From Henriciella sp. AS95 (GTDB lineage: Bacteria > Pseudomonadota > Alphaproteobacteria > Caulobacterales > Hyphomonadaceae): a DNA stretch of 64,000 bases. The position numbers and the translations under genes were made by a program. The notes beneath the pieces were generated by a model. The model saw only the letters and a program-made list of their open reading frames with translations, was not told where the DNA came from and ran no database searches. Location: positions 2,046,001 through 2,110,000 of the forward strand of contig NZ_JBBMQM010000001.1 in assembly GCF_038900055.1 (NCBI RefSeq), read 5' to 3'. Below are positions 1 through 64,000 of this stretch, piece by piece (position 1 is the first letter of the stretch; every line of letters begins with the position of its first letter).

Positions 1-119
1 TTGCGGGACATTCGGACGAACCTTGATCTGTTGTTTCTAGGAGCTTGTTTAGCGCAAATAAGTTGATACCGCTTCAACTGCGAGCGGGCTATATCTGACA
101 AGTGCGTGATAATGGACGT
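1..119. other. Left-edge noncoding stretch
   Basis: This short stretch lies downstream of the M48 peptidase stop codon at the left edge. No convincing open frame, RNA or hairpin followed by a T-run is visible in it. It may include the edge of an intergenic region whose other gene lies outside the window. Confidence 0.5.
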
Positions 120-1478
120 TTAGCCACGCCGCCAATAGTCGCGGTTTTCCGGCAATGCCGGATCGGTAACGTTCCGGATGTCGCTGGCCCGGCGTGATTC
201 GAACGAGTTCTTCGGAAGATCCTGAAGGGCGCGTTGGGCGAAGATGTAGGCCCGCTGATAATCGCCGATGTGATAGGCGGACTCAGCCGTTGCCAGCTCC
301 GCCTCAGGGCGTTTGTCCTGCTTTTCCAGCGCAATGGCGAGTTGAGACCATGCGAAGGAATTGTCGGGCTCCTTGATCAGGGCGTCGCGCAGGGCGTCTT
401 CTCCGGCTTCGAGGTCTCCCTCTTCGCCGCGCGCAATGAGCGAACGGGCATAGTTGATCAGCAGCAGCGGGTGACCGGGCAGGTATTCCAGCGACTTCGC
501 GTGCGGTTCGACGGACTCGGCGGCCTGGCCCATTTCGAACAGCGCCTGGCCTTTGACCTCCCAATAATATGGGTTCTCGGGAAATTCTTCGAGCAATGAG
601 TCGACTTCCCTCAGCGTCCCGGCCAGGTCGGCTGACTGCATCGACGAAATGGCGCGCGCATAGCGAGCCGCTTCACTCTCATCGCCCGGTGGGTATTTTT
701 GGTAGACGCGTGCGGGCGGCTCGAGGAAGCCGATCAGCTTGGCCTGCATCAGGTCAAACTGGCGTTGCGTTTTCGGGTCGGTCGGCACATCCATCAGGCC
801 GGTGTCCTGAGCCAGTGCACGCGTCGTCCGGATCCGGTCCGAAGCCAGCGGGTGAGACCGGAAGTAAGGATAGCGGCGCGCCTCTGACAGCACTTCCTGG
901 TAGCGATACTTGTCGAAGAACTCGACGATGCCGGCTGGCGACTGTCCAAGTTCCGACAAGTAGGTCACAGCGGCGGCATCTGCCATCGCCTCTTCGGCGC
1001 GCGTGTGGACAAAGAAGTTCAGCGCTGCAAATTGTTGCGAGCTTGAAATCAGCGCAGCCCCTGCATCGCCCGCACCTGCGGCAATCGCCAGGACACCAAG
1101 TCCGATCGAAACAAGCGCCGGCCGGCTGGCCACGGAAGCGGCCCGGGTGCGCGAGACAGAGTGACCGCACGCAATGTGGCAGGTCTCGTGTGCGATGACG
1201 CCTTTCAGCTGCCCTGGCGTATCGGCGGCAATCAGCAGGCCCGTGTGCAGGTGGATGCGCTGGCCGTTTGCGACGAAAGCATTCAGGCTCGGATCATTGA
1301 TAATGTAGAGGCCGACATCATTCGGATTGAGGCCTGCAACCTCCAGAATCGGATCGGTCCATTCTCGCAGCGTGGTTTCGATTTCGGCGTCGCGGATAAG
1401 GCTCTGCGCGCTCGCCGACGCGGTGAACGCAATGGCGGCTATTGCGGCGAAGGCAGTCTTGAAGAGACGGAACGTCAT
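120..1478 (-). CDS. M48 family metalloprotease with TPR-like C-terminal region (BepA/YfgC-like)
   Basis: Predicted periplasmic zinc peptidase of 452 residues. A cleavable signal peptide ends at about residue 24 (ASA-Q). The zinc motif HETCH is at residues 97-101, and a downstream EEAMAD segment supplies the third ligand, as in M48 enzymes. Residues about 270-440 are helical and TPR-like, giving the same peptidase-plus-TPR order as BepA, which handles misassembled outer-membrane proteins. A hydrophobic stretch near residues 118-145 could be a membrane-contact segment. The start is the ATG directly before the signal peptide. It is the last gene of the leftmost minus-strand group, about 85 bp after fbpC. 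Family assignment is firm; the outer-membrane quality-control role is inferred from BepA. Confidence 0.9.
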   Translation of the reverse strand: MTFRLFKTAFAAIAAIAFTASASAQSLIRDAEIETTLREWTDPILEVAGLNPNDVGLYIINDPSLNAFVANGQRIHLHTGLLIAADTPGQLKGVIAHETCHIACGHSVSRTRAASVASRPALVSIGLGVLAIAAGAGDAGAALISSSQQFAALNFFVHTRAEEAMADAAAVTYLSELGQSPAGIVEFFDKYRYQEVLSEARRYPYFRSHPLASDRIRTTRALAQDTGLMDVPTDPKTQRQFDLMQAKLIGFLEPPARVYQKYPPGDESEAARYARAISSMQSADLAGTLREVDSLLEEFPENPYYWEVKGQALFEMGQAAESVEPHAKSLEYLPGHPLLLINYARSLIARGEEGDLEAGEDALRDALIKEPDNSFAWSQLAIALEKQDKRPEAELATAESAYHIGDYQRAYIFAQRALQDLPKNSFESRRASDIRNVTDPALPENRDYWRRG

Positions 1479-1562
1479 GAGATGACCTCGAATGTCTTGA
1501 TCGCCAGCCTAGGCAAAGATTACGGCAAAGGCGAGACGTCGTGTGCGACGCTCACTGAATTG

Positions 1563-2579
1563 TCACCCCGCGTCTGAAGGCAGGATGAACGCGAATTCCG
1601 GGGAGAGGGCCGCGTGAACCGTGTCGCCAGCGAGGGGGCGATGAGGCCCCATGCTGACCGCTTTGAACGTGTCGCCAGCCTCACCAATGAGATCAAGTTC
1701 AACAAGCGTGGAAGCCCGTTTGGACGCCTTCACCTGGAAGGCGGCCGGACCATCAGCAACCATGCGGATGGCTTCAGGGCGCAGGCAATACGATTCGGCT
1801 TCGGGAAGTTGAGCCCGCCAGCTCTCGGGCATCTGCTCCCTGCGAATGCTCTGAAGAGGGCCGAGAGCGCGGGCAACCGCCAGTGAGTTGGGATGCAGGT
1901 AGAGGTCCTCTGGCGTGCCTTCCTGCAGGATCGCGCCGTCTTTCATGACGGCGATCCGGTCGGCATCGCGCATGGCTTCGGACGCATCATGACTGACGAG
2001 AAGCGCTGGAATACCTGCCGCGGAAACGGCATCGAGCGCAATGCGGCGCACATCGCTCTTGAGGGTTACATCAAGTCCTGAAAACGGTTCATCCATGAGA
2101 ATGGCCACCGGTTTTGCGGCCAGGGCGCGGGCGATCGAGACTCTTTGTTGTTCGCCGCCCGATAATTGATGCGGAAAGGCATTGGCCCGGTGGCTAAGCC
2201 CCAGCCTGTCCAGCCAGTCGAGCGCAATCCGGCGGCGCTCATTCTTGGCCATACGCGACAGGCCGAAACTTACATTATCGATCGCGTTCAGATGCGGAAA
2301 CAGCGCAAAATCCTGAAAAATCAGGCCGATATGACGATCTTCTGCCGGAACGTGTTCGCTCGTCGAGGAGAGGACCTTGTCGCCCAGACGGATCGTGCCT
2401 TCATTGACAGACTCAAGTCCTGCCATCAGGCGCAACAGGGTCGACTTTCCCGCGCCGGACATGCCGAGCAACGCCGTTATCTCGCCGGGGCGAAGCGTCA
2501 GAGAGGCTTTGTTGACCACGCGCTTGTCGCCATAGGCCCGCGAAACGCCGTCTGCCACCAGTGGCAATTGTCCGCTCAT
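1563..2579 (-). CDS. fbpC: Fe(III) ABC transporter ATP-binding protein (FbpC/PotA type)
   Basis: ATPase of 338 residues that powers the importer formed with the upstream permease. Walker A (GMSGAGKS) is at residues 39-46, the signature LSGGEQQR near 139, and Walker B (ILMDEP) near 160, followed by the switch histidine (LVSHD). The region after about 240 is the regulatory/TOBE-like tail usual for this subfamily. Its ATG overlaps the permease stop by four bases, indicating translational coupling. Operon context (solute-binding protein with a tyrosine pair, fused permease) points to ferric iron as substrate; spermidine/thiosulfate-type ATPases look similar, so substrate rests on the neighbours. 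Confidence 0.88.
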   Translation of the reverse strand: MSGQLPLVADGVSRAYGDKRVVNKASLTLRPGEITALLGMSGAGKSTLLRLMAGLESVNEGTIRLGDKVLSSTSEHVPAEDRHIGLIFQDFALFPHLNAIDNVSFGLSRMAKNERRRIALDWLDRLGLSHRANAFPHQLSGGEQQRVSIARALAAKPVAILMDEPFSGLDVTLKSDVRRIALDAVSAAGIPALLVSHDASEAMRDADRIAVMKDGAILQEGTPEDLYLHPNSLAVARALGPLQSIRREQMPESWRAQLPEAESYCLRPEAIRMVADGPAAFQVKASKRASTLVELDLIGEAGDTFKAVSMGPHRPLAGDTVHAALSPEFAFILPSDAG

Positions 2580-4198
2580 CCCGCTGCCCTCGCTTCTCCT
2601 GCCCGTGTCAGCTGCACCGATAGCAGGATGACCGGGATGAGTCCCGCAGCCGTGATCAGCAGAGACGGCAATGTCGCGGCAGCAAGTCGTTCATCGCTGG
2701 CATAGGCGTGGGCCTGCACAGCCAGCGTGTCCCAATTAAAAGGCCGCAGCATGAGCGTTGCCGGCAGCTCTTTCAGCATTTCCACGAACAGGATGATCGC
2801 TGCCGCCGCTGCGCCAGACAGGGCAACGGGCAGGTCAACCCGCATCAGGCGCTGCATGCGGTGAGCGCCGAGGCTGCGGGCGGCATAACCGAGATTGGCG
2901 GGTGCGCGCGAAAACGCAGCATTCAGCGGCTCAGCGCCAGCAGCCGTAAACCGGCTCGCATAGATCCAGACCAGGAACACAAGCGCAGCCGGCCCCGCGA
3001 TCGAGAAACTCGTCCAGGACAGGATGAACAGCGCGCCAAGCGCGAGGACGATACCCGGCGCGGCATAGCCAGCGCCTGCTGCAATACGGCCCATGATCTG
3101 GCTGACCTTGTTCTGGCGTGCGCCGATGACGACGGAGAGGGCAAGGACGAAAGCGAGGGCGGATCCGGCCCCGGCGAGAACGAGCGAATTGAAGAATGGA
3201 CGCCAGATGTCACCATGGCCGAGGCCTGTCTCGGCGCTGAGCCAGATCAGGCGTGCGACCGGAAAGACGAAAGCAAGCAGCAGAACAGATGTGCACCCAC
3301 CGGCGATCAGCCATCCGGCCAGACGGCGAGGCGTTTGACGGCGGGGTGTTCGCCAGCGTGTGGCGGTCTGCTGCACGCCGCCTTTGCCTCTCGCGGCGCG
3401 TTCGATGAACTGAAGCCCAAAGGCGATAAGGATCAGCAGGAAAGCCAGGCGAGCGGCGACCGCGGGTTCACTGAAACTGTGCCAGGCGCGGAATATACCG
3501 ACACTGAGTGTCTGCACACCAAGATAGCTTGCAGCGCCATAGTCAGCGGCGGTTTCCATGAGCGCCAGGGCAAGGCCTGCAAAGATTGCCGGCCGCGCGG
3601 AAGGAAGCGCCACGTTCAGGAAAATTCGTCTGGGCGATGCACCAAGGCTGCGTGCCGCTTCCATCGTGCAAAGGGACAGGTTCGAGAAAGCCGCCCGCGC
3701 GGTGAGATAGGCGTATGGAAACAGGGCACATGCCATGACGAAGGAAAGCCCCGGGATCGAATATAGGCTCGGAAACCAGTAATCGCGTGCTGAGAGGCCT
3801 GTCGTGTCGCGCACGAAGCTCTGCAGCGGGCCTGCCACATCCATGATGTCAGCCCATGAATAGGCCAGCACGTAGCCGGGGGTCGCGAGCGGCAATATGA
3901 GCGCCCACTCAAAAAAGCCGCGACCCGGAAAATCATACAGGCTGACGAACCATGCTGCTGGAACGGCGAACAGGATAATCAGCAACGAGGTCAGCAAGAG
4001 AACGCCAAGCGTCGTCAGCGTATAACCGAGAAGCTGCGTGGAAACGATGTGAGACCAGGCGTCTCCGCCGCCGCCAATCAGCCCGGTCATCAGCGCGATT
4101 AGCACCGGCGCACCGATCACCATCGCCGCGACAAGCGTGATCACCGGCAGTGATTTCACGCGAGTCGGAATCTTCAAGGCGAACGGCGAGGCTTGCAT
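2576..4198 (-). CDS. fbpB: Fe(III) ABC transporter permease, two fused permease halves (FbpB-like)
   Basis: Integral membrane protein of 540 residues with about twelve hydrophobic helices in two homologous halves, the fused arrangement typical of FbpB/SfuB. Each half carries an EAA-type loop for contact with the ATPase: EAARSLGAS near residue 180 and YAARSLGAH near 440. It begins 11 bp after the fbpA stop and its stop overlaps the fbpC start, so the three genes form one transcription unit fbpA-fbpB-fbpC. It would move ferric iron released by the binding protein across the inner membrane. Confidence 0.88.
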   Translation of the reverse strand: MQASPFALKIPTRVKSLPVITLVAAMVIGAPVLIALMTGLIGGGGDAWSHIVSTQLLGYTLTTLGVLLLTSLLIILFAVPAAWFVSLYDFPGRGFFEWALILPLATPGYVLAYSWADIMDVAGPLQSFVRDTTGLSARDYWFPSLYSIPGLSFVMACALFPYAYLTARAAFSNLSLCTMEAARSLGASPRRIFLNVALPSARPAIFAGLALALMETAADYGAASYLGVQTLSVGIFRAWHSFSEPAVAARLAFLLILIAFGLQFIERAARGKGGVQQTATRWRTPRRQTPRRLAGWLIAGGCTSVLLLAFVFPVARLIWLSAETGLGHGDIWRPFFNSLVLAGAGSALAFVLALSVVIGARQNKVSQIMGRIAAGAGYAAPGIVLALGALFILSWTSFSIAGPAALVFLVWIYASRFTAAGAEPLNAAFSRAPANLGYAARSLGAHRMQRLMRVDLPVALSGAAAAAIILFVEMLKELPATLMLRPFNWDTLAVQAHAYASDERLAAATLPSLLITAAGLIPVILLSVQLTRAGEARAAG

Positions 4199-4209
4199 CA
4201 GAGGTCCGG

Positions 4210-5271
4210 CTAGTTCCAGCCGGCCTCATCATAGATGCGCTGGGCTTCGGCCTGGTGTTCGCCAAAGGCGCTCAGCCGCATGTCGCTGTCTTCGAAATCT
4301 GGAATCCGGTCCAGGCCGGTCGGCCTTTCAGCGTCTGGACTGATAGGAATCTCTTTGGTTTCGTCCACGAGCAGCGCCTGACCTTCTGGCGTCAGAAGGA
4401 ATTCGATGAACTCCAACGCAAGGTCCGGATTCTTCGCATGGGCTGCGAGCGCTGCGCCGGTAATGTTCACATGAACGCCGGTGTCCGGTCCGAAGGTCGG
4501 AAATAAGAGCTCGGTTGAATCGGCGGCTTCGCGCGTCGAGGAAGAGCTGCTCTGCGTCATGCGGACCCAGTAATAGTGATTTGTGATCGCCACGCCGCAA
4601 AGCCCTGCCGCGACCGCTTCGATCTGGTCGGTGTCGCCGCCTTGAGGCTGGCGCGCCATATTGTTCACGACCGCGTCGGCCCAGTTTGCGGCTTCGTCCG
4701 CGCCCCAGCGTTCGATCATCTCGCCCATCAGCGAAAGATTGTAGATGTTGGTTGAAGACCGCGCACAGATTTCGCCTTCAAGCGACGGATCGGCGAGATC
4801 GCTCCATTCATCGACCTGATCAGCGGAAATACGCTCGGGATCATAGGCAACACCGCGCACGCGGCGCGCAAGGCCGACCCATTGGCGACCATCATCAATC
4901 AGACGGGCTGGAATGCGGCTCTCAAACTCGCCTTCCGGCAGAGCCTGGGTGAGACCTGCATCTTCAAACCGCCACAGGGCACCCGCATCAGACGCAATAA
5001 TCAGATCGGCCGGGCTGTTCTCGCCCTCGGCCTTCATTGTTTCCAGGAGCTGGTTGGCACCGGCTTCACGATAAAGAACTTTGACGCCGGACGCCTTTTC
5101 AAAGGCTTCGTACATCAGGCGATCAGAATCATAGTGGCGCGCCGAATAGATGCGCAGCGTCCCGTTCGAGCCGACCTCGACGTCTGGATTTGCCGGTGTT
5201 TCGTCAGACGGTGCGGGCGAGCAGGCTGCCATCGCGCCTGCCAGCGCCAGAACTGGGAGAAATCTTTTCAT
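4210..5271 (-). CDS. fbpA: Fe(III) ABC transporter substrate-binding lipoprotein (FbpA-like)
   Basis: Ferric-iron binding protein of 353 residues. The chosen ATG precedes a lipoprotein signal with a lipobox ending in Cys17 (AMAAC), so it is probably anchored to a membrane; the open frame extends further upstream to 5583 but that extension is not protein-like. A tyrosine pair at residues 233-234 (NHYYW) matches the iron-ligating tyrosines of FbpA/FutA proteins. It is the first gene of the operon. A Fur-like box lies about 25 bp upstream of the start, suggesting iron repression. Ferric iron is the most likely cargo. Confidence 0.87.
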   Translation of the reverse strand: MKRFLPVLALAGAMAACSPAPSDETPANPDVEVGSNGTLRIYSARHYDSDRLMYEAFEKASGVKVLYREAGANQLLETMKAEGENSPADLIIASDAGALWRFEDAGLTQALPEGEFESRIPARLIDDGRQWVGLARRVRGVAYDPERISADQVDEWSDLADPSLEGEICARSSTNIYNLSLMGEMIERWGADEAANWADAVVNNMARQPQGGDTDQIEAVAAGLCGVAITNHYYWVRMTQSSSSSTREAADSTELLFPTFGPDTGVHVNITGAALAAHAKNPDLALEFIEFLLTPEGQALLVDETKEIPISPDAERPTGLDRIPDFEDSDMRLSAFGEHQAEAQRIYDEAGWN

Positions 5272-5295
5272 GAGAACCATATAGGGGGCTTTCTC

Positions 5296-5314
5296 ATAAA
5301 TGAGAAGCATTCGC
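5296..5314 (-). promoter_or_regulatory. Fur-like box upstream of fbpA
   Basis: Nineteen bases, ATAAATGAGAAGCATTCGC on the plus strand, match the classical 19-bp Fur consensus at 12 positions by eye, including the central ATGA.AA.CATT core. The site ends 25 bp from the fbpA start codon, where a repressor would block the promoter. Alphaproteobacterial Fur/Irr sites vary, so this is a candidate only. Confidence 0.45.
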
Positions 5315-5413
5315 AACTGGGCGAGGCAGAGTGTCTCACTTCGCGGCCTGTCGTGCGGTATGCTGGGATGACCGTCTAGGATTGTACGATGTCTCCGACT
5401 ACATGAATCTGCG

Positions 5414-6514
5414 ATGAGCAAAGTGGAATATCCAGAGGGCGCCTCACGCCTCAAGATTGCTGTCGCCGGCGCGGGTGTAATTGGCCTGTCCTGCGCCTTC
5501 GAACTTTTGCGCCGCGGGCATTTGGTCACCTGCTTTGATGGCGGTGATTTGCGCCGTTCAACCAGTTGGGCGGCTGCTGGCATGATCGCGCCAGCCTACG
5601 AGATGTATCTGCATGGCGGCGAGTCAGGCGGCGCTTTCAGTGAACTTGCCTTTGAAAGTGCAAGACTCTGGGAGCGCTTTGCACCGTCGATCCGTCAAGC
5701 GGCGGGCATGCCGGTGGGCTACAGCAACGCACCGACGCTGGCAGTCGCTCTCGATAGCGAGGCCCGGTCCGCCCTGAGGGCGCTCGAAGCCGAGCTGAAT
5801 GGGCGGGGGCATACCGCTTATTGGATGGGCAGGGACGCGGCAATGGAGCGTTACGGTCTGTCCGGTCGGGTTCAGGCGGTGCTACAGCTCACAAGTGACC
5901 ATCAGATCGACAACCGCAAATTGCTGATCGCCCTGCGGCGCGCGCTGATAAAGCTGGGCGGTCGTTTCGTCGCTCAGCATGTCGAGACGCTCGCCGAGGC
6001 CAGGGAGCAGGCTGAAGGCAATGGATTCGATATTATCGTGTGGGCGCGAGGCAGCCACGAGACGGGCGTCACGCGGGACGTTAAGGGGCAGGCCCTGTCT
6101 CTTTACCCGGTGGAGACGATGCCCGCTGAAGTGATCCGCTATGGCGGCGGCTACATCGTCCCGAAGCCCGACCGGATCGTGATCGGCGCAACGAGCGAAG
6201 CAACCTATGCCCATGCAGGGGTCGACGCGGCGACGATTGAGACATTGTACCAATCTGCCTGCGACGTGTTGCCATCACTCAGGCAAGCGATCCGTCAGGA
6301 AAGCTGGTCCGGCGTGCGCCCGGGCTCGGTGGATGCCTTACCCATTATCGGCGCTCTTGATGAGGGTGAGTTTATTGCCTCGGGTCATTTTCGGAACGGC
6401 GTTTTGCTCGCACCGGCGACTGCGCACAGGATTGCTGACATGATTGAAGGCAAGCCAGCGGCGGCGAATGCCGGTTGCTTCTCGCCGACACGCGCAGAAC
6501 TTGAGACGGTTTGA
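5414..6514 (+). CDS. FAD-dependent amino-acid oxidase, glycine oxidase (ThiO)/DAO family
   Basis: Flavoenzyme of 366 residues with an N-terminal dinucleotide fold (GAGVIG at residues 19-24) and a DAO-family C-terminal half that includes the late motif GHFRNGVLLAPAT, where the flavin is usually held. Length and motifs fit glycine oxidase ThiO, which makes the dehydroglycine precursor of the thiamine thiazole ring. No thi genes are adjacent, so general D-amino-acid or sarcosine oxidase activity is also possible. It is divergent from the fbp operon across about 140 bp. Confidence 0.75.
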   Translation: MSKVEYPEGASRLKIAVAGAGVIGLSCAFELLRRGHLVTCFDGGDLRRSTSWAAAGMIAPAYEMYLHGGESGGAFSELAFESARLWERFAPSIRQAAGMPVGYSNAPTLAVALDSEARSALRALEAELNGRGHTAYWMGRDAAMERYGLSGRVQAVLQLTSDHQIDNRKLLIALRRALIKLGGRFVAQHVETLAEAREQAEGNGFDIIVWARGSHETGVTRDVKGQALSLYPVETMPAEVIRYGGGYIVPKPDRIVIGATSEATYAHAGVDAATIETLYQSACDVLPSLRQAIRQESWSGVRPGSVDALPIIGALDEGEFIASGHFRNGVLLAPATAHRIADMIEGKPAAANAGCFSPTRAELETV

Positions 6515-6568
6515 AACTGGATATAGTTGCCCTGCCGGTCTAGGTGGTTGGCGATAGGAGGACACCCA

Positions 6569-7741
6569 ATGCACTCAATCGGTCAGATGACGGAAGACCA
6601 AGTCGCCATCAAGGATGCTGTCGAGCGGACCTGTAGCCAGTTCGATGACGAGTATTGGGCCAAGACCGATGAGACCGGCAATTGGCCGGAAGCCTTCTGC
6701 GATGCGATGGCGGAGGGTGGCTGGCTCGGCGTCGCATTCCCGGAAGAATATGGCGGCGCAGGTCTCGGGCTTACCGAAGCGGCGCTTGTCATGCAGACGG
6801 TAACGCGCTCTGGCGCTGGCTATTCAGGTGCATCGGCAATCCACCTCAATATTTTCGGGCCCAAACCGCTCGAGAAATTCGGTACGCCTGAGCAGAAGCA
6901 GGAAAACCTTCCTCGCATCATCTCCGGCGAAGAGAAGATGTGCTTTGCCGTGACCGAACCAAACTCGGGCCTCGACACATCCAGCCTCGAGACCAAGGCA
7001 GAGCGCACCAATGCCGGCTACACCATCAATGGCCGCAAGATCTGGACGACGGGGGCCCAGCGCGCCGACAAGATCCTGATCATCGCGCGCACAACGCCGA
7101 AAGATCAGTGCGCCAAACCCTATCTCGGCCTGTCACTGTTCTACACAGACCTCGACCGGGGCAAGATCGACGCCAAGCCGATCCCGAAAATGGGCCGCAA
7201 GGCTGTTGAATGTAACATGCTCTATATCGACGGGCTCGAAGTGCCGAAGGAACATCTGATCGGTGAGGAAGGGCAGGGGTTCAAATACCTCCTTCAGGGC
7301 CTCAACCCGGAGCGTGTCCTCTTCGCCGTGGAGTCCATCGGCCTCGGCTTCGCCGCGCTCGAACGCGCTGCCACCTATGCCAAAGAGCGTGTCGTCTTTG
7401 GCCGCCCGATCGGTCAGAATCAGGGCATCCAGCATCCGCTCGCCAGAAGCTGGGCAGAGCTGAAAGCCGCCGAATTGCTCGCTTACAAGGCGGCTGGCCT
7501 GTACGATGCCGGGCAGGACTGCGGCGCCGAAGCCAATGCCGCGAAATATCTCGGCACCGAAGCCGGGTTCAGCGCCTGCGAGAATGCTGTCCTCACACAT
7601 GGCGGCATGGGCTATGCGAAGGAATATCATGTCGAGCGCTATATGCGCGAAGCCATGCTCGCCCGCATCGCCCCGGTCAGCCGTGAAATGATTCTGAATT
7701 TCCTGGCCGAACGTGTGCTGGGCTTGCCGAAGAGTTACTGA
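6569..7741 (+). CDS. Acyl-CoA dehydrogenase (lacking the usual late catalytic motif)
   Basis: Flavoprotein of 390 residues of the acyl-CoA dehydrogenase fold: N-terminal helical domain, middle beta domain (FAVTEPNSGLD near 130) and C-terminal helices (THGGMGYAKEYHVERY near 350). The ATG at 6569 follows a good ribosome site (TAGGAGG) and removes 14 doubtful residues. The tail after GGMGY reads ARIAPVSREM rather than the common RxYEGTSxIQ, so the usual catalytic Glu position differs from that of the second dehydrogenase at 12662; the true substrate class is uncertain. Its 3' end is duplicated beyond the next gene, at 8395-8475. Confidence 0.88.
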   Translation: MHSIGQMTEDQVAIKDAVERTCSQFDDEYWAKTDETGNWPEAFCDAMAEGGWLGVAFPEEYGGAGLGLTEAALVMQTVTRSGAGYSGASAIHLNIFGPKPLEKFGTPEQKQENLPRIISGEEKMCFAVTEPNSGLDTSSLETKAERTNAGYTINGRKIWTTGAQRADKILIIARTTPKDQCAKPYLGLSLFYTDLDRGKIDAKPIPKMGRKAVECNMLYIDGLEVPKEHLIGEEGQGFKYLLQGLNPERVLFAVESIGLGFAALERAATYAKERVVFGRPIGQNQGIQHPLARSWAELKAAELLAYKAAGLYDAGQDCGAEANAAKYLGTEAGFSACENAVLTHGGMGYAKEYHVERYMREAMLARIAPVSREMILNFLAERVLGLPKSY

Positions 7742-7763
7742 TAACAACAGGAAAGGGTGGGGG

Positions 7764-8378
7764 ATGAAGATCAGGATTGCGATGGCCGCCTTGGCGGCAA
7801 TGGCGGCATGTTCGCAGGAACCGGCAGCAGACGCGCCGACGCCTGATCACCTCCTGATCGGCCCTCTTTTCGCCGACAGTTTTTCATGCGCCCAGCATTG
7901 GCAGGGCCAGCTTCCCCATATGGGGGATGCGCTCGGCTCGGACTGCTATGTCTATCGACTGGTCGACACGCCATCGGGCGGGAAGTTTGCACGCGCTTAC
8001 GTCAATGATGGCCTGTCGAATGAAGACTGGTTTTCGTGGAACGAGCCCGTGCTCGCCGGGATCGACGGCGAGATTATCCGGATGCATGAGAACCCGGTTG
8101 TCAATGAACCTGGCAATCTCGGAGAGCCACCGGCCTCAATGATCGTGATCAAGCGGGCCGATGGCGCGCACTTGCTCTACGCGCATATTGCATCTCCTCT
8201 GGTTGAGGTCGGTGATGTCGTGACGGCCGGTCAGCAGATCGCTGTCGTCGGTAACAATGGATACGGTCGGAACCCGCACATCCATCTTGGCGCGTGGATG
8301 GACGGCAAGCCGCTTCCGATTGCCTTCGATCTGGACGCCTATGGGCGGCTCATGGACGACGCTGACGGATCCGATTGA
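7764..8378 (+). CDS. M23 (LytM/peptidase_M23) family lipoprotein
   Basis: Predicted cell-wall-linked lipoprotein of 204 residues. The ATG at 7764 follows GGGTGGGGG and starts a lipoprotein signal with the lipobox cysteine at residue 13 (AAMAAC). The C-terminal part shows the M23 core: YAHIASPLVEVGD, a VVGNNGYG turn, then HIHLG near residue 175, which supplies zinc ligands. The usual first HxGxD motif is not clear, but HMGDALGSD near residue 45 may take its place. It would cleave or bind peptidoglycan cross-links. It sits between an acyl-CoA dehydrogenase and a fragment resembling that dehydrogenase's tail, so this gene may have arrived by rearrangement. Confidence 0.75.
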   Translation: MKIRIAMAALAAMAACSQEPAADAPTPDHLLIGPLFADSFSCAQHWQGQLPHMGDALGSDCYVYRLVDTPSGGKFARAYVNDGLSNEDWFSWNEPVLAGIDGEIIRMHENPVVNEPGNLGEPPASMIVIKRADGAHLLYAHIASPLVEVGDVVTAGQQIAVVGNNGYGRNPHIHLGAWMDGKPLPIAFDLDAYGRLMDDADGSD

Positions 8379-8394
8379 GGAACGTTCATTCGAC

Positions 8395-8475
8395 GCCCGC
8401 GTCGCGCCGGTCAGCCGGGAGATGATCCTGAACTTCATCGCAGAGCGCGTGCTGGGCTTGCCGAAGAGCTACTAG
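8395..8475 (+). pseudogene. 3'-end remnant of a second acyl-CoA dehydrogenase
   Basis: These 81 bases encode a tail (VAPVSREMILNF ... VLGLPKSY, stop) nearly identical to the C-terminus of the dehydrogenase ending at 7741. By eye about 15 of 81 bases differ, mostly at third codon positions, so the copy came from a once-functional paralogue rather than a recent duplication. No start codon or upstream homology remains; similarity breaks at the ALA-ARI boundary. It begins 17 bp after the M23 stop. Confidence 0.8.
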
Positions 8476-10976
8476 TTCATCTGGAACCGCCGACGGATCG
8501 CAAGGCCTGACAGGAAGGCCAGGATAATTGCGGTCAGCGACTGAAAGCTCGCCAGCAGGCGCAGGCCAAACGGCACCCACGTGCCATAGTGAATTGCACC
8601 TCCGGAGCAATTTTCACGACCCGCTGTTTCCAGCATTTGTCCAATGCGGGAACACGCCTCCGGAGCCGCCCACGGACCAAAAGGCAACACCCGACCTGTC
8701 GAAAATGAGAGCGCGTTTTCGAGCTCGCTCACCGTAGGCGTGTGATGCGGAAAGGATGCCATCGCGGCATAAATCGCGGCGAACAGCAGAACACCGCAAA
8801 TTAGCCAGACAATCGGCAATACGGCTGAGTTTCCATACTTGGATGCCCCACCATAGATGTGAGACAGCGTCCGTTCCCAGATCGGGATGCCCTCTTTCTC
8901 CTGCCAGAAGGCCAGCATTTGAGGTGCCGTATATTTCGGCCGGCGTCGCCTGCGCCGGGCAATCAATTCCAACCGGTGGAATCGGCTCTCTTCCAGCCTG
9001 TCCCGCCTGTCTTCATTGAATAGTTTCAAAGTACGGTAGCAGTCTTCCAGAGCGCGAAAATACTCGTTCCGATCTTCGACCGAACCTTCCGCAAAAGCCC
9101 GCGCCTCACTCCGCCGCCACGCCTGAAATTCCTCAAGGCCACCTTCATATAGCGCTGACCATTTTGAGGCGTCCCGCAGATACTGCTCTTTATTCGATTC
9201 AAGCGCATCTGCCCTGGGGGGCTTCGGCTTTTCCGGAACAGCCCGCTTCAAAGTCTCCAGTCCTTCCATCAGCGCACCGGGGACTGGCAGACAAGACTCC
9301 TGAGCCTTACCCTGATCCAGAGCTAACTCAACACGGGCTTTCCTAAAGTTGATGCCACGGTGCAGCGCACTGTCATGGAGTTTGAACAGATGGAAAAAGT
9401 GAGCATCATGGAAATCGGATTCAACACCGTCAGGCCCACTCAGAAAGTCCCGATTGGAAAAGTTGGCGGGCCCCAGAAACACGGCTCCATTGGCGGCGAA
9501 ACGCTGAATGGAACGCCGCGCCATCGCGAGTGGGGTAGGCTGGTCCACACGCTCGCTCATCAGGCTGCGCCTCTCCCCGCCAAAATCGGCATCACCTAAA
9601 AAGACAGCACCGTTGAAATGAGCTTCTCCCGAGAAGGCAGCGCTGGCGAAACAAGCGTCTTCTGAGAAGGCAGCGTTGTCGAACCAAGCATCTCCCGAGA
9701 AGGTGGCGGTCTCGAAGATGGCACCTCTCGAAAAGGCGGCGCTCTCGAAGATGGCGTATCCCGAGAAGACGGCGCTATCGAAATTGGCGTTTCCCGAGAA
9801 CGCGGCGCTGTCGAAGATCGCATCTCCCGAGAAGGCGGCGTTGGCGAAGACGGCGTCTCCCGAGAATGTGACGCTCTCGAAGCTGGCGTATCCAGAGAAG
9901 GCCGCGCTGTTGAACCAGGCGTCTCGCGAGAAGGCGGCGCTATCGAAGTTGGCGTTTCTCGAGAAGGCGGCACTGTCGAAGCGGACATCTCCCGAGAAGG
10001 CGGCGCTGTTGAAGCTGGCGTCTCCCGAGAAGGCAGCGCTGAAGAAGCGGGCCTTTCCCGAGAAGGCGGCGCTGCTGAACACGGCGTCTCCCGAGAAGGC
10101 GGCGCCGTAGAAGCCGGCGTCTCCCGAGAAGGAGGCGCTGTCGAAGCGGGCGTTTCCCGAGAAGGCGGCGCTGCTGAACCCGGCGTCTCCCGAGAAGGCG
10201 GCGCCGTAGAAAATGGCGTCTCCCGAGAAGACGGCGCTCTCGAATTCAGCAACTCCCGAGAAGGTGGCGCTGTGGAAGCTGGCGTCTACCGAGAAGGCGG
10301 CGCTGTCGAAGCGAGCGTCTCCCGAGAAGGCGGCGCTGTAGAAGCTGACGTCTCCCGAGAAGGCGGCGCTGTAGAAGCTGACGTCTCCCGAGAAGGCGGC
10401 ACTGTCGAAGCGGACATCTCCCGAGAAGGCGGCGCTGTTGAACCAAGCGTCTCCCAAGAAGGCGGCATCTATTGCATGCAGGGAGAGGGGAATCCTGTCA
10501 TCCTCGTCCCGGGATTGGGCGGACAGGTCTTCAAGGTCGAAATGCGGCAGGACGACTCCGCGCCACTGCATCCGGTGGTCCGGCCCTTCAAGCTCGCCCC
10601 AATCCAGATATTTGGTTTCCATGATCGGCCGGGCCAGTTCGGAACGAAGCACATCATACACCTCCTCCAGGAAGGCTTTGTCGTCCTTCCCCTTCAGCGT
10701 CTCGCTGCCATCTTCGAATGTCAGGGGCAGGTGGATGCGGGTGAACTGTTTGCCCGTTTTGGGACACGTATGCCCCTCACGCTTGATATCCTCCTCGAGG
10801 CCTGCGCGCCGCCAATAATCCTGCAGCGTAGCCTGATCGCCGTCCACACCAACTTTGCCCGGCACCGGAACGCCATCCTCCGGCACGACCCAGCCATCCC
10901 AGTCCTTCTTCGCCAGCCCATCCCAGGAGTAATCCTCCTCCCACCACCGGTCCCACCATTCCTCAGAGATTGTCAT
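8472..10976 (-). CDS. Large 11-residue-repeat (Pentapeptide_3-type) protein with two C-terminal membrane helices
   Basis: Protein of 834 residues. Residues 1-172 are a Trp/Asp-rich unrecognised domain (many WW and DW pairs). Residues 173-469 are 27 tandem copies of an 11-residue unit of the form FSGDAxFxSAA; alternating A-x-F steps match the quadrilateral beta-helix of pentapeptide-repeat proteins (Pfam Pentapeptide_3). A charged helical segment follows (about 560-700, ending in RRRRRR), then helix 1 (about 720-745), a short [10 protein letters not shown] segment and helix 2 (about 800-828) before LAIRRRF. The ATG at 10976 is preferred to an upstream start at 11042. The helix-loop-helix end resembles two-TM pore modules seen on some pentapeptide proteins. 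Function is unknown; ion-channel or membrane-scaffold roles are guesses. Confidence 0.8.
9570..10460 (-). repeat. 33-bp tandem coding repeat, 27 units
   Basis: Twenty-seven uninterrupted 33-bp units inside the repeat protein encode FSGDAxFxSAA. Units differ mainly at the two x positions and at scattered third bases, while the TCTCCCGAGAAGGCGGCG block is strongly kept. There are no unique spacers. Such an array is prone to slippage, so copy number may vary between strains. Confidence 0.92.
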
Positions 10977-11043
10977 CTGTGCGCCCTGTGCTGCCCCGAC
11001 AGCGTCAGGTAGGCGCGCGGCGATGGCGTGTAAACCTGCCACC

Positions 11044-11670
11044 TTACATGTCGTCGGCCTTGGTCATGTGCAGGAAGAATTCTTCCTTGCTGTTGGTGCG
11101 GGGATAGTCGCCGTCCGGGACCGCGACGCCAAGGAAGTCGCACAGCGGCTGCCAGCCATCCTTTGCGCTATGAACCAGAAGACGATCGTCAGGGATCGCC
11201 GCCTTCACCTTGGCTTCATGAGCCTCGAATGCCCTGATCAGTGCGTCCTTGTCTCGCGCATCTCCAAAGCTGCGCTCAAGCACCTTGGTCACCATCTTGA
11301 ACCACTCAACCGCCTGAGGCGGCCATGTGTCCGGTGCCCACACCGTGGCAAGAATCGTCTCGGAAATGCTGGCATACCAGCTCTCTGGTGAGCGCGTGGA
11401 GAGGATGATCTTCGCCTCCGGACAGGCATCAGCGGTCTCTTTCCAAAAAGCGGCAGTGGGCCAGTCCACGGCTGAAACGTAGCCTTGATAGATCGCGTCG
11501 AAATCCGGGGCACCGGCCAGCGCATCATTCCAGAGCTCAACTTGCGGATCGGGATTTTCGATCACTTCGATCATGTGATAGCACGGCCCGAATCCCAATT
11601 GCTCCAGCGCGAGCTTGAGCGACATGGTTCCCGTCCGGCCAAAACCGGCGCTTATGACTTTCAGTGACAT
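11044..11670 (-). CDS. Sulfotransferase family protein (Sulfotransfer_4 type)
   Basis: P-loop protein of 208 residues. The N-terminal phosphosulfate-binding loop is GFGRTGTMSLK (residues 10-20), and a 3'-phosphate-binding segment ILSTRSPESWYAS lies near residue 95; both fit PAPS-dependent sulfotransferases of the Sulfotransfer_4 group. A strong ribosome site (GGGAGGGG) precedes the ATG. The acceptor is unknown. It ends 68 bp from the repeat-protein start on the same strand, so the two may be co-transcribed. Confidence 0.8.
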   Translation of the reverse strand: MSLKVISAGFGRTGTMSLKLALEQLGFGPCYHMIEVIENPDPQVELWNDALAGAPDFDAIYQGYVSAVDWPTAAFWKETADACPEAKIILSTRSPESWYASISETILATVWAPDTWPPQAVEWFKMVTKVLERSFGDARDKDALIRAFEAHEAKVKAAIPDDRLLVHSAKDGWQPLCDFLGVAVPDGDYPRTNSKEEFFLHMTKADDM

Positions 11671-12098
11671 TTCCCCTCCCGCTGCCGAATTAAAATTCCG
11701 GCATGTGCTGAAAGTAGCATGAGGGTCTCAATCCGGGAAGCAGGGCGCGAGCGCGTCGGCTTGCGACGACCGCCCCATGGATGTTCACGTAGAGTGTCCG
11801 TCACCGTTGCCGCCCCGCCAGCGCACATTTCGCGCATCTTCATGCTTCTTCATGCCGGTCTTCAGGTTTCTGCATTAGGCCGCAGCCGGCGCCTTTCGTA
11901 GTTTTCGGCAGGTGAGACGGATGCGCGTGGAGGATCGAACTCCAAAGTTTTGGCCGGTCAAACGACAGCGGCTATTGTCTGTCGCAACAGGCCAGCGATG
12001 CACACGGCTCATGGGCCGGGTATGCCTTCAAGGACGAATGCCGGTACATGTGGGAGTTCGAGTTCTGAGGGACTGTGTCCATTCGGCCCGCTGAACAG
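11671..12098. other. 428-bp gap between sulfotransferase and thioesterase
   Basis: No intact gene is seen. It contains a 17-nt hairpin at 11928-11944 that resembles a tRNA T-arm on the minus strand (stem TGGAG/CTCCA, loop TTCGATC), but no matching acceptor or anticodon arms. It also holds a start-less open frame, 11916-12068, described separately. The rest shows no clear promoter or terminator. Confidence 0.5.
11916..12068 (+). pseudogene. Possible gene remnant, start-less 50-codon frame
   Basis: An open frame of 50 codons runs from an in-frame stop to TGA at 12066-12068 without an ATG or GTG near its start. Its last 38 codons have G or C at the third position in about 29 cases by eye, as in genuine genes here, and the product ends in WAGYAFKDECRYMWEFEF. 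It looks like the 3' end of a lost gene; I do not recognise the family. Confidence 0.3.
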
Positions 12099-12536
12099 TT
12101 ATTGGTCCTTCCTCACCGAACGCCGCATGATCGTGCCTGAAAAGTTCAGGCACGGCTTGCCGTCGCCCGTGATGAGCCCGCGTACGAAGATGATGGACCG
12201 GCCGGCGCGAAGCACTTCACCGCGCGCTTCTATATAAGCACCTTCAGCTGGCCCGGAGAGGAATTCGGAGTTGAAGGCGACGGTAAGCCCGTACTCGTCC
12301 TGGATCTGCTCATGCGCGATCGCGAACAGGGAGTAATCGGCGAATGCCATCAGGCAGCCACCATGGACCACGCCGCCCGCATTCATATGTTTGCGCTGGG
12401 CCCGGAAGGCCGCGACCGGCCCTTGCTCATCAATGCGAAAATAAAAGGGGCCAACCGTCTCATATTCAAAAGGTTCGGTCGGCCATGTCCTCCAACCGGT
12501 AAATTCGCCCGCCTTTACCTCGACAGTCTGCGTCAC
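12099..12536 (-). CDS. PaaI-type hotdog-fold acyl-CoA thioesterase
   Basis: Thioesterase of 145 residues that would hydrolyse acyl- or aryl-CoA esters. The hotdog signature HGGCLMAFAD lies near residue 57, with the Asp/Gly arrangement of the PaaI/4HBT family. I place the start at a GTG (12536) because GGGGAG sits seven bases upstream; the open frame runs on to a TTG at 12614 without a comparable site. The divergent acyl-CoA dehydrogenase at 12662 suggests a shared acyl-CoA pathway. Confidence 0.8.
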   Translation of the reverse strand: MTQTVEVKAGEFTGWRTWPTEPFEYETVGPFYFRIDEQGPVAAFRAQRKHMNAGGVVHGGCLMAFADYSLFAIAHEQIQDEYGLTVAFNSEFLSGPAEGAYIEARGEVLRAGRSIIFVRGLITGDGKPCLNFSGTIMRRSVRKDQ

Positions 12537-12661
12537 AGTTTTCTCCCCGATCTTCGATTCCGCACCAGCCTGCGACGATGATGCCTCAGCGTCCAGCCTT
12601 GCCCTTCGACTCAATAGCCATCAAAGCGTATGATGAAAGAAAATAGGTGTAGGAGACTATC

Positions 12662-13822
12662 ATGGCATTCGATGCAGAAATCCGTCAGGCGCTGATCGAG
12701 CAGGTTCGCCGGTTCGTCACGGAGAAATGTATCCCGCTGGAAGGTCAGGTCGGCGATACGGACGAAGTTCCGCAGGACATTGTCGACGAGATGAAACAGC
12801 TCGGTCTCTTCGGACTTGCCGTTCCGGAAGATTTCGGTGGTCTCGGCCTCGATATGGAAACCGAATGCCTCGTCGCGCTTGAGCTCGGTCGCACCTCTCC
12901 TGCGTTCCGCTCTGTGGCGGGGACAAATATCGGCATCGGGTCGCAGGCGCTCGTCCTGTTCGGCACGCCTGAGCAGAAGGAAAAGTGGCTCCCGGGCATT
13001 GCCTCGGGTGATCTCATTTCGAGCTTTGCGCTCACCGAACCGGGTGCAGGGTCAGACGCCGGCAGCCTGACGACGAAGGCCATTCGCGACGGCGATCACT
13101 ATGTGCTCAACGGCACCAAGCGCTACATCACCAACGCCAACAAGGCTGACCTCTTCACCGTCATGGCGCGCACCTCGCCGGATGTGAAAGGCCCCAAAGG
13201 CGTCTCTGCCTTTGTCGTTGAACGCGACACGCCGGGCGTCAGCGTCGGCCAGCCTGAAAAGAAAATGGGCCAGCAGGGCGCCCATGTCTGTGATGTGATC
13301 TTTGAAGATGCCCGTGTGCCGGTCGACAATCTCATCGGAAATGAAGGCGAAGGCTTCAAGGTCGCGATGAGCGTGCTCGACAAGGGGCGTCTCCACATTT
13401 CAGCAGTCGCGACCGGCATGTCCGAGCGGCTCATCAAGGAGATGGTCAACTATGCCAGCGAGCGTGTGCAGGGCGGCAAGCCGATCATCGACCACCAGCT
13501 GATCCAGGCGCTTCTCGCCGACAGCCAGGCCGAAACCTATGCAGCCAGATGCATGATCCTGGACGCAGCGAAAAAGCGCGATGCAGGCGAGAACGTCACA
13601 ATGCTGGCCTCGTCGACAAAGCTCTTCGCGACGGAAGCAAACGGTCGCGTCGCAGACCGGGCCGTGCAGGTATTTGGCGGTGCCGGATACATCTCTGACT
13701 ATGGCATCGAACGGTTCTATCGTGACGCCCGCATCTTCCGCCTGTACGAAGGGACAAGCCAGATTCAGCAGATCATCATTGCGCGTGAACTGAAAAAGGC
13801 TGCGGCGGCGGACCTGCTGTAA
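12662..13822 (+). CDS. Acyl-CoA dehydrogenase
   Basis: Canonical 386-residue acyl-CoA dehydrogenase. FALTEPGAGSDAGS near residue 122 and YITNANKAD near 155 are the FAD/substrate motifs; GGAGYISDYGIERFYRDARI near 340 and RLYEGTSQIQ near 362 give the conserved Arg-Asp and the catalytic Glu. It introduces the alpha-beta double bond of acyl-CoA and passes electrons to ETF. The ribosome site TAGGAG precedes the ATG. It is followed after about 40 bp by a serine hydrolase, probably in the same transcript. Confidence 0.93.
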   Translation: MAFDAEIRQALIEQVRRFVTEKCIPLEGQVGDTDEVPQDIVDEMKQLGLFGLAVPEDFGGLGLDMETECLVALELGRTSPAFRSVAGTNIGIGSQALVLFGTPEQKEKWLPGIASGDLISSFALTEPGAGSDAGSLTTKAIRDGDHYVLNGTKRYITNANKADLFTVMARTSPDVKGPKGVSAFVVERDTPGVSVGQPEKKMGQQGAHVCDVIFEDARVPVDNLIGNEGEGFKVAMSVLDKGRLHISAVATGMSERLIKEMVNYASERVQGGKPIIDHQLIQALLADSQAETYAARCMILDAAKKRDAGENVTMLASSTKLFATEANGRVADRAVQVFGGAGYISDYGIERFYRDARIFRLYEGTSQIQQIIIARELKKAAAADLL

Positions 13823-13861
13823 TAACCGCAGCAGGCAGGGCAAAGGGAAAGAGGGGCTGAT

Positions 13862-15097
13862 ATGTCGATCCAGGATGAAATCGGGCCATCGGATGTTGGT
13901 CTCAATGAAGAGCGTCTGGACGCGATTCCGCATTTTTTCGCGAGCGCCTATCTCGACACGGGCAAGCTGCCCTGCGTCGCGACGATGGTCTCGCGCAATG
14001 GCCAGATCGTACACGAAGCCTATCGCGGTCGCACCCATATCGATGGCGGCGATCCGATCAATTCCGACACGATTTTCCGTATCTATTCGATGACGAAGCC
14101 GATCACGTCGGTCGCGGCGATGATGCTGTTTGAAGAGGGCAAGATTCGCCTCGACCATCCGGTCAGCAAATACATTCCTGAGTTTGCCGATACCGAAGTC
14201 TGGGTAAAAGGCACGCTCGACGACTATGAGACCCGCAAGCCGATGCGTCCCATGGAAGTCCGTGATCTTTTCACGCACACGTCTGGTCTCACCTATGGAT
14301 TCCTCCTCCAGCACGAGGTCGATGCCCTGTACCGCCAGGAAAAAATTGCCCGGCCGGATGAGACGCTCGAAGAAATGTGCGCACGTCTCGCCAAACTGCC
14401 GCTGCTCTTCTCTCCCGGCACGCGCTGGAATTACGGTCACTCCACCGATGTCCTCGGTCGCGTGGTTGAAGTGGCTTCAGGTGAGGCGCTCGATACGTTT
14501 TTCCAGGAGCGCATATTCGACCCTCTCGGCATGGTCGATACCGGTTTTTACGTGCCTGAAGACAAGCTGAAGCGCCTGATGGCGTGCTACAACAAGCATC
14601 CTGAAACCGGCGCGATCAGCTTGAGTGATGGCGCTGGCGCGGAATCGAAGCTCTATCGCGCCAAGCCGCCACTGTTGAATGCTGGCGGCGGCCTGGTTTC
14701 CACCCTCCGTGATTACCACCGCTTCTGCCAGATGTTACTGCATGGCGGCACGTTGGAAGGCGCGCGCCTCCTCAGCCCAAAAACGGTTGAGTTCATGCGC
14801 ATGAATCACCTGCCGGAAGGCAAGACGATCAAGCAGATGGGCGACAAGACGTTTTCCGAAGCCCGTATGGAAGGCAACGGATTCGGCCTCGGCGGCAGCA
14901 CGATCGTCAATGTTGCTGAAACCATGCAGCCCGGCTCTCTCGGTACATTCAGCTGGGGCGGCCTCGCCAATACATTCTTCTGGATCGACTTCGAGGAAGA
15001 GCTGATTGCCCTTCAGGCGACCCAGATGATCCCCTCCGGCTGCTACCCGATCCGTCCGCAATTCCAGCAGCTCGTCTACGCTGCCATCGACTGGTGA
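13862..15097 (+). CDS. Serine hydrolase, beta-lactamase/family VIII esterase type
   Basis: Hydrolase of 411 residues with the class C beta-lactamase fold. The nucleophile motif is SMTK near residue 78 and the second motif is YGHS near 188 (Y-x-N variant). No signal peptide is visible, so it is likely cytoplasmic, which together with the YGHS form favours a family VIII carboxylesterase over a beta-lactamase or DD-peptidase. Its stop overlaps the GTG of the DUF3253 gene by four bases. In this neighbourhood it may release acids from esters for CoA activation. Confidence 0.85.
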   Translation: MSIQDEIGPSDVGLNEERLDAIPHFFASAYLDTGKLPCVATMVSRNGQIVHEAYRGRTHIDGGDPINSDTIFRIYSMTKPITSVAAMMLFEEGKIRLDHPVSKYIPEFADTEVWVKGTLDDYETRKPMRPMEVRDLFTHTSGLTYGFLLQHEVDALYRQEKIARPDETLEEMCARLAKLPLLFSPGTRWNYGHSTDVLGRVVEVASGEALDTFFQERIFDPLGMVDTGFYVPEDKLKRLMACYNKHPETGAISLSDGAGAESKLYRAKPPLLNAGGGLVSTLRDYHRFCQMLLHGGTLEGARLLSPKTVEFMRMNHLPEGKTIKQMGDKTFSEARMEGNGFGLGGSTIVNVAETMQPGSLGTFSWGGLANTFFWIDFEEELIALQATQMIPSGCYPIRPQFQQLVYAAIDW

Positions 15098-15366
15098 GCG
15101 AGCCGGAGCGCAAGAAGAAGAAAGAGACGCTGGATGACATCATCCTGCGCCTCACCGCTGAACGCGGGCAAGGCAAGACGATCTGCCCGTCTGAAGCGGC
15201 GCGCACCTTCCGCGCGGAAAATTGGCAGCAGCTCATGGGTGAAGTTCGAGTACGCGCAATCAAGCTCGCTCATGCCGGCGAAATCACGATCTACCGAAAA
15301 GGAAAGCCGGCAGACCCCGATGACTTCAAGGGGATCTACCGGCTCGGGCTTCCGAAGGAAGGGTGA
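15094..15366 (+). CDS. DUF3253 domain protein
   Basis: Small basic protein of 90 residues starting at a GTG that overlaps the esterase stop (GTGA). The pattern ILRLTAERGQGKTICPSEAAR and a C-terminal GxITIYRKGKP segment match DUF3253, a small winged-helix-like family of unknown function. A lysine run (KKKK) follows the start. Tight coupling to the esterase suggests co-expression, but function is not known. Confidence 0.8.
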   Translation: MSEPERKKKKETLDDIILRLTAERGQGKTICPSEAARTFRAENWQQLMGEVRVRAIKLAHAGEITIYRKGKPADPDDFKGIYRLGLPKEG

Positions 15367-15372
15367 GCTTGA

Positions 15373-16164
15373 TCAGCCCTTTCTGAAATCGGCAGGGCGC
15401 TTTTCGAGGAAGGCTTTGACCCCTTCGGCGAAGTCCGGCGAGCGACCAGCCGTGCGCTGGGCAAACCGTTCAGCCTGGAGCTGACTATCGAGGTCATTGT
15501 CCTCAGCTTGCCAGACAAGGTCGCGGATCATGGCGAGCGCCGTGGTCGGGCCATTCGCGAGCTGCAGCGCATAATTCTTGGCTTCATCCATCAGCTTGTC
15601 ATCGGAAACGACGCGGTTCACCAGGCCCCATTCAAAGGCCTGTTTCGCCGGTATCTTTTCGCCAAACAGCGTCATTTCCATTGCGCGGGCACGGCCAATC
15701 GTGCGCGTCAGCAGATAGGTTGAGCCGCCATCTGGCACCAGGCCGATCCGGCGGAACGCCTGCAGGAAGTAGCTGCTCTCCGCAGCGACGATAAAGTCAC
15801 CCATCAGCGCGATTGAACAGCCCACGCCAGCGGCTGCGCCGTTGACGGCCGTGATGATCGGGTGAGGGTGTGTGCGCATCGCCTTGATGAACGGGTTGTA
15901 GACCCGGTCGAGCTCCCGGCCCGTATCCGGCTTGCGTTTTGGCCCGGGTGCGCCGCCTGGATTGGCCGACAAATTAGCGCCAGAGCAGAAGCCTCGTCCA
16001 TTGCCGGTAATGATCGTGCAGCGCGCTTCATCGCCCGCCATTTCAAGAGCATGGCTCATCTCTTCGACCGTATCGACGCCAGCTGCATTCATCGTCTTCG
16101 GGTCATTCATGGCGATGACGGCAATTTCGTCGTCAACGGAATAGGTGATCTTCTCGAAACTCAT
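15373..16164 (-). CDS. Enoyl-CoA hydratase/isomerase family protein (PaaG-like)
   Basis: Crotonase-fold enzyme of 263 residues. The first oxyanion-hole segment is RGFCSGANLS near residue 62 and the second is AAAGVGCSIALMGD near 105. The active-site stretch RRIGLVPDGGSTYLL near 140 carries Asp where many hydratases have Glu, as in PaaG-type ring 1,2-epoxyphenylacetyl-CoA isomerases and delta3-delta2 isomerases. The ATG at 16164 is preferred over 16194. It converges with the DUF3253 gene, six bp apart. It may belong to the same acyl/aryl-CoA breakdown as its neighbours. Confidence 0.88.
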   Translation of the reverse strand: MSFEKITYSVDDEIAVIAMNDPKTMNAAGVDTVEEMSHALEMAGDEARCTIITGNGRGFCSGANLSANPGGAPGPKRKPDTGRELDRVYNPFIKAMRTHPHPIITAVNGAAAGVGCSIALMGDFIVAAESSYFLQAFRRIGLVPDGGSTYLLTRTIGRARAMEMTLFGEKIPAKQAFEWGLVNRVVSDDKLMDEAKNYALQLANGPTTALAMIRDLVWQAEDNDLDSQLQAERFAQRTAGRSPDFAEGVKAFLEKRPADFRKG

Positions 16165-16302
16165 CGGCGCGTGTCCTCTCTTTGCTGGCCGCAATGTAAG
16201 GCATCCGGAGCGCCTGAAAACCGTGACGTGGCGGAAGACTTTTTCAAACGGCGCGGTCTTTTGTATGGTAGTATGCAGACAACAAACACCGGGAGAGAAA
16301 CG

Positions 16303-17739
16303 ATGGCACTTGAGGGCGGACCTGCAGGCGGAATGAGTTCAATTCTAACAGCTCAGAAGGCGGCGCACCTTCGAGATGGAATTCCTTCAGCCGAAAAGCG
16401 CATCGATTGGATCGACCGGTCGATTGACCTGCTCGTCACGCATGGCGAAGCCCTCGGCAAGGCCATGAGCGAAGATTTCGGCCACCGTTCGACCGACCAG
16501 TCGGACTTCACAGACATCGCCAGTTCGATCGGCGCGCTGAAATTTGCGAAGAAACACCTCAAGAGCTGGATGAAGCCGGAAAAGCGTTCTGTCGAATTCC
16601 CGCTGAATTTGCTCGGTGGCAAAGCGAGGCTGCATTTCCAGCCGAAAGGCACAATCGGGGTGATCAGCCCGTGGAACTTCCCGGTCAATCTTACCTTCAC
16701 GCCGCTTGCTGGCATCTTCGCCGCCGGAAACCGGGCGATGATCAAGCCATCGGAATTTACCGAAACCACGTCAGAGCTGATGAAGAAGCTGCTTGGCGAA
16801 TATTACTCGGAAGAAGAAGTAGCTGTCGTAACAGGCGGCCCCGATGTCGGCGCCGAGTTTTCATCCCTGCCATTCGATCACCTGGTGTTCACGGGGGCGA
16901 CGTCCATCGCCCACCATGTGATGCGGGCGGCGGCGGACAATCTCGTCCCGCTCACGCTAGAGCTCGGCGGTAAATCGCCCGTGATTCTTGGCGAGTCCGC
17001 AGACCTCGACAAGGCCGCCAAGCGCATCATGGCGGGCAAGACGCTCAATGCCGGTCAGATCTGCCTGGCGCCTGACTATGCCTTTGTTCCGAAAGACAAG
17101 ACACGTGACTTCATCTCTGCTGCGACAAGCGCTGTCGAGACGATGTTTCCGACGGGCCTGAAGGACAATGACGACTATACCTCCGTCGTCAATCAGCGCC
17201 ATTTCGAGCGGCTGAATGGATATCTCGACGATGCCCGCGCCAAAGGGGCCGAAATCATCGAGCTCAATCCAAAAGACGAGAATTTCAGCCAGCAGCCGCA
17301 TCACAAGATGGCGCCGCACATTATCGTCGACCCGACCGATGACATGAAAATCATGCAGGATGAAATTTTTGGACCGATCCTGCCGATCAAGTCATATGGC
17401 GAAACGAAAGACGCCGTGAACTATGTCAACGCGCACCCGCGCCCGCTCGGCCTTTACTATTTCGGTCAGGATTCCAGTGAGCGCGACTATGTCCTGAACA
17501 ATACGACGTCAGGCGGTGTGACGGTAAACGACGTCATTTTCCACGTCGCCCAGGAAGATCTGCCATTCGGCGGCGTGGGACCATCCGGCATGGGTAGCTA
17601 CCACGGAGTCGACGGCTTCCGCGAATTCAGCCACAGGAAGTCTGTATACACGCAAATTGGTTCGGACCTGCTCTCGGTTATTCGGCCACCTTACGGGGCC
17701 AAATATCGCAAGCAGGTAGAAAGTAGATTGAAGAGATAA
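16303..17739 (+). CDS. Aldehyde dehydrogenase, coniferyl-aldehyde dehydrogenase (CalB)-like
   Basis: NAD(P)-dependent aldehyde dehydrogenase of 478 residues. PWNFPVNLTF near residue 123 and LELGGKSPVIL near 221 are family motifs; the catalytic Cys lies in GQICLAPDY near 253. Length and the LAPDY/FHVAQEDLPFGG forms fit the coniferyl-aldehyde subgroup, which oxidises aromatic or long-chain aldehydes to acids. The ATG at 16303 follows GGGAGAGAAA; the open frame reading back to 15862 is antisense to the hydratase and not used. Substrate is inferred only. Confidence 0.88.
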   Translation: MALEGGPAGGMSSILTAQKAAHLRDGIPSAEKRIDWIDRSIDLLVTHGEALGKAMSEDFGHRSTDQSDFTDIASSIGALKFAKKHLKSWMKPEKRSVEFPLNLLGGKARLHFQPKGTIGVISPWNFPVNLTFTPLAGIFAAGNRAMIKPSEFTETTSELMKKLLGEYYSEEEVAVVTGGPDVGAEFSSLPFDHLVFTGATSIAHHVMRAAADNLVPLTLELGGKSPVILGESADLDKAAKRIMAGKTLNAGQICLAPDYAFVPKDKTRDFISAATSAVETMFPTGLKDNDDYTSVVNQRHFERLNGYLDDARAKGAEIIELNPKDENFSQQPHHKMAPHIIVDPTDDMKIMQDEIFGPILPIKSYGETKDAVNYVNAHPRPLGLYYFGQDSSERDYVLNNTTSGGVTVNDVIFHVAQEDLPFGGVGPSGMGSYHGVDGFREFSHRKSVYTQIGSDLLSVIRPPYGAKYRKQVESRLKR

Positions 17740-17756
17740 CGCGAATGAATAAAACA

Positions 17757-17802
17757 CCCCCAGTCTGAATGCGGGACGCTGATTTCAGATCAGACTGCGG
17801 GG
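17757..17802. other. Long inverted repeat between aldehyde dehydrogenase and sensor kinase
   Basis: CCCCCAGTCTGA at 17757-17768 faces TCAGACTGCGGGG at 17790-17802, giving a 12-bp stem with one bulge and a 21-nt loop. No T-run follows on either strand. It may be a structured terminator for the dehydrogenase or an operator or leader structure 20 bp before the kinase ATG. Confidence 0.5.
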
Positions 17803-17821
17803 ATCAAACGGGGCGGGCGGA

Positions 17822-18901
17822 ATGTTAAGTTCGGTCGAAAAGTTCAAAGCCAGTGTGCTTGACCAACTGGGTGAGGGCGTCATCGTTGCTGATGATAAAG
17901 GAAGAATCATCACCGTTAATCGAGCGGCAGAGGAAATTCACGGCCGCGTGCGGCTCGACGTTCCGCCAGACGAATACAGCGAAACCTACAAATTGCTGAC
18001 CATGGAGGATGAGCCATATCCCTCCCATGAACTGCCGCTCGCCAGGGCCGTGCTGAACGGAGAAACCGTTGTCGATTCGGCATGGAAGATAAAGAGACCG
18101 GACGGCAGCGTCGTCTTTGCGGTCGGCACGGCGCGTCCCGTCCTTGATGATGATGGTCGTCAGATCGGTTCGGTGCTTACCATGCGCGACGACACGCTGC
18201 GCCTGCAGGCCGAACAGCAATTGAGAGAAGCCCTGTACCTGAAGGAAATGCTGCTGTTCGAGGTCAATCACCGCGTGCGCAACAGCCTCCAGATTGTCTC
18301 GTCCATTGTGTCCCTGCCGCTGCAGCGCATCGAGGACAAGGAAGCGCGCGATGCCCTTCGCCAGACCCGCGACCGTGTTGATGTCGTTTCAGCGACGCAT
18401 CGCAGCCTTTATGAGCTCGGTACGCATGACCGCGTCGATTGTGTGAAATTGCTGCCGGACATCTGCCAACAGATATTTGAAACCTACCAGCTTGATCGCG
18501 GGATCAAATTGATCCGCGACTCAAGAGGCGAGATCATTCTGCCTATCAGCAAGGCGGTGTCGCTTTGCCTCGCCGTTACGGAGCTTCTGACGAATGCTTG
18601 CAAATATGCATTCAAAGAGCGTGACGTGGGTCGGATAACGCTCCTCATCGATGGTGAAAGCGACGAGGTGATGGTGTCCGTCATGGATGACGGCGTGGGC
18701 ATCAAGGACGGTGAGCGTGACCCAAACGGTACGGGCGTCGGCACGCTTCTGGTCGAAGCTCTGACCAGCGTTCTGGGCGCGAAAGTGGATCGCGAAACCG
18801 GCTCAAGCGGTACGCGTCACACGATCAGTTTCATGCGCGAAGAATTGGCCGGCAATCTGCGGAACGGGATGTTCGACCCCAACCGCAGCGCAAATCCGTA
18901 A
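17822..18901 (+). CDS. PAS-HisKA_2 sensor histidine kinase (soluble)
   Basis: Kinase of 359 residues with no membrane helix. Residues about 10-125 form a PAS domain (GVIVADDKGRIITVNRAAEE). The phosphoacceptor His150 lies in EVNHRVRNSLQIV, the HisKA_2 form common in alphaproteobacteria and often linked to light, redox or general stress signalling. The N box is TELLTNACKYAF near 258 and the G boxes are DDGVGIKDG and GTGVGTLLV. No response regulator is adjacent, so its partner is elsewhere. The terminal stop is six bp from the convergent helicase gene. Confidence 0.9.
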   Translation: MLSSVEKFKASVLDQLGEGVIVADDKGRIITVNRAAEEIHGRVRLDVPPDEYSETYKLLTMEDEPYPSHELPLARAVLNGETVVDSAWKIKRPDGSVVFAVGTARPVLDDDGRQIGSVLTMRDDTLRLQAEQQLREALYLKEMLLFEVNHRVRNSLQIVSSIVSLPLQRIEDKEARDALRQTRDRVDVVSATHRSLYELGTHDRVDCVKLLPDICQQIFETYQLDRGIKLIRDSRGEIILPISKAVSLCLAVTELLTNACKYAFKERDVGRITLLIDGESDEVMVSVMDDGVGIKDGERDPNGTGVGTLLVEALTSVLGAKVDRETGSSGTRHTISFMREELAGNLRNGMFDPNRSANP

Positions 18902-18907
18902 CCGGGC

Positions 18908-20440
18908 TTAGCGCTTCAGGAAGTCCGGAACATCGCCGCCGAAGCCGCGGACGCCATCATTTGCCGGTTCGAGATCTTTCTTCGAGCGACGATCAGATGA
19001 TTTGCGCCCGCCGGAACGATCCTGCTTCGGCTTCGCTTCGGACTTGGGCTGATCAGTCTTCTCGGTCTTAGGCTTGGCCGGCTTTTTCTTTTCAGGCGGT
19101 TTGGACGGCTTTGCGTCGTTGTCGTTCGCTTCAGCTGCGTCCGGTGTCGAGCGTTCGCGATCGGCTGACCGGTTGCCGCGACTGCGGCTACGGCCACCGC
19201 CGCTGCGCTCATTCCGGCCACCACGGCTTCGACCGCGTCCCCGGCCACCGGTATCTTCAGGCAGGTTTTCAAGCTCTTCAGCCAGACCTTCCGGCATGTA
19301 CTCTTCAACGTCCGTCTTGATCAGGCGCAGAACGCCTGCCCAGGACTTCTCATCTTCAGGGCTGACGATTGTGAAGCTCTCACCTTCGCGTCCAGCACGG
19401 CCGGTCCGACCGATCCGGTGAACATAATCTTCGTCTTTTGGTGGCGGCGCATAATTGAACACCTGGCTCACATCCGGAACGTCCAGACCGCGCGCAGCCA
19501 CGTCGGATGCCACCAGCAGCTTCAGGTCGCCATCGCGAAAACGCTCCAGCGTCTGTGTGCGATAGGCTTGCGGCAGGTCGCCATGAATGGCGGCAGCGTC
19601 GAAACCGTGTTTGTTGAGTGACTTCACGACAACATCGACTTCACGCTTGCGATTACAGAACACGATGCCGTTTTTCACTTCGCGCGCTTCAATCACGCGG
19701 CGCAATGCGGTGCGTTTCGCCTTGTCGTCATTGCGAGAGATTTTCACCACATGCTGGGTGATCGTCGACGCCGTCATTTGCTGGTTGGCGACTTCGATCC
19801 GCTTGGGATGCTTCTGGAACGTCTTGGCGAGTTTCGCGATTTCCGGCGGCATCGTGGCCGAGAAGAGCAGCGTCTGGCGACGCGGGGGCAGCATGCCGAG
19901 AATCTTCTCGATGTCAGGGATGAAGCCCATGTCCATCATGCGGTCAGCTTCATCGATGACGAGAATCTCGACGCCGGTCAGCAGGATTTTGCCGCGTTCG
20001 AACTGGTCAATCAGACGGCCAGGCGTCGCGATCAGGACGTCGACGCCCCGCATCAGCTTCATTTCCTGTTCCTTGAAGGAAACGCCGCCAATCAGCAGCG
20101 CCATCTCCAGCTTCAGATGTTTGCCGTATTTTTCGAAATTCTCGGACACCTGCGCAGCCAGTTCGCGCGTCGGCGCGAGGATCAGCGTGCGCGGCATGCG
20201 GGCCCTGGCCCGACCCTGTTCCAGCCTGTGGATCATTGGCAGCACAAAGGCCGCCGTCTTGCCTGTGCCGGTCTGGGCAATACCCGTCACGTCACCGCCG
20301 AGCAGGACGTGTGGAATGGCCTGCGCCTGAATGGGTGTGGGGCTGTCATAGCCGGCTTCTTCGATGGCCTGAAGGATCTTCGGACCAAGGCCAAGAGCGG
20401 CAAAGGTGGTTTTCGGAGCTTCGGTTGTTTCTTCGGTCAA
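18908..20440 (-). CDS. rhlE: DEAD-box RNA helicase (RhlE-like)
   Basis: ATP-dependent RNA helicase of about 510 residues. Motifs in order: Q motif, AQTGTGKT (55-62), PTRELAAQ, TPGR, DEAD, SAT, then the helicase C part with ARGLD and HRIGRTGRAG. Residues after about 390 are a disordered Arg/Gly- then Lys-rich tail (RGRGRSRGG, KKKPAKPK), typical of RNA-binding tails of RhlE proteins involved in ribosome assembly or decay. No ATG lies near the conserved start; I use a TTG at 20440 (TEETTEAPK). An in-frame ATG exists at 20545. The leader contains a hairpin. Confidence 0.88.
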   Translation of the reverse strand: MTEETTEAPKTTFAALGLGPKILQAIEEAGYDSPTPIQAQAIPHVLLGGDVTGIAQTGTGKTAAFVLPMIHRLEQGRARARMPRTLILAPTRELAAQVSENFEKYGKHLKLEMALLIGGVSFKEQEMKLMRGVDVLIATPGRLIDQFERGKILLTGVEILVIDEADRMMDMGFIPDIEKILGMLPPRRQTLLFSATMPPEIAKLAKTFQKHPKRIEVANQQMTASTITQHVVKISRNDDKAKRTALRRVIEAREVKNGIVFCNRKREVDVVVKSLNKHGFDAAAIHGDLPQAYRTQTLERFRDGDLKLLVASDVAARGLDVPDVSQVFNYAPPPKDEDYVHRIGRTGRAGREGESFTIVSPEDEKSWAGVLRLIKTDVEEYMPEGLAEELENLPEDTGGRGRGRSRGGRNERSGGGRSRSRGNRSADRERSTPDAAEANDNDAKPSKPPEKKKPAKPKTEKTDQPKSEAKPKQDRSGGRKSSDRRSKKDLEPANDGVRGFGGDVPDFLKR

Positions 20441-20611
20441 ATGTGTGTCTTTCGGGATATAAAATGAAATGTCGCTCGGTGAGTCACCCCTATGGTGCTC
20501 GGCCCGGGCGATTCCATGCCCGGAAGTACATATTGGCGCCGCCATAGCCGAATTTTCGCAGTTGCGAAAGGATTATGGACAGACTGCAATGGTTTCAGCG
20601 AAACACAGTTG
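20441..20611 (-). other. Upstream region of the helicase gene with leader hairpin
   Basis: About 170 bp between the helicase start and the sodB terminator. CCGGGC at 20504-20509 pairs with GCCCGG at 20518-20523 around an 8-nt loop, probably in the 5' leader of the helicase mRNA if transcription starts upstream of it. No clear -35/-10 pair is identifiable by eye. Confidence 0.35.
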
Positions 20612-20645
20612 CAAAAAAGCCCGCCTCATTCTTGGAGGCGGGCTT
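20612..20645 (-). terminator. Rho-independent terminator of sodB
   Basis: A 9-bp GC-rich stem (GCCCGCCTC at 20618-20626 with GAGGCGGGC at 20634-20642) extended by A-T pairs is followed on the minus strand by six T residues (20617-20612). It begins 23 bp after the sodB stop codon, the right orientation and distance for that gene. Confidence 0.9.
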
Positions 20646-20667
20646 TGCTGGATAGGCGAAAAATCGC

Positions 20668-21273
20668 TTAGCTTGCGTCAGCGAGGTTCTGGTTCGCGAA
20701 GTCCCAGTTCACCAGATTGTCGAGGAACGCCGTCATATAGTTCGGGCGTGAGTTCTGGTAATCGAGATAATAGGCGTGCTCCCAGACATCCATCGTCAGA
20801 AGCGGCGTCGCGCCATCATCGGTGACCGGGGTCTCGGCATTCGGGGTCTTGCGAATCTCGAGCTTGCCGCCTTTCAGGACGAGCCAGGCCCAGCCTGAAC
20901 CGAACTGGCCGCCGCCGGCTGCTTTGAACTCTTCGGCGAATTTGTCGTACGAACCGAAATCTTCATCGATCTTGGACGCGATCGCCCCGGACGGCTTGCC
21001 GCCGCCGCCTGGCTTCATCGAGTGCCAGTAGAAGGTGTGGTTCCAGACCTGGGCTGCATTGTTGAACAGGCCAGCTTTGGAGGAATCGGACGCTGCCGCC
21101 TTGATGATCTCTTCAAGCGACTTGCTTTCCATGTCGGTGCCGTCAATCAACTTGTTGAGGTTGGTGACGTAGGCCTGATGGTGCTTTCCGTGGTGGAAAT
21201 TCAGCGTCTCTTCTGAGATGTGTGGTGCCAGCGCATCGCGGGAATAGGGTAGGTCTGGAAGGTCAAAAGCCAT
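20668..21273 (-). CDS. sodB: Superoxide dismutase, iron type
   Basis: Enzyme of 201 residues converting superoxide to peroxide and oxygen. [12 protein letters not shown] near residue 25 and [13 protein letters not shown] near 160 hold the metal ligands. [13 protein letters not shown] near residue 66 carries the Gln that marks Fe-SOD rather than Mn-SOD, as does [12 protein letters not shown]. The ATG at 21273 follows AAGGAG; the longer open frame to 21429 is not used. A strong terminator follows. No export signal, so cytoplasmic. Fits with katG and erpA in the same window as oxidative-stress/iron genes. Confidence 0.95.
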
Positions 21274-21326
21274 TTGGTCGCTCCTTGCATTTGCGTATGT
21301 ATAGTTTGTAGCGTGTTGCACTTCAT

Positions 21327-21986
21327 ATGGGTTCCATGCCAGCTTCTGCCACCCTGACAAGCCCTGAAATTTGGGCAAATATTGATGATCGGCTCCGAAA
21401 AGCCGATGAAGACCGCTGGATTTCGTCACGTTACGCGCCTGCCAGAGAGCGTCGCACCCTCATTGCCCTCTATGCATTCGCCCTCGAATTGGCCCGTGTC
21501 CGGCTTGTCGTGACGGAGCCAGGCCTGGGTGCCATCCGGTTTCAGTGGTGGCGTGATGCATTGGACGAAATCGAATCGGGCGCGACACCGCGCGCTCATG
21601 ATGTCGTGGGGGCGCTGAGCGATCAGATCGCGGCAGATCAGCTGCGTATCGACACATTGAAACGACTGATTGACCAGTATGAAGATGCGTTTGAAGCCTC
21701 TGACCGTAGCCAGCAGCCGGAAACCTTGTTGACCGCGACCGCTGCCCGGGTGCTCGCTGATGCGCATGGCTGGGGTCAGCATATTCACATGCTCGCCCCG
21801 CATGTCGCAGCGTTGCGACGCGGCGAGAGCGTTGGATACGGGCCGGTGGTTCCGAAGGTGCCGAAGTCGATCAGGCCAGCGATCGCGCATTTCCGCCTGC
21901 GCCGGCTCTACGGAAAAACGACTGAACCCGGCCGTATCGCCAAGCGTCTGAGCATCCTGAGAGCCGTCATGTCGGGCCAGGTCTGA
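21327..21986 (+). CDS. Squalene/phytoene synthase-like protein (short, NDUFAF6-type)
   Basis: Protein of 219 residues with the trans-isoprenyl-synthase-like fold. [19 protein letters not shown] near residue 35 and [16 protein letters not shown] near 70 match the first half of squalene/phytoene synthase family proteins. It is shorter than true synthases (about 270-350) and the Asp-rich pairs are incomplete (WWRDALDE only), which fits the NDUFAF6-related group linked to respiratory complex I assembly rather than carotenoid synthesis. An alternative start is the ATG nine bases in. It is divergent from sodB across about 50 bp. Confidence 0.7.
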
Positions 21987-22110
21987 GCGCTTCGCGAGCA
22001 AATGCGCACCGTACTCGCCTCTGAGGTGACATCGAAAATCAATATGCTACAGATGTCGGTATCCGGCGCAGCGACGCGCCACGACCATAATCGACATTGG
22101 GGTATAGGTG

Positions 22111-25008
22111 ATGAGACTGACGGCAGCGACCGCGCTTGGCGTAATCATGATTCTCGGCGGGTGCGCCGCCACGACGCAATCCAGTCCTGACGAGGGGGCT
22201 TCGCTAAAGCCCGCTGACATTGCCTCTGACCAGGCTCCTGAAGAAACCGCTGATTTTGACCTCGAATACGAGAAATTCACGCTGGAAAACGGTCTCGAAG
22301 TGATCCTCCATGTCGACCGATCGGACCCGATTGTCGCGTTTTCCACTGTCGTTCATGTCGGCTCGAACCGTGAGAAGGAAGGCCGCACGGGCTTTGCCCA
22401 CTTCTTTGAACATATGGCCTTCAACGATTCCGAGAACGTCCCGCGCGGCTGGAACCGCAAGGCGATTCCGGACTGGGGCGGCCAGCGCAATGGCGGCACA
22501 TGGTCAGACGGCACGATCTACTATGAAGTCGTCCCCAAAGACGCTTTCGACAAGATCCTCTGGATCGACTCCGACCGCCTCGGCTACATGCTGAACACGG
22601 TCACGCGGGCGGCGCTAGAACGCGAAAAGCAGGTCGTGAAGAATGAGAAGCGCCAGCGCGTCGACAATGCGCCCTATGGCTATACCCAGGAAGTGATCCG
22701 CGCCGCGCTTTACCCTGAAGATCATCCCTACAACTGGACGGTCATCGGCCAGCTGCCGGACCTTCAGGCCGCGACGCTCGATGACCTCAAGGAATTCTAC
22801 AACCAGTATTACGGCGCTGGAAACGCCACCCTCTCCATTGTCGGTGACATCGACATCGCAGAGACAAAGGCAAAGGTCGAGCGCTGGTTTGGTGAAATCC
22901 GCAGAGGCCCGGATGTCGAACCGGCTGCGCCCCAGCCCGTGACGCTGGCTGAAACAAAATCCCTCTATTTCGAGGACAATTTCGCCAAGCTGCCAGAGTT
23001 GCGCCTGACCTTCCCGACCGTTGAATCCTACAATGAGGATGAGCAAGCTCTGAATGTGCTGGCCCGCATTATCGCCGGCACAAAGAACTCACCGCTCTAC
23101 AAGGAAATCGTTGAAGAACAGCAGCTTGCGCCGGATGTCTCAGCTTACAATAACAGCATGGAATTGGCAGGCGAGTTTGTGTTCCGCGTCCGCGCCAAGG
23201 CCGGGACGGATCTGGATGCCGTCAAATCCGCGCTCGATGCGGCGCTGGCCGACTTCGAAGCCAATGGTGTTGATGAAACGGATTTGAAACGCATCAAGGC
23301 CGAGCAGGAAACCATCCTCTACAACAATCTCTCCACCGTGCTCGGCAAGGCAAATCAGATGTCGTCAGACAATGAATTCGCGGGCGATCCGGCCTATGCG
23401 ATCAAGCAGGCCGAGCTACTACGCGCTGTCACGGCTGACGACGTGATGGCCGCCTACGAAACCTATATCAAAGGCAAGCCATCCGTGATCACCAGCTTTG
23501 TGCCACAGGGCGAAACCGCTCTCGCGCTGGAGGGCGCAGAGCTCGCCTCGGTCTGGATCGAGGAAGTGAAAGCCGATGTCGCCTCGGAAGAGGTCAGCCA
23601 GGGCGAAGAAGCCGAATACGAAAAGACGCCAAGCAAATATGATCGCTCAGAGCCGCCTTTTGGTGAGCTGCCGCTGATTGAGATGCCGGATGTCTGGACG
23701 GCGACCCTTCCAAACGGCGCCCGGGCCTTTGGCGTCGAGAATGATGAGCTGCCGCTTGTCTCTTTCGATATCACATTCGATGCCGGCTCAAGGCTCGACC
23801 CGGACGGCAAAGTCGGCGTTGCCAATCTTGTCGCCGAGATGCTGAATGAAGGCACGGCCACGAAAACAGCAGCGGAGCTGGAGCAGGCAATCGGTCTGCT
23901 CGGCTCCGGTATCAGCGTCAGCGCCAACACCGACAGCATCACGATCAACGCCACATCACTCGCCCGCAACTTCGAGGAAACGGTGGCGCTCATTGAGGAG
24001 ATGCTCACCGAACCGCGCTGGGATCCGGAGTACTTTGAGCGAGAGAAGTCAGCCGCCCTCACAACCATCCGTGACCGCCAGGCCAATCCCCAATACATCG
24101 CGGCCGGTGCCTTTGCGAAACTGATCTACGGCGAGGACCATCCAAATGGCCGCTTCAGCATCGGCACCGAAGAAAGCGTCGAGACGATAACGCTGGACGA
24201 TCTTAAATCATCGTTCGGCATGATGCTCGCCACGAATGTTCGGATGCATGTTGCCGGCGCCGTGTCCGAGGACCGGGCGGAAGCTGCCTTCAGCGACATT
24301 GCTTCCATTCTGCCAGCAGACAAGATTGCGTTCGAGGAGGCTCTGACGCCGGTGCAGGACAAGCAGGGCGAGGTCTTCTTCATCGATGTGCCGGGCTCGA
24401 AGCAGAGCGTGCTCTATATTGGCCAGCTCACCGTGGCCACGCCCAACCCTGACTTCCTCAAGATCGAATTTGCAAACGAGAAGCTCGGCGGCGGTATTTC
24501 GGGCGACCTCGCCCAGGTGCTTCGCATCGAGAAGGGCTACACCTACGGCGCCTATTCCTACCTCCAGAATGGACTGGTTCCTGAGCCGATCATCGTGTCC
24601 ACGAGTGTGCGCGCAAACGCGACCCAGGCGTCGCTCGATGTCATTGAAGACATGCTGGAAGCCTACGGGCCGGAGTTTGACGACGCTGCCGTTGAGCTCA
24701 CGCGCCAGAAGCTCGTCAAGCAGGACACGCTTGCCTATGAGAGCCTGAACGCAAAACGCGATATGCTTGGCGAAATCTCCAAGTACGGCAAGAGTCTGAG
24801 CTTCGTCGAAGACGAGCAGCAACAGCTCCTCTCCATGCCGCTCGAAGAGTATAAGCGGGTCATCGCCGAGTATCTCGAAGCGCCGGGGATGACCTGGGTC
24901 GTTGTCGGCGACGGGGAGACACAATTGCAGCCGGTCACCGACTTCGCCGAAGGCAACGTCACTGTTCTCGATATTCACGGCGATCCGGTCGACGGCGAAA
25001 CGAAATAG
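22111..25008 (+). CDS. M16 family zinc peptidase, two-domain (pitrilysin/PqqL-like) lipoprotein
   Basis: Periplasmic peptidase of 965 residues. The ATG at 22111 begins a lipoprotein signal with lipobox LGGC (Cys18). The inverted zinc motif HFFEH is at residues 97-101, with a conserved downstream ERE...NEKRQR segment giving the third ligand. A second M16 half (from about residue 540) lacks the HxxEH motif and has the R/Y substrate-binding pair region (GYTYGAYSYL near 810). This active-plus-inactive fusion is usual. It degrades peptides in the periplasm, possibly outer-membrane-associated. Confidence 0.92.
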   Translation: MRLTAATALGVIMILGGCAATTQSSPDEGASLKPADIASDQAPEETADFDLEYEKFTLENGLEVILHVDRSDPIVAFSTVVHVGSNREKEGRTGFAHFFEHMAFNDSENVPRGWNRKAIPDWGGQRNGGTWSDGTIYYEVVPKDAFDKILWIDSDRLGYMLNTVTRAALEREKQVVKNEKRQRVDNAPYGYTQEVIRAALYPEDHPYNWTVIGQLPDLQAATLDDLKEFYNQYYGAGNATLSIVGDIDIAETKAKVERWFGEIRRGPDVEPAAPQPVTLAETKSLYFEDNFAKLPELRLTFPTVESYNEDEQALNVLARIIAGTKNSPLYKEIVEEQQLAPDVSAYNNSMELAGEFVFRVRAKAGTDLDAVKSALDAALADFEANGVDETDLKRIKAEQETILYNNLSTVLGKANQMSSDNEFAGDPAYAIKQAELLRAVTADDVMAAYETYIKGKPSVITSFVPQGETALALEGAELASVWIEEVKADVASEEVSQGEEAEYEKTPSKYDRSEPPFGELPLIEMPDVWTATLPNGARAFGVENDELPLVSFDITFDAGSRLDPDGKVGVANLVAEMLNEGTATKTAAELEQAIGLLGSGISVSANTDSITINATSLARNFEETVALIEEMLTEPRWDPEYFEREKSAALTTIRDRQANPQYIAAGAFAKLIYGEDHPNGRFSIGTEESVETITLDDLKSSFGMMLATNVRMHVAGAVSEDRAEAAFSDIASILPADKIAFEEALTPVQDKQGEVFFIDVPGSKQSVLYIGQLTVATPNPDFLKIEFANEKLGGGISGDLAQVLRIEKGYTYGAYSYLQNGLVPEPIIVSTSVRANATQASLDVIEDMLEAYGPEFDDAAVELTRQKLVKQDTLAYESLNAKRDMLGEISKYGKSLSFVEDEQQQLLSMPLEEYKRVIAEYLEAPGMTWVVVGDGETQLQPVTDFAEGNVTVLDIHGDPVDGETK

Positions 25009-25105
25009 GGCAGTCAGATACTTGCCAACCGGGCTGCGGCAGTCTCACGCATTGAGTTTGACGCGCCCGTGCGCCAGGTCTGGGGCTCGGCTGGAGGCCG
25101 CAATC

Positions 25106-25495
25106 ATGGCCAACTCTAATGAGCAAACCAGCATCGCCACTGCGCTCGTGCGCGGGATCAGGAAGCGGTGTCCGCGCTGCGGCGAAGGCCAGCTCTTCTC
25201 CGGTTATCTCCGTCAGACGCCATCCTGTTCGAGTTGCGGCCTGAAGACTGGCGACATTCGCGCCGACGACGGACCGCCCTGGCTGACACTGCTCATCGTC
25301 GGCCATTTCCTCGCGCCGCTCATGGCGATCACCTTCATGACAGACGCGCTGCCATTATGGCTGAGCACCGCCGGTATGGTGATCTTTGCGATCGGGCTTT
25401 GCCTCACCGTGTTGCCAAGGGCCAAGGGCGCCTTCATCGCTGCGATCTGGAAGCTCGACGCGCAGAACTCCGTCGATATTACCGAAGAAGCCTAG
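25106..25495 (+). CDS. DUF983 family membrane protein (copy 1)
   Basis: Protein of 129 residues. Two CxxC pairs (CPRCGEG near residue 21 and CSSCGL near 40) form a zinc-ribbon-like N-terminus, followed by two hydrophobic helices (about 58-80 and 84-105). This is the DUF983 pattern, often found near cytochrome oxidase genes in alphaproteobacteria. GGAGG lies 10 bp before the ATG. Its TAG shares a CTAG with the stop codon of the convergent nitroreductase. A second DUF983 gene is at 27500. Confidence 0.85.
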   Translation: MANSNEQTSIATALVRGIRKRCPRCGEGQLFSGYLRQTPSCSSCGLKTGDIRADDGPPWLTLLIVGHFLAPLMAITFMTDALPLWLSTAGMVIFAIGLCLTVLPRAKGAFIAAIWKLDAQNSVDITEEA

Positions 25496-26169
25496 TCCTC
25501 AAAGCCCAGGAATGTTGCCGCTTCGTCAACCGATTTGCGCGTCGAAACGACGGCATTCGCGGGGAAGCGATCATCCGGCCAGCCAATCGCGATACAGGTC
25601 TGGATGACCTGATCGTCCGGGATCTGCGCATGTTCGCGCACGACCGGGCTCTGCATGATGCCTTGCGAATTGATCACGCAGCCAAGCCCCTTCGACCAGG
25701 CCGTGTTCACAATGCAATTGACGACGCCGCCACAATCGAATGGCGGAATGTCGCCGCCCGCCAGCGCCTTGTCATAGGTGACGACGATACAGGCCGGCGC
25801 GTCGAACTGGCGGAAGCCGCGCAGCACCCAGTCCATCCGCTTTTCCTTGTCATGGCGCTCGATGCCCATCGCCTTGAAGAGTTGCACCGCAATGCCGACC
25901 TGACGTTCGCGATGAACCCCGTCATAGGCAGGCCCGGTGCGAAACTCGCGGCTGTCTGGGACGCCCGCAACATTGCGCTCGACATTGCCCTTGCGGATCT
26001 TGTCCAGCACCTCGCCAGTGCACACGAAGAAGTTCCAGGGCTGGGAATTGAGCGAGGTCGGCGCGCGCATCGCGATTTCCAGGATTTCGCGGATCAGCGC
26101 CTTCGGGACAGGCTTGTCGAGATAGCCCCGAATGCTCCGCCGCCCGCGTACGACCTCTTCATAGTCCAT
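25492..26169 (-). CDS. Nitroreductase family protein (1)
   Basis: FMN-dependent oxidoreductase of 225 residues. The N-terminal RRSIRGYLDKPVP and APTSLNSQPWNFFV near residue 37 are the FMN phosphate-binding features; the C-terminal IAIGWPDDRFPAN matches the family end. The ATG at 26169 opens this conserved block. Substrate could be nitroaromatics, quinones or enones. It resembles the second nitroreductase at 31054, and both belong to the same long subgroup with an RQFDAPACIVV/FRFFDAPVGVF segment. Confidence 0.88.
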   Translation of the reverse strand: MDYEEVVRGRRSIRGYLDKPVPKALIREILEIAMRAPTSLNSQPWNFFVCTGEVLDKIRKGNVERNVAGVPDSREFRTGPAYDGVHRERQVGIAVQLFKAMGIERHDKEKRMDWVLRGFRQFDAPACIVVTYDKALAGGDIPPFDCGGVVNCIVNTAWSKGLGCVINSQGIMQSPVVREHAQIPDDQVIQTCIAIGWPDDRFPANAVVSTRKSVDEAATFLGFED

Positions 26170-26309
26170 CCCGATTGTCTCCCGGTCATTTTTCTGTTTG
26201 GCGCAAGCTAGTGCGGTTCCGCAACGGTAGTCAAAGCTCTTGATGACATCATCCAAATCGGCTTCTAAACTGTTCTGGTCATTGCAGAATCCGGAAGGTG
26301 GGGCGGGGT

Positions 26310-27437
26310 ATGAAGAAGCAGTTTGCAGCGGGTCTGGCCGTGTCTGGGATTCTGGGGATCGCCGCGCCGGCGACCGCGCAGCAGCAGGATCCAATCCTTA
26401 CCATGTTCACCGTCAGCACGTACGGCCTCGCCGTCGATGAGCGGTGCCAGGTGTTCGACCATATCCAGTACGAAACAGCCAAGCACCTTCAACTCGTCAT
26501 GAGAACGGCCCTGAAGGACCGGGCGGGTGAGGCTGCCGTCAGCGCTGAAGAAGAGCGGCTGTCTGAGCTCGCCGCCGAAAACTGGACAGGCTGCCTGGCG
26601 CGGGAGTCCAATGCGTCCGAATGGCAAAACATCGATTCCGCCCGCTTCTATGTTGACGCCTTGATCGCGGCCCCCGGCGCCATGGATGCGTCGGTTGAGT
26701 CTTGTGCGCTCACCCGCGATGGCAAACCAATCCAGCGTTCCACAATGAGTGAAGCCAAGGCGATCGCCGATGCGCGCTATGCCGGAAAGCCAACTGAGAC
26801 CGACTATACCAACACTGTCACAGCCTTTGCGTCCCAGATGACAAAACAATGCATTGGCCAGGTGTTCTCCAGTGATCTCATCGGGCCGAAAACGCTGCAG
26901 GACCGCCAGGCCCTGAAGATGGAAGACGGCCCAAACAGCGTGCAGATCTACGGCGACTGGACGGCTTATAAATTCTTCAGCTTCGAGAGCCTTTCCGAGT
27001 TTGGGGTATCAGCCTATCGCACACCGGATCGGACCAGCGGACCACTCGTCGGCATCAGTCTCAAGGAGACCGGTTCCTACGATACTGTAGGCGTTCTGTA
27101 TGTGATGGCTGATGGCTCGCTGGAGGCTGTTATGCAGCACGAGCCCACCGGTCTGCAAATTCGGGACGAGGCCGGGAATGGCTACACCCTGCAGCCGGTT
27201 GGGCAGGTGTCTGAAGGTCCTCATGCCGGCCGTTTCAAATTCGTGCTGGACGCTGCCACGGCTGAGATGTTGATGGCGAACGCGAACGAGACAACCATTT
27301 CAATTCACGCCACCACGCCAGACGGCGAACCGGCGCACCAGTACCCCAGCTACAATGGGTTTCCGGGTAAGCTTCCTCTCTCGCGGCTAAAAGATGCGAT
27401 TGCATGGGCGAGTGTCCCCATCGCGCCGGATCTCTGA
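26310..27437 (+). CDS. Hypothetical exported protein
   Basis: Protein of 375 residues not recognised as a known family. The ATG at 26310 begins a Sec signal peptide ending at AtaAQ (about residue 24). The mature part has several Cys (near 45, 95, 132 and 180) that could form disulfides, suggesting periplasmic folding. The C-terminal third (about 215-375) looks beta-rich. It is divergent from nitroreductase 1 across 140 bp and lies 62 bp before the second DUF983 gene. No motif supports a function. Confidence 0.7.
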   Translation: MKKQFAAGLAVSGILGIAAPATAQQQDPILTMFTVSTYGLAVDERCQVFDHIQYETAKHLQLVMRTALKDRAGEAAVSAEEERLSELAAENWTGCLARESNASEWQNIDSARFYVDALIAAPGAMDASVESCALTRDGKPIQRSTMSEAKAIADARYAGKPTETDYTNTVTAFASQMTKQCIGQVFSSDLIGPKTLQDRQALKMEDGPNSVQIYGDWTAYKFFSFESLSEFGVSAYRTPDRTSGPLVGISLKETGSYDTVGVLYVMADGSLEAVMQHEPTGLQIRDEAGNGYTLQPVGQVSEGPHAGRFKFVLDAATAEMLMANANETTISIHATTPDGEPAHQYPSYNGFPGKLPLSRLKDAIAWASVPIAPDL

Positions 27438-27499
27438 TTTCCGACCTGTGCGCCTCTGTCTCACTTCCTTCGAGGACCAGTCATCCCGATGTTTCGGGC

Positions 27500-27901
27500 A
27501 TGTACGAAGATCCGATAAAACGTGGACTGAAGGGGCGTTGCGCGCGCTGCGGCGAAGGCAAGCTGTTTCGGTCTTACCTGAAATTTCATGACGAGTGTCC
27601 CGCCTGTGAGCAGGACTTTGGCGTCGCCGACACGGCAGATGGCCCGGCCTTCTTTGTCGGCTTCCTGGTCCTGATCCTGTTCGCGCCGTTCTACTTCATT
27701 CTGCCGATCGTCGACGTGGGACTTGTGACCAAGGTCCTTCTCTGGATCGTGTTGCTATCGACGATGTTTGGACTGGTTCTGGCGCTGCTGCCGCTGTTCA
27801 AGGGTGTCCTGTTCAATCTTCAGCTGCGACACCGGGCTGAAGAAGCCAAATGGGAAAGCACCGGCCGCCACGGCACGCCCCCGAATAAACGGAAAAACTG
27901 A
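27500..27901 (+). CDS. DUF983 family membrane protein (copy 2)
   Basis: Protein of 133 residues with CARCGEGKLF near residue 14 and CPACEQDFG near 33 as the two CxxC pairs, then two strong hydrophobic helices (about 50-75 and 80-105). It shares the family layout and GxCxRCGEGxLFxxYL motif with the gene at 25106, but the sequences are clearly diverged, so the pair is an old duplication or separate acquisitions. The ATG at 27500 is chosen because the protein homology begins there; upstream residues of the open frame overlap the previous gene. Confidence 0.83.
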   Translation: MYEDPIKRGLKGRCARCGEGKLFRSYLKFHDECPACEQDFGVADTADGPAFFVGFLVLILFAPFYFILPIVDVGLVTKVLLWIVLLSTMFGLVLALLPLFKGVLFNLQLRHRAEEAKWESTGRHGTPPNKRKN

Positions 27902-27938
27902 AGCTGCCCTGTCGGTCGCCTCGAATAGATTGGTTGGG

Positions 27939-27975
27939 ATAGAGTAGGTCTATAGTCAAGCCAAGAGATTTCGAT
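27939..27975 (+). promoter_or_regulatory. OxyR-like operator upstream of katG
   Basis: ATAG-N7-CTAT at 27939-27953 is a perfect match to one half of the OxyR pattern, and after the expected 7-bp gap a weaker half, CCAA-N7-CGAT, lies at 27961-27975. The site is 75-110 bp upstream of the katG start, where OxyR activates catalase genes in other bacteria. No oxyR gene is in the window. Confidence 0.5.
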
Positions 27976-27986
27976 TGGTTCTATAG

Positions 27987-30242
<2,256 letters not shown>

Positions 30243-30276
30243 AGTCTAGCTGACCAGAAATGGTCTTCTTCGATGG

Positions 30277-30306
30277 CGGCGTTTCGGATGTCCGGGACGC
30301 CGTTTT
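30277..30306 (+). terminator. Rho-independent terminator of katG
   Basis: CGGCGT at 30277-30282 pairs with ACGCCG at 30297-30302 and the inner bases extend the stem with GC and GT pairs; TTTT follows at 30303-30306. It starts 35 bp after the katG stop. Confidence 0.8.
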
Positions 30307-30340
30307 CGCATCTTTAACGGCTGTCGTTCGCATTGACCTG

Positions 30341-30384
30341 AAATCGGCCTGTAATCGGCCCGGTATCGGCCTAAAATCGGCCTG
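30341..30384. repeat. Four tandem 11-bp repeats after katG
   Basis: Four direct copies of an 11-bp unit (AAATCGGCCTG and close variants, core ATCGGCC) lie head to tail downstream of the katG terminator and 20 bp beyond the DUF1287 stop codon. Each unit spans about one helical turn, so the cores face the same side of the DNA. No adjacent gene starts here, so the role is unclear. Confidence 0.75.
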
Positions 30385-30405
30385 CCGAAATTCGGGGAAA
30401 TGAGC

Positions 30406-30999
30406 TCAGGCGACAGGCGGAAAAAATCGAAAACGTCGCTCATTTTCGAAGCGGCCGATCAGACGCTCTTCTCGCGCGCCAAGTCCGATATTGTGGATCA
30501 CATAAGGCTCGCCCCAGCTCATCTTCCTGTCGGATATGATTGCGATATGAGGCAGGGATCGATCGACGCGGCAGGTCAGCAGGTCACCCGGCTGCCAGTC
30601 ATCCGCCGGCAGCTCCACTGCGTTGCGAACAAGCCAGGTTTCAAGGTTTGGCACCCGCCGGTGATCGATGTTGCGGTCAGTGCGCGACAGGCCCCAGCTT
30701 GTTGGATATTTGTTGAAGTTGGCGCGCATGTCTTCATGGATGGATTTCTGAAAATCGTAACCGAACGCATCGCGATAAGCGCGAATTACGACATCAATGC
30801 ACACGCCCGATTCGCGCGGAACATCCCCGCCGGGGTAGTCGAGCCGCACATAGGCCGGGTCATAATCGATCGTTACCCCAATCTGTCGCCGCGCCGCCGC
30901 AACCAGTTGAGTTGATTGAGGAAAAGCCCTCCAGCCGGTATTGTTGGCTGCCAATGGAAGCGCGCCCAGACTGGCCATAAATGCTCTCCTCGTCCTCAT
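30406..30999 (-). CDS. DUF1287 domain protein, exported
   Basis: Protein of 197 residues. The N-terminus (RTRRAFMAS, then a hydrophobic stretch to about 18) looks like a Tat-type signal, and tatABC lies in this window. The body carries the DUF1287 hallmarks: CIDVVIRAYRDAFGYDFQ near residue 70, YPTSWGLSRTDRNIDHRRVPNL near 100, and PHIAIISD near 155. The fold is thought to be related to NlpC/P60 hydrolases (Cys-His), and the Cys67 and His155 positions would fit, but activity is not shown. It converges with katG. Confidence 0.82.
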   Translation of the reverse strand: MRTRRAFMASLGALPLAANNTGWRAFPQSTQLVAAARRQIGVTIDYDPAYVRLDYPGGDVPRESGVCIDVVIRAYRDAFGYDFQKSIHEDMRANFNKYPTSWGLSRTDRNIDHRRVPNLETWLVRNAVELPADDWQPGDLLTCRVDRSLPHIAIISDRKMSWGEPYVIHNIGLGAREERLIGRFENERRFRFFPPVA

Positions 31000-31053
31000 G
31001 GGAATCGAGATTGGCCAGAGGTTGCGGCGCGAATGCGGCGCAGATCGGGCTTT

Positions 31054-31725
31054 TTAAAACCCTTTCAGTTCTGCGACCTCCGATAACTCAGCGCGCTCAG
31101 CCCGAAGCGAGTTCACCGGATGGTCGGGATCGGGATAGCCAAGCGCCATGCCGCAATAGAGCATCTCGGTCTCGCCGAGGCTGAAATGCTGCTTCAGCGT
31201 CGGACGAAGCATGGCCCAGCATTCCTGGAAGCAGGTGCCCCAACCGCGCTCTTCGGCCAGCAGGGCGAGCGTCTGCATATACATGCCGGTATGGGCCCAC
31301 TGACCGTGGCCCATCCGCTCGTCGATCACGAAGAACACCCCGACAGGGGCATCGAAGAAGCGGAAGTTGCGGGCGAACCATTGTCGGCGCGCTGGTTTGT
31401 CTTCGCGCGGAATGCCGAGCGTTTCGTACATCATCTCGCCAACCTTGCGGCGGCGTGCTTCGTGCGGCTCCCAAAGATCCTTCGGATAAATCAGCCGGTC
31501 CGTTGGTTCGCCGCGAGGATTGTCAGCCAGCGCTTTCTGACAGGTTTCGATCACATCCTGCATCGCGTCACCGGTCACCACGATGACCCGCCAGGGCTGT
31601 GTGTTGCCGCCCGATGGGGCACGCTGGGCTGCGGTCAGCCAGTCGCGAATGTCAGCTTCGGGAATCGGTTTGTCGAGAAAGGCGCGCGTCGAGATACGCT
31701 GATCAACAGCTTGCGATACATCCAT
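31054..31725 (-). CDS. Nitroreductase family protein (2)
   Basis: FMN oxidoreductase of 223 residues. QRISTRAFLDKPIP near residue 8 and APSGGNTQPWRVIVV near 35 form the FMN site; ALGYPDPDHPVN closes the family domain. The ATG at 31725 starts the conserved block; the frame upstream to 31869 overlaps the divergent SulP gene start and is not used. It is a paralogue of the nitroreductase at 25492. Substrate is unknown. Confidence 0.88.
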   Translation of the reverse strand: MDVSQAVDQRISTRAFLDKPIPEADIRDWLTAAQRAPSGGNTQPWRVIVVTGDAMQDVIETCQKALADNPRGEPTDRLIYPKDLWEPHEARRRKVGEMMYETLGIPREDKPARRQWFARNFRFFDAPVGVFFVIDERMGHGQWAHTGMYMQTLALLAEERGWGTCFQECWAMLRPTLKQHFSLGETEMLYCGMALGYPDPDHPVNSLRAERAELSEVAELKGF

Positions 31726-31850
31726 CTGAAGTCTCCCCTGAATTCGCGACTCAAATAGGTGCGCGACGTTGGGGAAGGGAAGGGCGCGCAGCGGAAAATT
31801 CTGCGCAGGCAAGCCGCAGTGCCGAGACATCCAGGCCGTGCTAGTGAGCC

Positions 31851-33122
31851 ATGTCCATGCGCAAGCCAAAAATCCTCACGACGATCAGGGAATATTCCTG
31901 GTCAATCTTTCTCGCCGACCTGATGGCCGGTCTGACGGTCGCCCTGGTAGCGCTGCCGCTCAGCCTGGCCATTGCCATTGCGTCTGGCGCTGACCCGGGC
32001 AAGGGGCTGGTCACCGCGATCGTCGCGGGCTTCTTCATTTCATTGCTTGGTGGATCCCGCGTCCAGATCGGCGGACCGACGGGCGCCTTCATTGTCGTCG
32101 TCTTCGGTGTGATTGCGGAGCACGGCTATGATGGCCTTGTCCTGGCGACCTTCATGGCGGGGCTGATCCTGCTGGTGGCCGGGTGGCTCAGGGCGGGGCG
32201 GCTTATCGCCTTCATCCCGGAAGCGGTCGTCAATGGCTTTACCATCGGTATCGCCATCATCATCGCGGCGAGCCAGATCAGCGACTTTTTTGGCCTCACC
32301 GTGTCCCATATGCCGGCGGACTTCCTTGAAAAACTTCCTGTCCTGTGGGACGCGCGTGAGACGATGAATCTCGCCGCGCTCGGTATCGCGCTGGTGACGC
32401 TTGTCCTGATCATCGGCCTGCGCAGGCTCGCGCCGAAATATCCCGGCCTTGTCGTTGCTGTTGGCGTCGGCTCGGCGGCTGTGGCGCTGATGAATCTTCC
32501 GGTCGATACGCTCTTCTCGCGGTTTGGCGCGCTGCCAAACCAATTGCCGATGCCGCAGCTGCCGGACATCAGCTGGGACCGGCTGGTGGAGCTTCTGCCA
32601 TCAGCGATCATCATCGCATTCCTCGCCGGTGTGGAGTCGCTCCTCTCCGCCATGGTCGCTGACCGGATGATTGGCGGCCATCACCGCCCGAACGCCGAGC
32701 TGACCGCGCAGGGGGCCGCGAACATCGCCTCATCGCTCTTCGGCGGCCTTCCGGCCACAGGCGCAATCGCCCGCACCGCAACTAATGTGCGCGCTGGCGG
32801 GAAGACACCCGTCGCAGGGATCGTTCACGCGCTGGTGATCCTGCTCATCATGGTGGCGGCCGCGCCACTTGCCGGCTACCTCGCTTTGCCGGCGCTGGCA
32901 GCCCTGCTAGTGATGACGGCCTGGAATATGACTGAACCGCACAAATGGAATGAATACGCCAGGGCGCGAAAGAGCGATCTGGCGCTCCTACTCCTGACCA
33001 TGGTGTTGACGGTTCTTGTCGACTTGACGGTTGCCATTGGTGTCGGCGTGGCCGTCGGACTCGCCCTGCGACTCAGCCGCCGTGACACGGATGAGAGCGA
33101 TTGGAGGACGCCGGAACGCTAG
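31851..33122 (+). CDS. SulP family anion transporter lacking a STAS domain
   Basis: Membrane protein of 423 residues with about eleven hydrophobic segments. ADLMAGLTVALVALPLSLAIAIASG near residue 25, the GGSRVQIGGPTGAFIVVV anion-site region near 70 and ATGAIARTATNVRAGGKTP near 305 are SulP signatures. Typical members are 500-600 residues with a cytoplasmic STAS domain; here the frame stops right after the last helix (RLSRRDTDESDW), so STAS is absent. It may carry sulfate, bicarbonate or a dicarboxylate. It is divergent from nitroreductase 2. Confidence 0.87.
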   Translation: MSMRKPKILTTIREYSWSIFLADLMAGLTVALVALPLSLAIAIASGADPGKGLVTAIVAGFFISLLGGSRVQIGGPTGAFIVVVFGVIAEHGYDGLVLATFMAGLILLVAGWLRAGRLIAFIPEAVVNGFTIGIAIIIAASQISDFFGLTVSHMPADFLEKLPVLWDARETMNLAALGIALVTLVLIIGLRRLAPKYPGLVVAVGVGSAAVALMNLPVDTLFSRFGALPNQLPMPQLPDISWDRLVELLPSAIIIAFLAGVESLLSAMVADRMIGGHHRPNAELTAQGAANIASSLFGGLPATGAIARTATNVRAGGKTPVAGIVHALVILLIMVAAAPLAGYLALPALAALLVMTAWNMTEPHKWNEYARARKSDLALLLLTMVLTVLVDLTVAIGVGVAVGLALRLSRRDTDESDWRTPER

Positions 33123-33202
33123 AGCGAAGCCCTCATACACGAGCGGCAGCCAGTCATACTGGTCGGATTTTGATTGACCATGAGCTAACACATTAGTAGT
33201 AA

Positions 33203-33214
33203 GTGAGCGCTCAC
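33203..33214. promoter_or_regulatory. 12-bp perfect palindrome, LacI/TetR-type operator candidate
   Basis: GTGAGCGCTCAC is a perfect 12-bp palindrome, flanked AA and AT, ending 14 bp before the ATG of the small membrane protein. It is the same core as the idealised symmetric lac operator and resembles TetR-family sites. No repressor gene is adjacent. Confidence 0.5.
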
Positions 33215-33228
33215 ATTGAGGAAGGGCT

Positions 33229-33543
33229 ATGACCCTGAAGACCAGGAAATCGGGTTTGTCTACAACAGGCATTCTCGCGACGTTTTTAGGACCGACCGTG
33301 TTGTTTGTAACAGGAGGCCTCATCGTTGTTCTGGGATGTTGTAACGGAGGTATGAGTTATGTGGCCGATCAGCTTGGCTATTTGCTCTGGCTGCCATTCT
33401 CACTCTTTTTTGGTGGTTGGATTATTGCGGCAGTAAGTTTGGCGTTCGTCAGCACATCAACAACCAGGCTCATTGGAACATGTACAAATTGCCTTACGAT
33501 TGCCGCTCTGGCTGCGCTTGCGTACGTGCTATCGCAAACGTAA
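33229..33543 (+). CDS. Small hypothetical membrane protein, three helices
   Basis: Protein of 104 residues with three hydrophobic stretches (about 16-40, 47-73 and 80-102) and no recognised family. Cysteines occur as CCNGG near residue 37 and TCTNC near 86. GAGGAAGG lies just upstream of the ATG, and a perfect palindrome sits just before that. Its base and codon use is visibly more AT-rich than the flanking genes, which suggests recent acquisition. Confidence 0.6.
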   Translation: MTLKTRKSGLSTTGILATFLGPTVLFVTGGLIVVLGCCNGGMSYVADQLGYLLWLPFSLFFGGWIIAAVSLAFVSTSTTRLIGTCTNCLTIAALAALAYVLSQT

Positions 33544-33559
33544 CTTAGGCAAAATTGGC

Positions 33560-33886
33560 CTAGAGCGAAAAGCTCGTCCCGCAGCCGCACGCGGCCGTTG
33601 CATTCGGATTGTTGATCTTGAAGGCCGCGCCGATCAGCTCGGTCGAGAAGTCGATTTCCGAGCCGCGCATGAACTCCATGCTCATCTCGTCTATCAGCAC
33701 CTGCGCGCCGTCACGTTCGACCACAATGTCGTCCTCATTGCGGGTATCCTCAAGATCGAACTTGTAGGAGAAGCCGGAGCAGCCGCCGCCTTCAACGGAG
33801 ACGCGAAGGAAGTCTTTGTCAGACTGTTTCGCCAGAATCGTTTTAATGCGCTGGGCAGCTGAGGAAGAGAGAGTGACGTCGGTCAT
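33560..33886 (-). CDS. erpA: Iron-sulfur cluster insertion protein (ErpA/A-type carrier)
   Basis: A-type Fe-S carrier of 108 residues. The three conserved Cys are in GGCSGFSY near residue 36 and ACGCG near 101, the usual CX(n)CGCG arrangement. It delivers Fe-S clusters to apoproteins in the cytoplasm. The ATG at 33886 overlaps the dgt ATG in a shared CATG; a TTG at 33895 is an alternative start. Head-to-head erpA and dgt genes are a common alphaproteobacterial arrangement. Confidence 0.88.
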   Translation of the reverse strand: MTDVTLSSSAAQRIKTILAKQSDKDFLRVSVEGGGCSGFSYKFDLEDTRNEDDIVVERDGAQVLIDEMSMEFMRGSEIDFSTELIGAAFKINNPNATAACGCGTSFSL

Positions 33887-35087
33887 GTCGAACAAGATAG
33901 GAAAGCCTGCGCTCCCTGAAAAGAGAGCCGTGTTTGCGACGCTGTGGGAAAACTCTCGCGGCCGGTTCCATGATGAGGCGGAATCTGCAACGCGTACGCC
34001 GTTTCAGCGGGATCGCGACCGGATCATTCATTCCTCCGGATTTCGTCGTTTGAAGCAGAAAACGCAGGTTTTTGTGGCCCATGAGGGCGACCATTACCGC
34101 ACGCGGCTCACCCATTCGCTGGAAGTGGCCCAGATCGCGCGGTCGGTCGCTCGTCGTCTCGGGGTGGACGAAGACCTCGCCGAAGCCATGGCGCTTGCGC
34201 ATGATCTGGGGCATCCGCCCTTTGGTCATGCAGGCGAGGACCAGCTCGATGAGAGCATGCACGACTATGAAGGCTTTGATCACAATGCGCAGACGCTCCG
34301 CGTGGTGACCCGGCTTGAGCAAAGATATCCGACGTTTGATGGCCTGAACCTCACCTGGGAAATGCTGGAAGGACTGGTGAAGCATAACGGGCCGCTGGTG
34401 ACGGCGGATAATCCGATTTCTTCCCTGCCAGCCGCCTTCAGGGACTTTCCGTATCTGGAAAAACTTGAGCTGGATCAATTCGCCGGTCCTGAGGCGCAAG
34501 TTGCTGCGCTGGCCGACGACATCGCCTATAACAATCATGATATCGACGATGGCATCGCCGCGGGTCTTTTCACCATTGATGACATGCTGGGCATACCGCT
34601 CGTCGGCGATGTCTTTCGCGGCGTGCGCTTGGAACACCCGGTGCTCGATACGCAGCGCACGGTCTATGAAGCCGTTCGTCAGCTGATCGGCCTGTGGATT
34701 GATGATCTCATCACCGAAACCCAGCGCCGGGTCGAGAAATATCAGCCAGACTCGGCTGCCGCCGTTCGCGCGCTTCCAGAACCGCTGGTTGCCTTTTCCG
34801 AAGAATTCGACGCCCAGCAGCGCGCGCTACGCGCTTTCCTCTATGAGCGCATGTACAAGCACTACAAGGTCAACCGGATGCGTAGCCAGGCAAAGCGGGT
34901 CCTGAAGGAGCTGTTCGACCTCTTCTTGCAGGAACCAGACATCCTACCGCCGCCGCTGCGACAGGATGCCGAGCAGGCGCCCAAAGAGCGCCGTGCCCGT
35001 CTTGTCTGCGACTACATCGCTGGAATGACTGACAATTATGCGATCGACCTGCATCGCAAGGTCTTCAACCTGGAAAGCATGATCTGA
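33885..35087 (+). CDS. dgt: Deoxyguanosinetriphosphate triphosphohydrolase-like protein
   Basis: HD-domain dNTPase of 400 residues. TRLTHSLEVAQIARS near residue 70 supplies the first metal His, HDLGHPPFGHAGE near 103 the HD pair, and NHDIDDGI near 216 the distal Asp. RTPFQRDRDRIIHSSGFRRLKQKTQV is the typical N-terminal block. It hydrolyses dNTPs to the deoxynucleoside and triphosphate, affecting dNTP pools. The ribosome site GAGGAAGAGAG lies inside the opposite erpA reading frame because the two start codons share CATG. Confidence 0.92.
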   Translation: MSNKIGKPALPEKRAVFATLWENSRGRFHDEAESATRTPFQRDRDRIIHSSGFRRLKQKTQVFVAHEGDHYRTRLTHSLEVAQIARSVARRLGVDEDLAEAMALAHDLGHPPFGHAGEDQLDESMHDYEGFDHNAQTLRVVTRLEQRYPTFDGLNLTWEMLEGLVKHNGPLVTADNPISSLPAAFRDFPYLEKLELDQFAGPEAQVAALADDIAYNNHDIDDGIAAGLFTIDDMLGIPLVGDVFRGVRLEHPVLDTQRTVYEAVRQLIGLWIDDLITETQRRVEKYQPDSAAAVRALPEPLVAFSEEFDAQQRALRAFLYERMYKHYKVNRMRSQAKRVLKELFDLFLQEPDILPPPLRQDAEQAPKERRARLVCDYIAGMTDNYAIDLHRKVFNLESMI

Positions 35088-35111
35088 GGGGTAGGCGCCT
35101 GTCTTCGGTCC

Positions 35112-35130
35112 GATTCAACGATCGTTAACG
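35112..35130. promoter_or_regulatory. Overlapping palindromes with a GANTC site before the SPOR gene
   Basis: GATTC (35112-35116) is followed by the palindrome AACGATCGTT (35117-35126), which overlaps CGTTAACG (35123-35130). They lie 45-65 bp before the SPOR gene. GANTC is the CcrM methylation site in Caulobacter relatives. This could be a cell-cycle-type promoter element, but the evidence is weak. Confidence 0.25.
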
Positions 35131-35175
35131 AAACGCGCCTTAATCTTAACCAAAGACCATTTCATCAAGGGGCTG

Positions 35176-35982
35176 ATGACCAGAATGAGCAATCGCAACC
35201 GAGATTATGATGCGGCGCCGTACGAAGAAGAATATCGCGGCTTCGATATCCGAGATGATGATTCCGCGCGTGGACCGCTGATCCTGTCGCTCGCTATTGG
35301 CGTGTTGATCGTGTTCGGCGCTGTCGTCTGGAATACTTATCGTCAGGGCGTGCGCCCGACCGACGGGGCGTTGCCCATGGTCGTCGCCGAGGCCCAGCCT
35401 TACAAACGCCTGCCTGATGACAAGGGCGGCATCCAGATCGATGATCTTGACCGGCGTCTTTATGATGCCATGGATGGCTCAACGCGCCGGCCGGAGCCGA
35501 CTCAAGTCGTCAGCCGCACGGATGGCTATCTTCGCGGTGGACCGCCGATGGACTTGCGCCCATCAGGTGAAGCTGAAAGTAGCCAGGTCGAGACGCCGTC
35601 AGAGCCTATTGTCCAGGCAGAGGACTTGCCGACGATCGAGCCGGTTGCTGTCGAAACCCCCGCTGCAACCGAACCGGAAATCGAGCAGGCCCCTGAGCCA
35701 GGCTACCGCTTTGCATTTACGCCGGGCGGCGAGTATCTGGTCCAGATATCGGCGCTGCGCAGCGAAGAGGCCGCCAGCGAAGCCTGGACAAAAGCCCGCC
35801 GCAATAACCCGGACATATTCGACGGCGCCAAGATGTCGATTGAAAGAGCAGATCTTGGTGCCAAGGGCGTTTTTTATCGCCTTCGTGCCGGCGCTTTCGG
35901 CTCGCGTGATACCGCATCAGAGTTTTGTGATGCGCTGAAGCAGAACGGCGGTGACTGTATCGTTGTTCGCGGAACGGCGTGA
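35176..35982 (+). CDS. SPOR domain-containing membrane-anchored protein
   Basis: Protein of 268 residues with a cytoplasmic N-terminus, one membrane helix (about 36-54, LILSLAIGVLIVFGAVVW), an acidic/proline-rich linker (about 75-185) and a C-terminal SPOR domain (about 192-268, beginning YLVQISALRSEEAA). SPOR domains bind denuded glycan at the division site. AAGGGG precedes the ATG. It is the first gene of the long housekeeping operon; its stop overlaps the nagZ GTG. Likely a septum-associated protein. Confidence 0.88.
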   Translation: MTRMSNRNRDYDAAPYEEEYRGFDIRDDDSARGPLILSLAIGVLIVFGAVVWNTYRQGVRPTDGALPMVVAEAQPYKRLPDDKGGIQIDDLDRRLYDAMDGSTRRPEPTQVVSRTDGYLRGGPPMDLRPSGEAESSQVETPSEPIVQAEDLPTIEPVAVETPAATEPEIEQAPEPGYRFAFTPGGEYLVQISALRSEEAASEAWTKARRNNPDIFDGAKMSIERADLGAKGVFYRLRAGAFGSRDTASEFCDALKQNGGDCIVVRGTA

Positions 35983-37022
35983 CGAATAAGGCCTGCATCC
36001 TCAGCGTGGCGGGGCCGAACCTGCTGCGCGACGAAGCGGCCTTGCTTGCCGAGCACAAGCCTTGGGGCGTCATCCTGATGGGCCGCTCCTGCCTGTCGAA
36101 ACAACAGGTCACGCAGCTGGTTCAGGATATCTGGGAAGCTGTTGGCAAACAGATATTCATCTTTATTGATCAGGAAGGTGGCCGCGTTGCGCGCCTGAAA
36201 GCACCAGAATGGCCCGTATTCCCAGCAGGCCGAGTGTACGGTGATCTCTACGATATTGACCGCGACAAGGGCCTTGAAGCCGCATGGCTCGGCCATCGGC
36301 TGATGGCGCATGAGCTTGCCAGCATGGGTATCCACGCCGATTGTGCGCCTGTGTGTGACCTGCCTCAGCCCGGCGCACATGACGTTATCGGCGACCGCGC
36401 TTTTGGTGCTCAGCCAGAGAAGGTCGGCGCGCTGGCGAAGGCCGCGCTGAAAGGGCTTCAGGACGGGTGGGTCGCTGGAGTGATCAAGCACATGCCAGGG
36501 CACGGTCGCTCCATGTCGGACAGTCACATGGAGCTGCCGCGCGTCATGGCAGGTGACAATGAACTGGCCTCGGACTTCGCTGCATTTGAGCAGGTGAAAG
36601 ACGCGCCAATGGCGATGACAGCGCACATTGCATATGACCAATTTGACGCCACATCGCCTGCCACGCTTTCGAAACCTGTGATTCAGGACGTCATTCGCGG
36701 GCGAATCGGGTTTGATGGTCTCCTGATGACGGATGATCTCGGCATGAATGCCCTGGGGGGCTCGCTCACAGATCGCGCTAAAGCTGCCATGGCGGCGGGC
36801 TGCGATGTGCTGCTGCATTGCTCTGGTTTTTTGAAAGAGCCAGCGGATATTCTTGCCGAAATGACAGAGGTCGCAGAGGCCGCACCACCGCTTGAGGGCA
36901 AGTCGCTTGATCGAGCGGAAAGCGCCGAAGCGGCCACGCAATGCGGATCAGAGTTTGACGTCAAAGCCGGCTGGGAGCGGTTCAACGCGCTCCTCTCGAA
37001 TACGGGAGCTGCCTACGCATGA
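35979..37022 (+). CDS. nagZ: Beta-N-acetylhexosaminidase NagZ (GH3)
   Basis: Cytoplasmic glycoside hydrolase of 347 residues that trims GlcNAc from recycled muropeptides. IFIDQEGGRVARLKAP near residue 61 and GVIKHMPGHGRSMSDSHMELP near 167 (KHxPGHG with the catalytic His) are family 3 signatures; the Asp nucleophile lies in LLMTDDLGMNAL near 250. It starts at a GTG overlapping the SPOR stop and overlaps scpA by four bases, so it is translationally coupled on both sides. Confidence 0.93.
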   Translation: MTNKACILSVAGPNLLRDEAALLAEHKPWGVILMGRSCLSKQQVTQLVQDIWEAVGKQIFIFIDQEGGRVARLKAPEWPVFPAGRVYGDLYDIDRDKGLEAAWLGHRLMAHELASMGIHADCAPVCDLPQPGAHDVIGDRAFGAQPEKVGALAKAALKGLQDGWVAGVIKHMPGHGRSMSDSHMELPRVMAGDNELASDFAAFEQVKDAPMAMTAHIAYDQFDATSPATLSKPVIQDVIRGRIGFDGLLMTDDLGMNALGGSLTDRAKAAMAAGCDVLLHCSGFLKEPADILAEMTEVAEAAPPLEGKSLDRAESAEAATQCGSEFDVKAGWERFNALLSNTGAAYA

Positions 37023-37837
37023 GCCTTGAACTAGTCTCCAACGACCTCGTCGAGCAGGATGATATCGAAGCCGAGGACATGTTCTCGGTGGATCTGGATG
37101 GCTATGAAGGCCCGCTCCACCTCCTGCTCGATCTCGCGCGCAAGCAGAAAGTTGATCTTCTCAAGGTCTCGATGCTTGAGCTCGCGAACCAGTATATCGA
37201 CTTTATCGAAGAGGTTCGGCGCAAGCGGATAGACCTCGCGGCGGACTATCTGCTGATGGCAGCATGGCTCGCCTTCATCAAATCACGGCTTCTGCTGCCC
37301 AAGCCCGAGAAGGCCGCAAATGACGAGGTTGATGGCGAGGAGATGGCGGCACGCCTGGCGTTCCGCCTCAAACGTCTCGACGCCATGCGCGAGGCGGGTG
37401 ACCAGCTGATGGACCTGGCCCAGCTCGGACAGGAGGTTTTCGTTCGCGGCGCGCCAGAAAAGCCACGCATTATCAAGCAGACCGAATATGACACGACGCT
37501 CTGGCATCTCATGCAGGCTTTCGGATCTATCCGGCAGCGCCGTGAAGAGGCGGCCCCGCATAAGGTCGAGCACCAATTTGTTCTGCCGCTCGAAAATGCG
37601 CGCGACTCGCTGAAGTCGCTCAGTAAATTGATCGACGATTGGGCGAGCCTTGATCAGCTTCGCGCCAGAATGACCGACATTGCCGGCGATATTCCGCCGC
37701 GCTCTGTTACCGCCAGCGTCTTTTCTGCAGCTTTGGAACTCGCCCGTGACGGCGACGTCGAACTGCGTCAGGACCAGCATTTCTCGCCGCTCTATCTGCG
37801 CGGCGCTCAAGACGAGAGGGGAGGGGTTCACGCATGA
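37019..37837 (+). CDS. scpA: Segregation and condensation protein A
   Basis: Kleisin subunit of 272 residues of the SMC-ScpAB condensin. The N-terminal YEGPLHLLLDLARKQKVDLL near residue 28 contacts SMC; AADYLLMAAWLAFIKSRLLLP near 73 is a further family block; the C-terminal winged helix covers about 225-272. It overlaps nagZ and scpB by four bases each. It helps compact and segregate the nucleoid. Confidence 0.93.
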   Translation: MSLELVSNDLVEQDDIEAEDMFSVDLDGYEGPLHLLLDLARKQKVDLLKVSMLELANQYIDFIEEVRRKRIDLAADYLLMAAWLAFIKSRLLLPKPEKAANDEVDGEEMAARLAFRLKRLDAMREAGDQLMDLAQLGQEVFVRGAPEKPRIIKQTEYDTTLWHLMQAFGSIRQRREEAAPHKVEHQFVLPLENARDSLKSLSKLIDDWASLDQLRARMTDIAGDIPPRSVTASVFSAALELARDGDVELRQDQHFSPLYLRGAQDERGGVHA

Positions 37838-38622
37838 ACGCGATACCTCAGATGAAAGAAGACCCGATGGAAGACGAGCCGGAAGATATCCGCAAGGCTG
37901 TGCGCCAGCTCTCTTTCGCCTATCGGCGCTCAGCCGAAACGCTTTCAGAAGCAAGCGATGCGGGAATTGACGCGAGTTCTGAAGCGCTACGCCGTGCCGA
38001 AGCTGTCCTGTTTGCCGCCGGCGAGCCACTGTCAGCCGAGCAGATTGCGGAGGTCCTCCCGCAGGAGGCCGATGCGGCGCAGGTCCTCATGTCGCTGAAG
38101 GCGGCCTATACGAATCGCGGCGTGAACCTCGTTGAAGTCGCCGGAAAATGGCGCTTCCAGACCGCCGAAGATCTGTCCTATCTTTTCGTTGAAGAGCGCC
38201 ACGAGCAGAAAAAGCTGTCTCAGGCCGCGCTCGAAACGCTCGCCATCATCGCCTACGGTCAGCCCGTCACACGGGCCGAAATCGAGGCAGTTCGCGGCGT
38301 TGCGGTCTCCAAAGGCACGATTGATCAGCTAATGGAAGCCGGATGGGTTCGCATCAAGGGTCGTCGCAAGACGCCTGGTCGCCCTGTGACGTATGGCACG
38401 ACCGATGATTTCCTTGAGCATTTTGGCCTGGAGAGCCTGGATGTCCTTCCAGGCCGCGCCGAGCTGGAAGCGGGCGGACTTCTGTCTGATGTCGTGCCTG
38501 AGGATTTCGATGCCTCCGAGGTCGACATGCCGATCGGCGACGCAGATGCTGTCTCTGGCAGTGACGAAGATAATAGTGCTTTCGTCACAGATTTCATGGA
38601 CGGCGACGCTGAGGAAGACTAG
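37834..38622 (+). CDS. scpB: Segregation and condensation protein B
   Basis: ScpB of 262 residues, two winged-helix domains (about 48-125 and 126-205). ALRRAEAVLFAAGEPLSAEQIAEVLP near residue 50 and AALETLAIIAYGQPVTRAEIEAVRGV near 130 are characteristic. An acidic tail (about 215-262) is unusually Asp/Glu-rich, and an N-terminal 45-residue extension is present. It completes the SMC-ScpAB complex with the preceding gene. Confidence 0.92.
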   Translation: MNAIPQMKEDPMEDEPEDIRKAVRQLSFAYRRSAETLSEASDAGIDASSEALRRAEAVLFAAGEPLSAEQIAEVLPQEADAAQVLMSLKAAYTNRGVNLVEVAGKWRFQTAEDLSYLFVEERHEQKKLSQAALETLAIIAYGQPVTRAEIEAVRGVAVSKGTIDQLMEAGWVRIKGRRKTPGRPVTYGTTDDFLEHFGLESLDVLPGRAELEAGGLLSDVVPEDFDASEVDMPIGDADAVSGSDEDNSAFVTDFMDGDAEED

Positions 38623-38696
38623 GGATTGTAAGCGTGACCATTGAGCCGGGCAGGTGTCGGCGCTACATGTCTGTTTAGATAATCCGGAGAGTTCCC

Positions 38697-38927
38697 ATGG
38701 CCCCAAGCTGGATGCAGCTTCTTATTGTACTCATCGTGGCTCTGCTGCTGTTTGGCGGCCGCGGGCGTATTTCTTCGATCATGGGTGACATGGCGAAGGG
38801 CGTGCGCAGCTTCCGCAAAGGCCTGAACGACGATGAAGAAGACGACACCGAGAAGAAAAAGAATCTCGAAGACGACAAGATGGTCAATGTGACGCCTGAA
38901 AAGGAAAAGTCGAAAACCTCCAGCTAA
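38697..38927 (+). CDS. tatA: Sec-independent protein translocase TatA
   Basis: Protein of 76 residues with one N-terminal membrane helix (about 5-22), a short hinge, an amphipathic helix (about 25-45, [14 protein letters not shown]) and an acidic/lysine-rich tail. The usual FG dipeptide after the membrane helix is present (LLLFGGRG). It forms the pore-like oligomer of twin-arginine export. First of tatA-tatB-tatC. Confidence 0.92.
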
Positions 38928-38952
38928 TTTGGCGAGGGAGGCCGGCTGATCA

Positions 38953-39396
38953 ATGCTTCCACAATTTGGACTGACTGAATTTCTGCTGATTGCGACAGTA
39001 GCCCTGATCGTTGTTGGCCCCAAGGACTTGCCAATGATGATGCGCAAGCTTGGCCAGTTCGTGGCCAAGGGCAAATCTATGGCGCGGGAGTTTCAGTCGG
39101 CGTTCGATGACATTGCGAAGCAGGCGGAGCTCGATGAATTGCGCAAGGAGATTGAGGATTTGCGCCGCGACAATGCGCTCACCCAGGCCGTCGACGAGTT
39201 GAAGAAGACTGAAGCCGACATCAATCGCCAGGTCATGATGGAAAGCCCAATGCCGACTGACGCGGATGATCCAAAGCTGCCAGACGAGCATTCTGTAGAC
39301 GCCCCCAAATCGGTAGAGACAGGCGCGCCGGAACTGGAGCCGGAACCGGAAACATCACAAGAGTCTTCTGACGAGCCGAAGGCCAAGAGCTCATGA
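38953..39396 (+). CDS. tatB: Sec-independent protein translocase TatB
   Basis: Protein of 147 residues. The N-terminal FGLTEFLLIATVALIVVGPKDLP contains the short membrane helix and the GPKDLP hinge typical of alphaproteobacterial TatB, followed by an amphipathic helix and a Pro/Glu-rich tail. It forms the signal-recognition complex with TatC, whose ATG overlaps its stop (ATGA). Confidence 0.93.
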   Translation: MLPQFGLTEFLLIATVALIVVGPKDLPMMMRKLGQFVAKGKSMAREFQSAFDDIAKQAELDELRKEIEDLRRDNALTQAVDELKKTEADINRQVMMESPMPTDADDPKLPDEHSVDAPKSVETGAPELEPEPETSQESSDEPKAKSS

Positions 39397-40232
39397 CAAC
39401 CGACCTTCCGTCAGATCAGCGTCCCGACATTACCGACGAGGACGAGCTTGAAGCATCGCGCGCCCCGCTTCTTGATCACCTCATCGAGCTTCGCAGCCGC
39501 CTTATCTGGTCAATCGCCGCTTTGGCGATTTCCAGCATAGTCTGCTTCTTCCTGGCAAAGCCGCTCTACAACTGGCTGCTGGAGCCCCTTGTTCAGGTTG
39601 CGGAAGTCGAGCGCGGCGATACCCAGTTCAATCTCATCTATACCCAGCCGCTCGAAGTCTTCTTCGTTCAGTTGAAACTAGCGCTTTTCGCTGGCGTCTT
39701 CGTGTCATTTCCGATCATGGGATGGCAGATCTACTCCTTCGTCGCGCCCGGCCTCTACAAGAATGAGCGCGGTGCAGTGCTGCCATTTCTGATAGCGGCG
39801 CCCGTCCTCTTCGTGATTGGCGCACTTTTCGTCTACTTCATCATGTTGCCGCTGATCTCGAGCTTTGCGCTGTCGTTTGAGCAGCAGGGCGGGGAAGGCG
39901 TCGCGGCCATTACGCCGCAGATCAAAGTGTCAGAATATCTCTCCCTCGTGATGGCGCTGATGCTGGCTTTCGGCCTCAGTTTCCAGCTGCCTGTTGTTCT
40001 GGGCCTGCTCGGCCGCGCCGGCATTGTCGGGACCGACACGCTTCGAAGCGGTCGCAAATATGCGATTGTCGCGATTCTTGTATCAGCGGCCTTCTTCACG
40101 CCGCCGGACATGATCTCGCAGATCATGCTCGCTGTTCCGGTTTATGGCCTCTACGAGATTTCCATCTGGTGCGTTTCCATGATGGAGAAAAAGGCGGCAG
40201 AAGAAGAAGCGGCCCGCGAGGCAGGCGACTAG
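39393..40232 (+). CDS. tatC: Sec-independent protein translocase TatC
   Basis: Membrane protein of 279 residues with six helices. The cytoplasmic start APLLDHLIELRSRLIWS near residue 25 and YSFVAPGLYKNERGAVLPF near 111 are the TatC signal-peptide binding features. It recognises twin-arginine signals together with TatB; the DUF1287 protein at 30406 is a possible local substrate. The last residues are Glu/Ala-rich (KKAAEEEAAREAG). Confidence 0.95.
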   Translation: MTTDLPSDQRPDITDEDELEASRAPLLDHLIELRSRLIWSIAALAISSIVCFFLAKPLYNWLLEPLVQVAEVERGDTQFNLIYTQPLEVFFVQLKLALFAGVFVSFPIMGWQIYSFVAPGLYKNERGAVLPFLIAAPVLFVIGALFVYFIMLPLISSFALSFEQQGGEGVAAITPQIKVSEYLSLVMALMLAFGLSFQLPVVLGLLGRAGIVGTDTLRSGRKYAIVAILVSAAFFTPPDMISQIMLAVPVYGLYEISIWCVSMMEKKAAEEEAAREAGD

Positions 40233-40281
40233 CTGCAGCCGCGCAAGATGTCCTGTTCCGCTATGGCTCCAATTGGGCTAG

Positions 40282-42421
<2,140 letters not shown>

Positions 42422-42434
<13 letters not shown>

Positions 42435-43075
42435 TCGCTGATCCATTCCGGGCCGCGCGGCTTATTTTGTTGCTGCGCCGGCAGGGAATTCGCGATGATG
42501 CCGTTCTTGCGGCGATGGAAACGATCGACCGCGCCGTTTTCGTTGATCCGAAGCTTGCAGAGCTCGCTTACGAAGATACGGCGCTTCCCATTCCCTGCGG
42601 GCAGATGATCCCAAAGCCGGTTGTTGTCGCACAGCTCCTTGGTGCTTTGCAGGCTTCGCCCGGCAAGGAAGACCGGATTCTGATTGTCGGAGCAGGGGCA
42701 GGTTACATGACCGCCTTGCTCGCTCAGATCGGGCGTCATGTCTGGGCCGTGGAGCGATACCAGCAACTTGTCGTGGCGGCGCGCGCGAGAATGCTTGAGC
42801 TGAAAGTCGAGAATGTGAACTTCAGGCATGGCGATGGGCTGGATGGCTGGCCGGAGCACAGCCCATTCGAGCGCATTCTGCTGACTGGAGCGGTTTCAGG
42901 CATACCGGAAAAACTGCTTCAGCAGGTCGCTCGTGGCGGCGCTCTGGTGGCCCCGTTCAATCAAACAGGTCAGGACCAGGTCATCAGACGGATCGAATCC
43001 GATGGTTCGGTGCAGGATTTTCCGATTCTGGAGCCTCTACCCGTGCTGCGCTCAGGCATTTCAGCCGCGCTTTGA
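42422..43075 (+). CDS. pcm: Protein-L-isoaspartate O-methyltransferase
   Basis: SAM-dependent repair enzyme of 217 residues. [30 protein letters not shown] near residue 38 is the family N-terminal block. The SAM loop reads [16 protein letters not shown] (about 81-96), with GAGAGY in place of the usual GTGSGY. It starts the repair of isoaspartyl damage. It ends one base before the convergent Kazal-type gene, with no terminator between. Confidence 0.9.
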
Positions 43076-43076
43076 T

Positions 43077-43469
43077 CTATTCCACGTCGCTGGCAGCACA
43101 CTCACCTTCTGCAGCAACGCTGGCGCCTGCAGAAGCGGCGACGCAGGCGTTGCTGTAGGTCTGACCGTCGCAGCCACAAACCGGTGCATATTCCTCTGTG
43201 CAGAAATCAGGAACAGGTTCGCACGTGCCGGTGCCATCCATCACTTCGAGACATTGCCCGTCCGGTTGCTTGCAGAAAAGACCGGCGGGGCACTCGATCG
43301 CTGCGATACCGCCACAGGTCGCCCCTTCTGCGTCGGGAGCGGGCTGCGGTTGGGTGACTGTCTCTTCAACCGGCATCGTATCTTCGGGCGCTGGCTCGGG
43401 TGAGTCGTTGCCCGATGGCTGGCACGCCGTAAGAAAACCGATGGAAAGTGCAATTGCCAGAAGTCTCAT
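43077..43469 (-). CDS. Kazal-type protease-inhibitor domain lipoprotein
   Basis: Lipoprotein of 130 residues. The lipobox is FLTAC (Cys16). A Pro/Glu-rich linker precedes two Cys-rich parts: a small CxGGIAAIEC-PAGLFCKQPDGQC segment (about 52-73) and a C-terminal Kazal-like module with CTEEYAPVCGCDGQTYSNAC (about 89-108). Kazal domains inhibit serine proteases. Surface anchoring would let it guard against external or envelope proteases. It stands alone between pcm and the SDR gene. Confidence 0.82.
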   Translation of the reverse strand: MRLLAIALSIGFLTACQPSGNDSPEPAPEDTMPVEETVTQPQPAPDAEGATCGGIAAIECPAGLFCKQPDGQCLEVMDGTGTCEPVPDFCTEEYAPVCGCDGQTYSNACVAASAGASVAAEGECAASDVE

Positions 43470-43571
43470 CTTTGCCCCGCAGAGAATCCGTTAGTTGCCC
43501 CAATTGGGCCATGTAAGTTGCGAGCTGGCAAGCGCCTCAGCAAAAATAGAGCCTGCCAGCCCGCTAATTGA

Positions 43572-44489
43572 TCAGGATTTTCCCGCTTCTGAGAGCAGCC
43601 GGAACATGTTCTGGCTGTGGCCTGCGCCCATTTCGAAGTGGGTTTGCGTCGAGGTGTCAGTGATCTGATCCCACTTCGCTTCGACGGCTTCGGCCGTCAG
43701 GGCGTCTCCCTGACCAACGAAAGCGCCGTTTGTCTCTACAATCTGGGCCATAGAAAAGGCACCGGCGCCGGCAGACAGCACCATGCCGGTCGGCGCTTCT
43801 TCCTTGACGAGGTTCATGACGCCCGGCGTGACATATTCGGGCTTTAGCTGCTCCAGAACTTCTGGCGGCATGAGGCCTTCCGTCATGCGGGTTGCTGCGA
43901 CCGGGCAGACAGCATTGATCTTGATGTTGTTCTTCGCGCCTTCGATTTTCAGCGTATTCATCAGGCCAACGAGGCCGAGCTTTGCGGCGCCATAGTTCGC
44001 CTGGCCAAAGTTGCCGTACAGACCTGTGGAGGAGGTGGTGACGACGATACGGCCGTAATTTTGCTCTTTCATGATGTCCCAGGCCGCCTTGATCGGCTTG
44101 AAGCTGCCCATCAGGTGAACATCGACAACGAGCTCAACGTCTTCCAGCGTCATTTTGGAGAAGGACTTGTCGCGCAGGATGCCTGCATTCGCGATCAGGA
44201 TGTCGATGCGGCCCCATTTCGCCATCGTGTCATCGATCATCTTCTGGACGCCCGCCGTATCAGACACGGATGAGCCATTCGCAAAAGCTTCGCCTCCGAG
44301 CGCTTCAATCTCCTTCACCACGTCATTTGCGGCTTCGGAGCTGCCGCCTGATCCGTCCATGGACGCGCCGAGATCGTTGACAACGACTTTCGCGCCGCGT
44401 CGCGCAAGTTCGAGCGCATGGCAACGACCAAGACCGCCGCCAGCACCTGTCACAATGGCGACTTTTCCATCAAAACGAATATCGGACAT
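43572..44489 (-). CDS. SDR family oxidoreductase (multifunctional beta-oxidation 3-hydroxyacyl-CoA DH-like)
   Basis: Short-chain dehydrogenase of 305 residues. The cofactor loop is TGAGGGLG (residues 14-21), the active Ser is in TTSSTGLYG near 152, and the catalytic YGAAK is near 166. VVVNDLGASMDGSGGSS near 36 is typical of the HSD17B4-like group that oxidises 3-hydroxyacyl-CoA. The ATG at 44489 has GGGAGAAA upstream; the frame beyond it to 44552 is not used. It would fit the acyl-CoA chemistry earlier in the window, though it is 30 kb away. Confidence 0.88.
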   Translation of the reverse strand: MSDIRFDGKVAIVTGAGGGLGRCHALELARRGAKVVVNDLGASMDGSGGSSEAANDVVKEIEALGGEAFANGSSVSDTAGVQKMIDDTMAKWGRIDILIANAGILRDKSFSKMTLEDVELVVDVHLMGSFKPIKAAWDIMKEQNYGRIVVTTSSTGLYGNFGQANYGAAKLGLVGLMNTLKIEGAKNNIKINAVCPVAATRMTEGLMPPEVLEQLKPEYVTPGVMNLVKEEAPTGMVLSAGAGAFSMAQIVETNGAFVGQGDALTAEAVEAKWDQITDTSTQTHFEMGAGHSQNMFRLLSEAGKS

Positions 44490-44636
44490 GAATTTCTCCC
44501 GGAGAGTAAGATTGACTGAAACTGGCGTGCCTTGCAGCACCGGCTCGGCCAAACGTCAAGCACTGGCGCAAGGTTAGCGCTTGTGTGACGCCAGCGGTCA
44601 TGCTGTTGAGGGGCAATCAAACAGGAGGAAACAACA

Positions 44637-45005
44637 ATGCTGGCTTATGTAACTTTAGGCTCCAACGACGTTGAAAAGGCGACGGCGTTTTACGACGCTT
44701 TGATGCCTGAACTGGGCGCGAAACGCTTTTTCGATAATGGGCGACTTTATTTCTACGGCACCGCGCCCGGGCAACCGATGCTGGCCATTGGGGGGCCTTA
44801 TGATGAAGGTACGGCGACGGTCGGGAATGGAGTGATGCCTGCATTGGCAGCACCAGACAACGAAACGGTCGACAGGGTGTACAAGAAGGCGCTGGAGCTT
44901 GGCGCTAAGGGCGAGGGCGAGCCTGGAAATCGCATGCCGACATTTTATGGCGCATATTTCCGCGATCCGGATGGTCACAAGATCTGCGTTTGCAAACTGG
45001 GTTAG
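44637..45005 (+). CDS. VOC family (glyoxalase/bleomycin-resistance-like) protein
   Basis: Protein of 122 residues with the beta-alpha-beta-beta-beta VOC fold. LAYVTLGSNDVEKATAFYDALM at the start and YGAYFRDPDGHKICVCKLG at the end are the paired strand motifs of small VOC proteins. Specific activity is unknown; metal ligands are not obvious at all four places. A strong AGGAGG site precedes the ATG. It is divergent from the SDR gene. Confidence 0.85.
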   Translation: MLAYVTLGSNDVEKATAFYDALMPELGAKRFFDNGRLYFYGTAPGQPMLAIGGPYDEGTATVGNGVMPALAAPDNETVDRVYKKALELGAKGEGEPGNRMPTFYGAYFRDPDGHKICVCKLG

Positions 45006-45011
45006 CCGCAC

Positions 45012-45040
45012 AAAAAAGGCCGCAGCTTCTGCTGCGGCCT
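45012..45040 (-). terminator. Rho-independent terminator
   Basis: A perfect 10-bp stem (AGGCCGCAGC at 45017-45026 with GCTGCGGCCT at 45031-45040) and a 4-nt loop, followed on the minus strand by T residues (45017-45012). Orientation fits the small gene ending at 45065; the hairpin may also stop the VOC transcript from the other side. Confidence 0.9.
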
Positions 45041-45064
45041 CATCGGTTCGCTCGGCATTCTTTA

Positions 45065-45331
45065 TCAGGCGGCCGTGATTTCTTTCAAATCGCCATCGTG
45101 CATCAGGCGCTTGATGTAGCCGTCAATGTACAGAAGGAGGGGTTTGCCATCTGTTTCCGGTTGGCGTGCTGACCAATCCTGGTGCTGCTGGCGCAGCTCT
45201 TTAAGCTTTTCGAGCTTAACGTCGAGATCGTCGGACGACATTCCAACACCATCGACCTGGTCGGATGTTACCGGGCGCGGCTCCATCGTAACGGTCTGCT
45301 CCCTGAGTGGCGTGAATCTCTTCTTTTTCAT
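45065..45331 (-). CDS. Small hypothetical protein
   Basis: Protein of 88 residues, basic start (MKKKRFTPLREQTV) and a helical middle rich in Asp, Leu and Lys (DDLDVKLEKLKELRQQHQDW). No family recognised. Support for a real gene is good: AAAGGAG lies eight bases before the ATG and a strong terminator follows the stop. It is soluble and could be a small regulatory or adaptor protein. Confidence 0.7.
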   Translation of the reverse strand: MKKKRFTPLREQTVTMEPRPVTSDQVDGVGMSSDDLDVKLEKLKELRQQHQDWSARQPETDGKPLLLYIDGYIKRLMHDGDLKEITAA

Positions 45332-45480
45332 ATCTCGCTCCTTTTGGGATGGTTGTCTGGTCAATTAACGTGCGGACCCTGCTGATGTTCCTGCATTGGC
45401 GCGGGCGGTGAAAATCGGGGGTAGAGCAATGTGTGATCGCAGGCTAAGGCTTGTTGATCCGTGGAATGAGGGAGTCGGGC

Positions 45481-46911
45481 ATGGAATGGGGCTGGGACAA
45501 TGCGCGTGCGCTTATCGGCATCGCGCTGATCTATGGAATCTGCCTGCTCGTTTCCGAGCGCCGAGGGTCGTTCCCGTGGAAGATCGTAATTGGCGCCACC
45601 ATCATGCAATTCGCCTTTGCTCTCATCCTGTTCTGGGTGACACCCGTTCGTAGCGTGCTTCTCAAAGCGAATGTTCTCGTCGATGGCTTGCAGGAAGCGA
45701 CGCGTGCCGGCACGGGATTCGTGTTTGGCTATGTTGGCGATAATGTTGCGGCCGGGCAGATCATGGAAGGGTCGCCCCCAGCGCTGTTCTTCTTCCAGAT
45801 CCTGCCCATCGTGATCGTCGTTGCGGCCCTGTCCGCAATCTTGTGGCATTGGCGCATCCTGAGATGGATCACGAACGGGTTTGCCTATGTCTTCCAGCGG
45901 CTGATGGGGCTGGGCGGTGCAACCTCTCTGGCGGTGTCTGCCAACGTGTTCATGGGCATGACGGAAGCACCCGTCCTTATCCGCCCGTACATCAAGGGCA
46001 TGACGCGCTCAGAGCTGCTCATCATGATGACAGCCGGGTTCGCGACCATCGCCGGGTCTGTCCTCGTCGTTTACGGAGCGTTCCTGGAAGGCAAGATGGC
46101 CAACCCGCTGCCACAGCTTCTTGCGGCGTCGCTGATTGCCGCTCCGGCAGCTGTCGCTGTTGCGCTCGTCATGATTCCGGAAACGACCTCTGGAACCGAA
46201 CGCATGCAGGAGCCGGATTTTGCCTATTCATCAACGATGGACGCCTTTTCCACGGGCGCCACTGACGGCCTGAAGATCGTTTTCAACATCGCGACCATGC
46301 TGATTGCCGCATTGGCGCTCCTCTGGATCATCAATGCTGGCCTGCAAGCCGTCTCGGGCATGTTCTGGGGCCAGAGCGTATCGCTGGCAAAGCTGTGTGC
46401 ACCACCCGTCGACTATGCCGCACTGAAAGAGACCTGGGTGATGATGAAGGAACCGGTTTTTCTTCAAAAATGCGCCGCGATCGAACCCGACCAGACCATC
46501 CGGCTGCTGGCGCAGGGAGATGCCCTGTCCATTGAGCGGATCCTCGGCTGGATCTTCGCTCCGCTGATGTACATGATCGGTGTTCCGATGGGCGAGGCGG
46601 CGCAGTCGGGCTCTCTCATGGGCGTAAAAACGGTGCTCACAGAGTTCGTGGCCTTCATACAGCTTGCCGATGTGCCAGCTGACGCCATGGACCCGCGCAC
46701 CCGTATGATCACGGCGCACGCAATCTGCGGCTTTGCGAATTTCGGCTCCATGGGCATTCTGATTGGCGGTCTGTCGATCATCGAGCCGGCAAGACGCGAT
46801 GACTTTCTGTCGCTGGCCTGGCGGACTCTGCTGGCCGGCACCCTGGCGACGTGTCTGTCGGGCGCAGTGGTTGGCGCTTTGCCATATTCCATTTTTGCCG
46901 GCGCCGGCTAA
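45481..46911 (+). CDS. Concentrative nucleoside transporter (NupC/CNT family)
   Basis: Membrane protein of 476 residues with about ten hydrophobic helices. FVFGYVGDNVAAG near residue 83, SANVFMGMTEAPVLIRPYIKGMTRSEL near 156 and NFGSMGILIGGL near 420 are CNT-family signatures that bind nucleoside and Na+/H+. There is an unusual soluble-looking insert (about 300-345, with CAPPVDYAAL). The TonB receptor gene follows 87 bp later on the same strand, suggesting a joint uptake path for nucleosides. Confidence 0.9.
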   Translation: MEWGWDNARALIGIALIYGICLLVSERRGSFPWKIVIGATIMQFAFALILFWVTPVRSVLLKANVLVDGLQEATRAGTGFVFGYVGDNVAAGQIMEGSPPALFFFQILPIVIVVAALSAILWHWRILRWITNGFAYVFQRLMGLGGATSLAVSANVFMGMTEAPVLIRPYIKGMTRSELLIMMTAGFATIAGSVLVVYGAFLEGKMANPLPQLLAASLIAAPAAVAVALVMIPETTSGTERMQEPDFAYSSTMDAFSTGATDGLKIVFNIATMLIAALALLWIINAGLQAVSGMFWGQSVSLAKLCAPPVDYAALKETWVMMKEPVFLQKCAAIEPDQTIRLLAQGDALSIERILGWIFAPLMYMIGVPMGEAAQSGSLMGVKTVLTEFVAFIQLADVPADAMDPRTRMITAHAICGFANFGSMGILIGGLSIIEPARRDDFLSLAWRTLLAGTLATCLSGAVVGALPYSIFAGAG

Positions 46912-46998
46912 CGCAGAGTCGCCCTCGTCAAAGCAGGGGCATCGAGCTAGATGGCTGGTGAAGAGAGTAAACTCCACCGACCTTCGAGGGAAGAAACC

Positions 46999-49068
46999 AT
47001 GCCGCTCCGCCGCCTGTTTGCAACAGCTGCCAGTGTTTCGATCTTAGTTTCGTCTGCAGGGCTTGCATCTGCTCAGGTCAATGATGACGGAGAACAAGTC
47101 ATTGTGGCCGACAGTCGGCTGCCCGTGGTCGAGATCTACGGTGACCGGACGTCTGGTCAGCCGGGAAGTGTTTCGAGCGTTGATGCCGAGACAATTGCAG
47201 AAATCAACGCAGACCACCCGGCCGAAATCCTGAACGAGCTGCCAGGCGTCAACATCCAGATGAATTCCGGTCAGGAGCACCTCATCGCCCTGCGCTCTCC
47301 CGTCCTGACAGGCGGCGCGGGGCAAGGAAGTTTTCTCATCCTGGAAAATGGCGTTCCGACCCGCGCGCCAGCCTTTGGCAACGTCAATTCCCTGTTCGAG
47401 ATCCACCACGAAGTCGCTGAAGCCATCGAGATCGTGCGCGGACCGGCCTCGGCGAAGTATGGTTCGAATGCGGTCCACGGGTTGATCAACGTCATTCTTG
47501 ATGGGCCCAGCCACGAGGACTACGCCGATCTGCGACTGACAGGCTCCACTCTCAACCGTTATCGAGCTGACCTCACCGGCAATCTGTCCGGGACCGCCAA
47601 GGTCTCCCTTTCGCTGCAAGATGATGCTGGTTGGCGTGATTTTACCGGTGTTGAACAGCAGAAGCTCTCAGCGAATTACGCGTTCGACGTGGCTGGCTGG
47701 AATGGTCTCGCATGGATGAGCGCCTCAAATCTCAATCAGGAGACGGCCGGTTTCCTTCAAGGCTACAAAGCCTACCGGGATGACGACACCGCCACCACTA
47801 ATCCCAATCCGGAAGCCTATCGAGATGCGCAATGGGCCATGGGTGCTGTTCGGCTTTCGCGAGAGCTTGGCACAGGTGAGCTGACGCTGACTCCCTTCTA
47901 TCGCTGGCAGGAAATGGAGTTCGCACAGCACTTTCTGCCGAACGGAGGCGTCGAGGAGAATGGCCATGATGGCTTCGGCCTCATGTCGAAATACGAAATC
48001 AGGGCCTACGACCCGGTCACATGGCGGATAGGTGCCGATGTCGATGTTTCATCAGGCTGGCTCAAGGAGACGCAGTCAGACCCGTTCGGATTCTTTCCGG
48101 GTGACACGCGATTTCCGACCGGCGTGCACTATGACTACACGGTCGATACGACAATGCTCGCCTTATGGGGCGAAGCTGAATGGGAAGTGTCCGATGACCT
48201 GACTGTGCTGGCTGGTTTGCGTGGTGAGACGCATGATTATGACTACTCGACCGATGCGCCTGCCGGGCCAAATGGCCGTTTCCTCGTCCCGGCTGACCGC
48301 GAAGACAGTTTCGACCTTTTGACGCCGAAGCTCGGCGCGATCTGGACCCCCGGCAGTGGCGATATCAGCTATTATGTGAACTATGCGCGCGGCCAACGCG
48401 CGCCGCAGGCATCGGACCTGTACCGCCTGCAATCCCAGCAGGGCATCGCTGAAGCGGATGTGGAAACGATGGACAGCATCGAGGTTGGCGCGCGTGGGGC
48501 TGTACTGGATGGCGCGCTCGTTTTCGATATCGCGGCTTACTACGCCGAAAAGGAGAACTTCTTTTTCCGCGACTCCGACGGTCTCAATGTCACTGACGGC
48601 TCGACGCGCCATCAGGGTATCGAAGGACAGGCGAACTGGATTCTGTCTGACCAGCTCTCTGTTGACGCGACTCTTAGCGTTGCCGAGCACACCTACACAT
48701 TCGATCGGATCGTCGGCAACGGTTCTGAAATCATTCGCTCTGGCAACGAGGTCGACACCGCACCTAACTGGCTCGGCGATCTCGCGCTCCGCTGGACACC
48801 GACTGATCGATTTGAGGCGAGCGTGTCGGCTGAATACATCGGCGAGTACTATACCGACCCGGCCAATGAGCAGACCTATCCGGGGCACACGCTCACCAAT
48901 CTGCGTCTCGCCTATGATTTCGCCGAGGGTCTGCAAGGATTTGTGATCGTGAGAAATCTGTTTGATCTCAACTATGCGGACCGCGCCGATTTTGCTTTCG
49001 GCAATGATCGGTACTTTCCTGGAGAGCCTCTCAACGCGACGATCGGGATCAAAAAGCGTTTCGATTAG
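46999..49068 (+). CDS. TonB-dependent outer-membrane receptor
   Basis: Receptor of 689 residues. A signal peptide ends near residue 25 (LASAQ). The plug domain (about 45-160) includes PAEILNELPGVNIQ and VRGPASAKYGSNAVHGLINVI; the rest is a beta-barrel ending in an aromatic residue (IKKRFD). No obvious TonB box such as xTVTVx is pinned; IVADSRLPVVEIYG near residue 36 is the candidate region. Start at 46999 is preferred to 46951. The nucleoside transporter just upstream suggests nucleosides or oligonucleotide products as cargo, but siderophores cannot be excluded. Confidence 0.9.
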   Translation: MPLRRLFATAASVSILVSSAGLASAQVNDDGEQVIVADSRLPVVEIYGDRTSGQPGSVSSVDAETIAEINADHPAEILNELPGVNIQMNSGQEHLIALRSPVLTGGAGQGSFLILENGVPTRAPAFGNVNSLFEIHHEVAEAIEIVRGPASAKYGSNAVHGLINVILDGPSHEDYADLRLTGSTLNRYRADLTGNLSGTAKVSLSLQDDAGWRDFTGVEQQKLSANYAFDVAGWNGLAWMSASNLNQETAGFLQGYKAYRDDDTATTNPNPEAYRDAQWAMGAVRLSRELGTGELTLTPFYRWQEMEFAQHFLPNGGVEENGHDGFGLMSKYEIRAYDPVTWRIGADVDVSSGWLKETQSDPFGFFPGDTRFPTGVHYDYTVDTTMLALWGEAEWEVSDDLTVLAGLRGETHDYDYSTDAPAGPNGRFLVPADREDSFDLLTPKLGAIWTPGSGDISYYVNYARGQRAPQASDLYRLQSQQGIAEADVETMDSIEVGARGAVLDGALVFDIAAYYAEKENFFFRDSDGLNVTDGSTRHQGIEGQANWILSDQLSVDATLSVAEHTYTFDRIVGNGSEIIRSGNEVDTAPNWLGDLALRWTPTDRFEASVSAEYIGEYYTDPANEQTYPGHTLTNLRLAYDFAEGLQGFVIVRNLFDLNYADRADFAFGNDRYFPGEPLNATIGIKKRFD

Positions 49069-49133
49069 CGTCAGGACAGCCTTCGACTTCCGCCACGATC
49101 AGGAGTAGGGCTTTGGTAAAACAGGAGGAAGTC

Positions 49134-49742
49134 ATGAAGCTTTACCACAGCCCGCAGGCGCCGAACCCGGAACGCGTGGTCAAATTCCTCAAGGCGAAGG
49201 GCAAGCTCGACGCCGTCGAGATCGAGGAGCTCTCGATCATGAAGCAGGAGCACAAGACACCGGAATACCGCGAGGTCTCGCCCTTTTCGCAAGTTCCGGC
49301 TCTAATCCTTGATGACGGAACGAAGCTGACCGAAAGCCGCGCCATCTGCACCTATCTGGAAGGCGTTTTTCCAGAGCCGAACCTGATGGGCGCAGACCCG
49401 AAGGAAAAGGCGCTGATCGAGATGTGGGACCGGCGCGTCGAGCTGATGCTGTTCCTGCAATTCGCCACATGGTTCCGCAACACCCATCCCGCCATGGCGC
49501 CGCTCGAAGTCCCGCAGGTCCCCGAAGCCGGCGCCAAGGCCGAGAAGGGCGCCAAGGCGATGGCCAAGCGCATCGACGCCCACCTCGCCGAGAATGACTT
49601 CCTCGCCGCCGGCCGCTTCTCCATCGCCGATATCACCCTCTACTGCTTCACGGGTTTTGCCGGCGTCATGAAATGGAAGCCGCACGAGGAGTTCGAGAAC
49701 ATCGGAAAATGGCGCGAACGCGCGAAGGCGGCGATCGGGTAA
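49134..49742 (+). CDS. Glutathione S-transferase family protein
   Basis: Protein of 202 residues: thioredoxin-like N-terminal domain (about 1-75, with VPALILDDGTKLTESRAICTYLE giving the cis-Pro and the Ser that binds glutathione) and an all-helical C-terminal domain (about 85-202, with GRFSIADITLY). AGGAGG precedes the ATG at 49134. Glutathione is available because gshA is in this window. Its last 26 residues are echoed by a broken copy at 50454-50531. Confidence 0.88.
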   Translation: MKLYHSPQAPNPERVVKFLKAKGKLDAVEIEELSIMKQEHKTPEYREVSPFSQVPALILDDGTKLTESRAICTYLEGVFPEPNLMGADPKEKALIEMWDRRVELMLFLQFATWFRNTHPAMAPLEVPQVPEAGAKAEKGAKAMAKRIDAHLAENDFLAAGRFSIADITLYCFTGFAGVMKWKPHEEFENIGKWRERAKAAIG

Positions 49743-49893
49743 ATCCACACCATTTGCATCGCTGCGATAATTTGCCGCTCAACAGGGGGCTGCGCGAGTG
49801 GTTGCTTGCGCGTTGTCGGATGTGATCAATAATAGCTGTTGCAGAATCGGAACTCAGCAGGATTTTGAACATCTCGTTTCTTGGGGGGCTGTA

Positions 49894-50430
49894 ATGGCAA
49901 AAAAAACAGGGTTTTGGTTCGTGCGCGGTGTCGTGGAAGCTTCAACTCGAATGAGCAAAACCGATGTTTCTGGCGCTGGTGGACGGGTTCATTCCAGTAC
50001 ATCCTACTTCTCAGAGATCCGTCTGCGCACTGAGAAAGGGGCGCTTAAGGACTGGCCAATGACCGGAACCTACGCACCTGGGGATATCGTTGCTGTAGTT
50101 GTTTACAATGGTAAGGAAGTTGGCGAGAAAAATATCTCGACAGGGGATTATTGGGTCACTTGGAAAACAACACCGGATCTTCTGAAGTTGGTGTTTTGGC
50201 TACTTGCGATTTTCATGGCTATGGTCTTCGTCGGTGGAGTGTTTCTGACTGATGAAGAGACCGGGCGGCCCTACAGGGAGGACCCGGCCATGCTGATATT
50301 TTCGATCGTCATGGGCATCCTAGCGGTGCTGTTGATCCGATCTCTGCGTTCCGCCGAGCAGAAGAAGAACCGGGGCCTCGATATACTAAACAATCTGCGC
50401 GAAGACACGAAGTCGCTGAAGGATATTTAA
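49894..50430 (+). CDS. Hypothetical protein with two membrane helices
   Basis: Protein of 178 residues, no family recognised. The soluble N-terminal part (about 1-90) is beta-like, followed by helices at about 95-117 and 128-148 and a charged cytoplasmic tail (EQKKNRGLDILNN). TTGGGGGG lies just before the ATG. Codon use is more AT-rich than that of its neighbours. It sits between a GST gene and a fragment of a second GST, so it may have moved in with a rearrangement. Confidence 0.62.
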   Translation: MAKKTGFWFVRGVVEASTRMSKTDVSGAGGRVHSSTSYFSEIRLRTEKGALKDWPMTGTYAPGDIVAVVVYNGKEVGEKNISTGDYWVTWKTTPDLLKLVFWLLAIFMAMVFVGGVFLTDEETGRPYREDPAMLIFSIVMGILAVLLIRSLRSAEQKKNRGLDILNNLREDTKSLKDI

Positions 50431-50453
50431 CTGCGCTTCGTCAGCTTGGCCTG

Positions 50454-50531
50454 GGCATGAATTGGAAGTCGCACAAGGCGTCCCAGAATATAGCCAAGTG
50501 ACGCGAACGGGTGAAGGTTGATATGGGTTAG
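50454..50531 (+). pseudogene. 3'-end remnant of a second glutathione S-transferase
   Basis: Read in one frame, this stretch gives GMNWKSHKASQNIAK-stop-RERVKVDMG-stop, aligning with the C-terminal 25 residues of the GST at 49134-49742 at 12 identical positions by eye. The conserved Trp codon of KWRER has become TGA. Nothing of the rest of a GST gene is visible. It starts 23 bp after the preceding hypothetical gene. Confidence 0.72.
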
Positions 50532-50551
50532 AACGCTCACTTCGACGGTCC

Positions 50552-50837
50552 TCACCGCTTCGCGATCACTGACTTCGCCGCCGGGGGTATCAACACCCGG
50601 CAAGCGAAGAGGCCGCTGGCCACAACCATGAGGTCGATCAGCCCGTCCACGGCAACCGCGATTCAGAATCTGGATGGCTCTTCCGCGCGCACAATGGCGT
50701 TGCCCGGGGTCTTCGATCTCGCCGGTCATGAGCGCCATGATTGCGCCCTCATAGAGCAGATAAAGCCTGAAGATCAGCAACGTGGCTGAAAGCGAGAGCG
50801 CGATGGCTGCTGTCGCGGCAATCTGATCGCACGACAT
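50552..50837 (-). pseudogene. Frameshifted small membrane-protein gene
   Basis: From ATG at 50837 one frame encodes a hydrophobic helix (about residues 8-30) and continues to about residue 58 with GC-rich third positions. Near 50662 the coding signal moves to another frame, which encodes LIDLMVVASGLFACRVLIPPAA and stops at 50552. Removing one base in CTGAATCGC would join the two into a protein of about 95 residues with two membrane helices. It is either a disrupted gene or an error in the sequence. Family not recognised. Confidence 0.5.
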
Positions 50838-51002
50838 GGGCAAAGCTCCCGGTCCATCCTGACCGATCAGGCGCAGCCCAGCCGCAACTCGGGTGAAATC
50901 GTGCGCGCTAGACGGTGGCCAGCAGGCTTTAAAAGGCTCGCATGGCGAGCGAAATCAAATCACGCCGGGCCGCGCGCCGAGTATAAAGGAACCGCCATTG
51001 CA
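50838..51002. other. Noncoding stretch before trmFO terminator region
   Basis: About 165 bp upstream of the frameshifted membrane-protein gene on its strand and downstream of trmFO. A GGGAG ribosome site for the broken gene lies near 50845. I see no intact gene or RNA in it. Confidence 0.4.
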
Positions 51003-51042
51003 ACAAAAACAGAGGTTTCACGGCGGCGCTTATTCCGCCGCC
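51003..51042 (-). terminator. Possible terminator overlapping the trmFO stop
   Basis: GGCGGC at 51022-51027 pairs with GCCGCC at 51037-51042, spanning the trmFO stop codon. A run of five T residues on the minus strand occurs only about 13 bases after the stem, so this is a weak intrinsic terminator at best. Confidence 0.35.
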
Positions 51043-52442
51043 ACGCCCGCGCGTTGCGCTTCCACCCAGGCCTGAATGTCTTCAAGCGCCCGTACCGCCT
51101 GCACACCCTTCTTGGCGCGGCCCTTGGCCTTGCCGCGCAGGCGTTTGCCTTCCTCATCCTTCTTCGGAATCGTCTCCGGGTCTGGATCGGGGAAGAGGCC
51201 GAAATTGATATTCATCGGCTGGAAGCTCTGCTTGCCTTCAAGGTGGCCGCCCGTGATGTGACCGATCAGGGCGCCGAGCGCTGTCGTTGGCGGTGGCGGC
51301 GCTAGCTCCTGGCCGAGGCGTTCGGCAGCAGCGAACCGCCCGGCGAGCAGGCCCATGGCCGCGCTTTCGACATAGCCTTCCACGCCCGTCACCTGTCCGG
51401 CAAACCGAAGGCGGGGCATGGATTTCATCCGCAGCTGCACATCCAGCAGCTTCGGCGAGTTCAGGAATGTGTTGCGGTGAATGCCGCCAAGCCGCGCGAA
51501 CTGGGCGTTCTCAAGCCCCGGGATCATCCGGAAGATGTCCGATTGCGCGCCATATTTCAGCTTGGTCTGGAAACCGACCATGTTCCACAGCGTGCCGAGG
51601 GCATTGTCCTGGCGCAGCTGCACCACCGCGTAAGACTTCACGTCAGGATCATGCGGATTGGTCAGGCCAACCGGCTTCATCGGCCCGAAGCGCAGCGTCT
51701 CGCGTCCGCGCTCGGCCATCACTTCGATAGGAAGACAGCCCTCGAAATAGGGTGTGTCCTTTTCCCAATCCTTGAACTGGGTCTTCTCGCCAGCGATCAG
51801 CGCGTCGATGAAGGCGTTGTACTGCTCTTCATTCATGCCGCAATTGATATAGGCCGCCGTGTCGCCATGCGGTCCGGGTTTGTCATAGCGGCTCTGTTTC
51901 CACGCCTTGTCCATGTCGATACTGTCGAAATAGACGATCGGCGCGATGGCATCGAAGAAGGCCAGGTCTTCCTCGCCGGTATGCGCGCGGATCGCTTCGG
52001 CGAGCTTGATCGACGTCAGCGGCCCGGTCGCGATAATGACGCTGTCCCAGTCTTCGGGCGGAATTCCATCAATCTCCTCGCGCACGATGGTGACCAGAGG
52101 ATGGGCCTCCAGCGTTGCTGTGACATCTTCAGAAAAACCTTCGCGGTCGACCGCCAGCGCGCTCCCGGCCGGGACCTGGTGGTCTGCGCCCTTGGTGATG
52201 ATCAGCCCGTTCGCCCGGCGCATCTCTTCATGCAGGACGCCGACCGCATTTGACGTGTGATCGTCAGACCGGAACGAGTTCGAACAGACGAGCTCGGCCA
52301 GCTTGTCGGTCTGGTGCGCTTCGGTGCCGCGAACGCCGCGCATCTCGTGAATGATGACAGGCACGCCCATATTGGCCGCCTGCCAGGCTGCTTCGGAGCC
52401 GGCCATGCCGCCGCCGATGATGTGGATCGGTTTTATGCTCAT
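51030..52442 (-). CDS. trmFO: Methylenetetrahydrofolate-tRNA-(uracil-54-C5)-methyltransferase TrmFO
   Basis: Folate- and FAD-dependent tRNA methyltransferase of 470 residues that makes ribothymidine at position 54. The FAD loop [12 protein letters not shown] is at residues 9-20 and [14 protein letters not shown] near 50 carries the conserved Cys. [15 protein letters not shown] near 315 and [20 protein letters not shown] near 345 are also family blocks. The last 40 residues are Lys/Arg-rich ([15 protein letters not shown]). Start at 52442 ([11 protein letters not shown]) rather than 52478. Confidence 0.95.
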
Positions 52443-52474
52443 AAGGCGCGATGTGGCGCGCGCGAGCCCACCGG

Positions 52475-53554
52475 TCAACCCACATAAAGCTTGCAGATCA
52501 GTCCGCGGTCGGGCGCGACGTTACCCTCGACGGTATCCGCCCAGGCTTTGCTGATTGCGTCCTTGCCCGTAACTGTTTCGGGCGTGACGAACTTGCGGGA
52601 GGCGGCGTAGAAGGCCCGCATGTCTTCCTGTGTCTTGCTGGCGAGGACCGCCGGGCCAAGTTGCTTGGCGCGTTCGGCAGCATAGGTCGGCACGAAGAAG
52701 AACTCGGGCGTAGGCCCTGAAAGGTCGGCTTGCGGTGATCGATCACTCTCCCAATCCGTCATACCGATCACGAGACTGCGAGCCAGGGCGTCACCGCAGG
52801 CGGAATGCACGGCAGAAGTCAAAGCGGGGCGACCGACGAAATCCACATAGGCGGAGGGCGCATCAGGTGAGAGATCGGCGACATCATCATAGGTCATGAC
52901 TGTGCTGTAGAGTCCCGAGCTTCTGACAAAGCCAGTATTGCCGGGCGAGGTCAGGCCGATGGTTTTAACGCCGCCTTGGTGCAGGCCGTGCGCTGTTGCG
53001 AGCGCCGTCTTGGACGAAGCGCTTGAAATAATGACCGTTTTGGGCGGTCTGTCAGCACTCATCAGGCTGTCGCAAATCATCCAGCCCGTCATGTAGAGCG
53101 GGCGAAAAAGCATCTGCTCTGCTTCCCTTTCGGCGACATAAATCGGATCGGTGTCAGTGAAGAAATAGGCGTTGTAGATGGGCGCCAGCTCCTTACGGTG
53201 TGGTGCCCCGTCGGAAAAGCCGCCTTCGTTCAATTTCACCGGCGTCACGATAAGCTCGGACGAAATCGGAAAATAGCCGTACACGCGCCGACCCGGTTCA
53301 ATTCCGTCGACGGTCGATTCATCCACCGTTGCAAAACCCCAGACAGGCACCCGGCCATAAGCGGGATCTTCGGCTGGAAAGAAATCCCAATACTTCATCG
53401 GCGGCCCGCCAAATGTCGCATAGGTCACGTTGTTTGCCGTGAGCGCGAAAGCGTCGGGTTTCAAGCGCACGTTGCCCGCGTCCAAGGCCTGCTCTGTTTC
53501 GACCCATTTGGTGTCGCGAATATTGCTCCTTGAAATCCAGTGCTGTTCGGCCAT
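52475..53554 (-). CDS. DUF2855 family protein
   Basis: Protein of 359 residues matching DUF2855 by length and the blocks [14 protein letters not shown] near residue 39, [10 protein letters not shown] near 68 and [19 protein letters not shown] near 170. The layout (a GroES-like first part, then an SASSKTA loop resembling a nucleotide-binding turn) recalls medium-chain reductases, but no activity is known. The ATG at 53554 starts the conserved region; it lies 32 bp before trmFO on the same strand. Confidence 0.78.
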
Positions 53555-53680
53555 TCCTGTTCCCTTGCTTGAGATGGCCGTCATCGGCTCTTCGCCGAAG
53601 CTTACGCGATGCGAATGCGCGCGCATAGGTAGCGCGTTTGACGGGCTGCACTGTGAAGACAGTTTCGCTATTGGATACCA

Positions 53681-55156
53681 ATGAGAGTGAACGAAGACGA
53701 TACCACCCGCTCAGACGCAACGCTTGATCCACAAGACTGGCAGGCCTTCAGAGCGCGGGCCCACGCCATGGTTGAGCGCGCGGTCGACCAGATGGAGGCC
53801 GCACTTGAGGGGCGTGTCTGGACGCCTGTTCCGGAAGACCTGATGGCGGCATTACAGGCCGACCTGCCTGTTGATGGTGCAGGACCGAATACGACCGATG
53901 CGGCGATTTCAGAACTCATGCCCTATGGTGTTGGTAACACGCATCCGCGTTTCTTCGGCTGGGTACACGGTGCCGGGACACCAGGCGGTCTGATTGCTGA
54001 CATTGCAGCGGCCGCGATGAATGCGAATACAGGCGGACGCGATCATGCCGCGATCCATGTCGAGCGCCAGATTATCCGTTGGGTGAGAGACCTGTTCTCT
54101 TTTCCGGAAAACGCCAGCGGGCTGGTTGTTTCGGGGACTTCAATGGCGACGATTGTTGCCTTGAAAGTCGCTCGCGATGTGGCCCTCGATTTCCGAAGCC
54201 GAAAAGCTGGCGTCGCGGGCGGCCAACTCGTTGGATATGCTTCCGCTGAAGCGCATGCGTGCAATGCACGAGCGTTCGACATGCTGGGGCTCGGCACGGA
54301 TGCCCTTCGCCGAGTGCCATGCGATGCAGACCTGAAGATGGACGTCGCCGCACTGGAATCGATGATCGAAGCGGACCGTGCGGCGGGCGACACGCCCTTC
54401 GTCGTCATAGGGACAGCGGGCACAGTCAACGCCGGATCCATCGACCCACTGGCGGATTTGGCAGCGCTATGCGCCAAACAAGCGCTCTGGTTTCATGTGG
54501 ATGGGGCGTTCGGCGGCGCGGGCATTCTCAGCGACCACCTGAAGCCGAAGCTCGAAGGCATCGAGCGGGCTGACTCAATCGCCTTCGATTTTCATAAGTG
54601 GCTGCAGGTCAACTATGATGCCGGGTTCGTTCTGGTTCGTGACGGAGCGTTCCACCGCCGCGCCTTCTCTGATCTCCCGGAATACCTTTCAGGCGTCGAC
54701 AGAGGCCTGGCTGCAGCAAGCCCTTGGCCGGTGGAGTTCGGTCCGGAACTGTCACGAGGCTTTCGCGCGCTGAAAGTCTGGGCGCACCTGAAGGAAATTG
54801 GGCCTCAGCGTCTTGGCGCGGTCGTCACGCGCAATTGCCAGCAAGTCGAGTACCTTGCCAGTTGCATCGATGCGCACGAATCGCTGGAGCGGATGGCGTC
54901 GATTGAAACCAGCATTTGCTGCTTTCGCTATGTTCGTCAAAACATGTCGGAAGATGATCTGGACGCGCTCAATCAGGAGATTGTTATTCGTTTGCAGGAA
55001 GCGGGCATCGCAGCGCCTTCCTGGACCAGGATTGGCGGGCGCCTCGCCATTCGCGTCAACATAACCAACCATCGCACGCGAATGAGTGATATCGACGTGC
55101 TCATTGATGCTATTGTTCGTACCGCCCCGGAGGCGGCATCAGCCATCAATGTGTAA
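53681..55156 (+). CDS. PLP-dependent group II amino-acid decarboxylase family protein
   Basis: Enzyme of 491 residues. GVGNTHPRFFGWVHGAGTP near residue 85 and SGTSMATIVALKVARD near 150 are typical N-terminal blocks. WFHVDGAFGG near 271 holds the PLP Asp, and the Schiff-base Lys is in SIAFDFHKWLQVNYDAG near 307. The family includes aromatic-L-amino-acid, glutamate and diaminobutyrate decarboxylases; the exact substrate cannot be read here. It is divergent from DUF2855. Confidence 0.87.
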   Translation: MRVNEDDTTRSDATLDPQDWQAFRARAHAMVERAVDQMEAALEGRVWTPVPEDLMAALQADLPVDGAGPNTTDAAISELMPYGVGNTHPRFFGWVHGAGTPGGLIADIAAAAMNANTGGRDHAAIHVERQIIRWVRDLFSFPENASGLVVSGTSMATIVALKVARDVALDFRSRKAGVAGGQLVGYASAEAHACNARAFDMLGLGTDALRRVPCDADLKMDVAALESMIEADRAAGDTPFVVIGTAGTVNAGSIDPLADLAALCAKQALWFHVDGAFGGAGILSDHLKPKLEGIERADSIAFDFHKWLQVNYDAGFVLVRDGAFHRRAFSDLPEYLSGVDRGLAAASPWPVEFGPELSRGFRALKVWAHLKEIGPQRLGAVVTRNCQQVEYLASCIDAHESLERMASIETSICCFRYVRQNMSEDDLDALNQEIVIRLQEAGIAAPSWTRIGGRLAIRVNITNHRTRMSDIDVLIDAIVRTAPEAASAINV

Positions 55157-55208
55157 ATTGAGTGCTTTGGGCGTTGTGGCTGGGCAGGGCAGGGGCTAAC
55201 TGCAAGGC

Positions 55209-56561
55209 ATGACATCATCTTCATTCAAGACGCCGCCGGCGGATATTCTTCAGAAACTCATCGATACATCGCTGAAAGCAGGGGCTAGCGCAGCTGATTG
55301 CAGCCTTGGCTTCTCCGAAGGCGTGAGCGTGGATGTTCGAGACGGAAAGCTGGAGAATGTGGAGCGATCTGAATCGCGCGGTGTTTCACTGCGTGTTCTG
55401 TTCGGCCAGAAGCAGGCGCATGTGTCCGGCTCCGACCTCTCGGACGACGCTTTGACGACCATGGCAGAGCGCTGCGTCGCTATGGCGAAAGCGGTGCCGG
55501 AGGACAAGTATGCCGGTCTCGCGCCGTCGGACCGTCTCGCGACGGATCCACCAGAGCTCGACCTGTCTGGCGACGGGGAGATCGCGCTGGAGACGCTGGA
55601 AAGAGATGCGATCGAAGCAGAGGCAGCGGCCCTTGGAGTTCCCGGCGTTAAAACTGTCGGTGGGTGCGGCAATGGCTGGAGCCAGTCGGAGCGATGGGTC
55701 GCCGCCAGCAATGGATTCAGTGCCTATCTGTCGGGTGGATCTACCGGGCTCGGCCTCGCGGCGGTCGCTGAACGCGATGGCGCCATGGAACGCGACTATG
55801 ACAGCTGGAGTGTGCGCAAGATGGCGGATCGACCGTCGCCCGCAGAGATTGGGCGAACGGCTGGCGAACGAGCCGTTGCGCGGCTGGGCCCGCGTAAGGT
55901 AAAGACCCAGAAGGCGGCCGTTATCTATGACAAGCGGGTCTCGACAAGTTTGATGAGCGCGTTTCTCGGCGCGATTTCGGGGCCATCCGTCGCCCGCGGT
56001 GTCAGCTTTCTGAAAGACAGGCTGGGTCAGCCTGTCTTCGCAGAGGGGGTAAATCTGATTGATGATCCTTTCCTCGAAAAAGCACTGGGGTGTCGGAACC
56101 ATGATGGTGAAGGCCTGCCGGTTGAGCGGACACACCTTGTCGAGAATGGCGTGCTGACGCGCTGGCTGCTCAACACAGCCTCGGCCAGGCAGCTCGGCAT
56201 GGAGCCAAATGGCTTTGCCAGTGGCGGCTTTGGTAACCCGCCCGGCGTTGGGACGTCCAATCTCCACATCGAGGCTGGGCGGCAGTCGCCAGAAGAGATG
56301 ATGAAGGCGACGGGTAAAGGTTTGCTGGTCTCCGACATGTTTGGTCCATCGATCAATCCGAATACAGGCGATTATTCGGTTGGCGTGGCCGGGTTCTGGT
56401 ATGAAGACGGGGAAGTGCAGTACCCAGTGTCGGAAGTGACGATTGCGGGCGACTTGCCGGCAATGTTTGCGCGCTTGGTTCCTGCGTCTGATCTTGAATT
56501 CCGCGGTCGCAACAATGCGCCGAGCCTTCTCATCGAGGATATGTCGATTGCAGGAAACTGA
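55209..56561 (+). CDS. tldE: TldD/PmbA family protease subunit (TldE/PmbA)
   Basis: Protein of 450 residues matching the metal-free partner of the TldD-TldE protease. GVSVDVRDGKLENVERSESRGVSLRVLFG near residue 37 and PNTGDYSVGVAGFWYEDGEVQYPVSEVTIAG near 390 are PmbA/TldE hallmarks. It lacks the HExxxH motif of TldD, consistent with TldE. tldD is not in this window. The downstream phosphatase starts inside its last codons. Confidence 0.9.
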   Translation: MTSSSFKTPPADILQKLIDTSLKAGASAADCSLGFSEGVSVDVRDGKLENVERSESRGVSLRVLFGQKQAHVSGSDLSDDALTTMAERCVAMAKAVPEDKYAGLAPSDRLATDPPELDLSGDGEIALETLERDAIEAEAAALGVPGVKTVGGCGNGWSQSERWVAASNGFSAYLSGGSTGLGLAAVAERDGAMERDYDSWSVRKMADRPSPAEIGRTAGERAVARLGPRKVKTQKAAVIYDKRVSTSLMSAFLGAISGPSVARGVSFLKDRLGQPVFAEGVNLIDDPFLEKALGCRNHDGEGLPVERTHLVENGVLTRWLLNTASARQLGMEPNGFASGGFGNPPGVGTSNLHIEAGRQSPEEMMKATGKGLLVSDMFGPSINPNTGDYSVGVAGFWYEDGEVQYPVSEVTIAGDLPAMFARLVPASDLEFRGRNNAPSLLIEDMSIAGN

Positions 56562-57666
56562 CGCTGGCTTTTCCGAAGAGACAAGGCTTCTGAGAGAGGT
56601 CGCGGTCGAGGCAGGCAGTTTGGCCCTCGCCTATTTTGAAAGAGGCCAGACACCAACCTGGGAAAAGTACCCTGGTCATCCGGTGACGGAAGCTGACATC
56701 GAATCCAACAAACTGATTCGCGATCGTCTGATGACGGCGCGTCCCGACTATGGCTGGCTCTCGGAGGAGACGGCGCTGTCAAAGTCGACCCAGCTGGAAG
56801 AGACAGTCTGGTGTGTCGATCCGATCGACGGAACGCGGGCTTTCATGAGCGGGCAGCCATACTGGTGTATTGGCCTGGCTCTGATTAAACGAGGCCGAGC
56901 GGTTGCCGGCGTCGTGCATGCGCCACTTCTTGGTGAGACCTACATTGCCGAATGGGGGAAGGGGGCTTTTCTCAATGGTAAGCCTCTCAAGACCAGTGCC
57001 TGCAATGAGGAAGAAGGCTGCAGGATGATCGCGGCCGAGTCGATGCTGACCCATCCAGCCTGGCGCGTGCCGTGGCCGAAAATGGAACTGGCCAATCCCA
57101 AGCCGAATGCAACGCTGCTCCGGATGTGCTGGGTGGCCACCGGCAAATGGGATGCGACCCTCGCCCTGTGGCGGAAATCCGACTGGGACCTCGCCGCTGG
57201 GAGTATCATTGTTGAGGAGGCGGGTGGACTGGCGACCACGCATCTGGGAGAACCCTTTCTGTTCAATCGCAGCGAACCTGCACAAAGGAGTTTGATCGCG
57301 GCTGGAAAGGCTCTGCATCCTCTGTTAGTGGAGCGCGTCAAAGGCGTGAGGCTGCCCGATCCGAACTGGACGGTGCGTCCATTCGAAAAGACTGAAACAA
57401 CGGAGCAAAGACCCATGGCGGACATGCCAGAAGCAAAGCAGCTTCTTCATCTGGTTATTGGCGGTGAACTGAAAGACGTGAGCGGTGTCGAATTTGAAGA
57501 CCTTTCAAAGATCGATTTCGTCGGCGCATTTCCCAGCTACAAGGCCGCTTATGATGCCTGGAAATCTGCTGCGCAAAGCACGGTCGACAATGCCGAGATG
57601 AGATATTTCATCCTGCATGCGCACCGTCTTCTCGACCCGGAAACGGGGTCGCACCATCACGTCTAA
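56548..57666 (+). CDS. Inositol-monophosphatase family phosphatase fused to a DUF4170 domain
   Basis: Fused protein of about 372 residues. Residues 1-285 are an IMPase/CysQ-type phosphatase: LSEE at 71-74, WCVDPIDGTRAF at 88-99 and DWDLAAGSIIVEEAGG near 210 give the metal site. Residues 290-372 are a DUF4170 domain (LLHLVIGGELKDV, FPSYKAAYDAWKSAAQ, YFILHAH), usually a separate small protein. The frame is open throughout. A GGAGCAAAG-ATG at 57415 could also give the DUF4170 part alone. I use a TTG start (56548) with GAGG upstream, overlapping tldE by 14 bases; an ATG at 56443 is the alternative. Confidence 0.83.
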   Translation: MQETDAGFSEETRLLREVAVEAGSLALAYFERGQTPTWEKYPGHPVTEADIESNKLIRDRLMTARPDYGWLSEETALSKSTQLEETVWCVDPIDGTRAFMSGQPYWCIGLALIKRGRAVAGVVHAPLLGETYIAEWGKGAFLNGKPLKTSACNEEEGCRMIAAESMLTHPAWRVPWPKMELANPKPNATLLRMCWVATGKWDATLALWRKSDWDLAAGSIIVEEAGGLATTHLGEPFLFNRSEPAQRSLIAAGKALHPLLVERVKGVRLPDPNWTVRPFEKTETTEQRPMADMPEAKQLLHLVIGGELKDVSGVEFEDLSKIDFVGAFPSYKAAYDAWKSAAQSTVDNAEMRYFILHAHRLLDPETGSHHHV

Positions 57667-59431
57667 GGCGGAAAAAGCGCACAAACCTCGTGCGCGCAGC
57701 CTTTATCGGCTGATCCGTGAACGCTTCAGTTCACACTGGGGCTGGTTTGCGCTGGGCACAGGGTGCGCGGCACTGACGTCAATCGCAGCAGCGTCGTACG
57801 GTTATTTGCTGAAGCTGGTCGTCGAGGGACTTGAGCGTCTCGCGGATCCGGTGAATACAACGGTGCCAACAGGATTGTGGTTGCTGATTGGCATTATTGC
57901 CATGGCTGCAATCGTACGATCACTTTCCCTTTATGGCATGACGCTCGCCAATAATACCGGCGTTCAAAGGGCGATTGTCGACATCCAGGCCGATCAATTC
58001 GACTCGCTGACAGATGGCGACTTCGCCCGCATTTCCAACGACCGGTCCGGCGGATTCGTATCTCGCTTCATTAATGATATCAACGCGTTGCGCGAGGCTG
58101 GGCTTCGCTTGGCCAACAATCTCACCAAGGGCGTGCTCACCGTCATCGGAGTTCTGATCACGATGCTGATCATGGACTGGAAGCTTACGCTGGTGCTGCT
58201 GGTTATTTATCCACTCGCCTTCGGTCCGGTCATTGCGCTCGGCAACCGCGTTCGGAAGCGCTCGAAAAAGGCCCAGAAACAGATCGGGGAAGTCGCGTCG
58301 CTTTTGTCGGAGAGCTTTCAGTCGTCGCGGGTGGTGAAAGCCTATGGGCTTGAGGATTATCAGAAGGCCCGCGCCAAAAAGGGATTCGTCGAGCGTTCCC
58401 GGCTTTTTCTCAAGGTCCTGACGGACAAGGCGGCCGTCGATCCCATTCTGGAAATCACGGGTGGTTTGGCTCTCGTCGGCATTCTCGCGCTCACGGCCTG
58501 GCGGATCGCGCAGGGCGATACATCACTTGGCAATTTTGTTGGTGTTATCGGCGCCGTGGCAGTCGCGGCGCCGGAATTGCGAGCTCTGGGAACTTTGAAC
58601 GCGGTTGCTCAGGAAGGCGGGGCCGCTGCGGACCGTGTGTTTGAAATTCTTGATGCGGACTCCAGCATTTCGGACCGTGAAGGTGCCAAAACGCTTGAAG
58701 GCGCACGTGGCGGCGTGGAATTCAGAGATGTTCACTTTGTCTATCCGGACGGCTCTCCGGCGCTCAGCGGTCTAAGCTTTTCGGCCAATCCGGGTGAGAC
58801 GGTTGCCTTGGTCGGGCCTTCGGGTGCCGGAAAGTCCACTGTTTTCAATCTTTTATTGCGCCTTTATGATCCGCTTTCCGGGGTAGTGGCTATTGATGGA
58901 AACGACATCAGAGCTTTTACCGGGAAATCCCTGCGTCAGGCGACAGCGCTCGTCGCGCAGGAAGCGCTTCTTTTCGATGACACGATTGCTGCCAACATCG
59001 CGCTTGGAAAGATTGGTGCCACGCGTGACGAGATCAGGTCCGCTGCAGAGGCCGCCAATGCGCATGAGTTTATCCTGACACTGCCCGGCGGCTATGATTC
59101 ACCTGTCGGTGAAATGGGGCGCAGCCTTTCAGGCGGTCAGCGCCAACGTATTGCGCTTGCCAGAGCAATACTCCGGGGAGCGCCGATTCTCTTGCTGGAC
59201 GAAGCCACGTCCGCTCTGGATGCCGAGAGCGAGGCGAAGGTGCAGGCGGCTCTTAATGAATTTTCGAAGGATCGAACGACGCTCATTATTGCGCATCGAC
59301 TATCGACCGTCCGTGCAGCCGACAGGATCATCGTTATGGAAGACGGCAAGCTGGTCGAAGACGGGTCGCACGAGGAGCTGATGCGCCTCGGCGGCGCGTA
59401 CAAGAAGCTCGTCGAGCTTCAGCTAAGCTAG
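57617..59431 (+). CDS. ABC exporter, MsbA/multidrug type (fused permease-ATPase)
   Basis: Half-transporter of 604 residues that works as a homodimer. Six membrane helices occupy about residues 35-320. The ATPase has GPSGAGKST near 398, the signature SLSGGQRQRIALARA near 504 and ILLLDEATSALD near 524. It resembles MsbA/LmrA-type lipid and drug exporters. The ATG at 57617 overlaps the phosphatase-DUF4170 gene by 50 bases, so the two are probably co-transcribed. Confidence 0.92.
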   Translation: MRTVFSTRKRGRTITSKAEKAHKPRARSLYRLIRERFSSHWGWFALGTGCAALTSIAAASYGYLLKLVVEGLERLADPVNTTVPTGLWLLIGIIAMAAIVRSLSLYGMTLANNTGVQRAIVDIQADQFDSLTDGDFARISNDRSGGFVSRFINDINALREAGLRLANNLTKGVLTVIGVLITMLIMDWKLTLVLLVIYPLAFGPVIALGNRVRKRSKKAQKQIGEVASLLSESFQSSRVVKAYGLEDYQKARAKKGFVERSRLFLKVLTDKAAVDPILEITGGLALVGILALTAWRIAQGDTSLGNFVGVIGAVAVAAPELRALGTLNAVAQEGGAAADRVFEILDADSSISDREGAKTLEGARGGVEFRDVHFVYPDGSPALSGLSFSANPGETVALVGPSGAGKSTVFNLLLRLYDPLSGVVAIDGNDIRAFTGKSLRQATALVAQEALLFDDTIAANIALGKIGATRDEIRSAAEAANAHEFILTLPGGYDSPVGEMGRSLSGGQRQRIALARAILRGAPILLLDEATSALDAESEAKVQAALNEFSKDRTTLIIAHRLSTVRAADRIIVMEDGKLVEDGSHEELMRLGGAYKKLVELQLS

Positions 59432-59432
59432 C

Positions 59433-60101
59433 TCATCCATATCCACGCTCTTGCGGCATCTGTGCTGCGGTGGCGCGGATGAACTTCGCCAGCTTTTCAG
59501 CGGACTCAGCACCTTGAACGGCAACACGGCGCATGGCGATATATGTCGGTACGCCGCCAATGCCCATCTCTCGGAAAAGCTCTTCTTCTTTTTTTGTTTC
59601 CTCGACATCGGCGTCAGAGGCGAGCAGTTTCTCGATAATCTCCCGCTCGAGGCCGATCTCTTCGCCTATGTCAGCCAGCACTTCATCCTGTCCAATATCG
59701 CGGGCGTGTTCGAAATAAGCCGAGAATAGCGCTTCCTTGGCCTCGGCACCCTTGCCTTGTCCCTGAGCCCAGCGAACAAGACGATGTGCGTTGAAACTGT
59801 TCGGGCGGTGCTTCACATCATTGAAATGATATGGAATGCCTTCGGCCTCGCCATACTCAATCAGAGCCTGGCGCATGCTTGCCCAGCGGCTGTCTTCGGT
59901 TTCGGGGCCGAATTTCTTGGCCATGTAATCGCGGTAATTCACGCCGCCTTCCGGAATCGACGGGTCGAGTTCGAATGGTCTGAACAGGAGTTCGACGTCG
60001 ACTTCCGGCACAAGATTGATGGCTTCGCGGATGCGTCTCAGGCCGAGCCAGCACCAGGGACATACGAGGTCGGACACCATTTCTATGGTTAGCTTGGTCA
60101 T
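59433..60101 (-). CDS. DsbA/FrnE-like thioredoxin-fold oxidoreductase
   Basis: Cytoplasmic-type protein of 222 residues. SDLVCPWCWLG near residue 10 contains the CPWC redox pair and GIGGVPTYI near 190 the cis-Pro loop, as in FrnE and 2-hydroxychromene-2-carboxylate isomerases (the latter usually lack the CxxC). No signal peptide. AGGAGG precedes the ATG at 60101. It converges with the ABC exporter, one base apart. FrnE-type proteins are linked to oxidative and thiol stress. Confidence 0.85.
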   Translation of the reverse strand: MTKLTIEMVSDLVCPWCWLGLRRIREAINLVPEVDVELLFRPFELDPSIPEGGVNYRDYMAKKFGPETEDSRWASMRQALIEYGEAEGIPYHFNDVKHRPNSFNAHRLVRWAQGQGKGAEAKEALFSAYFEHARDIGQDEVLADIGEEIGLEREIIEKLLASDADVEETKKEEELFREMGIGGVPTYIAMRRVAVQGAESAEKLAKFIRATAAQMPQERGYG

Positions 60102-60196
60102 CGCGGCGCCTCCTTGCACATTGCCTTCCTGGTTTCAGAAGGTGGGGCTCAGCCGGCGCGATACAAGCTTGCGGCGCCTTTCTTTCCGACCCTCTC

Positions 60197-61177
60197 CTAC
60201 AGGATTGCTGCGACGGTGAAGCCGATGAGGAGGATCAGGGCCGCAAAAGCGTTCGACTTGAAAACGCGAAGCGCCGCAGTCTTGTCCTTGCCGACAAGGT
60301 TGACCTGCCAGACAGCGTGAACAAGGAAGCCGATGACAGCCAGAGCGCCTATACGCGGCGCCCCAGCTGCTGCTGATGCTGCTGCAAAGAAGGCTCCCGC
60401 GCCGAGAAAGAAACAGAACGACCAGGTCAGCACCCGATCGCCAAACAAGCGGGCGGTCGACATAACGCCGATCAGCGCGTCGTCTTCTTCATCCTGAATC
60501 GCGTAAATCGTGTCATAGGCGATCGTCCAACAGACAAAGCCGAAATAGAGAAGGATCGTCCCGAATGAGACGTGCATGGCTGTGGCAGCGGCAACCAGAA
60601 CGCCCCAGTTGATCGTGAAACCGAGCCAGGCTTGAGGCCACCAGGTGACGCGCTTCATGAATGGGTATGAGGTGATGAGCGGGATCGCGAGCAAGGCGAC
60701 AATCTTTGCATCGAGTGGCAGGCAAAGCCAGGCGAGAAAAGCCAGCAGGAGCTGAGCGCCGAGAAAAATATACGCATTTCTGACGCTGACGTCGCCAGAG
60801 GGGAGGGGACGGTTCGCCGTCCGTTCCACCTTCGCATCAAATTCGCGGTCAGTGATGTCATTCCAGGTGCAGGCAGCGCCACGCATGGTTACGGCACCGA
60901 CGACGAACAGCACATCCCACCAAAGGTCGATCCACAGGAAGCCCGTCGCGATGCGTGTGTACGACAACGCGATCAGCGTCGGAAGTAGCACAAGCCACGT
61001 CCCGATTGGACGGTCCAGTCGGGCAAGGGCCGCGTAAGGTCTGAATCGGTCCGGCAGCGATGTCAGCCACACGGGGAGGGCGCTGTCGGCGGGCGCTTTC
61101 GCCGACGGTTCCGCCTTCTCTGTGAACTCGGCCTCGATTGGATCCGGATCGTCATGAGTCTTTGTTGAATCGTTCAT
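60197..61177 (-). CDS. ubiA: 4-hydroxybenzoate octaprenyltransferase
   Basis: Prenyltransferase of 326 residues for ubiquinone synthesis. The first Asp-rich motif is NDITDREFDAKVERT near residue 105 and the second is YDTIYAIQDEEDDALIG near 222; about eight membrane helices. A soluble, Asp/Glu-rich N-terminal extension of about 40 residues precedes the first helix. It joins the prenyl chain to 4-hydroxybenzoate in the inner membrane. Confidence 0.93.
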   Translation of the reverse strand: MNDSTKTHDDPDPIEAEFTEKAEPSAKAPADSALPVWLTSLPDRFRPYAALARLDRPIGTWLVLLPTLIALSYTRIATGFLWIDLWWDVLFVVGAVTMRGAACTWNDITDREFDAKVERTANRPLPSGDVSVRNAYIFLGAQLLLAFLAWLCLPLDAKIVALLAIPLITSYPFMKRVTWWPQAWLGFTINWGVLVAAATAMHVSFGTILLYFGFVCWTIAYDTIYAIQDEEDDALIGVMSTARLFGDRVLTWSFCFFLGAGAFFAAASAAAGAPRIGALAVIGFLVHAVWQVNLVGKDKTAALRVFKSNAFAALILLIGFTVAAIL

Positions 61178-61203
61178 GGCGCCCCTATACCGAATTTTAC
61201 CTG

Positions 61204-62568
61204 CTAGGCGATAGACACTGTCTTCCGGTTCACAAACGACAAGATGCCATCGCGCGCAAGTTCACGGCCATAACCGGATGCCTTCACGCCGCCAAAGGGC
61301 AGACGCGGATCACTTGCGACCTTCGCGTTCACAAAGGTCGACCCTGCTTCCAGGTCGCGCACTGCGACCTCAATCTCGCCCTTGTCGGAGGTGAAGATCG
61401 CAGATCCCAAGCCGAACTCGCTATCGTTTGCGCGGGCGATGGCTTCGGAGAGATTAGACACCTTCCAAAGAGAAGCGACAGGCCCAAACATTTCCTCATA
61501 GCTGGCAGGCGCTGAGTCGGGGGCGTCCTCAAGTATCTGTGGGGCAAACCAGTAACCAGTATCAGGCAAGGACTGGGTATCGATCAGAGGCTTGGCCCCG
61601 CAAGAGATCGATTTTTTTACCTGTTCGGCGAGATCGTCACGAATGGCTTTCATCGCGAGTGGCCCGATTTGCGTGTCCTCTTGCATGGGATCACCCACCT
61701 TGAGAGCGCTCATATTCTCTATGAAACGGGTGCGGAAATCGTCGTAAATATCGGCGTGAACAAAGAACCTTTTGGCGGCGATACAGGACTGGCCGTTGTT
61801 CTGAGTGCGGCCATCGACCGCCGTTTCAACAGCCGCTTCGATGTCGGCGGACGGCATGACGATGAAAGCATCAGTTCCACCAAGTTCCAGCAAGGTCGGT
61901 TTGATTTCGTCCCCCGCAATCGACGCGACCGAACTTCCCGCTGGCCCCGAGCCCGTCAATGTGGCCGCGCGAACCCGGCGGTCGCGAATGACCTGCTCCA
62001 CTTTGTCAGAACCAATCAATAGGGTTTGGAAACATCCAGCAGGAAAGCCCGCTTCGCTGAACACGTCTTCAATATTGAGGGCGCACCTCCAGACATTGGA
62101 TGCGTGTTTCAAAATGCCGACATTCCCGGCCATAAGCGCAGGCGCTGCGAACCGGAAAACCTGCCAGAACGGAAAATTCCATGGCATGACCGCCAAGACC
62201 GGACCGATTGGCAGGTTGTGGACATAAGACGTCTTGGCATCTGTACCGATTGTCTCGTCTTTGAGGTATTCCTCAGCGTGGTCGGCATAATGGCGGCAAA
62301 CCCAGGCGCACTTTTCAGCCTCAGCGACGGCTTGTTTCAAAGGTTTACCCATCTCCAGCGTCATCCGATGCGCAAAATTGTCTTTGCGGTCCTCCAGCAC
62401 GTCTGCTGCCGCGTGCATCAGGCGCGACCTTTCGTCAAAACCTGTCAGGCGCCAGGAGGCGTAGCGTTCTTCGGCGACGGCGAGGGCCTGGTCGACGTCG
62501 ACGTCCGAATGCGGTTCGAATTCTTCGATGACGTCTTCCGTCGCGGGATTTACTGAACGCACTGTCAT
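61204..62568 (-). CDS. Aldehyde dehydrogenase, succinate-semialdehyde type
   Basis: NAD(P)-dependent aldehyde dehydrogenase of 454 residues. PVLAVMPWNFPFWQVFRF near residue 115, LLELGGTDAFIV near 220 and the catalytic Cys in NNGQSCIAAKRFFV near 259 are diagnostic. The short N-terminus and overall pattern fit the compact semialdehyde dehydrogenase group (GabD/Sad-like). Substrate assignment is tentative. It ends 26 bp before the ubiA start on the same strand. Confidence 0.9.
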   Translation of the reverse strand: MTVRSVNPATEDVIEEFEPHSDVDVDQALAVAEERYASWRLTGFDERSRLMHAAADVLEDRKDNFAHRMTLEMGKPLKQAVAEAEKCAWVCRHYADHAEEYLKDETIGTDAKTSYVHNLPIGPVLAVMPWNFPFWQVFRFAAPALMAGNVGILKHASNVWRCALNIEDVFSEAGFPAGCFQTLLIGSDKVEQVIRDRRVRAATLTGSGPAGSSVASIAGDEIKPTLLELGGTDAFIVMPSADIEAAVETAVDGRTQNNGQSCIAAKRFFVHADIYDDFRTRFIENMSALKVGDPMQEDTQIGPLAMKAIRDDLAEQVKKSISCGAKPLIDTQSLPDTGYWFAPQILEDAPDSAPASYEEMFGPVASLWKVSNLSEAIARANDSEFGLGSAIFTSDKGEIEVAVRDLEAGSTFVNAKVASDPRLPFGGVKASGYGRELARDGILSFVNRKTVSIA

Positions 62569-62625
62569 GATTTTCTGCCTTTCGGGTCTCTTAACTCTTA
62601 CAAGTGTGAAGCCTATATGGGGCCC

Positions 62626-63387
62626 ATGAGTTCCGTTCCGCGAATATTTGTAAGCCTTCCTTTATCAGCTGGAAGCCACGTCCAACTCGACGAGAATCAG
62701 GGGAAGTATCTGACCCGTGTGATGCGCCTCAGCGATGGCGCAATGGTCAGATTATTCAATGGCAAGGACGGTGAATGGCGGGCCAGCTTGAGCCAGGCAA
62801 GCGGCAAGAAGGTGTTTGTCATACCTGAAGAGCAGACGAGGCCACAGGTCGCAGCGCCAGACCTCACCTTGATGTTCGCACCTTTGAAAAAGACGAGAAC
62901 CGATTTTGTCGTCGAAAAAGCGTGCGAGCTTGGGGTCCAGCATATCCAGCCCGTGATGACGGAACGCACTCAATCTTCGCGTGTGAGGTCAGACCGGCTT
63001 CAGTCTGTTGTGATTGAGGCGGCCGAACAAACCGAACGAATGGATGTGCCGATCGTGGCTGACGATGTGTCCCTGTTCAGCGCGCTCGATGGTTGGGACC
63101 CGGCGCGAATGCTCTATTATTGCGATGAAGCGGGTGAGGCGAAGCCCATGGCGCAAACCCTTGCCGAAACGGAATTTGGCCCAGCAGGCGTCCTTATCGG
63201 GCCGGAGGGCGGTTTCTCAGAAAACGAGCGCCGCAGGATCCGCAGTCTTCCCTTTGTCGTGCCCGTCACGCTTGGCCCCCGTATATTGCGAGCAGAAACG
63301 GCGGCGGTTGCCGCGTTAACCCTGTGGCAGTCAATGGTTGGCGACTGGAGGGAACATCCCTATCTGCCAGACTCGCGGATCGCTTAG
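62626..63387 (+). CDS. rsmE: 16S rRNA (uracil-1498-N3)-methyltransferase RsmE
   Basis: SPOUT-class RNA methyltransferase of 253 residues. The N-terminal PUA-like part contains QGKYLTRVMRLSDGAMVRLFNG. The trefoil knot has LIGPEGGFSENE near residue 192 and LGPRILRAETAAVAAL near 217, where SAM binds. It methylates U1498 in the small-subunit rRNA. The start could also be the ATG nine bases earlier (62617). gshA follows 14 bp later. Confidence 0.93.
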   Translation: MSSVPRIFVSLPLSAGSHVQLDENQGKYLTRVMRLSDGAMVRLFNGKDGEWRASLSQASGKKVFVIPEEQTRPQVAAPDLTLMFAPLKKTRTDFVVEKACELGVQHIQPVMTERTQSSRVRSDRLQSVVIEAAEQTERMDVPIVADDVSLFSALDGWDPARMLYYCDEAGEAKPMAQTLAETEFGPAGVLIGPEGGFSENERRRIRSLPFVVPVTLGPRILRAETAAVAALTLWQSMVGDWREHPYLPDSRIA

Positions 63388-63401
63388 GGGCGGAGAATTT
63401 T

Positions 63402-64000
63402 ATGACGACTCCAACGTCTGACATCGACGAAAGCGCACCGCGCATAGAGTCCAAATCAGCAATGGTTGAATGGTTCGAAAGCGGCTGCACGCCAAAAACG
63501 GACTGGAAAATCGGCACGGAACACGAGAAATTCGGTTTTATTCGCAAGGGACTGCGTCCTCTGCCTTATGATGGCGATGTATCGATCAGGGCCATGCTGG
63601 AAGGCTTGCGCGATAAGTTCGGGTGGGCGCCCATTGAAGAAGGCGGCCACCTGATCGGCCTGAAAAAAGACGGCGCAAGCGTCAGCCTTGAGCCGGGTGG
63701 TCAGTTCGAACTCTCTGGGGCGCCGCTCGAACATATCCATCAGACCTGTAACGAAGTTGGCGATCATTTGCGCGAAGTCCGCGAGATCGCCGATCCCCTT
63801 GGCATCGGCTTCCTCGGCATGGGCTCTTCTCCACTATGGAGCATGGATGAGACTCCGATGATGCCGAAAGGCCGTTACAAGATCATGCGGGACTACATGC
63901 AGAAGGTCGGACGCCTCGGCCGAGAGATGATGTTCCGCACATGCACCGTTCAGGCAAATCTGGACTACGGTTCCGAAACAGACATGGTGAAGAAGCTGCG
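63402..64000 (+). CDS. gshA: Glutamate-cysteine ligase, partial (runs off the window)
   Basis: The first 199 codons of a glutamate-cysteine ligase of the plant/alphaproteobacterial GCS2 type. KIGTEHEKFGFIRKG near residue 41 and LEPGGQFELSGAPLEHIHQT near 99 form the ATP/glutamate site. MPKGRYKIMRDYMQ near 151 is a further family block. It makes gamma-glutamylcysteine, the first step in glutathione synthesis. GGGGCGGAGAATTTT precedes the ATG. The 3' end lies outside the window. Confidence 0.93.
   Translation, partial: MTTPTSDIDESAPRIESKSAMVEWFESGCTPKTDWKIGTEHEKFGFIRKGLRPLPYDGDVSIRAMLEGLRDKFGWAPIEEGGHLIGLKKDGASVSLEPGGQFELSGAPLEHIHQTCNEVGDHLREVREIADPLGIGFLGMGSSPLWSMDETPMMPKGRYKIMRDYMQKVGRLGREMMFRTCTVQANLDYGSETDMVKKL

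Follow-up and report, generated by a model that had tools for sequence, protein, structure and literature searches.

Pentapeptide repeat proteins comprise nearly 39,000 sequences, and the functions of the cyanobacterial ones are described as almost completely unknown (PMC8145042). As defined there, a strict pentapeptide repeat protein has at least eight contiguous five-residue repeats. The account in the same source presents HglK of heterocyst-forming cyanobacteria as a membrane-spanning protein with 36 pentapeptide repeats of the form AXLXX, with four predicted transmembrane (TM) segments at the N terminus and the repeats at the C terminus, and describes Qnr proteins as head-to-head dimers that associate through a C-terminal helix (PMC8145042). 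In bacterial conflict systems, pentapeptide repeats are characterized as superstructure-forming or scaffolding modules (PMC7159879).

The protein described here is encoded in a 64,000-nucleotide stretch of the genome of the marine bacterium Henriciella sp. AS95 (the whole stretch of DNA that was analysed, hereafter the window) and combines such an array with a C-terminal membrane module. Its parts are as follows.

8472–10976, minus strand: gene for the pentapeptide-repeat membrane protein, 834 aa, ATG at 10976, stop codon at 8472–8474
10476–10976, minus strand: Trp-rich N-terminal domain, residues 1–167, with low model confidence
9576–10466, minus strand: 27 in-phase 11-residue units AAFSGDAxFxS, residues 171–467, modelled as a right-handed β-helix
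9327–9575, minus strand: degenerate end of the β-helix with the FSNRDF motif, residues 468–550
8883–9314, minus strand: charged, mostly α-helical stalk, residues 555–698, including ARRRRRRP
8475–8882, minus strand: membrane module, residues 699–834, with a model similar to the pore domains of P-loop channels
8754–8822, minus strand: TM1, residues 719–741, from the models
8688–8732, minus strand: short helix at the pore-helix position, residues 749–763, from the models
8670–8684, minus strand: PFGPW at the place of the selectivity filter, residues 765–769, without GYG
8478–8579, minus strand: TM2, residues 800–833, ending in GLAIRRRFQ, from the models

An alternative in-frame GTG at 11042 would give a product of 856 aa. 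The gene coordinates, the copy number of 27 and the unbroken phase over 297 residues (171–467) agree exactly with the original prediction, which was made from the sequence alone. The other parts that it named are likewise present: a Trp-rich N terminus (10 Trp in 167 residues), a β-solenoid, a long charged helix (26 Asp/Glu and 29 Lys/Arg in the 144 residues 555–698, modelled as mostly α-helical) and, in the AlphaFold models, two long hydrophobic helices that close the protein. The N-terminal residues 1–167 have no Pfam or NCBIfam match at E ≤ 1. Overlapping open reading frames of 144–246 aa on both strands at 9596–11012 seem to be artefacts of the 33-bp periodicity. Compared by description, the order of repeats and membrane segments is the reverse of that in HglK. 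In contrast to Qnr and MfpA, this 834-aa protein has no capping helix after the β-helix, which leads instead into a stalk and a membrane module.

The array belongs to the known Pfam family Pentapeptide_3 (PF13576), which it matches in seven stretches at 140.8 bits (cut-off, 27; E = 1.5e-41). This is the sole Pfam family found for the whole protein at E ≤ 1, and no NCBIfam family matches the whole protein. Each of the 27 consecutive units has Phe at positions 3 and 9, and together they form an unbroken chain of 297 residues; shuffling the protein 2,000 times yields chains of no more than 2 such units. Tandem Repeats Finder reports a 33-bp period with 25.5 copies and 79% matches at 9625–10466. 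The spacing of the core Phe residues alternates between six and five across all 27 units, and the array, with its period of 11 composed of six plus five, falls outside the strict definition of at least eight contiguous fives. It shares with other Pentapeptide_3 proteins the profile score and the modelled β-helix, and differs from them in its 27 unbroken 11-residue units, the Trp-rich N terminus and a membrane module lacking Pfam matches.

The AlphaFold2 model of the array (13 sequences) has pLDDT values of 75–89 over residues 171–240 and 90–97 over residues 241–460, except for residues 331–340 (50). In VIA-align 2 comparisons, EfsQnr and QnrB1 are at the top with Z = 17.1 (EfsQnr at 3.5 Å over 198 residues), the Sf6 phage tailspike ties with them at Z = 17.1, and AlbG (16.9) and then other β-helices follow; MfpA is also among the top rows, and the likeness to Qnr, MfpA and EfsQnr amounts to the β-helix fold at Z = 15–17. 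A Foldseek search with the full-length model returns no match at E ≤ 0.001. The models clearly point to a right-handed β-helix. Because of the tie with the Sf6 tailspike, its four-sided form is not singled out by the model and is taken from the family. At 22 residues and a rise of 4.8 Å per coil, the 27 units would make up 13.5 coils and an arm of about 6.5 nm. The entropy of the unit positions is highest at positions 8 (3.2 bits) and 10 (2.8 bits), which flank F9, and does not exceed 1.7 bits at any other; positions 2 and 4, which flank F3, have 1.2 and 0.4 bits. In a four-sided helix, two opposite faces would be variable and the other two more constant.

For the C-terminal 205 residues, the AlphaFold model (14 sequences; mean pLDDT 77, pTM 0.55) contains two TM helices, TM1 and TM2, separated by a 15-residue helix and then a loop; pLDDT values are 85–91 in the cores of the three helices. 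Among the 50 matches listed by VIA-align 2 for this model, 48 are P-loop channels by title, with Z = 8.0–9.6, which is middling, as helical models with Z below about 13 may share merely a common arrangement; the other two are “channel C” and an unnamed transmembrane protein. SthK (Z = 9.6) superimposes at 2.6 Å over 90 residues and Kir2.2 (Z = 8.8) at 2.2 Å over 87, and TRPM2 and TRPC3 are also listed. Most rows cover 87–104 residues at 2.2–3.7 Å, with one at 4.5 Å, and the NaK, NOMPC and hERG rows have rmsd values of 10.7–12.3 Å. The Foldseek results are similarly composed, with 48 of the 50 matches listed being P-loop channels by title, including ionotropic glutamate receptors, and none at E ≤ 0.001 (best, 0.47). 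The model of the module, at these middling scores, resembles two-TM P-loop channels (SthK, Kir2.2, KcsA and Ion_trans_2 proteins) in its TM-short helix-TM order, which fits SthK and Kir at 2.2–3 Å over about 90 residues; the module differs from them in having PFGPW for GYG and a cysteine-paired loop before TM2, and in the absence of a PF07885 match. The models are of single chains; a tetrameric assembly around an ion path is putative.

Comparison of the C terminus with the Ion_trans_2 profile (PF07885), which the original prediction had proposed as a check of its pore-like end, gives a negative result. No Pfam match at E ≤ 1 covers the final 156 residues. At a limit of E = 10, PF07885 does not appear for any of 20 C termini of the family; even with this limit, the HMMER filters discard most matches with E above about 0.1. 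A PDB sequence search with the C-terminal profile finds no channel; its matches are GPCR-type receptors and a designed protein, none with an E-value better than 0.43. Profile-profile comparisons of four query alignments with 20 small two-TM Ion_trans_2 proteins give scores of 35.2 (probability 67%) for A2, an 11-sequence C-terminal alignment, 29.4 for A5, 25.7 for a 34-sequence alignment and 21.5 for A3. The A2 alignment matches TM1 and the pore helix, with AL.FS of the short helix in register. Sixty hydropathy-preserving column permutations, covering the small two-TM set and two of the four query alignments, reach maxima of 21.6 (A2) and 24.2 (34-sequence alignment), the latter just below the score of that alignment itself. 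MscL, used as a control, scores 15.2–18.4 with the four query alignments (16.0 with A2) and 21.7 with the Ion_trans_2 set itself, and the score of A3 is no better than that of this last, unrelated pair. Scores with a second Ion_trans_2 set (KTN) are 27.8 for A2, 15.7 for A5, 18.3 for the 34-sequence alignment and 17.0 for A3; the two Ion_trans_2 sets score 119.7 against each other, and reversed Ion_trans_2 alignments score at most 14.0. An 11-sequence Ion_trans_2 set yields no profile match (probability 0.2%). Judged from these profiles, the similarity to small two-TM K+ channels is weak, with the best of the four tests alone clearly exceeding the controls.

GYG is absent from all 34 aligned loop segments, and the place of a T-V-G-Y/F-G filter is taken in this protein by PFGPW. 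Outside the close relatives, this position varies (PFGPW, PLSAL, PFGAF, PVVNPG and others), and P765 is present in 94% of the 34 aligned C termini. Of the predicted pore-like end, then, what remains is the resemblance of the model to P-loop channels and a weak similarity between profiles that align in register, without PF07885 and without a GYG-type filter. Either remote kinship with the P-loop fold or convergence to it is likely, and by profile score and filter the module falls outside Ion_trans_2. In the same 34 C termini, the cytosolic end of TM1 is conserved (Y708, 97%; G715, 97%; S717, 94%). Conservation of the C-tail averages 0.80, a figure inflated by the 11 distant sequences and the related-locus set, chosen by that motif. 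The C-tails of loci chosen by the array instead are similar.

The loop before TM2 carries two cysteines in 15 of the 34 C termini (C775 and C790 in the window protein), none in 18 and one in a single case; 11 of the 15 with a pair are close relatives, and the other four are distant. This pair-or-none pattern, seen in 33 of 34, matches the expectation for a disulfide located in an oxidising compartment such as the periplasm. TM2 is immediately followed by RRRF, and six consecutive arginines precede TM1 at a distance of about 40 residues. According to the positive-inside rule, arginine-rich flanks favour the cytosolic side, so both ends of the module would be cytosolic. The N-terminal domain and the β-helix are probably cytosolic as well, judging from these sequence features.

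Searches with the C-terminal 375 residues detect relatives in 18 of 105 genomes of the same family, and searches with the last 192 residues in 21 of 200 genomes of the same order; in a sample of the class, the C-terminal profile A3 matches 14 of 142 genomes (the own genome is included in each count). Hyphomonas jannaschiana, Hyphomonas beringensis, Henriciella barbarensis and an Asticcacaulis metagenome-assembled genome are represented among 13 loci. In the best 30 Pentapeptide_3 loci of the class sample, where at most 28 C termini were read (one locus is the own paralog, and L215 and L228 displayed another open reading frame), at least 9 proteins end by eye in a TM-short segment-TM arrangement, and none of the C termini read has the channel-type G-Y/F-G-D. 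Fusions of GYG channels with pentapeptide repeats are present in databases; here, the long Ion_trans_2 frame of L098 has no such repeats by eye. No bacterial pentapeptide-repeat channel is described in the open-licence PMC literature searched by title and start of the abstract. Inspection by eye of the ten loci listed reveals no shared partner gene that would suggest a ligand.

The history of this copy can be read from its closest relative, L027 (genome G035, Hyphomonas group), and from the following neighbouring features.

8394–11100, no strand: putative acquired segment with a Hyphomonas-like donor; its right edge is approximate
8394–8474, plus strand: duplicated 81-bp tail of an acyl-CoA dehydrogenase gene, adjoining the pentapeptide gene
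7713–8378, plus strand: M23 peptidase gene between the intact dehydrogenase gene and the duplicated tail
6527–7741, plus strand: resident, intact acyl-CoA dehydrogenase gene, flanking
11044–11670, minus strand: resident Sulfotransfer_4 sulfotransferase gene, flanking

Over 8401–11100, 26 of the 27 100-bp intervals are 88–100% identical to L027, and one, gapped, is 65% identical. Beyond the segment, identity is 64–80% in six 100-bp intervals of the sulfotransferase gene and 82% in the intact dehydrogenase gene. The 81-bp tail is 89% identical to the G035 gene (9 mismatches) and 85% to the resident copy (12 mismatches), a modest difference, and is probably a scar of acquisition. In three of the four same-genus loci checked (L234–L236), the site is empty, and the sulfotransferase and dehydrogenase genes lie 14–35 bp apart by match ends; the fourth (L237) has no dehydrogenase match within the stretch examined. 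Four of five loci of the Hyphomonas group (L027–L030) have the pentapeptide gene between the same two genes, and in L031 the dehydrogenase neighbour alone is seen. Most simply, a Hyphomonas-like donor would have supplied the gene together with the dehydrogenase tail, and the two would have entered at the homologous junction. The M23 peptidase has a strong match in 1 of 29 genomes of the genus, its own (468.6 bits; the next is 36.2), and 28 of the 29 have some M23-type match. A paralog (L032) is located elsewhere in the genome, beside a gene that by eye resembles a zinc-type alcohol dehydrogenase, as in L033. A phage origin was considered and rejected (22 pattern matches in viral contigs, none confirmed; no PHROG match at E ≤ 0.01), as was a plasmid origin, with a single match to the C-terminal domain, from Methylomonas at 32% identity, among 72,556 plasmid records. 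The whole protein matches 115 plasmid records, and in the 20 listed the match covers query residues 132–529, the array region.

The suggestion that the regular array reflects recent expansion is unsupported for this copy. L027 has 27 units in an order identical to that of the window copy, and this one-to-one pairing implies that the present array length predates the split of the two. Of the paired units, 13 show no DNA difference, 10 differ by 1 or 2 bases, and 4 (units 2, 4, 15 and 17) by 4 to 6; unit 2 of L027 is identical to unit 3 of the window copy. Such whole-unit differences would fit replacement by unequal exchange or conversion. The mean DNA identity between units is 0.764 in the window gene and 0.884 in the more uniform paralog of the same genome, which has 13 strict units. 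Strict counts in the closest relatives are 27 (L027), 14 (L028), 18 (L029), 11 (L030) and 12 (L031); these counts allow the 11-residue period only, so that arrays of 12-residue units are undercounted. In four relatives from the same order (L125 and L127–L129), the units by eye have 12 residues, AQFSGGDAxFxx. Non-synonymous and synonymous codon differences from L027, given as raw counts rather than as a measure of selection, are 21:6 in the array, 6:8 in the membrane module, 5:6 in the N terminus and 19:16 between the array and the module. The excess of non-synonymous differences in the array is as might be expected for a surface free to vary.

Our best explanation, a tentative one given slightly less than an even chance, is a cytosolic β-helix arm on an oligomeric, channel-like inner-membrane module, acting as a sensor or a tether. 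The module would assemble as an oligomer, probably a tetramer, with its ends in the cytosol and its loop in the periplasm. A cytosolic partner might bind the variable faces of the β-helix, and the helical stalk would pass the binding signal on to a small pore, which would open, close or be positioned; the conserved cytosolic TM ends are where the stalk would couple. Lacking the K+ filter, the putative pore would conduct ions, if at all, either non-selectively or with unknown selectivity. A bolder variant, which we regard as rather unlikely, takes the module to be an unnamed P-loop channel family that has lost the K+ filter and spread in Alphaproteobacteria, usually, in the relatives read, behind a Pentapeptide_3 β-helix, where the solenoid, of few to 27 units, would serve as a cytosolic gating arm or ruler. 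The variability of the filter position makes a non-conducting anchor a serious possibility, nearly as likely as the best explanation. Here the pore-domain fold would merely keep oligomers of a cytosolic β-helix scaffold at the inner membrane, where the arm binds proteins or organises membrane complexes. The contrast between this variable position and the conserved Y708, G715 and S717 favours such an anchor, as does the scaffolding role ascribed to pentapeptide repeats in conflict systems (PMC7159879). However, a plain anchor needs neither the conserved short helix nor the proline that follows it in 94% of the 34 C termini, and the resemblance to P-loop channels would have to be a coincidence or a relic.

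The patchy distribution (18 of 105 same-family and 14 of 142 class-sample genomes), horizontal acquisition at a fixed site and a variable array in which non-synonymous differences exceed synonymous ones would also suit a conflict-related membrane effector, with the arm sensing an invader and the module opening a damaging pore. This is improbable: no PADLOC family matches the protein, its paralog or two neighbours at E ≤ 1, the six neighbouring genes scanned in the window have metabolic or peptidase functions, and the scan of viral contigs confirmed no relative. Identity with the Pycsar TM effector (PycTM) was rejected, as this family appears in 2 of 20 C termini with a best E of 0.49 (1.2 for the window protein). 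Qnr and MfpA proteins are thought to mimic DNA, and the net charge of the array (−25 over 297 residues), together with the presence of EfsQnr, QnrB1, AlbG and MfpA among its top structural rows, raises the idea of an acidic β-helix that holds a DNA-binding, gyrase-like protein at the membrane. We consider this highly improbable, as the charge is not conserved (0 to −26 in the arrays of relatives), and the C-terminal helix through which Qnr proteins are described to dimerise (PMC8145042) has its place taken here by the membrane module.

The near-identical pair of arrays with replaced units, together with the clean empty site, makes this locus a good case for the study of array change and of movement between genera. 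The module recurs in the class and has no Pfam match in the members scanned, which would allow it to be described as a new family. For one group of pentapeptide repeat proteins, regular association with a channel-like module would point to a function that can be tested.

The Trp-rich N-terminal domain (residues 1 to 167, positions 10476 to 10976) of the 834-residue protein is conserved across the family, judging from the sequence alignment. Four of its residues, W7, D15, H82, and P84, are invariant in the 20 aligned sequences. This domain had no Pfam match, and the confidence (pLDDT) of its AlphaFold2 model is too low for naming a fold.

Within the Pentapeptide_3 array, model confidence falls to 50 at residues 331 to 340 (positions 9957 to 9986), near the middle, despite the continuity of the repeat sequence across this segment. 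The local fall might represent either an artefact of the model or a break in the predicted β-helix. Another Pentapeptide_3 match (G000:C1:2035994-2036119, where G000:C1 denotes the window's own genome and contig) lies in a 254-residue frame about 10 kb ahead of the window. The window also contains two short tandem repeats, both located outside the pentapeptide gene:

30337-30384, short tandem repeat, 11 bp, 4.4 copies
29285-29331, short tandem repeat, 21 bp, 2.2 copies

The following segment is found next to the pentapeptide gene (8472-10976, reverse strand):

7713-8474, M23 peptidase gene, then an 81-bp duplicate of the tail of an acyl-CoA dehydrogenase gene

The duplicated tail corresponds to that of the acyl-CoA dehydrogenase gene upstream of the M23 peptidase gene. 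A search of the 29 genomes of the genus group, own genome included, revealed no strongly similar M23 peptidase in the others, the next best match scoring 36 bits.

A relative of the 834-residue protein from genome G053 (loci L037 and L065) appears, from its reading frames, to be broken: a 315-residue frame stops early, past the array, and the C terminus is found on a separate 82-residue frame. Four relatives from the same order (loci L125, L127, L128, and L129) contain 12-residue units (AQFSGGDAxFxx) in place of 11-residue ones. Thus, the period of the array is itself variable within the family.
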